Source of the DNA: a virus
Strand: one strand, 5' to 3'
IMG/VR virus record: IMGVR_UViG_3300042923_000322
Coordinates: 1-22,224 of that record
DNA length: 22,224 bases
Shown here one piece after another: positions 1-22,224 of the stretch. Under the pieces are notes generated by a model. That model had not been told where the DNA came from. It saw nothing but the letters and a program-made list of their open reading frames with translations, and searched no databases. A program made the translations under genes and the position numbers. The stretch's first letter is position 1, and every line of letters starts with the position of its first letter.

Positions 1-44
1 AACGGCTTATAAGAGCCTAGCACTCTATCAAAGGGGGTGAAACG

Positions 45-185
45 ATGTTCAAATGGCTGAAACGATTGTCCGGTACGAGCGACCCACCGAAGACGTACAG
101 CATCGATACGACGGTCCCGAAATGCGACAAAAACGCCCCCGTAAAGGTGACATGGCCGAGGAATAAAAAGTCCGGAAACCCTTGA
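45..185 (+). CDS. small basic protein of unknown function (46 aa)
   Basis: This 46-residue reading frame starts with ATG, with a good ribosome site (AAGGGGGTGA, 31-40) 7 bases upstream. The product begins MFKWLKRLSG and has ten Lys/Arg against three Asp, so it is strongly basic. It has one cysteine (residue 27) and no membrane segment or recognisable domain. The stop lies just before the promoter-like sequence at 224-232, so this is probably the last gene of an upstream unit. I do not recognise the family. Coding status rests on the ribosome site, its position in a gene-dense phage strand and the absence of any competing frame. The function is unknown. Confidence 0.55.
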   Translation: MFKWLKRLSGTSDPPKTYSIDTTVPKCDKNAPVKVTWPRNKKSGNP

Positions 186-223
186 TACATAAGGGATTTC
201 AGCTATCAATTCCATCAAAAGTA

Positions 224-232
224 TGCTATAAT
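224..232 (+). promoter_or_regulatory. extended -10 promoter (TGCTATAAT)
   Basis: TATAAT at 227-232 is a perfect -10 hexamer, preceded by TG at 224-225 (extended -10). No good -35 is seen: the hexamer 17 bases upstream (204-209, TATCAA) matches only 2 of 6 positions. Extended -10 promoters can work without a -35. It lies 52 bases before the 348-residue coiled-coil gene and is the likely start of that transcript. Confidence 0.6.
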
Positions 233-283
233 TTAAGGTAATAGTTCGATTGTTCGGCAACAATAAAACTTTGGAGGTTAACC

Positions 284-1330
284 ATGCAAACATTGAACGA
301 GCGTCTGGAGCAATTGAAGGATCAACTGAAATACTGGGAGGCACAAAGCCCACGGAATCAAAGCAAGATCGACGCGATTCAAACCGAGATCGACAAAACG
401 GAATCCGAGTTGAAACAGGCGCAGCAGATCGAATTGAGCACGGCGAGCATGAAGGACCGGGCGAACGTGGAAGTAGCGAATATCCTCGACAACCTGACTG
501 TTGAAATCGGGGGCGAACGCTTCTCAATGCGGGAACTCTGCACCGGCGACGCCGAATACGGAATCCTGAACGTGGAAGTACAAATGGCCTTTGTTCGGTA
601 CTTGAACCCGTACTTCGATCGCATTAGCGGACTGGAAGAAGAACTGCTACAGAGCCAGCGCCAGAACCGGGAGCTTCAGGAGAAGAACGAGGAAATCGCA
701 AGGTTCGCCAAAACGGAAACGGACCGGGCTGACGACGCCGAGACGAAACGGGATGCAGCAGTCAGGGAAAAAGAAGAAGCACTCGAGCAAGTAGAAAAAA
801 TTCGGAGTCACATGGCATCCGGCGCACCGGCACCGAGTATGGAAAGCTTGGAGCAGCAACGTCAAAAGTACATCGAACAAATCGAATCGGCATACATTAA
901 GGTCCAATCGATCGAGCCGATCGACTTTAAACGTTCGCAATTTACGGTGGTTCACCTGGACGGAACGACGGAAACGGTATCGTATCTCAGGACCAAGAGC
1001 ATGAAGATCGCAACCGGCGATGAGGTGCAGCAGTTTCGGCTCGAACAAGCGCAAAAAGCAGCCGCTGATGCAGTTATTCCACTGGTTATTCCCGGTCCGG
1101 AGCTCCCGATAGTCGTAACGGAGCAGCAGTTTCCTGGCGTCAGCAGCGAAATGGAGCAATCGACAGCGGATACCGAGGACAGAGACGGAGAGAGCGGAGA
1201 TACGGGAAGCAGCGAATACGATGCGGAGGTACTTAGAGCAGAACTCGAAGCGCTCGAAAAACGGGTGAAGAAGTTGGAGCAACGTTTCGAACGTCCGGTT
1301 TCGGATACGGATGCGGGGCAAGTGGCGTAA
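284..1330 (+). CDS. coiled-coil protein of unknown function (348 aa)
   Basis: The start ATG follows a TTGGAGGTTAACC ribosome site. The 348-residue product has three stretches with clear heptad character and dense Glu/Lys/Gln/Arg: about residues 2-50, 113-177 and 315-337. Between the first two is a compact region (about 65-112) containing VEIGGERFSMREL. A beta-like segment lies at about 218-250 (QFTVVHLDGTTETVSYLR), followed by a Pro/acidic linker at about 265-312. There is no signal peptide or membrane segment. It is the first gene after the extended -10 promoter and overlaps the next gene by one base (TAATG), so the two are translationally coupled. I do not recognise the family. A structural, scaffold-like or nucleoid-like role is possible but not shown. 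It is unlikely to be a tail tape measure because it precedes the terminase genes and is hydrophilic. Confidence 0.85.
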   Translation: MQTLNERLEQLKDQLKYWEAQSPRNQSKIDAIQTEIDKTESELKQAQQIELSTASMKDRANVEVANILDNLTVEIGGERFSMRELCTGDAEYGILNVEVQMAFVRYLNPYFDRISGLEEELLQSQRQNRELQEKNEEIARFAKTETDRADDAETKRDAAVREKEEALEQVEKIRSHMASGAPAPSMESLEQQRQKYIEQIESAYIKVQSIEPIDFKRSQFTVVHLDGTTETVSYLRTKSMKIATGDEVQQFRLEQAQKAAADAVIPLVIPGPELPIVVTEQQFPGVSSEMEQSTADTEDRDGESGDTGSSEYDAEVLRAELEALEKRVKKLEQRFERPVSDTDAGQVA

Positions 1331-1599
1331 TGGATAAGTACGAGGAAATAAAGAAGCTTCTCGACAAGAATACATTGTTCTCTCGTCAAATTATTTCGCA
1401 CGAACAAAGTTTTCGATCAAAAGGCGATATCGATAAATATTTTGAGGATAAAATGACGGTTGACATAATTCGGTTGGCTCAAAAAGAAAACAAAATTGAT
1501 TTTAAACAGGCGATCGGAGAACAAGAAAAAACGATTCAAGCCCAATGCACCATTCTTCACCCAGACGTCGTTGAACGGATTTTAGAACTGCTAAAGTAA
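1330..1599 (+). CDS. hypothetical protein (89 aa)
   Basis: The start codon overlaps the previous stop (TAATG), and only a weak ribosome site (GGGGCA) precedes it, so translation probably depends on coupling to the coiled-coil gene. The 89-residue product is highly charged and predicted mostly helical (MDKYEEIKKLLDKNTLF near the start, VVERILELLK at the end). It has one cysteine and no membrane segment. Codon use is AT-richer than the preceding gene. I do not recognise a family. Its tight coupling suggests that it works with the coiled-coil protein, which is an inference. A structured intergenic element follows it directly. Confidence 0.7.
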   Translation: MDKYEEIKKLLDKNTLFSRQIISHEQSFRSKGDIDKYFEDKMTVDIIRLAQKENKIDFKQAIGEQEKTIQAQCTILHPDVVERILELLK

Positions 1600-1604
1600 A
1601 TCAT

Positions 1605-1678
1605 TGGCCGTTAGGCCATCGATCCGACCGAACACGCTTAGGGGCAGAGTCCCGGAGGCCGATTCCGGGTCTCCTAAG
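1605..1678 (+). other. structured intergenic element with two hairpins
   Basis: Two hairpins fill most of the 121-base gap. The first is TGGCC (1605-1609), loop GTTA, GGCCA (1614-1618). The second is larger: CCCGGA (1651-1656) with TCCGGG (1664-1669) and a 7-base loop, extended across a T-T mismatch by GAG (1647-1649) with CTC (1671-1673). It then extends by CTTAG (1637-1641) with CTAAG (1674-1678), leaving GGGCA (1642-1646) as a one-sided bulge. No T-run follows, so it is a poor intrinsic terminator. It could be an mRNA processing or stabilising structure, a protein-binding RNA, or a DNA site. The function is unknown. Confidence 0.5.
1617..1632 (+). repeat. 16-bp direct repeat, copy 1
   Basis: CATCGATCCGACCGAA occurs here, between the two hairpins of the 1605-1678 element, and again at 2346-2361 near the 3' end of the regulator gene. 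A 12-base part also occurs at 15547-15558 in a structural gene. It may be chance or a binding site. No mobile element boundary is evident. Confidence 0.4.
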
Positions 1679-1720
1679 GGGGAAAGACAAATACTTTGGG
1701 GGATAGCGAGGTGAAACCAA

Positions 1721-1927
1721 ATGAACATGAGCCGACTTAGGGAACTGTCGCTGCATGAGCCAATCGTCCACGTATATATGATGCACCACAAAACCGGAGA
1801 AATGACTTTAGAGGACTCTATGGTAAGCATGATTGAGACGCTTGTTGCACAAAAGAAGCAGTATTTCGATGAACTGGTAAAGTATAAACAGCGATTCGGG
1901 GAGGTGGAAGTCCGTGAACCGAGATAA
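1721..1927 (+). CDS. hypothetical protein (68 aa)
   Basis: The start ATG is preceded by GAGGTGA (1708-1714) at good spacing. The 68-residue product is Met-rich at its N-terminus (MNMSRLRELS) and helical and charged in its second half (AQKKQYFDELVKYKQRFGE). It has no membrane segment. Its 3' end overlaps the regulator gene by 14 bases, and the regulator's ribosome site (GGGGAGGTGG, 1898-1907) lies within its coding sequence. Translation of the two is therefore likely coupled, and the small protein may take part in the same control circuit. I do not recognise its family. Confidence 0.7.
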   Translation: MNMSRLRELSLHEPIVHVYMMHHKTGEMTLEDSMVSMIETLVAQKKQYFDELVKYKQRFGEVEVREPR

Positions 1928-2381
1928 AGTAACGGAACTGCTGAAGAATTATCGCAGCTACAAATACGCCGTGAAGAACGGGGAGTCGGAAGCTCTCAAC
2001 TTTGGATTTCGAATCATCCCGTTCGTCAACTCGGACCGAACGATAACCGTGAACCAATGGGACTTCGAACGGTATTCGCGGATCGTATCCATGATCGACG
2101 GAGCTGTCCGGGAAGTGTTGTCGGATGACGAGCAAAAGGTGATCGAATACAAGTACCTGGAACGGAATACACTGTACATTCATCAGATCGCAGATAAGTT
2201 CCATATGAGCGAACGGAAGGTAACATACCTGCACAAGAAAGCGTTAAATTCGTTGGCGAATGCTCTGGCGTTTGTTGAAGTGCCAGACATCCACAATATC
2301 GACGAATACCTTGATAATGCGCCTATGTTGGCGGTATCGGGTTTGCATCGATCCGACCGAATCAGCGCGAGCCGTATATAG
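1914..2381 (+). CDS. ArpU/RinA-like phage transcription regulator (sigma-region-4 HTH)
   Basis: The start is GTG, preceded by a strong GGGGAGGTGG site. The product has 155 residues. Residues 69-115 (LSDDEQKVIEYKYLE, then IADKFHMSERKVTYLHKKAL) have the layout of sigma-70 region 4: an acidic helix followed by a helix-turn-helix with a conserved E-R-K-V-x-x-L-H/R-K-x-A pattern. This layout and length are typical of the ArpU/RinA/LmaC family of late regulators in phages of Gram-positive bacteria, which activate transcription of packaging and structural genes. Its position fits: it is the last gene before a repeat-rich control region and terminator, with the late operon immediately downstream. The C-terminal 35 residues are not recognisable and contain part of a 16-bp DNA repeat. 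The family call is fairly firm, but the exact mechanism (activation or antitermination) is not settled by the sequence. Confidence 0.8.
   Translation: MNRDKVTELLKNYRSYKYAVKNGESEALNFGFRIIPFVNSDRTITVNQWDFERYSRIVSMIDGAVREVLSDDEQKVIEYKYLERNTLYIHQIADKFHMSERKVTYLHKKALNSLANALAFVEVPDIHNIDEYLDNAPMLAVSGLHRSDRISASRI
2346..2361 (+). repeat. 16-bp direct repeat, copy 2
   Basis: This is the second exact copy of CATCGATCCGACCGAA (first at 1617-1632). It lies inside the last codons of the regulator gene, 20 bases before its stop. Confidence 0.4.
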
Positions 2382-2393
2382 ATTTTGTACATT

Positions 2394-2438
2394 TCTTGCG
2401 CACATCTTGCGCCCTAATCATGATAATATTAGATCATG
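2394..2438 (+). promoter_or_regulatory. candidate late promoter/operator region
   Basis: TCTTGCGC occurs twice, at 2394-2401 and 2405-2412, exactly 11 bases apart, so both copies lie on the same face of the helix. An inverted repeat follows: CATGAT (2419-2424) and ATCATG (2433-2438). GATAAT (2422-2427) could be a -10, but spacing to either TTGCGC (20 or 9 bases) is wrong for unaided polymerase. That would fit a promoter needing an activator. The regulator gene just upstream is the obvious candidate. A 10-base palindrome, GGGAGCTCCC (2452-2461), follows. The elements are seen directly; the promoter role is inferred. Confidence 0.45.
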
Positions 2439-2473
2439 GGGAAGTTGATCGGGGAGCTCCCGGCGTACCCAAG

Positions 2474-2525
2474 AGAGAGCGATACGTAACTACGCTATAG
2501 AGCGTACATCGTATTCGCTCTTTTT
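2474..2525 (+). terminator. strong intrinsic terminator ahead of the late operon
   Basis: An outer stem pairs AGAGCGATACG (2476-2486) with CGTATTCGCTCT (2510-2521), leaving one bulged base. Inside it is a perfect hairpin, TACGCT-ATAG-AGCGTA (2491-2506). TTTTT (2521-2525) follows immediately. The terminator stands between the regulator and the first late gene (start 2540), so late transcription must either read through it or begin after it. No promoter-like sequence is visible after it. Confidence 0.85.
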
Positions 2526-2539
2526 GATTAGGAGAACCA

Positions 2540-2722
2540 ATGAAAAGAGACATATACAGACGTAGAGCCATGCAAATAGCACTAGCGAAGCTTCAGGAAC
2601 GGATTGACCGAGGCGAGGTAGAGAATCCGGAGGAACGGATAGAGCAGATCAAGCGGGCGTTTGGGGGTGAAGATGATGGAAGAAGAGACATTCAAGATGG
2701 AACTGACAAAGGATCAAGTTGA
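2540..2722 (+). CDS. hypothetical protein (60 aa), first gene of the late operon
   Basis: The start ATG follows TTAGGAGAACCA, a good ribosome site (AGGAG, 2530-2534) directly after the terminator T-run. The 60-residue product is very rich in Arg, Glu and Lys (MKRDIYRRRAMQIALAKLQ, RIEQIKRAFGGEDDGRRD) and probably forms one or two helices. The last 50 bases overlap the next gene in another frame. I do not recognise the family. Small charged proteins at this position, just before terminase, are common in phages, and some act in DNA packaging. That role is only a possibility here. Confidence 0.65.
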   Translation: MKRDIYRRRAMQIALAKLQERIDRGEVENPEERIEQIKRAFGGEDDGRRDIQDGTDKGSS

Positions 2723-2942
2723 ATGGGTCATAAACCAAAAGGATACGCAAGAAAAATTATCATGGTTTCAGAATGAGCAAGAAGAATGGAAGCTGTATCA
2801 CAAGAAAACAGTTGAGGAATGGCGGCGGCTATTTACCATTGTGGGCATCGAGGTATCGAAACCCGGCGTTGGTTTAGTCGATATGAACACATTTTGGGAT
2901 CGACTCGAAGAGAAGTTTGAACGCAATAGAGAACAAGAATGA
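2673..2942 (+). CDS. hypothetical protein (89 aa)
   Basis: An upstream in-frame TTG exists at 2661, but the ribosome site GGGGGTGA (2663-2670) lies after it, so ATG 2673 or the adjacent ATG 2676 is the start. The product of about 89 residues is Glu/Lys/Trp-rich (LTKDQVEWVINQKDTQEKL, YHKKTVEEWRRLF) and predicted helical, with a hydrophobic stretch at about residues 52-66 (LFTIVGIEVSKPGVG) that is too short and polar for a membrane segment. It overlaps the preceding gene by 50 bases in a different frame, which points to translational coupling. I do not recognise a family. Confidence 0.7.
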   Translation: MMEEETFKMELTKDQVEWVINQKDTQEKLSWFQNEQEEWKLYHKKTVEEWRRLFTIVGIEVSKPGVGLVDMNTFWDRLEEKFERNREQE

Positions 2943-2991
2943 GCTCTTCCCACGGGTCTAATAAACTTTATAACGAACAGGTGGTGCAGGG

Positions 2992-3216
2992 ATGAAAGTA
3001 AAAGTGACTCTCGAGCATGAGGATAACCGATACTCCTTCATTCCTGATAAATGCGAATACGACGACTTGCAAGGCGCTGAATTTATGTGGACCGAAGGTA
3101 ATTTCGGGTGCGATTGCAACAAGTCCTTGTTTATCCAAGATCAATGCGACGAATCGTTCCCGGATATGGAATGTGGTGATGAGATCAAACTGATTGGAAT
3201 CGAAATTGTTGAATAG
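2992..3216 (+). CDS. small acidic cysteine-containing protein (74 aa)
   Basis: The start ATG follows an AGGTGGTGCAGGG ribosome site. The 74-residue product is acidic, with beta-like edges (MKVKVTLEHEDNRYSF at the start, EIKLIGIEIVE at the end) around a cysteine-containing centre with Cys at residues 21, 40, 42, 52 and 61. The last four form a C-x-C...C...C pattern that could bind a metal ion, although no family supports this here. There is no membrane segment or signal peptide. It ends 13 bases before the terminase small subunit start (ATG 3230) and is probably co-transcribed with it. The function is unknown. Confidence 0.75.
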   Translation: MKVKVTLEHEDNRYSFIPDKCEYDDLQGAEFMWTEGNFGCDCNKSLFIQDQCDESFPDMECGDEIKLIGIEIVE

Positions 3217-3229
3217 GTGGTGAATGGAT

Positions 3230-3646
3230 ATGGCTAAGCAAGGGCAGAAGCTGACGGACGAGTTGAAAGAGCAGATTCGCGCTCACCTTGTCCTTAGCGA
3301 TAATAAAAATGAGATCGCAAAGAAGCTTAAGGTGTCTTGGGCAAGTGTCGATAAGATCGCAAAGGAAATCGAAGAATTTCCCGAAGAAGAAGAAAAGTTC
3401 GAGAATCTTCGAGAACAGAAAAAGTTGCAGATGATTGATAAGCTTTGGGAAAACATGACGGATGCGCTGGAGCTTGGGCATGACATTGTGAAGAAGGCGA
3501 AGAAAGGCGATGTCGATGTGCCGTTATCACATATCAGCACGTACTATGGAACTTTGTATGACAAACATGCATTGATGACTGGTGGAAAGACGGCTGATGT
3601 AGGATTGAGTTTCGAAGACCAACTTCGAGGGTTGATTCAAAAATGA
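3230..3646 (+). CDS. terS: terminase small subunit-like DNA-binding protein
   Basis: Two ATGs are close together, at 3224 and 3230. The ribosome site AGGTGG (3215-3220) is 3 bases from the first and 9 from the second, so I chose 3230, giving 138 residues. The N-terminal third carries a helix-turn-helix (KLTDELKEQIRAHLVL, NEIAKKLKVSWASVDKIAKE) like that used by small terminase subunits to recognise the packaging start. A long acidic, coiled-coil-like middle (EEFPEEEEKFENLREQKKL) follows and could form the oligomer ring. The C-terminus is shorter and less ordered. The gene overlaps the large terminase by ATGA (3643-3646). Position and architecture support the call. Sequence similarity among small subunits is generally low, so the family is not certain. 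Confidence 0.75.
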   Translation: MAKQGQKLTDELKEQIRAHLVLSDNKNEIAKKLKVSWASVDKIAKEIEEFPEEEEKFENLREQKKLQMIDKLWENMTDALELGHDIVKKAKKGDVDVPLSHISTYYGTLYDKHALMTGGKTADVGLSFEDQLRGLIQK

Positions 3647-5367
3647 GCGTGCTACGAGAGTTGGTCGACGACTATCGTCTATACTTCAAAAGTTGCTTAA
3701 AAATCAGGAACAAGGATGCTCAGATTGTTCCATTCGAAACGAACGAAGCGCAGGATCGGTTGCTTAAGATCATTGAGGATTGGAAAGCGTCGGAACCCGA
3801 TGAATCGAAGCGACCGACATTATATATCATTATCCTAAAAGCGCGTCAGCTTGGCTTTAGCACAGCCACAGAGGGCGTTTTTTTTCATGACCTGAACTTT
3901 GGATTCAACAAAGTCGCTATGATCGTCTCGTTTGACGAAGATTCGGCAGTGACAATAAACGATATGTCAGACCGGTTCTATAAGTATTTGCCGCAGCCGA
4001 TCAAACCGAAGCGAAGGCCGAGCAGAGGAAAAGGCATTCTGTTTGAGAACCCACGGTTCAACGATGCGCTGCCAATCAGCAAGGAAAACGACCCCGGCCT
4101 TCAAAACAAGTTTCTGGTTGAGACGGCCAAAAACCTAAACGCAGGGTCATCGTACACGATCAATTACTTGCATATATCGGAGCTTGCAAAATGGGATAAG
4201 CCAGAAGAAACCATGACATCGATCATGCAGTCGGTGCCGGACTTTGGCGCGATCGTCATTGTTGAAAGCACGGCGAAGGGCATGAACTACTTTCAGGAAT
4301 TGTGGGATAACGCAGAGCGAGGTAATAACAACTTTGTCCCATTGTTCGTTGCGTGGTTCGAAAATCCAAGGTATCGGGCAAAATACACAGGTTTCGAACT
4401 AACGGAATACGAGAAGCAGATTAAAGAGATATACGCCCTCGATGATGATCAGCTGCAATGGCGGCGCAATACGATCAAAGACAAGCTTAACGGAGACGAA
4501 CAGCTATTCAAACAAGAATACCCTTGTTGCCCGGAAGAATCGTTCTTAACGACCGGCACGCCGGTATTTAACAACGAGGTTGTTATCCAACGAATTCGCC
4601 ATCTGGAGAAGAATCCAATTGGCACAAGAGGACATCTGAAGTATCTCGGAGACGATAGGAAGCTAACCTTCGTGCCTGACGAATCGGGATTTATAACCGT
4701 GTTCAAACATCCTGAAAAAGACCGTCCATATGTCAGCGGAAATGACGTCGCCCAAGGCGTAGAGAATGGGGACTATGATGCCTCCCATATGACTGACAAC
4801 GTTACTTTGGAGCAAGTCGCTGTATTACATGGGCACATGGACGTCGACTTATATGCCGAGGAATTGTACAAATTCGGCCAGTACTACAATTGGGCATTGT
4901 TGGGTCCGGAAGTGAACTTCAACCCGGGCATTGTAATCAATCTTGAACGTCTCAGGTACCCGAAGTTGTATCTGCGCCAGGACATTCACACAATCAGCAA
5001 AGATATAAAAATGGTGTTCGGATGGCTAACTGGTATGGCGAATAGAAATGCGATCATATCCGACTTGGTCGAATTTGTGCGTGAGAATATTCACCTCATC
5101 AACCACATCCCTACGCTGAAAGAAATGCTCACATTTATTCGAAATAAACAAGGGCGTCCAGAAGCGATGTCAGGGAAAAATGATGACCTTGTCATATCGC
5201 TGGCTATCACACTGGCAATACGACATCAGCAAACAAGTTCGGTTGAAAAGTCGTGGAAAGTCGACATATCGAAGCTGCCGCAGGACTTACAAGAAGATTA
5301 CAACCGAGCTTCACCAGACATGAAGCAATACCTTGCTAAAAAATGGGGATTGGTGAAAGGGGCATAG
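3643..5367 (+). CDS. terL: terminase large subunit (packaging ATPase and nuclease)
   Basis: This is the motor that pumps DNA into the prohead and cuts the concatemer. The 574-residue length is normal for the family. The N-terminal ATPase has a variant Walker A, KARQLGFST (residues 66-74), and the acidic site in LHISELAKW (176-184, Glu180) typical of terminases that have S-E rather than D-E. A coupling-motif region, IVIVESTAKG, follows at 204-213. The C-terminal RNase H-like nuclease shows GNDVAQGVENGDYDA (366-380), with a metal-binding Asp at 368, and a late Asp pair in GKNDDLVISL (511-520). The start overlaps the small subunit stop (ATGA), with GAGGG (3627-3631) upstream. The portal begins 4 bases after its stop. 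The call is firm; the packaging mode (cos or headful) is not determined. Confidence 0.95.
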   Translation: MSVLRELVDDYRLYFKSCLKIRNKDAQIVPFETNEAQDRLLKIIEDWKASEPDESKRPTLYIIILKARQLGFSTATEGVFFHDLNFGFNKVAMIVSFDEDSAVTINDMSDRFYKYLPQPIKPKRRPSRGKGILFENPRFNDALPISKENDPGLQNKFLVETAKNLNAGSSYTINYLHISELAKWDKPEETMTSIMQSVPDFGAIVIVESTAKGMNYFQELWDNAERGNNNFVPLFVAWFENPRYRAKYTGFELTEYEKQIKEIYALDDDQLQWRRNTIKDKLNGDEQLFKQEYPCCPEESFLTTGTPVFNNEVVIQRIRHLEKNPIGTRGHLKYLGDDRKLTFVPDESGFITVFKHPEKDRPYVSGNDVAQGVENGDYDASHMTDNVTLEQVAVLHGHMDVDLYAEELYKFGQYYNWALLGPEVNFNPGIVINLERLRYPKLYLRQDIHTISKDIKMVFGWLTGMANRNAIISDLVEFVRENIHLINHIPTLKEMLTFIRNKQGRPEAMSGKNDDLVISLAITLAIRHQQTSSVEKSWKVDISKLPQDLQEDYNRASPDMKQYLAKKWGLVKGA

Positions 5368-5371
5368 CGAT

Positions 5372-7318
5372 ATGGTCGATTTGCTCAAGCCGTTCAAGAA
5401 GGTGGTGAACAAAGTGAAAGATACGCTCGATGAAGTGGCCGAAACAGATGCGAAGGAAACTAAACTCCAACGCTGGAAGAAGGCGCTTGCCCGATCCCAA
5501 ACCGAATTCAGCGTCGATGTGATGGACCAACGCGAATACATCTATCTCGGATCACATGGCGTTGATTCGAACATCAATACGGCGCAGCGACCGAGTAAGC
5601 TTGCCAACACGGTATATAACATCGTATTCGAGTTTATCGAGACTCAGGTGAACACGCAGATACCGCAACCGAGCGTCAAGAGCGTCCGCGAAGGATACGA
5701 AGAACAGGCGCACATGATCGAGGACAGTATCGCGGATAAGTTGAAACAGATGGACACCGAGGAAGTAACCGACGTGAACGAGCGTATAACACCGGTACAG
5801 GGATACAGCATCATGGAACTATGCTGGAATAACGATTACCATCATCACCTGTATACGGGCGATATGGAGCTTTACAGCAGGCATCCGAAACAGTTCATCC
5901 CACAACCTGGCGTGTTTCGTCTCAAGAACATGGATTACTTTTTCGTATTATGTAAAGTAACTCGCGAATATATCAAGCGCCGGTACAAAGTGGACTTGGG
6001 ATTCCAGTCAGAACAATACCCGGAGAATACGAACCTGTACGGCGTATCGCAGCAGGGCAATACAAGCGCCGAGGAGCACTCGCTTACCGAATGTACGGCG
6101 TGGTACAAGGATGAAGACGGGGATATCTGCAAATACGTATGGATCAACGATACCGAGTTGGAGGATTTGCCGAAGTATTATTACCGGCGAGACCCAGAGA
6201 CTGGCGAGATTATGACAGAAGAAATTCTGGTACAGGATCAGCCAATAGGAAGCTTGGAGATTGACCCGATGAGTGGGCAGGAAGCACCCATGATTATACC
6301 GGCTGGTACGGCCATACCATTGTACATCCCGGATTCTTACCCATTTGTCATCAGGCGTAACGTGCCGAAAAACTTCAGTTTGGGTGGGCAGTCGGACCTC
6401 GATGTTATTCGCGATCATCAGGACACGATTAAGAAGGTGCTGACGAAGACGGAGGAAAAGGTTATCAAGGCCGGCAGTGTCGTAGTTATGCATGATGAAA
6501 TGACGACTCAGATAACCGACGCTGTGTATCAGTCCATTAAAGGATCGGCACAGCATCTGGCATTGATTAAGACGCTTGATCTAAAGGCGGACATTTCGCA
6601 GGATGTCCAATACCTCGATGTCATCTACAAACAAGCTCAGTCGATGCTCGGCATAACGGATTCGTTTCAGGGCAAGGAAGACCCGAGCGCAAAGTCCGGG
6701 GTAGCCAAGCAGATTCAGGTTCAACAAGCGTCCGGACGGTTACAGTCTAAGCAATTCAATAAGAATGCAGCGTTCAAAGAGCTATTTGAGCTAATGTTCC
6801 AACTCATGCTTGCATTCTACGACGAGCCGAGGCCGTACACCGCGAAGGATGAATACGGGAATACGCGATATGCCGAGTTCGATAAATACAAATTCCTGAT
6901 GATGGACGCGAACGGGGAATTCTACTACAACACGGATTTCCTGTTCTCGTCGGACGTTGGCAGCGGACTTCCCAAGGATCCTATATTCATGTATAACCAG
7001 GTCAAGGAAATGCTTGCTGCTGGTGCGATCGATCAGCTGCAATACTGGACCATTTTGGAATACCTGAACTTCCCGATGGCGAAGCAGATCAAAGCTCAGA
7101 TCGAGCAAAAGCAACAGATGGAAGCTCAAATGCAGAGGGAGCAGATGAAAATTCAAGCTAAACAGGCGGCAATGGCCGCACAAGGAAACCAGCCACCACA
7201 GGCAAGCTTCGACAACGAGTATATGAATCTGTCACCTGAGCAGCAACAGATGTTCAATGCTTTGCCGCAGGATGAACAGATCGCTATACGTGCTCAACTG
7301 GAAAGTGGAGCTGCCTAA
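5372..7318 (+). CDS. portal protein
   Basis: The portal forms the dodecameric ring at one capsid vertex through which DNA enters and leaves and to which the terminase and neck attach. The call rests on its position directly after the large terminase, its length (648 residues, in the range of P22-like portals) and its composition: a wing-like mixed region, then a helical region containing GITDSFQGKEDPSAKSG with nearby Gln-rich helices. The last quarter is a Gln/Met/Lys-rich coiled coil at about residues 572-611 (KAQIEQKQQMEAQMQREQMK), similar to the barrel or crown helices of P22 gp1-type portals. The start ATG 5372 has AAGGGGC upstream at about 8 bases. A hairpin with a T-run follows two bases after the stop. 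A siphovirus-type portal cannot be excluded from sequence alone. Confidence 0.88.
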   Translation: MVDLLKPFKKVVNKVKDTLDEVAETDAKETKLQRWKKALARSQTEFSVDVMDQREYIYLGSHGVDSNINTAQRPSKLANTVYNIVFEFIETQVNTQIPQPSVKSVREGYEEQAHMIEDSIADKLKQMDTEEVTDVNERITPVQGYSIMELCWNNDYHHHLYTGDMELYSRHPKQFIPQPGVFRLKNMDYFFVLCKVTREYIKRRYKVDLGFQSEQYPENTNLYGVSQQGNTSAEEHSLTECTAWYKDEDGDICKYVWINDTELEDLPKYYYRRDPETGEIMTEEILVQDQPIGSLEIDPMSGQEAPMIIPAGTAIPLYIPDSYPFVIRRNVPKNFSLGGQSDLDVIRDHQDTIKKVLTKTEEKVIKAGSVVVMHDEMTTQITDAVYQSIKGSAQHLALIKTLDLKADISQDVQYLDVIYKQAQSMLGITDSFQGKEDPSAKSGVAKQIQVQQASGRLQSKQFNKNAAFKELFELMFQLMLAFYDEPRPYTAKDEYGNTRYAEFDKYKFLMMDANGEFYYNTDFLFSSDVGSGLPKDPIFMYNQVKEMLAAGAIDQLQYWTILEYLNFPMAKQIKAQIEQKQQMEAQMQREQMKIQAKQAAMAAQGNQPPQASFDNEYMNLSPEQQQMFNALPQDEQIAIRAQLESGAA

Positions 7319-7319
7319 C

Positions 7320-7349
7320 AGGCCCTTGGTGAGAATCCAACGGGCCTTT
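7320..7349 (+). terminator. terminator-like hairpin after portal
   Basis: AGGCCC (7320-7325) pairs with GGGCCT (7342-7347), and TTGG (7326-7329) with CCAA (7337-7340), leaving a one-base bulge and a 7-base loop. TTT follows (7347-7349). The stem starts two bases after the portal stop codon (7316-7318). The short T-run suggests partial termination, reducing but not ending transcription into the scaffold and coat genes. Confidence 0.6.
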
Positions 7350-7388
7350 ATCATGTCCAGTTTACGAGTTAGAAGGGAGGCAACCAAC

Positions 7389-7541
7389 ATGGCAGGAACG
7401 AACCGTCCGAATGGATCGCAAGGACAAATCAAGGTAACAGGTGCATCGGCACAATACGTCAAAGCCCCGAACACGCCCGCGAAATCAGCAAAGCCAGAAG
7501 TCGTTAAAGGCGGCGATCTTCGCGCACGTGGTAGCAAGTAA
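7389..7541 (+). CDS. small basic protein (50 aa) between portal and scaffold
   Basis: The frame is open further upstream, but the ribosome site AAGGGAGG (7373-7380) fixes ATG 7389 as the start, giving 50 residues. The product is basic, rich in Lys, Ala, Pro and Gly, and probably disordered (MAGTNRPNGSQGQ, AKSAKPEVVKGGDLRARGSK). It has no hydrophobic core, cysteine or membrane segment. It lies between the portal and the scaffold, so it might be a minor head protein, but the sequence does not show that. Two hydrophilic genes flank it in the same unit. I do not recognise a family. Confidence 0.65.
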   Translation: MAGTNRPNGSQGQIKVTGASAQYVKAPNTPAKSAKPEVVKGGDLRARGSK

Positions 7542-7581
7542 ATCGCATGGGGACGCGCAAAAATCCCAAGGAGGCAATGCA

Positions 7582-8460
7582 ATGAATCACCCTATACATG
7601 GCGCAAACGCGGGAGAAGTCGCCAAACTCCCTCTGAAACTTAACCTTCAATTGTTCGCTGAAGACGGCGACAACGAACCAGAAGAACCGGCAGATGTGGA
7701 ATGGGAATCCTTTGACTCGGATAAGCCCCAAGAGGAAGCCGAGGAAAGCGAAGAAACTCCGGAAGTCGCTGACCCGGAACAAGAGGAAGAACCACCACAA
7801 CGGGACTTCGAGAAAGATAGAGCGTTCGCGGAAATGCGCCGTAAGGCGGAGCAAGCCGAACGCAAAATCAAGGAGCAAGACGACTGGGCCAAGACGAACT
7901 ACGGTCACCTCGGCATCAATACGATGGAAGACTATCAGATGTCGCTCGAGGAACAGCGTAAGCGCGAAACATACGCCGATAAAGGCTTGGATTACGACGA
8001 GATGAAGAAGGCCATTCGTGACGAATTGGAAGGCCATCCAGACGTCGTAAAAGCCCGTCAGACGCAAGAGGAAGCCGAGATTCAACGCGAGATCAATACG
8101 CTGAATACGGCCTATCCAGACGTCAAACTGGCGAGCATCGATGACATTCTGAAACTGCCAAATAGCGAAGAAATCGTAAAGCGAGTACAACGCGGGTATT
8201 CGCTTAAGGATGCGTATGAGTTGGCGAATCAGAATGACATCATTGCGAAACGAGTGGCCGCAGCTGAACAAGCAGCACGCAACAAAATCAAGAGTAAGGA
8301 CCACCTCAAGCCGGGAAGCAATGGAGACGCCGGAGAGGTATTTGTTGTTCCCGATGATGTAATGCGCCAGTACCGGGAGGTTAACAGACGTCTCCCGAAA
8401 GGAAAGCAACTCACGGAAGACCAAATGCGAGATCATTACAAAAAGAGCGTGAAAGGATGA
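7582..8460 (+). CDS. capsid scaffolding protein
   Basis: The frame is open from 7441, but AAGGAGG (7568-7574) positions ATG 7582 as the start, giving 292 residues. The N-terminus contains KLPLKLNLQLFAEDGD (residues 15-30). The KLNLQLFA motif opens many scaffold and coat proteins of Gram-positive phages. A long Glu/Asp-rich stretch follows (about 27-75), then an extended charged helical region (RDFEKDRAFAEMRRKAEQAERKIKEQ and on to about residue 235). The C-terminus is short and basic (LPKGKQLTEDQMRDHYKKS), as in scaffolds that bind coat through a basic terminal helix. It sits just upstream of the decoration and coat genes. Scaffold acts inside the prohead and is removed before packaging ends. 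I rate the call as likely, from composition and position. Confidence 0.82.
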   Translation: MNHPIHGANAGEVAKLPLKLNLQLFAEDGDNEPEEPADVEWESFDSDKPQEEAEESEETPEVADPEQEEEPPQRDFEKDRAFAEMRRKAEQAERKIKEQDDWAKTNYGHLGINTMEDYQMSLEEQRKRETYADKGLDYDEMKKAIRDELEGHPDVVKARQTQEEAEIQREINTLNTAYPDVKLASIDDILKLPNSEEIVKRVQRGYSLKDAYELANQNDIIAKRVAAAEQAARNKIKSKDHLKPGSNGDAGEVFVVPDDVMRQYREVNRRLPKGKQLTEDQMRDHYKKSVKG

Positions 8461-8466
8461 TCATAC

Positions 8467-8871
8467 ATGGCAGGATTTACGCCTGTTAAATCGCTCGACG
8501 GCGCTTCGGATCCGTTCGAGTATTACCTGTTGACTGACAATGAAGCCGCTGAAATGGGCGAAGGATTCGTGCAGACGAGCGGACGCCTTACCAAAGTAGG
8601 AGCAACGGCAACGCCGGAATTCATCGCATTGCGTACACAAGCAGCCGAAGCAACGAGCATTACCCCATTGCCGGTTGTTCGTGTGGACGATGAACGCGAA
8701 TGGGAATGCATGTCGACGGCTACGGTCGCGGCAACATTGGTCGGTTCGAAAGTGACGCTTTCGACTGCTGCTACGGGCGTTACAGCAACAACGACCAGTG
8801 GCGTGTTCTTGATCTCCGGCACGGACGGAGCAACCACAACCTCCCGAGTACGAGGCTACTTCAAACACTAA
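8467..8871 (+). CDS. probable head decoration protein (134 aa)
   Basis: The start ATG 8467 has AAAGGA upstream, within the end of the scaffold gene. The 134-residue product is rich in Thr, Ala, Val and Gly and looks all-beta. It has the segments GEGFVQTSGRLTKVGATATP, WECMSTATVAATLVGSKVTL and SGVFLISGTDGATTTSRVRGYF. There is no signal peptide. Small beta-rich proteins in this position, between scaffold and coat, are typically capsid decoration (cement) proteins. The Thr/Gly-rich style and the GxVxxTSGRLTKVG segment fit that. I cannot identify the family precisely, and a minor structural protein is the main alternative. A long hairpin starts two bases after the stop codon. Confidence 0.6.
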   Translation: MAGFTPVKSLDGASDPFEYYLLTDNEAAEMGEGFVQTSGRLTKVGATATPEFIALRTQAAEATSITPLPVVRVDDEREWECMSTATVAATLVGSKVTLSTAATGVTATTTSGVFLISGTDGATTTSRVRGYFKH

Positions 8872-8873
8872 TT

Positions 8874-8924
8874 AACATGGGAGGGACTCACGACGGGGTA
8901 TACTCCCGTCACTCCCCCATGTTT
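8874..8924 (+). terminator. long hairpin upstream of the coat gene
   Basis: The outer stem pairs AACATGGG (8874-8881) with CCCATGTT (8916-8923), with GG (8883-8884) and CC (8914-8915) extending it across a one-base bulge. The inner stem pairs GACGGG (8892-8897) with CCCGTC (8905-8910) around a 7-base loop. Only TTT follows, so it is weak as a terminator. It may instead protect the 5' end of a processed coat mRNA. Only 22 bases separate it from the coat start, too few for a promoter. Confidence 0.55.
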
Positions 8925-8946
8925 ATCCTAGAAAGGGGATAAACAG

Positions 8947-9963
8947 ATGGCTGGTATCGTATTTTCGAAAGCATCCAACGTCAATAACTCGGCCTATGGC
9001 AAGAGTCAAGAGCCGATCAAAATGTTCCTGGAACAACAAATCGAGGCATTCGAAGCCCATAGCATCATCGATAACGTGTTCATGAAGGACGAAACGAACA
9101 ATTTCGCGGAAAAGTACACTTACGAAACGTCGCTCGGTGACTTCGAAGCCGTGGGCGAAGGTGGGGCGTATCCGCGAAATTCCTTCCAAGAAGGTTTCAG
9201 CAAGGTCGTTGAGCCGGAGGAATGGAAAAACTCGTTCGAGATCACGCAACAAATGATTGAGGACCAGAAGGTCGGTAAGTCGACGCAACGGGCCGGCATC
9301 TTTGCCACATCATACAATCGTGGTCGGGAAAAGTTCGCTTCCTCGTTGCTGAACAGTGGGCAAGCAACCACCCTTACATTCGGCACGAATCAAAAAGTGT
9401 TCGATATCCGCGTTGCAGACGGAAAGGCGCTGTTCGCTACGGACCACCCATCCAAGACGCTCGGGACTGGTTTGCAACAGTCGAACTACTTCGGCAATGC
9501 ATTCTCCTATGACGCGCTTTGCTTGGTCGAGGAAGCCATGCAGAAGTTCAAGGACGACGACGGCAACCTCCTGAACATCATGCCGGATACGATCGTTATC
9601 CCAGCAAATGCACGCATCAAAAAGCTGGTGTTCGATGCGATCGGAGCCGAAGGAATCCCGGGAACGGCGAACAACTCGTTCTCGTATCAATTCGGTCGCT
9701 GGAACGTTATCATGTCCCCGTACCTGGCTAACACATCCGGAATCACATCTGGCACGGACAGCTGGTACATCATGGACAGCACATACAATCAAAACTATGC
9801 CGGGTTGGTGTGGCTGGAACGCATTCCATTGACGGTTAAATCGTACATCGACGAAAACACGGACAACAACATCTGGAAAGGTCGTTGCCGGTGGGGTGCT
9901 GCCGGTAACAACTGGCGCGCAATCGCAAAGGTCGATCCGGGCCTTGGCACCGTACTGAGCTAA
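8947..9963 (+). CDS. major capsid protein (HK97 fold, Mu gpT-like)
   Basis: The 338-residue coat protein forms the icosahedral shell. The start ATG has GAAAGGGGAT (8931-8940) upstream. Evidence is its place after the scaffold, its length and the coat-like motif ALFATDHPSK (about residues 160-169), a variant of the LFSTDHPS motif seen in Mu gpT-type HK97-fold coats. The N-terminal arm (MAGIVFSKASNVNNSAYGKS) is followed by a region with MKDETNNFAEKYTYETSLGDF, then an axial-domain-like helix region and a beta-rich C-terminal section (RIPLTVKSYIDENTDNNIWKG). No protease gene is visible nearby, so maturation cleavage is unlikely. AAGGAGGG for the next gene begins at the stop codon. The call is firm. 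Confidence 0.93.
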   Translation: MAGIVFSKASNVNNSAYGKSQEPIKMFLEQQIEAFEAHSIIDNVFMKDETNNFAEKYTYETSLGDFEAVGEGGAYPRNSFQEGFSKVVEPEEWKNSFEITQQMIEDQKVGKSTQRAGIFATSYNRGREKFASSLLNSGQATTLTFGTNQKVFDIRVADGKALFATDHPSKTLGTGLQQSNYFGNAFSYDALCLVEEAMQKFKDDDGNLLNIMPDTIVIPANARIKKLVFDAIGAEGIPGTANNSFSYQFGRWNVIMSPYLANTSGITSGTDSWYIMDSTYNQNYAGLVWLERIPLTVKSYIDENTDNNIWKGRCRWGAAGNNWRAIAKVDPGLGTVLS

Positions 9964-9976
9964 GGAGGGACGCTTG

Positions 9977-10333
9977 ATGTCGACGCAAATTCAAGGTTAT
10001 ACAGGCATGAATATTGATGGACTGGTGACGATGCAGACGGGGGCCTTAACGAGCCTCTCGCTCGCTGCAGACCGGACATTGACGGCTACAGAAGCCGTTA
10101 ACGGAATTTTGGCAGTATCCACGGGACACGCTTCGAACAGCATCATCATACCGGCAGCCGTAGCTGCAACACTGAAGGATAAACTGTACATTGTTGTCAA
10201 TGGCGATGCTGCCTTGGCGGCAAATATCAAAGTGGCCGGGGGAACGGCAGTAACGATTGCGGCCACGAAAACCGCGATTGTCCGTATCAACTCAACCGGG
10301 GCTGAAATTGCTCGAGTAACAACAGATGCTTAA
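9977..10333 (+). CDS. beta-rich structural protein, possible head decoration (118 aa)
   Basis: ATG 9977 is chosen over TTG 9974 because AAGGAGG (9962-9968) lies 8 bases before it. The 118-residue product is Ala/Thr/Val/Gly-rich with few charges and resembles a single beta-sandwich (LTSLSLAADRTLTATEAVNG, TLKDKLYIVVNGDAALAANI, TAVTIAATKTAIVRINSTGA). It directly follows the coat gene and ends 5 bases before a good terminator, so coat and this protein form a short transcription segment. That and the composition suggest an abundant virion surface protein. I do not recognise a named family. A second decoration or head-fibre protein is the best guess, inferred from context. Confidence 0.6.
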   Translation: MSTQIQGYTGMNIDGLVTMQTGALTSLSLAADRTLTATEAVNGILAVSTGHASNSIIIPAAVAATLKDKLYIVVNGDAALAANIKVAGGTAVTIAATKTAIVRINSTGAEIARVTTDA

Positions 10334-10338
10334 TACAT

Positions 10339-10369
10339 GAGGGGCCGTCACGGGCTCCTCTTTATTTTT
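10339..10369 (+). terminator. intrinsic terminator after the coat segment
   Basis: GAGGGGCC (10339-10346) pairs with GGCTCCTC (10353-10360), 8 pairs with one G-U and a 6-base loop. TTTATTTTT (10361-10369) follows directly. It lies 5 bases after the preceding stop codon and just before the ribosome site of the next gene, so late transcription passes through it or a new start is needed. No promoter is visible after it. Confidence 0.8.
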
Positions 10370-10385
10370 ATGGAGGTGTTCAGTG

Positions 10386-10679
10386 ATGAGATATTCTCGT
10401 GAGGAAATTGCAAAGAACTTGAATTCAATCGATCGGCAATTGCTCCTTATGATCTATGACGAACTATGCGAGCAGAACCGCCTATTACGGCATATCACGA
10501 ACGAAAACGACCGGGACACCCAAATACCCGATGAACATAAAGAGACGTCTACAAACGATCTGGACGCGCTCAAAAGGCCCGAACTATTGAAACGTATGGC
10601 AACATTATCGAACAACCCGCAAGGTTGGCATAAATGGGGAACGGAAGACATCAGAAAGCATTTGAAAGGGGTCAGCTAA
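10386..10679 (+). CDS. hypothetical protein (97 aa)
   Basis: GGAGGTG (10372-10378) precedes both GTG 10383 and ATG 10386. The ATG has the better spacing and gives 97 residues. The N-terminal half is helical with hydrophobic heptads (SREEIAKNLNSIDRQLLLMI). A polar acidic linker follows, then a compact helical C-terminus (LKRPELLKRMATLSNN, WGTEDIRKHLKG) that resembles the two-helix pattern of small SAP/HeH-like domains, though the match is weak. Its stop is immediately followed by the start of the next gene. Position between coat and neck genes suggests a virion or assembly protein. I do not recognise the family. Confidence 0.65.
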   Translation: MRYSREEIAKNLNSIDRQLLLMIYDELCEQNRLLRHITNENDRDTQIPDEHKETSTNDLDALKRPELLKRMATLSNNPQGWHKWGTEDIRKHLKGVS

Positions 10680-10922
10680 ATGTCGAGAACAATAGAGTTT
10701 CAGGTGATTACCCGGGCGCTGAATGTGACGCCAAGCGATACAGACTATCTGCCAGCGACGAAAGCTATTTTCGTTTCTGTCTCGGGGGATTTGGCCGTTG
10801 AAATGCTGGATGGTACCGAAGTGACCTTCACTGGTATTTCGGCATCAGTATTCCATCCGATCAGTGTCAGTCGTGTATTAAGCACAGGAACGACAGCAAC
10901 CGGCATCATCGCGGGATATTGA
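10680..10922 (+). CDS. spike base protein-like (RCAP_Rcc01079 family) head protein
   Basis: The 80-residue product starts with the base directly after the previous stop. AAAGGGG (10665-10671) lies 8 bases upstream. The pattern ALNVTPSDTDYLP, then an aromatic/valine-rich strand followed by GDLAVEMLDGTEVTFTG, then SVSRVLSTGTTATGI, matches what I recall of the spike base protein of the Rhodobacter gene transfer agent (Rcc01079) and its phage relatives. The hallmark features are a V-x-P-S-D-T opening, a G-D-L turn and a C-terminal V-x-S/A-T-G-T-T-A-T-x-I strand. In that agent the protein seats spikes on the capsid surface. Beta-rich composition and position next to head genes agree. The family assignment is from memory of motifs, not a search. 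Confidence 0.7.
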   Translation: MSRTIEFQVITRALNVTPSDTDYLPATKAIFVSVSGDLAVEMLDGTEVTFTGISASVFHPISVSRVLSTGTTATGIIAGY

Positions 10923-10933
10923 GGTGAACATCG

Positions 10934-11539
10934 ATGTATCTTCGTGAAATATTGGATGATATTGCAGAAAGAACAGGACATACACTCACGGATGAATCGG
11001 TCGCACGAAAGGTAAACAACCTGCAAAATCAATTATTCCGTCTGTACGTGAAAGATTCGGACCTAAGTACATGGGACATTCTCACCGGTCAAGCACAATA
11101 CCCGCTAACATTCCCATGGCAAGACATTCAAGAAGTCGTGATATACAACGAATTTTTCAATGGTCCATGGGATGGGATCACGAATGGACATCGACGGTCG
11201 TTGCGAAAAGGGCGAGTCGGGGAGTATTCAAAATCCCCGTACTATTACCTTCTACGCGACACGATCGGCATATGGCCTACACCAACAGCGGACTACACGG
11301 AAGGTCTGCAAGTTATCCGCCGATACTTACCGTCTGACCTCGATATTAACACCATCGACGCTATTCCTGAACTTAACGAAGAATATCACATGTTGCTTGT
11401 GTACGGCGTCGTAGCCGACATCGTGGACGGCCAGAAGCGCAACGAATACATGGGTCGATATATGGAATTGCTCAACCAATTCAGAGTAAGCCAAATAGAT
11501 CCGATTCCTCAACAAATCATAAGTGTAACGGGGTGGTGA
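10934..11539 (+). CDS. head-tail adaptor, P22 gp4-like (first copy)
   Basis: The start ATG follows GAGGTGA (10921-10927). The 201-residue product has the layout of gp4-type adaptors, which sit below the portal ring and join it to the tail: an N-terminal helical segment (LREILDDIAERTGHTL and RKVNNLQNQLFRLY), a beta region opening with LTGQAQYPLTFPWQDIQEVV, another strand region (YYLLRDTIGIWPTPTAD), then a C-terminal helical part with NEEYHMLLVYGVVADIV and NEYMGRYMELLNQF. The same architecture recurs in the 187-residue gene at 14880-15443, so these look like a pair of adaptor proteins. It abuts the tail spike gene by one base. Role is inferred from architecture and order. A gp6-like connector is possible. 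Confidence 0.7.
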   Translation: MYLREILDDIAERTGHTLTDESVARKVNNLQNQLFRLYVKDSDLSTWDILTGQAQYPLTFPWQDIQEVVIYNEFFNGPWDGITNGHRRSLRKGRVGEYSKSPYYYLLRDTIGIWPTPTADYTEGLQVIRRYLPSDLDINTIDAIPELNEEYHMLLVYGVVADIVDGQKRNEYMGRYMELLNQFRVSQIDPIPQQIISVTGW

Positions 11540-11540
11540 C

Positions 11541-13553
11541 ATGTACGGTAATAGCAGGTATGGATCGACAAATTCGCAACAAATTTCAACCCAAGTAAAG
11601 TCCACATATCTAAACAATGAACGAATTAAATCGTTCGAAGACGTTGGCTACTTCCTCGTAAACTACGTTGTCGATGGTGGCGTTGTCACCAAAAATGTAC
11701 TACGTAGCAATTACATCGATATTACCGAGATCCACGTTAATTTGGACAATGACTTTGTAGTCCATGAAGCCACAAGTTTAAAAGTGAGTATACCAAACGC
11801 GACGTATTATCTTGATTTCAAAGACGGTAAATATACATTCGGAACGTCCCATCCATCCGGAACGGTTGATGTGGACTATGTCCAGGTTGCGACGGTTACA
11901 ACGGATTCGAATGGTACTGTAGCAACAATCACGGATAATGCATACCAGCGCGGCGGATTCCGGCTCAAGCCGGGATACATGTATCCGGAGATTGAGGAAA
12001 TTCAAGAAGAAGTCATGCCGTATCTCCCGAATGGCGTTGATGATACTGCGAATATCCAAAACCTGTTAGATACTAAGGGTGTTGTCCGATTAACGCAAGG
12101 AACGTACATTTGTGGGCCACTCCTACTTACAGCTGATATGCACATATACGGGGATGGTGTCGGTAGGACGATTCTCAAATTAAAAGATGGTTCAAATTCC
12201 GGATTTATCAAAATGCAGAATGCACTTCATTCATCCATAACCAACTTGACCATTGATGGAAATAAAGCAAATAACCCTTATTTTCGTAGAGAGGTTCCGG
12301 AATTATATGATTCTCTCGATTTGCTTTTGGTCGAAGTCGAACCTGGCTATGATTTATCTAGCGTAGGGTTAGTCTTAAATAACCTACAAATAATCAATGG
12401 GCGTAACAACGGGCTAAACCTAAACAGCAAATTCCACAATTGGGTGGTTAATGTCCGAAACATTCAGATATTCGAATGTGATGGATATGGTTTTAAAAAC
12501 TGGTCAACAGATAATATTTTTTCCAATTTTTATATTTCAGGTTGTAAATTAGCTGATATGATTATTGGAGGCAGTGCTAACAAGTACGTGAATTTTAAAC
12601 TAGACAATGGTGGTATGACGAACGATAACCCTTTCCCTTACCCATCAGATGGGGCAAATTTAATTTTAAACACAGCAAATAACTGCCAGTTCGTGAATTT
12701 TGATATTCAATCCAGCTACTACGTAGGGGCCAAAATTAGTGATAGCCATAACAACATTTTTAATGGCCAGTTCGACAGTAACGGAATAACCGGACCAGGT
12801 ATAGGGATGCTTATAGATAAAGGTTCCAGTAATATCACAGGGAGCTTGGTATTTACGGATGTTGTGGGTAGGCAAACGACAGATTTAATCATTGATTCAA
12901 CGTGTCAAGACATCAGTTTCAACAGTGAAACCATTAATCCGTCGAAAATAACCAATAACGGTATACGCTGCGGGATAACTTCGCTGACTCGTTTCAATAA
13001 CGAGTTAATGCAGTATTTGGCTAGGAACATATTGGAGAAGGCCGGAAATTTTGAAATAGATACAAACGGTGACGGAGCTGCCGACGGGTGGTCCATTGTT
13101 GGCGGAGGGTCTTTCACTAAGTCGCTAAACTCAGACGATAAAGTGTATGGATTAAAATCCCAAAAAGTCACCTTCGGAACTGGAGGATCGGTACAACGAG
13201 ATTACGACAATTCGTTCATTCAAAAAGATCGATATTACCTTTATGCAGCATACTTTTATCTCCATACCTACACCTCTACTGCATACGGTAACCCTACTGT
13301 TTACGTGTTCGAATTGAGCGGAAATACGGGAGGGACCTTGGTCAATCAAGCCATCAAAACAACTAACTTAAATATTTGGCAAAGGACCGGAGTTAAATTT
13401 ACAGGGTTTGATGGGGCAACTATTAGCAATCTAAGATTCAGTGGGGAAAACTTGTCAATGTCTATAGATGGAGCCTTACTGTTTGAAATATTGCCGAGTG
13501 ACTATAATCTTTCTATCGATGCGTTATTGGATAAATATCACTATAAAGAGTAA
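11541..13553 (+). CDS. tail spike, beta-helix fold with C-terminal carbohydrate-binding-like domain
   Basis: The 670-residue product begins after GGGGTGGTGAC. Residues 1 to about 160 look like a virion-attachment part (NYVVDGGVVTKNVLRSNYID, SLKVSIPNATYYLDFKDGKY). From about 161 the sequence takes the form of pectate-lyase-type spikes: PNGVDDTANIQNLLDT, YICGPLLLTADMHIYGDGVG and repeated N-rich rungs (SITNLTIDGNKANN, INGRNNGLNLNSKFHN, SHNNIFNGQFDSNGITG) to about residue 465. Residues 500-670 begin NFEIDTNGDGAADGWSIVGG, like carbohydrate-binding modules. Such spikes usually trimerise and bind or cleave a surface polysaccharide. I cannot assign catalytic residues. The gene gets AT-richer towards its end, like the acyltransferase that follows, which suggests recombination. 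Confidence 0.88.
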   Translation: MYGNSRYGSTNSQQISTQVKSTYLNNERIKSFEDVGYFLVNYVVDGGVVTKNVLRSNYIDITEIHVNLDNDFVVHEATSLKVSIPNATYYLDFKDGKYTFGTSHPSGTVDVDYVQVATVTTDSNGTVATITDNAYQRGGFRLKPGYMYPEIEEIQEEVMPYLPNGVDDTANIQNLLDTKGVVRLTQGTYICGPLLLTADMHIYGDGVGRTILKLKDGSNSGFIKMQNALHSSITNLTIDGNKANNPYFRREVPELYDSLDLLLVEVEPGYDLSSVGLVLNNLQIINGRNNGLNLNSKFHNWVVNVRNIQIFECDGYGFKNWSTDNIFSNFYISGCKLADMIIGGSANKYVNFKLDNGGMTNDNPFPYPSDGANLILNTANNCQFVNFDIQSSYYVGAKISDSHNNIFNGQFDSNGITGPGIGMLIDKGSSNITGSLVFTDVVGRQTTDLIIDSTCQDISFNSETINPSKITNNGIRCGITSLTRFNNELMQYLARNILEKAGNFEIDTNGDGAADGWSIVGGGSFTKSLNSDDKVYGLKSQKVTFGTGGSVQRDYDNSFIQKDRYYLYAAYFYLHTYTSTAYGNPTVYVFELSGNTGGTLVNQAIKTTNLNIWQRTGVKFTGFDGATISNLRFSGENLSMSIDGALLFEILPSDYNLSIDALLDKYHYKE

Positions 13554-13578
13554 ATACTGGCTTGCCTTAATCGAAGTA

Positions 13579-13606
13579 TTGTCATAAACTGTAATGGAAA
13601 TTTAAA
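13579..13606 (+). promoter_or_regulatory. candidate promoter for the acyltransferase
   Basis: TTGTCA (13579-13584; 5 of 6 to TTGACA) and TTTAAA (13601-13606; 4 of 6 to TATAAT) are 16 bases apart, 23 bases before the acyltransferase start. An inverted repeat, AATACT (13553-13558) and AGTATT (13575-13580), overlaps the -35. An own promoter would fit a moron gene that is expressed in the lysogen. Evidence is a consensus match only. Confidence 0.45.
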
Positions 13607-13628
13607 AAGCTTCCAAGGTGCGTGTTTG

Positions 13629-14678
13629 ATGAGAAACGATACTATCACTGGTTTGAGGGGATTGCTGGCAGTTGCCGTAGTGGTTTATCATATTTACACC
13701 GGTTCAGTACATGAGGGTATTTTGATAGCCGACTATCTGCCAAGTCTAGTTAATTTGGGATCACTGGCGGTGAACCTGTTTTTCGCAATAAGCGGATATC
13801 TAATCTTTCAAAGTTTAAAACGGCACAATAGCATAGGTGATTTCGCTGTTGATCGAGTTATTAGGATTTACCCGGTATTTCTTGTGCTCCACCTAATTAT
13901 TTTTGCAATAGGGCCAGTTATTAATTACAAATGGCTTGCTGATTTAAGTGTAGGCGGATACTTTGTTCATTTTTTCTCGAATTTATTATTCCTTCCTGGG
14001 GTATTTGACTTACCAATCGCACAATTGGTAGCGTGGTCGTTGAGTTATGAAGCTGCTTTTTATTTGGTAATGAGTTTATTTTTCTTCTTCATCAGAAAGC
14101 AAGGTGGCAAACGTGCCCTCCTGTTGATACCCGTTATTATGGGAGCGTGTATGGTCTACTTCCACCCGGCGGCGCTATTTTTTGTAGTAGGAATTGCAGT
14201 TTATCTATATAAAGAACAACTAAAAATACTTGCATCCCGCAAAATGTTTTACTTTAATGGAGTTATTTTTTTGATCGTGACATTTATGCTTTATTCACCA
14301 CAAAACATTTACGTTTCAATGATTCTCGGTCTCTTGTTTTTCTCTACTGTGGCAAACGAACAGGGGCTATCTTCTGGCATTTTGCGCACAAAGGTGATGC
14401 AATATTTAGGGAACATGAGTTATAGTCTGTACCTCTGGCACACGATGGTAATGTTCCCGATAGAAAAAGTGGTTCTATATCTAAAACCGCTAATAAATAG
14501 TGAACCGTTGCTTTTCATGTTGTATGCCAGTGCATCGATTATCGGATCAATCATAGTCTCGCACTTTTCTTACAAACTGATTGAACAGAAGTTCGCACGT
14601 ATGATTAAAGATAAGCTGAGGAGAAGTAAAGAGAAAGGATTGGCAGTGCATTTGGATGACGTAGTTTTAACAAAATGA
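13629..14678 (+). CDS. integral-membrane acyltransferase, acyltransferase_3 family (OafA-like)
   Basis: AAGGTG (13615-13620) fixes ATG 13629 over the in-frame TTG 13626, giving 349 residues. The product is a multi-pass membrane protein with about ten hydrophobic helices. It starts with TGLRGLLAVAVVVYH: Arg10 and His21 form the R-x10-H motif expected for this family. NMSYSLYLWH near the C-terminus matches the conserved late motif of the same family. These enzymes transfer acetyl or other acyl groups to hydroxyls of cell-surface polysaccharides. Encoded by phages, they can convert the host's surface and block re-infection by relatives. The gene sits directly after the tail spike, carries its own promoter-like sequence and is followed by a terminator. 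It is AT-rich (17 G/C in 14221-14280 against 36 in 9121-9180). The family is firm; the role in receptor change is inferred. Confidence 0.9.
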   Translation: MRNDTITGLRGLLAVAVVVYHIYTGSVHEGILIADYLPSLVNLGSLAVNLFFAISGYLIFQSLKRHNSIGDFAVDRVIRIYPVFLVLHLIIFAIGPVINYKWLADLSVGGYFVHFFSNLLFLPGVFDLPIAQLVAWSLSYEAAFYLVMSLFFFFIRKQGGKRALLLIPVIMGACMVYFHPAALFFVVGIAVYLYKEQLKILASRKMFYFNGVIFLIVTFMLYSPQNIYVSMILGLLFFSTVANEQGLSSGILRTKVMQYLGNMSYSLYLWHTMVMFPIEKVVLYLKPLINSEPLLFMLYASASIIGSIIVSHFSYKLIEQKFARMIKDKLRRSKEKGLAVHLDDVVLTK

Positions 14679-14685
14679 GAGTTTC

Positions 14686-14696
14686 TGAAATGAGGT
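14686..14696 (+). repeat. 11-bp direct repeat around a ribosome site, copy 1
   Basis: TGAAATGAGGT occurs here, before the 44-codon ORF, and again at 14863-14873, before the second adaptor gene. Both contain the ribosome site. TAAATGAGGTGAAG at 17713-17726 is similar and also precedes a mini-ORF with a terminator. The repeats may mark an insertion of the mini-ORF/terminator unit. Confidence 0.5.
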
Positions 14697-14702
14697 TGAT
14701 AC

Positions 14703-14837
14703 ATGAAGGTACATCATATTCTCGCCTATTGGTATCACCGAATAATGAGACGAATCTTAAAGCGAAAAAGCAAATGGCAAACATCATCTTTTGAACATCA
14801 TCATAAAAAAATGAAGCATCACCGCAGTTTTTTCTAA
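14703..14837 (+). CDS. histidine-rich, strongly basic mini-protein (44 aa)
   Basis: GAGGTTGAT (14692-14700) places a ribosome site 7 bases before ATG 14703. The 44-residue product (MKVHHILAYWYHRIMRRILK, then RKSKWQTSSF and HHHKKMKHHRSFF) has eight His and many Arg/Lys. The amphipathic first half could associate with membranes. It has no recognisable family and may be too short to hold a fold on its own. Its stop codon (14835-14837) lies at the top of a terminator hairpin. It follows the acyltransferase by 24 bases and probably belongs to the same cassette. It may be a functional peptide or a leader whose translation affects the terminator. I prefer the second, at low confidence. Confidence 0.45.
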   Translation: MKVHHILAYWYHRIMRRILKRKSKWQTSSFEHHHKKMKHHRSFF

Positions 14838-14857
14838 ACTGGTCGGGGGTGCTTTTT
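14814..14857 (+). terminator. intrinsic terminator overlapping the 44-codon ORF
   Basis: An inner hairpin, CAGTTT (14825-14830) with AAACTG (14836-14841), is extended by a lower stem. AAGCATCACC (14814-14823) pairs with GGGGGTGCTT (14845-14854), with one G-U and one A-G mismatch. TTTTT (14853-14857) follows. Seven A's upstream (14805-14811) could make it bidirectional. It ends the acyltransferase cassette. The ORF's stop codon is within the hairpin apex. Confidence 0.75.
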
Positions 14858-14862
14858 ACTTT

Positions 14863-14873
14863 TGAAATGAGGT
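14863..14873 (+). repeat. 11-bp direct repeat around a ribosome site, copy 2
   Basis: This is the second copy of TGAAATGAGGT (first at 14686-14696), directly ahead of the GTG start of the second adaptor gene. Confidence 0.5.
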
Positions 14874-14879
14874 GAGAGC

Positions 14880-15443
14880 GTGGCCTTAACTCTGCAACAA
14901 ATCATAGATGAAGCCTTAAGCATGATCCAAAACGAATACGGAACGGCGACGCAAGTGTCTTGGTTGAATAACATCAACCAGGACTTTTTTAATGTCGTGA
15001 AAATCCCCCAATCCGTGTTCTTTACGTCCGTATCGGGTCAGAAAACATACACCCTATCGGGAACGGAACTACGCGAAAAGAACATGGATAAGGTTATCTT
15101 AGGTCGTCTGAAATACGATTCTCTGAACTATCAAGACGTGCAGCCGGGACACAACTGGTTCACGTTCAACGATTCGTCAAAAGTGCTCACGCTGTCCTCG
15201 GCTCCATCAAGCTCTAGTGTACAGGGATTGGTAAGATACCATCGCTCAGCAACGACTAACCTTACATCAACTGCGCAGACGCCCGATGCTCCACCTGAGT
15301 ACCATTACATTTACGTATTGGGCTTATGCCAGTACATCGCGGAGGCACAGAACGACATGGAGCAATCGTCCAATTACGGGCAACAGTATCGCCAAGCCCT
15401 TAACATTGCGGCGCAAAATTACCAAGGACGTGAGACGGCATGA
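14880..15443 (+). CDS. head-tail adaptor, P22 gp4-like (second copy)
   Basis: GTG 14880 is the start, with GAGGTGAG (14869-14876) upstream. The 187-residue product has the same order of elements as the 201-residue gene at 10934: an N-terminal helical segment (LQQIIDEALSMIQNEYG, then WLNNINQDFFNVV), a beta region from VSGQKTYTLSGTEL to KVILGRLKYDSLN, then strands around KVLTLSSAPSSSS, and a C-terminal helical part (PEYHYIYVLGLCQYIAEAQN, QYRQALNIAAQNY). It probably makes a ring in the neck, possibly stacked on the first adaptor. The stop overlaps the next start (ATGA). Sequence identity between the two copies is low by eye, so they may be distinct adaptor types rather than a recent duplication. 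Confidence 0.7.
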   Translation: MALTLQQIIDEALSMIQNEYGTATQVSWLNNINQDFFNVVKIPQSVFFTSVSGQKTYTLSGTELREKNMDKVILGRLKYDSLNYQDVQPGHNWFTFNDSSKVLTLSSAPSSSSVQGLVRYHRSATTNLTSTAQTPDAPPEYHYIYVLGLCQYIAEAQNDMEQSSNYGQQYRQALNIAAQNYQGRETA

Positions 15444-16888
15444 GGCGATTAATTCAATACCCGCCGTTGGAATTACGCCAGTCTAATCCGAACCCGACTT
15501 TCACGATCAGACAGTTTCGCGGAGTCAACCGGCTTGACCCCATGTCCATCGATCCGACTTTCGCTGCAGATATCTCCAATATGACAACATCCGATTTCCC
15601 GGTCATCAAAACGAGGCCGGGATTTTCTGTGCTCGGCTCGGCTTTGGCTGCTCGAGTGTTGGGCCTGTACGCTTGGAAAAACAGCGAATTAAACGCCGTA
15701 TCTAACGGGCAATGGTACAAGTACAGCGGAGGCTCATGGAGCGCTGTAACGGGCGGTGGATCGCTCAGTACGTCCGCTAATTATTCATTCACGAATTTCC
15801 AAGGTGGATTCCCGGACATTAACCTCATTGGTGCGAACGGAACGGATCCGGTGAAGCGATACGACGGATCGACGGTACAGAACTTGACCGATGCCCCAAG
15901 CGGACTGAACTTCATAGAGACGTATGGTGAACGCTTGTGGGGCGCAGCAAAAAATACGCTTCACTTTTCTGAGCATCGAGTGGGTACTAACTGGACGAGT
16001 GCTCCGGATCCCGATGATGATTCGAATCCCGGGTTTATAGAAGTAGAATCATCTGACGGCCAAGTTATCAGTGGTATCCGTAATGGTCCGAATCGACTTA
16101 TCATTTTCAAACCGGATTCGATATACAACCTCTTCGGAACATACGCCGAGGCCTTCACGTTGAAACGTATTGATGACTCCATTGGCGCCGTATCCAATCA
16201 GGCAATTACGACAATTAACGGCGAAATTTATTTTGTCCACCGTACTGGGATATTCAAATACGACGGTGGTACCAGCGTTAACAAAGCATTTTCCGAACCC
16301 GTTCAAAACTTCGTGGATCGGATTAATAGCGCGGCGATAAGCAAATGCTGCGCGTCTACCGATGGCCGGATGCTTTACGTGGGTCTCCCCATAGATGGGG
16401 CTACCGAACCCAATGTCATCCTTGAGTACAATACAGAGTTTCAGTTATGGAGTGTATGGCGCAATTTTGCACCACTCAACATGACCAACATAGAAAACAC
16501 GCTGTACATCGGTGGTGTAGAAGGACAAGTACGACAGGTTGGAGGACTTGCAACGGACAATGGTTCAGCCATTACGGGATATTGGATGAGCAAAGTTTTC
16601 GGAGCTCCATCGTACTCCCAAAAGGTCGTATTCAAACGAGGTTGGAGCATCATGGACATTGAATCCGGTGGCTCTGTCACGGTATCGGCCAGCACGGACC
16701 CGGAACAATTAGCAGGGTTCACGATCCAACAGACGTACAATGCAACGACGACAATCGAAAGCCAACGCGTCGGGATCGCGCCGGGATCGCTGTATCGAAC
16801 AAACTTTGCCACGATCAAATACGACTTTACAGGCGTCATCACAATGAAAGAACTGTCACTCGTCCAAGACACCAAACCCATTGTGTAA
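15440..16888 (+). CDS. tail hub/nozzle protein, P22 gp10-like
   Basis: The 482-residue product is mainly beta with repeated strand pairs, as in the beta-propeller of P22 gp10 and T7 gp12-type nozzles that close the neck and anchor the spikes. Support comes from the opening FTIRQFRGVNRLDPMSIDP, a ring-binding-type N-terminus, and propeller-like blades: LIIFKPDSIYNLFG, INGEIYFVHRTGIFKYDG, MLYVGLPIDGATEPNVILE and WSVWRNFAPL. Together they give a series of short strands with GxIxxxxxxxxYxxG-type turns. The gene is translationally coupled to the second adaptor (ATGA overlap at 15440-15443). AAGGAGGG for the next gene begins at its stop. The position after gp4-type genes agrees with P22 order. The family is assigned from layout and style, not from a database. 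Confidence 0.75.
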   Translation: MRRLIQYPPLELRQSNPNPTFTIRQFRGVNRLDPMSIDPTFAADISNMTTSDFPVIKTRPGFSVLGSALAARVLGLYAWKNSELNAVSNGQWYKYSGGSWSAVTGGGSLSTSANYSFTNFQGGFPDINLIGANGTDPVKRYDGSTVQNLTDAPSGLNFIETYGERLWGAAKNTLHFSEHRVGTNWTSAPDPDDDSNPGFIEVESSDGQVISGIRNGPNRLIIFKPDSIYNLFGTYAEAFTLKRIDDSIGAVSNQAITTINGEIYFVHRTGIFKYDGGTSVNKAFSEPVQNFVDRINSAAISKCCASTDGRMLYVGLPIDGATEPNVILEYNTEFQLWSVWRNFAPLNMTNIENTLYIGGVEGQVRQVGGLATDNGSAITGYWMSKVFGAPSYSQKVVFKRGWSIMDIESGGSVTVSASTDPEQLAGFTIQQTYNATTTIESQRVGIAPGSLYRTNFATIKYDFTGVITMKELSLVQDTKPIV

Positions 16889-16899
16889 GGAGGGATACC

Positions 16900-17715
16900 A
16901 TGGCGATTGAGCCATTGCCGAAAATTGGTCATGACGACTCACTCGAGAAGTTACGATCTGCTGTTGGTTCCGGTTTTGATACGATTGAATTCCAATTAAA
17001 TGGTGGACTGGATTCACTGAATATACGCCGACTGACTGCGGAAAAGATTTATACGGGAACACTCGACGCCGGTAAAGTGACGATCCGTTCGAACCTTAAC
17101 GGCGGAGCATATGTCGTGATCGACGGTAACGGAATTACAGTATCTGACGGTTCGCAAAACACCTTCACAGTAGACATAAACGGAAATGTAACCATTAACG
17201 ACGCGACGTTCAGAATCAACCTATCCGGTTCAGCTTACATCCAATTCGATCCTAACGGCATGATCGTCAACAACGGAACGATTAACACCGTAGAAATTGA
17301 CACGGATGGAAACGCCTTGTTTCGAGGAGATATCGATGTAACCTCTGATGTTAACATTGGAGACAATCTATACATGAACGAGTCAAGCACAGGGGAGAAA
17401 GCAATCATTTTTAACAATTCATCCGGAGGAACAGCCGGGCGGATTTCACTACAATCTGGAGATATGTCCTTAACAGCAGGCGGATTTATTACGATGACGA
17501 TCGGAAGTTCTCAGGGTCTAGTGGTTAACGAAAAAGTGACTGCACCAGTATTTGAAGCAACAACAGCAGTAACGGTTAATGGAGCAGTCGTAGCTACAGA
17601 AGGATACGTCAATGCCGGACTGGCTACAAAGGCTAATGGTACTGGAATTAATGCAACCATACCACCCGGATCGACTTTGTTTGTCTCAAACGGAGTTATT
17701 TCAGGATTTGTTTAA
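16900..17715 (+). CDS. tail fibre or needle-like virion protein (271 aa)
   Basis: The start ATG has AAGGAGGGATACC upstream. The 271-residue product is beta-rich with Asn/Gly/Asp/Thr repeats. An opening helix with LPKIGHDDSLEKLRSAVG leads into FDTIEFQLNGGLDSLNIRRL and then LTAEKIYTGTLDAGKVTI, a phrase often seen in phage tail fibre and minor tail proteins. Repeated short strands follow (VVIDGNGITVSDG, TFTVDINGNVTINDATF, VEIDTDGNALFRGDIDV), then SGVISGFV-type ends. Fibre-like or needle-like architecture is inferred from the repeats. The position after the gp10-like hub, where P22 encodes its needle gp26, fits but does not prove it. No recognisable enzyme domain is present. The C-terminus could bind receptor. 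Confidence 0.7.
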   Translation: MAIEPLPKIGHDDSLEKLRSAVGSGFDTIEFQLNGGLDSLNIRRLTAEKIYTGTLDAGKVTIRSNLNGGAYVVIDGNGITVSDGSQNTFTVDINGNVTINDATFRINLSGSAYIQFDPNGMIVNNGTINTVEIDTDGNALFRGDIDVTSDVNIGDNLYMNESSTGEKAIIFNNSSGGTAGRISLQSGDMSLTAGGFITMTIGSSQGLVVNEKVTAPVFEATTAVTVNGAVVATEGYVNAGLATKANGTGINATIPPGSTLFVSNGVISGFV

Positions 17716-17728
17716 ATGAGGTGAAGTG

Positions 17729-17860
17729 ATGAAAGAAATGATTATTTTGATTTCGTGTTTGTTAGTGATGGTGACATGTAGCGAAATCGATAAGAAAAGA
17801 GTAGTGCAAATTCAACACTATATTGGGGATTCGTTAATAATTCACAGGGACGCCGAGTAA
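17729..17860 (+). CDS. hydrophobic mini-protein (43 aa)
   Basis: GAGGTGA (17718-17724) is a good ribosome site 7 bases before ATG 17729. Residues 3-16 are hydrophobic (EMIILISCLLVMVT), like a signal or membrane segment, then come Cys17, Ser and a charged tail of about 25 residues (EIDKKRVVQIQHYIGDSLII). A lipobox is close to Cys17 but not canonical (Met-Val-Thr before Cys), so a lipoprotein is unlikely. The stop lies in the loop of a terminator. It sits among virion genes, yet nothing shows that it enters the virion. A membrane peptide such as a small superinfection-exclusion factor, or a leader peptide tied to the terminator, are both possible. The sequence does not decide. Confidence 0.5.
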   Translation: MKEMIILISCLLVMVTCSEIDKKRVVQIQHYIGDSLIIHRDAE

Positions 17861-17870
17861 GGCGTCTTTT
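17849..17870 (+). terminator. intrinsic terminator overlapping the 43-codon ORF
   Basis: GACGCC (17849-17854) pairs with GGCGTC (17861-17866), a perfect 6-base stem. The 6-base loop GAGTAA (17855-17860) ends with the ORF's stop codon, and TTTT (17867-17870) follows. This is a textbook short terminator, 25 bases before the ejection-protein gene start. Confidence 0.8.
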
Positions 17871-17895
17871 ATATTTACCACCAAGGGGTGATTAG

Positions 17896-19284
17896 ATGGC
17901 AACCCAAACATACGGACCTCCACGTCCCAATAAAGATCAGCAAATGACGACAGTCCAATACCCGCACATGATTTCGCCACGAGCTGAGATGATAACGAAT
18001 ACATCGACTTCACCGACGCCACTCGCTCAGGCTCTTAGCGGATTCAGCAGCGCCTCTCCGACATCTCAGATAGGGCAGGTGAATAACGCCTTGGCATCGC
18101 GTCTAACGTCGTCACAGCCGACGTATACAGCTCCACAACCGTTTAGTTACAACCCGAATACGGATCAACAATATCAATCTGCACTCGCCGGGGCTTTGCA
18201 AAACGCGAAGACCGCGCAGAACAACGCGATGGTTAGCTTGGGATCGCGTGGTATCGGTAATTCATCCATAGCCGTAGATCGGGCCAATCAGATCCAACAA
18301 CGGGCCGTAGGCGACGTACAAACGAATATCCTGCCAAGTTTGATTCAGCAGGCATACCAACGCTATAACGACGACGCAAACAGGCAACGTCAGGCAATGC
18401 TTGATAATTACGGCGTTGGTCAGGATCAAATCGGGAACCTGTCGTCCCTCAGCCAGTTGTTGAGCGGACAGCAGAATCAATCGTTCAATCAGGGATTAGC
18501 CCGGGAGAACCAGACGTTTAACCAAGGGGTGACCGAAGCCGGACTGACCGGGTCGTACCTGAACCCCGAAGCCCGAAACATCCTTGGCGAAATCCTTGCG
18601 CTGAAGCAACAAGCCGAGGGTGGAAACGTATCCGCCGATCAAATGGCCGGATTCCGTTCGCAAGCCGATGCGCTCCGTAATGCCCTATCATCGCGCTTCG
18701 GGATCAATGCGGATCAAGTTGGGGCCGGTTACGAAAACGACTACGCCGACGCAGCTCGCAATGTGGCGAACTATCAGGGCGCGCCAACGCTTCAAGCGAG
18801 GACGGATCAACGGAACTTTGACTATCAAGTTGGCCGTGATCAAGTAGGGGACCAACGATATGACCAAGAATTCGAATATAAACAAGCCCGCGACCAAATC
18901 GCAGACGAGCAATATAAGCAAAAATTTGACGAGGACGTCCGGCGCTTCGGCCTGAGTTATGCGATGGATCAAGCAGCACAAGCGAATCAATTTGCAAATG
19001 CCGCGGCGGATAATGCGAGAGCAAACGCGCAGTTGGGTCTGCAGCGAGAACGGTTTGATTTTGAAAAGGAACAAGCGAATAAACCAAAAGAACAAACGCC
19101 ATCACAGACTCAACAAAATAATGAATTCGTCGGGGAAGTAACTACAAACCTTGACCGGATACCGGCAGATAAACGAGTTCAATTTTTCCGCGATGAGAAG
19201 CAAACACTGATCAATCAATTAGGACTCAATGGATATAACCAATTGTACAATTTATATTTCAATAGCGACGGAAGCCCTAAATAA
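17896..19284 (+). CDS. ejection-type internal virion protein, Gln-rich (462 aa)
   Basis: The start ATG has AAGGGGTGA (17883-17891) upstream. The 462-residue product is rich in Gln, Asn and Ala, with a Pro/Ser-rich disordered N-terminus (about 1-85). A long, mainly helical region follows. Repeated motifs include NQSFNQGLARENQTFNQG (194-211) and two tandem copies of an RDQ(V/I)xDxxYxQxF unit (314-331 and 332-348). It lacks a signal peptide or enzyme motif. It lies between the tail-fibre region and a giant polyvalent-type gene, as P22-type ejection proteins (gp7, gp20, gp16) and T7 internal virion proteins do, so it is probably released into the host with the DNA. The call rests on position and composition. 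No specific family is recognised. Confidence 0.7.
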   Translation: MATQTYGPPRPNKDQQMTTVQYPHMISPRAEMITNTSTSPTPLAQALSGFSSASPTSQIGQVNNALASRLTSSQPTYTAPQPFSYNPNTDQQYQSALAGALQNAKTAQNNAMVSLGSRGIGNSSIAVDRANQIQQRAVGDVQTNILPSLIQQAYQRYNDDANRQRQAMLDNYGVGQDQIGNLSSLSQLLSGQQNQSFNQGLARENQTFNQGVTEAGLTGSYLNPEARNILGEILALKQQAEGGNVSADQMAGFRSQADALRNALSSRFGINADQVGAGYENDYADAARNVANYQGAPTLQARTDQRNFDYQVGRDQVGDQRYDQEFEYKQARDQIADEQYKQKFDEDVRRFGLSYAMDQAAQANQFANAAADNARANAQLGLQRERFDFEKEQANKPKEQTPSQTQQNNEFVGEVTTNLDRIPADKRVQFFRDEKQTLINQLGLNGYNQLYNLYFNSDGSPK

Positions 19285-19298
19285 GAGGGGTGAAAAGC

Positions 19299-22224
19299 AT
19301 GGCGATCGATTGGTCCAAATATGGGGTCAAAGATGAACCGAAAAAAAGTTCCTCCGGTATTGATTGGAGTAAGTACGAACCAACGACTAAAGAATCGTTT
19401 CAGAATGAATTACAAGTCAAGCCTCCAACAATAGATGTAACTCGTTCCGAGGTCGGTCAAAAGGTCGGCCAATTTGCGGCAGAGCAAGCAGAGAAACCGC
19501 CGGAACCTAACTTATTACAGCGCTTTGCTCAAAACACGGTTGGGTTGTTCAAGGCTGCGCCACCTTCTCGCGTTGCCCAAGAAGCTATTGACATCGTAGG
19601 CAGACCATCCGAGGTTATCGCGGAATTTGCAACGCCGACAGCGCCGTCTATTCGACGTTCGGAAAGTGGATATGTCGAGAATGTGCCGGGTTCAAGCGCT
19701 CGGCAGGATTTCCTCGATCGTACCGGACAAGAACCGGCACAAGGCGCAGAGAAGGCATTGGGTGCCGTGGCTGCTTCCTTCCTACCCATGGGAGGAGGCG
19801 GACCACTTGGACCGAACGCCGGAAACCTGTATCGTGCGGCTGGGAATGTGGCCGACCGGTTCCTGACTCGAGCCGGTTCTGGATTGGGTGGAACAGTAGC
19901 ACGTGAAGCCACCACAGAGGCTTTGGCGGGCGTACCTTTGGGAATAGGTCAATCGCTCGGTACGGGCAGCGGTGACTTGCGAGAAGCAGCCACAGAGGGC
20001 GCACTAGGTGGTGCGTTGGGAGTCGGAATTGGTGCTGGCGGACCGGCGCTAGGCGCAGCAGCAAAGCAAGTGGCGAATAGCGCTATCGAGCGCTATCTTG
20101 GACCGATCATCAAGAACGTCGCGGAGAAAGGGAAGACGCCACAGGAGGAAACCGTCGAGGGATTACTTCGTTCGGCCAGTATACCGAATCGTCTTACCCC
20201 GGCTAGTAACGAGGTTACGCTGAATCGGGTTATGGAGCAGATCAAGCCGATCGTAGAGCAACGCCTGACTCCTCCGATGGAGAATCCGAACGAGCTGGCG
20301 AAATACGTACAACAGGGGTTGAAACGCCAAGGCGCGGATATCTCGTTGAACGAAGTGCGCAAGGTTCCGTACGAGGGATTGCAGGAAATGGCCGAGGAAC
20401 TACGGACTACCACAAGCGTCTATGATGAAGCTGTTAAAGCCGCGAAAGAGCGTGGTTTCAACCTCCCGGACCTGTTGGAAGGGAAGACGCCAAACATCAA
20501 GCAGCGCGTCGCTGCGGACGCCACAAACCGAGCTTACGGGGTATATCCGGAGTCGTTACCGGATGTTCGCAAGCCTCTTACGAATGCAGCAGATGAACCG
20601 GCAAAGCAAGATTGGTTTTCTCGCCTCTTCGGGGAACAGAATGTCGGCATCACGCCATTCGGATCGAAGAAAAGCAATCGGATTGTGACGACAGAACAAC
20701 AGATCGTCAATAATCCGCTGAAAAACAATGTTGAAGGCACATTGGAAAAGACCAAACAAGCCGGGCGTGCAATGTATCAAAATGTCGTGGACTTCCTCTC
20801 ACCACTCAAAACGATTAACCGGCAGACATATGATACAGCGCAGGACGCAGCGCGATCGAACAACCTCGCAAATACGCTAGTACGCGACAAGTTCGTCGAC
20901 AATCAGGGGAATGTGATCGGATCGAGCTTGAATGATGTCATGAAAGAAGTCCGCGGCCTCGGCAAGAAATTCGATGATTATCTCGTGTTGCGCCATGGCA
21001 TAACCCGCATGAAGCGTGGTGAACGTGTGTATGATGAGGCGCTAAAAATGACGCCTGAGAAAGCAGCAGAAGCCGTTGCAAAGCTTGAATCGAGATACCC
21101 GGGATTGCAGAAGGCCGGACAAATGTGGGACGAATTCAACACAAACTTGCTTGATTCCGGGGTTCGGGAAGGCTTGATTACACAAGAAGCACGGGACGCC
21201 ATGCGAGAAGCCAATCCGAATTATGCGGCAATGCGCCGACAGTTCGATTTAAGCGAGAAGTTGGCGCAGCCCAAATGGGGAAGTGGTGGCTCGGCATTCT
21301 CCGGCCAACGAGCACCAATAAAAGAGGTTTCGCCAACAGGTTCGACGCGTAAGATTGTAAGCCCGGTGCGATCGGCCATTGAACAGGCTTATGCTTGGAA
21401 GAACGCCGAGCTTCGCAACCGGACCATGCAGGAGATCGTTAAGGCGATCCAAAAGGACCCGGAAGGCATGCGCGGTATTGTTGAGATCGTCAAGAAGCCA
21501 TCTACCAGTTACCGCAGTTTGGACGACGCTTTGCGCGAAGGTGGTTCCGAAGAATTCTTGGAACAGTTGAATAATGATTTTAAATCTCTGTTCCAGACAG
21601 CAAAAACAGGCGATGAAAACATAGTTCGGGCTATGGTGAACGGTCGGCCCGTATACGTCAAGGTCCATAACCCGGAAGCCGTAAAAGCCTTATTGGGCAT
21701 GGGATCGGATCAAGCCGGGATCGTATTCGGAGCGCTTCAGATGCTTTCCAACGCGACGAAACGAGGCGCAACCGGTCTTTTGGCTCCGATGTTTGCCGTC
21801 AAGAACCTTACGGCGGATACAATACAAGCCGCGATCCAGTCGCCTAATGCCATTAAACATATCGCTGTTGATTTACCACATGCCATGATTAGCTCGTTCG
21901 CAGACGTTTTACGCATACCTGGACTGAAAAATCTTGCCGAGGAATTCCGCCGATCGGGAGGAGAATATTCGGCTCTTTTGCGTGGGGATCGGCCAGTTAA
22001 TCGTGCAGTATTCAATCTCCGCAAAGAAGCGCCGTTATCTCCTGCCGGTATCGCAAAAGGCGCGTTATCGACGCTCAAAGCTCCGTTTAAGGGGCTTGAG
22101 AAGGTAGCCGATATAACGGAGAACGTAAACCGTATGGCGGCTTTCCGGCGAGCTATGGCGGGCAAGGAACGTACTCCTGAGAACGTTCGAAAAGCCATCA
22201 ATGCGGCTAGGGAATCGACGACAA
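19299..22224 (+). CDS. giant polyvalent/ejection protein, partial (LPD38-like region)
   Basis: The start ATG 19299 has AGAGGGGTGA upstream. 975 full codons are present with no stop, and the gene runs past the window end, so the full length is unknown. The N-terminus has the motif IDWSKY twice (residues 3-8 and 21-26). Residues about 157-170 and 188-260 are rich in Gly, Ala and Leu. From about 561 the sequence is mostly alpha-helical, with LRHGITRMKRGERVYDEALK and QEARDAMREANPNYAAMRRQ. Then come NPEAVKALLGMG and a hydrophobic TGLLAPMFAVKNLTADTIQA segment at about 825-844. This set of features resembles large phage polyvalent proteins carrying the LPD38 domain. The role is probably in DNA ejection, as for giant internal virion proteins. 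No lytic motif is seen in the part present. Confidence 0.8.
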   Translation, partial: MAIDWSKYGVKDEPKKSSSGIDWSKYEPTTKESFQNELQVKPPTIDVTRSEVGQKVGQFAAEQAEKPPEPNLLQRFAQNTVGLFKAAPPSRVAQEAIDIVGRPSEVIAEFATPTAPSIRRSESGYVENVPGSSARQDFLDRTGQEPAQGAEKALGAVAASFLPMGGGGPLGPNAGNLYRAAGNVADRFLTRAGSGLGGTVAREATTEALAGVPLGIGQSLGTGSGDLREAATEGALGGALGVGIGAGGPALGAAAKQVANSAIERYLGPIIKNVAEKGKTPQEETVEGLLRSASIPNRLTPASNEVTLNRVMEQIKPIVEQRLTPPMENPNELAKYVQQGLKRQGADISLNEVRKVPYEGLQEMAEELRTTTSVYDEAVKAAKERGFNLPDLLEGKTPNIKQRVAADATNRAYGVYPESLPDVRKPLTNAADEPAKQDWFSRLFGEQNVGITPFGSKKSNRIVTTEQQIVNNPLKNNVEGTLEKTKQAGRAMYQNVVDFLSPLKTINRQTYDTAQDAARSNNLANTLVRDKFVDNQGNVIGSSLNDVMKEVRGLGKKFDDYLVLRHGITRMKRGERVYDEALKMTPEKAAEAVAKLESRYPGLQKAGQMWDEFNTNLLDSGVREGLITQEARDAMREANPNYAAMRRQFDLSEKLAQPKWGSGGSAFSGQRAPIKEVSPTGSTRKIVSPVRSAIEQAYAWKNAELRNRTMQEIVKAIQKDPEGMRGIVEIVKKPSTSYRSLDDALREGGSEEFLEQLNNDFKSLFQTAKTGDENIVRAMVNGRPVYVKVHNPEAVKALLGMGSDQAGIVFGALQMLSNATKRGATGLLAPMFAVKNLTADTIQAAIQSPNAIKHIAVDLPHAMISSFADVLRIPGLKNLAEEFRRSGGEYSALLRGDRPVNRAVFNLRKEAPLSPAGIAKGALSTLKAPFKGLEKVADITENVNRMAAFRRAMAGKERTPENVRKAINAARESTT

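Follow-up and report, generated by a model that had tools for sequence, protein, structure and literature searches.

The window, by which we mean the whole 22,224-nt stretch of viral DNA analysed here, has a small regulator gene immediately ahead of its terminase operon, the arrangement of Ltr/Alt-type late control regions. The gap between the stop of the regulator gene at 2381 and the next gene at 2540 contains every element (direct repeats, an inverted repeat, a palindrome and a terminator) that an earlier reading, made from the sequence only, had described there as a possible late-gene switch (Table 1). The first gene after the gap has 87-93% nucleotide identity over 126 nt with its counterparts in the related loci L004, L002 and L038, and is far more conserved than the regulator. 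A relative of the product of the probable small terminase gene is encoded in L005, directly before terL. Related loci came from searches with the regulator, the large terminase and a leader pattern, and from bacterial genomes and viral contigs searched with an alignment of regulators. Since all six named genome matches are Paenibacillus, the host is probably of Paenibacillus type.

Table 1. Features between the regulator gene and the large terminase gene of the window.
Feature	Position	Strand	Remarks
Late regulator gene	1914..2381	+	155 aa, C-terminal half sigma-region-4-like; PHROG matches, AF2 model
Repeat 1, TTGTAC	2385..2390	+	11 bp upstream of repeat 2; phased repeats in relatives
Repeat 2, TTGCGC	2396..2401	+	inside TCTTGCGC 2394-2401
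Repeat 3, TTGCGC	2407..2412	+	inside TCTTGCGC 2405-2412
Predicted extended -10	2421..2429	+	TG 2421-2422, hexamer TAATAT 2424-2429; TGnTA frame kept in relatives
Class A leader RNA	2433..2481	+	core hairpin UGGG 2437-2440 / CCCA 2468-2471; model R2 match 77 bits
Palindrome GGGAGCTCCC	2452..2461	+	apical hairpin of leader RNA; fold and comparison
Nested-hairpin intrinsic terminator	2473..2525	+	T5 at 2521-2525; fold
First gene after terminator	2540..2722	+	60 aa, no family match
Probable small terminase gene	3224..3646	+	precedes terL; HTH-like N-terminus, weak HTH matches only
Large terminase gene	3643..5367	+	PHROG 2 terminase large subunit, E 6.9e-27; start of packaging and structural operon

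The regulator and a phased promoter

The regulator belongs to PHROG 248 ("transcriptional activator"), which it matches significantly over most of the profile (E 7.6e-14, residues 3-122 on positions 22-141 of 161), and it also matches PHROG 36 (E 3.7e-12). Its Sigma70_r4 match is under the Pfam cut-off, and its scores against ArpU (TIGR01637, 26.1 bits vs 43.1) and RinA (TIGR01636, 25.0 bits vs 31.9) stay below the NCBI curated cut-offs; by sequence, it is a remote relative of these two families. The AF2 model has a core pLDDT of 91-98 and its structural matches include sigma region 4, with Z of about 8 to 8.8, in agreement with the sigma-region-4-like character previously assigned to the protein. 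Q21 is absent among the structural matches listed, which is no evidence of absence. The modelled fold would fit a protein reading -35-like hexamers.

The two copies of TCTTGCGC, 11 bases apart, were located as reported and have no further copy in the window on either strand. The word by itself is unremarkable, as at least two copies arise in 23 of 100 shuffles, and the pair is meaningful because of its 11-bp spacing and of the comparison with relatives. The sequence-only reading was correct on these two copies and overlooked a third repeat, TTGTAC, one helical turn upstream. The pattern TTGNNC repeated three times at 11 bp, which was picked after the site had been seen, occurs once in the window and in none of 300 shuffles. 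The same reading rightly noted that no -35 hexamer lies 16-18 nt from GATAAT (2422-2427); TGa-TAATAT is the better candidate for the -10 element itself, being the form conserved in relatives. From its position, transcription would start at about 2436, and the hexamer repeats span about -51 to -24 relative to this predicted start.

Taken alone, the promoter of the window is weak evidence of periodicity (lag-11 p about 0.01). Periodicity was measured over the 60 bases upstream of the -10, first in 14 promoters and then in 35 distinct ones. Both tests reject a chance origin of the phased promoters: among the 35, self-identity at 11 bp is 0.424, compared with 0.267 after shuffling and a maximum of 0.295 in 500 shuffled sets, and an echo is found at 22 bp. 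The TGnTA motif precedes the leader in 27 of the 35 (background 1.65%). The repeated hexamers, read by eye, vary from phage to phage (TTGCGC, TTGCAC, TTACCG, TGTCCG, TGCATC and others), and the promoters of L049 and L044 show no clear 11-bp period. Direct repeats upstream of the -10, as in Ltr/Alt-type systems, are thus a property of the 35-promoter set, and the earlier view of the repeats as a plausible activator site gains from their phasing. The promoter anatomy is well supported as that of an activator sitting on one face of the helix and replacing the -35, and we infer that the regulator is what binds the repeats.

The 6-base inverted repeat (CATGAT 2419-2424 / ATCATG 2433-2438) is present and overlaps the extended -10 and the start site. 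Its proposed part in the switch is not supported: by eye, relatives keep its words and not their full complementarity, which speaks against a conserved operator or anti-leader arm, and it looks incidental at the sequence level. Many relatives have, by eye, a TAnnAT-like word 3' of the -10.

Two leader RNAs and a terminator

The window is 96-98% identical to L002, L004 and L038 in the stretch of about 95 nt that begins at the predicted start, compared with 55-62% over the 47-nt promoter and 57-58% for the regulators of L004 and L002 (the L038 contig ends before the regulator). In these sequences, conservation starts at the predicted transcription start site. Class A has four distinct leaders, those of the window, L003, L039 and L075; in each, UGGG/CCCA closes, by eye, a hairpin on a perfect palindrome. 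These palindromes are GGGAGCTCCC, GGGCATGCCC, GGCATGCC and GGAGTACTCC, those of L003, L039 and L075 occupying the place that GGGAGCTCCC has in the window; in the variant L029 the palindrome is broken by one base (by eye). Four distinct forms are too few for a covariation test. The 10-base palindrome of the sequence-only reading is therefore real as a sequence, and what changes is its nature, since comparison indicates that it is the tip of a conserved leader-RNA hairpin and not a separate DNA site.

Model R2 of class A was built partly from the window sequence, and its match there is not independent. Its 13 matches in 392 genomes include two next to a regulator, L074 (already known) and L075; the other 11 were rejected as false, as they lack the regulator, and most of them share one conserved, coding-looking stretch. 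Rfam 15 gives nothing at gathering score in the window and nothing at E up to 1 for 2380-2560. Among 50,697 records of isolated phages, the regulator has zero matches and the leader no convincing one, and no leader match was found among plasmids. The leader is a conserved RNA for which we found no description in the open-licence literature; a report outside it could exist.

The nested-hairpin terminator claimed ahead of the late operon is borne out by folding: 2430-2530 reaches -38.5 kcal/mol vs -25.2 ± 3.1 in shuffles (z -4.3, with none of the 200 folding as stably), and the T5 tract is in place. A simple terminator scan does not list it. Under a rule that counts as a terminator any hairpin with a U-tract, a dG of -12 or lower and a place no more than 555 nt past the leader, one follows the leader in 30 of 32 loci, compared with 8 of 60 segments drawn at random from these loci. 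The rule fails in L003 and L068, and its relaxed form recovers L003. In the 30 loci the terminator is always downstream, with 32-321 nt from the leader RNA to the first U-tract, which indicates that RNA and terminator are separate modules and not alternative folds. A terminase homolog lies downstream in 24 of 30 loci, and 9 of 30 have at least two intergenic terminator-like sites ahead of the terminase. Beyond the leader, terminators are not enriched on the late strand: a permissive scan of 86.6 kb counts 46 on the plus strand, leaders included, vs 37 on the minus strand.

In other related prophages the same place is taken by an unrelated RNA, class B, which forms a long hairpin whose tip, UAGCU...UGCGCAG, hardly varies. 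In an alignment of 28 distinct sequences, which was fitted to the model and is thereby biased toward the structure, 97.1% of the cells are paired (85.4 ± 0.8 in shuffles), double changes affect 15 of 21 pairs (8.3 ± 1.4) and double-change cells number 73 (19.9 ± 4.0), a value reached in none of 500 shuffles. Sliding the partners by 1-3 columns lowers pairing to 37-49%. A MAFFT alignment of seven class B sequences, free of model fitting, still has double changes in 10 of 21 pairs. These compensatory changes show, at the level of sequence, that the class B fold is under selection, and the comparison with 500 shuffles rejects a chance origin. No Rfam match at gathering score was found in the class B loci L040, L042, L053, L048, L068, L069, L071 and L073. 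The leader RNA elements are 49-62 nt long, with two folds.

These observations bear on another view of the gap, namely that the terminator merely ends the early operon containing the regulator, that the late promoter lies further downstream and that the repeats and the leader have no late role. The terminator does stand directly behind the last early gene. However, a phased extended -10 promoter precedes it in the window and in relatives, and the compensatory changes reveal selection on the class B fold, so that we consider this view improbable.

Linkage to the regulator, exchange and inserts

The 20 regulator loci retrieved by the regulator-alignment search comprise 13 of class B, 5 of class A and 2 of neither; in the class A count, L045, L046 and L009 are represented by L002, L003 and L004, of which L003 matches weakly (E 0.0088). 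In L050 a regulator is present and neither leader class was found, and L043 matches neither leader model. Searches with the class B model R1 gave a single match in each positive genome; positive were 5 of 75 genomes of one genus, 3 of 104 of one family and 15 of 392 at the order level, while 398 Bacilli genomes at the class level gave 3 matches, all already found in the order search; the four genome sets overlap. In the class B genome loci that these searches yielded, L058-L073, a regulator homolog is found upstream on the same strand in 16 of 16, 4 of which come from genomes already chosen for their regulator.

A 20-base pattern retrieved 50 loci from IMG/VR, 34 of them with full-length R1 matches of at least 48.5 bits; L111 has a partial match (25 bits). 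The regulator lies upstream in 33 of these 34, and in all 33 contigs where this could be tested, as L127 has only 30 nt of upstream sequence; some of the 34 contigs had previously been met through the regulator and not all are independent. None of the 16 other pattern matches has it. The distance between class B and the regulator is mostly within about 120 nt, the longer ones being found in L094 (524 nt), L101 (202), L103 (1196) and L128 (263). On the regulator tree, where L043 was entered as class B by eye even though R1 does not match it, the RNA class changes at least three times, two of these changes being forced by well-supported branches. Hence, a regulator matched to the RNA is not required.

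Several late leaders contain further elements. Nine distinct loci have tRNA-Leu-like shells in their late leaders, with paired acceptor, D-arm and T-arm and with interiors of 56-116 nt that differ by phage: L003 (3601), L005 (1950), L007 (1384), L041 (6660), L042 (6566), L053 (5542), L054 (3126), L069 (1701) and L123 (minus strand, 1255 on that strand); L006 has one at about 1130 by eye. With one regular expression, they were found only in late leaders among the fetched loci, and neither ARAGORN nor Rfam calls a tRNA in the shells scanned. They are possibly interchangeable RNA cargo. In L003 (3574-3808) such an insert lies inside the class A hairpin, flanked on both sides by a 12-base duplication, ACGGGGCATGCC, which would leave the outer stem able to enclose the insert.

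Genes are inserted as well: L002 and L051 have homologous ones (74% over 103 aa) just 3' of the leader terminator, and in L051 a second strong terminator stands behind the inserted gene. In L053, L063, L066 and L072, the leader terminator is directly followed, by eye, by a consensus-like promoter (TTGACG..TATATT or TATATATT) with GTCGTACATACGAC and then by a small gene, which looks like a repressor-controlled cargo gene. Two other elements recur. CGACCGAA occurs at 1625 and 2354 of the window and, by eye, in L003, L038, L042 and L049; followed by a variable middle and by GGCCGA or GCCGTA, it forms a short element recurring between genes of these phages. A near-identical stretch, GTGGTTAATAACACGCACGGGAAAAACCCCTCTCAACGATGGGAGCTAACCCGACCACTAACCGT, is found in L068 (about 1590-1680) and L003 (about 3410-3500); one phage has it past the leader RNA and the other ahead of the promoter, and neither locus has an Rfam match.

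The variable tRNA-like RNA between leader and terminator in several relatives, together with the position of the leader at the very 5' end, would suit a switch by activation only, in which leader and terminator form a small stable RNA, acting in trans or protecting the mRNA as a 5' hairpin, and spontaneous read-through of a leaky terminator suffices. Known late activators with direct repeats work in this manner, as in the available part of the account of phi13 Ltr (PMC13123087). Yet the strong terminators, which persist in 30 of 32 loci and are doubled in some, would throttle the most heavily expressed operon, and we regard this explanation as unlikely.

A proposed two-step late switch and known systems

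We favour, with a confidence that stops a little short of even, a late switch in two steps that joins an activator-dependent promoter to an exchangeable leader RNA carrying polymerase past the terminator. In the first step, the regulator would bind the three hexamers one helical turn apart and recruit the host polymerase to an extended -10 promoter without a proper -35. In the second, the transcript would open with the conserved folded RNA and reach the strong terminator within about 90 nt; the leader RNA would act in cis on the polymerase, and only the modified polymerase would pass, the terminator shutting the operon to unmodified ones. The sequence-only reading had set activation and antitermination as alternatives, and the anatomy fits both together; its observation was right and understated, and its interpretation is partly supported. 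Comparison shows that the leader RNA is conserved (class A) or covarying (class B), of which antitermination would be the best, if unproven, reading. The main weakness of the two-step switch is that read-through polymerases arriving from the regulator gene would likewise transcribe the leader, so that an RNA acting alone would leak unless it has to stand at the 5' end or requires the regulator.

Stopping such read-through polymerases is best explained if the regulator is itself a Q-like antiterminator, which loads via the hexamers and rides the polymerase past the terminator, the RNA being accessory or having another role. The regulator may share the sigmaR4-like fold of Q21, which binds 6-bp direct repeats in the part of the work accessible to us (PMC6606751); it weakly matches PHROG 79, "anti-termination protein Q-like" (E 0.0028, sigmaR4 region only), and a terminator does follow in the 30 loci. 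Yet here at least three repeats at 11 bp reach about -51, while the same source describes two for Q21, with tested C:G pairs at -21 and -13 (PMC6606751); a Q-type system would call for a binding element between -35 and -10 and a -10-like pause element among the first transcribed bases, for which the TAnnAT-like words are at most candidates, and the covarying RNA and its two exchangeable folds are left unexplained. We hold this reading to be rather unlikely.

Extending the two-step switch to the group, we tentatively propose, as a possibility well short of even, that Paenibacillus phages have two gates on their late genes, a sigmaR4-like activator and a processive antiterminator made of RNA only, with which the late transcript begins and which has at least two unrelated folds exchanged between phages. 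Between this antiterminator and the terminator, the leader would then be a place where tRNA-like RNA cargo lands, genes and additional terminators being added behind. If true, RNA-mediated antitermination would join the Gram-positive phage late switch, for which the described mechanism, in the accessible parts of the sources cited, is activation. The leader RNAs are small, well-defined elements that can be tested on Gram-positive RNA polymerase, and the linkage of leader and regulator offers a way to mark the late operons of Paenibacillus prophages by computation.

The promoter would be a further case of a known late-activator type, and activation, by analogy, matches the Ltr/Alt/RinA systems. 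Ltr of phi13 from S. aureus is a late activator with direct repeats, and Alt of TP901-1 is cited alongside it (PMC13123087). As far as that source is available, Ltr, Alt, RinA and ArpU have in common with the window a small gene for a sigma-like regulator that immediately precedes the late operon, and direct repeats upstream of the -10 with the late operon downstream (PMC13123087). The repeats of phi13 are 18-bp ones, whereas the window has hexamers at 11 bp, and unlike the phi13 Ltr account, in whose accessible text the word "terminator" is absent, the window has a structured leader RNA and a terminator (PMC13123087).

A conserved structured RNA near the 5' end and upstream of terminators, as found here with class B covarying and class A conserved, is the mark of RNA antiterminators. 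In the available part of one source, put (HK022), EAR (B. subtilis eps), canT (Tn916) and conAn2 with ConAn1 (pLS20) are likewise early folded RNAs of long transcripts, upstream of terminators (PMC11658703). The activity of canT needs 341-452 nt, a length to be compared with the 49-62 nt of the leaders (PMC11658703). Unlike these four, the leaders belong to phage late operons, have two unrelated folds, are linked to an activator and have no Rfam match, and their antiterminator activity is putative. Finally, Q21 of lambdoid phages is a sigmaR4-like protein on 6-bp direct repeats, as would be the case here (PMC6606751), and GafY/GafZ of the Caulobacter gene transfer agent join activation and antitermination at one promoter (PMC11150451). 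Compared with what the accessible parts of these two sources describe, the window has another repeat spacing and position, an RNA element, and one regulator gene instead of two. By analogy, Q21 and GafYZ may thus be seen as functional parallels of the switch proposed here.
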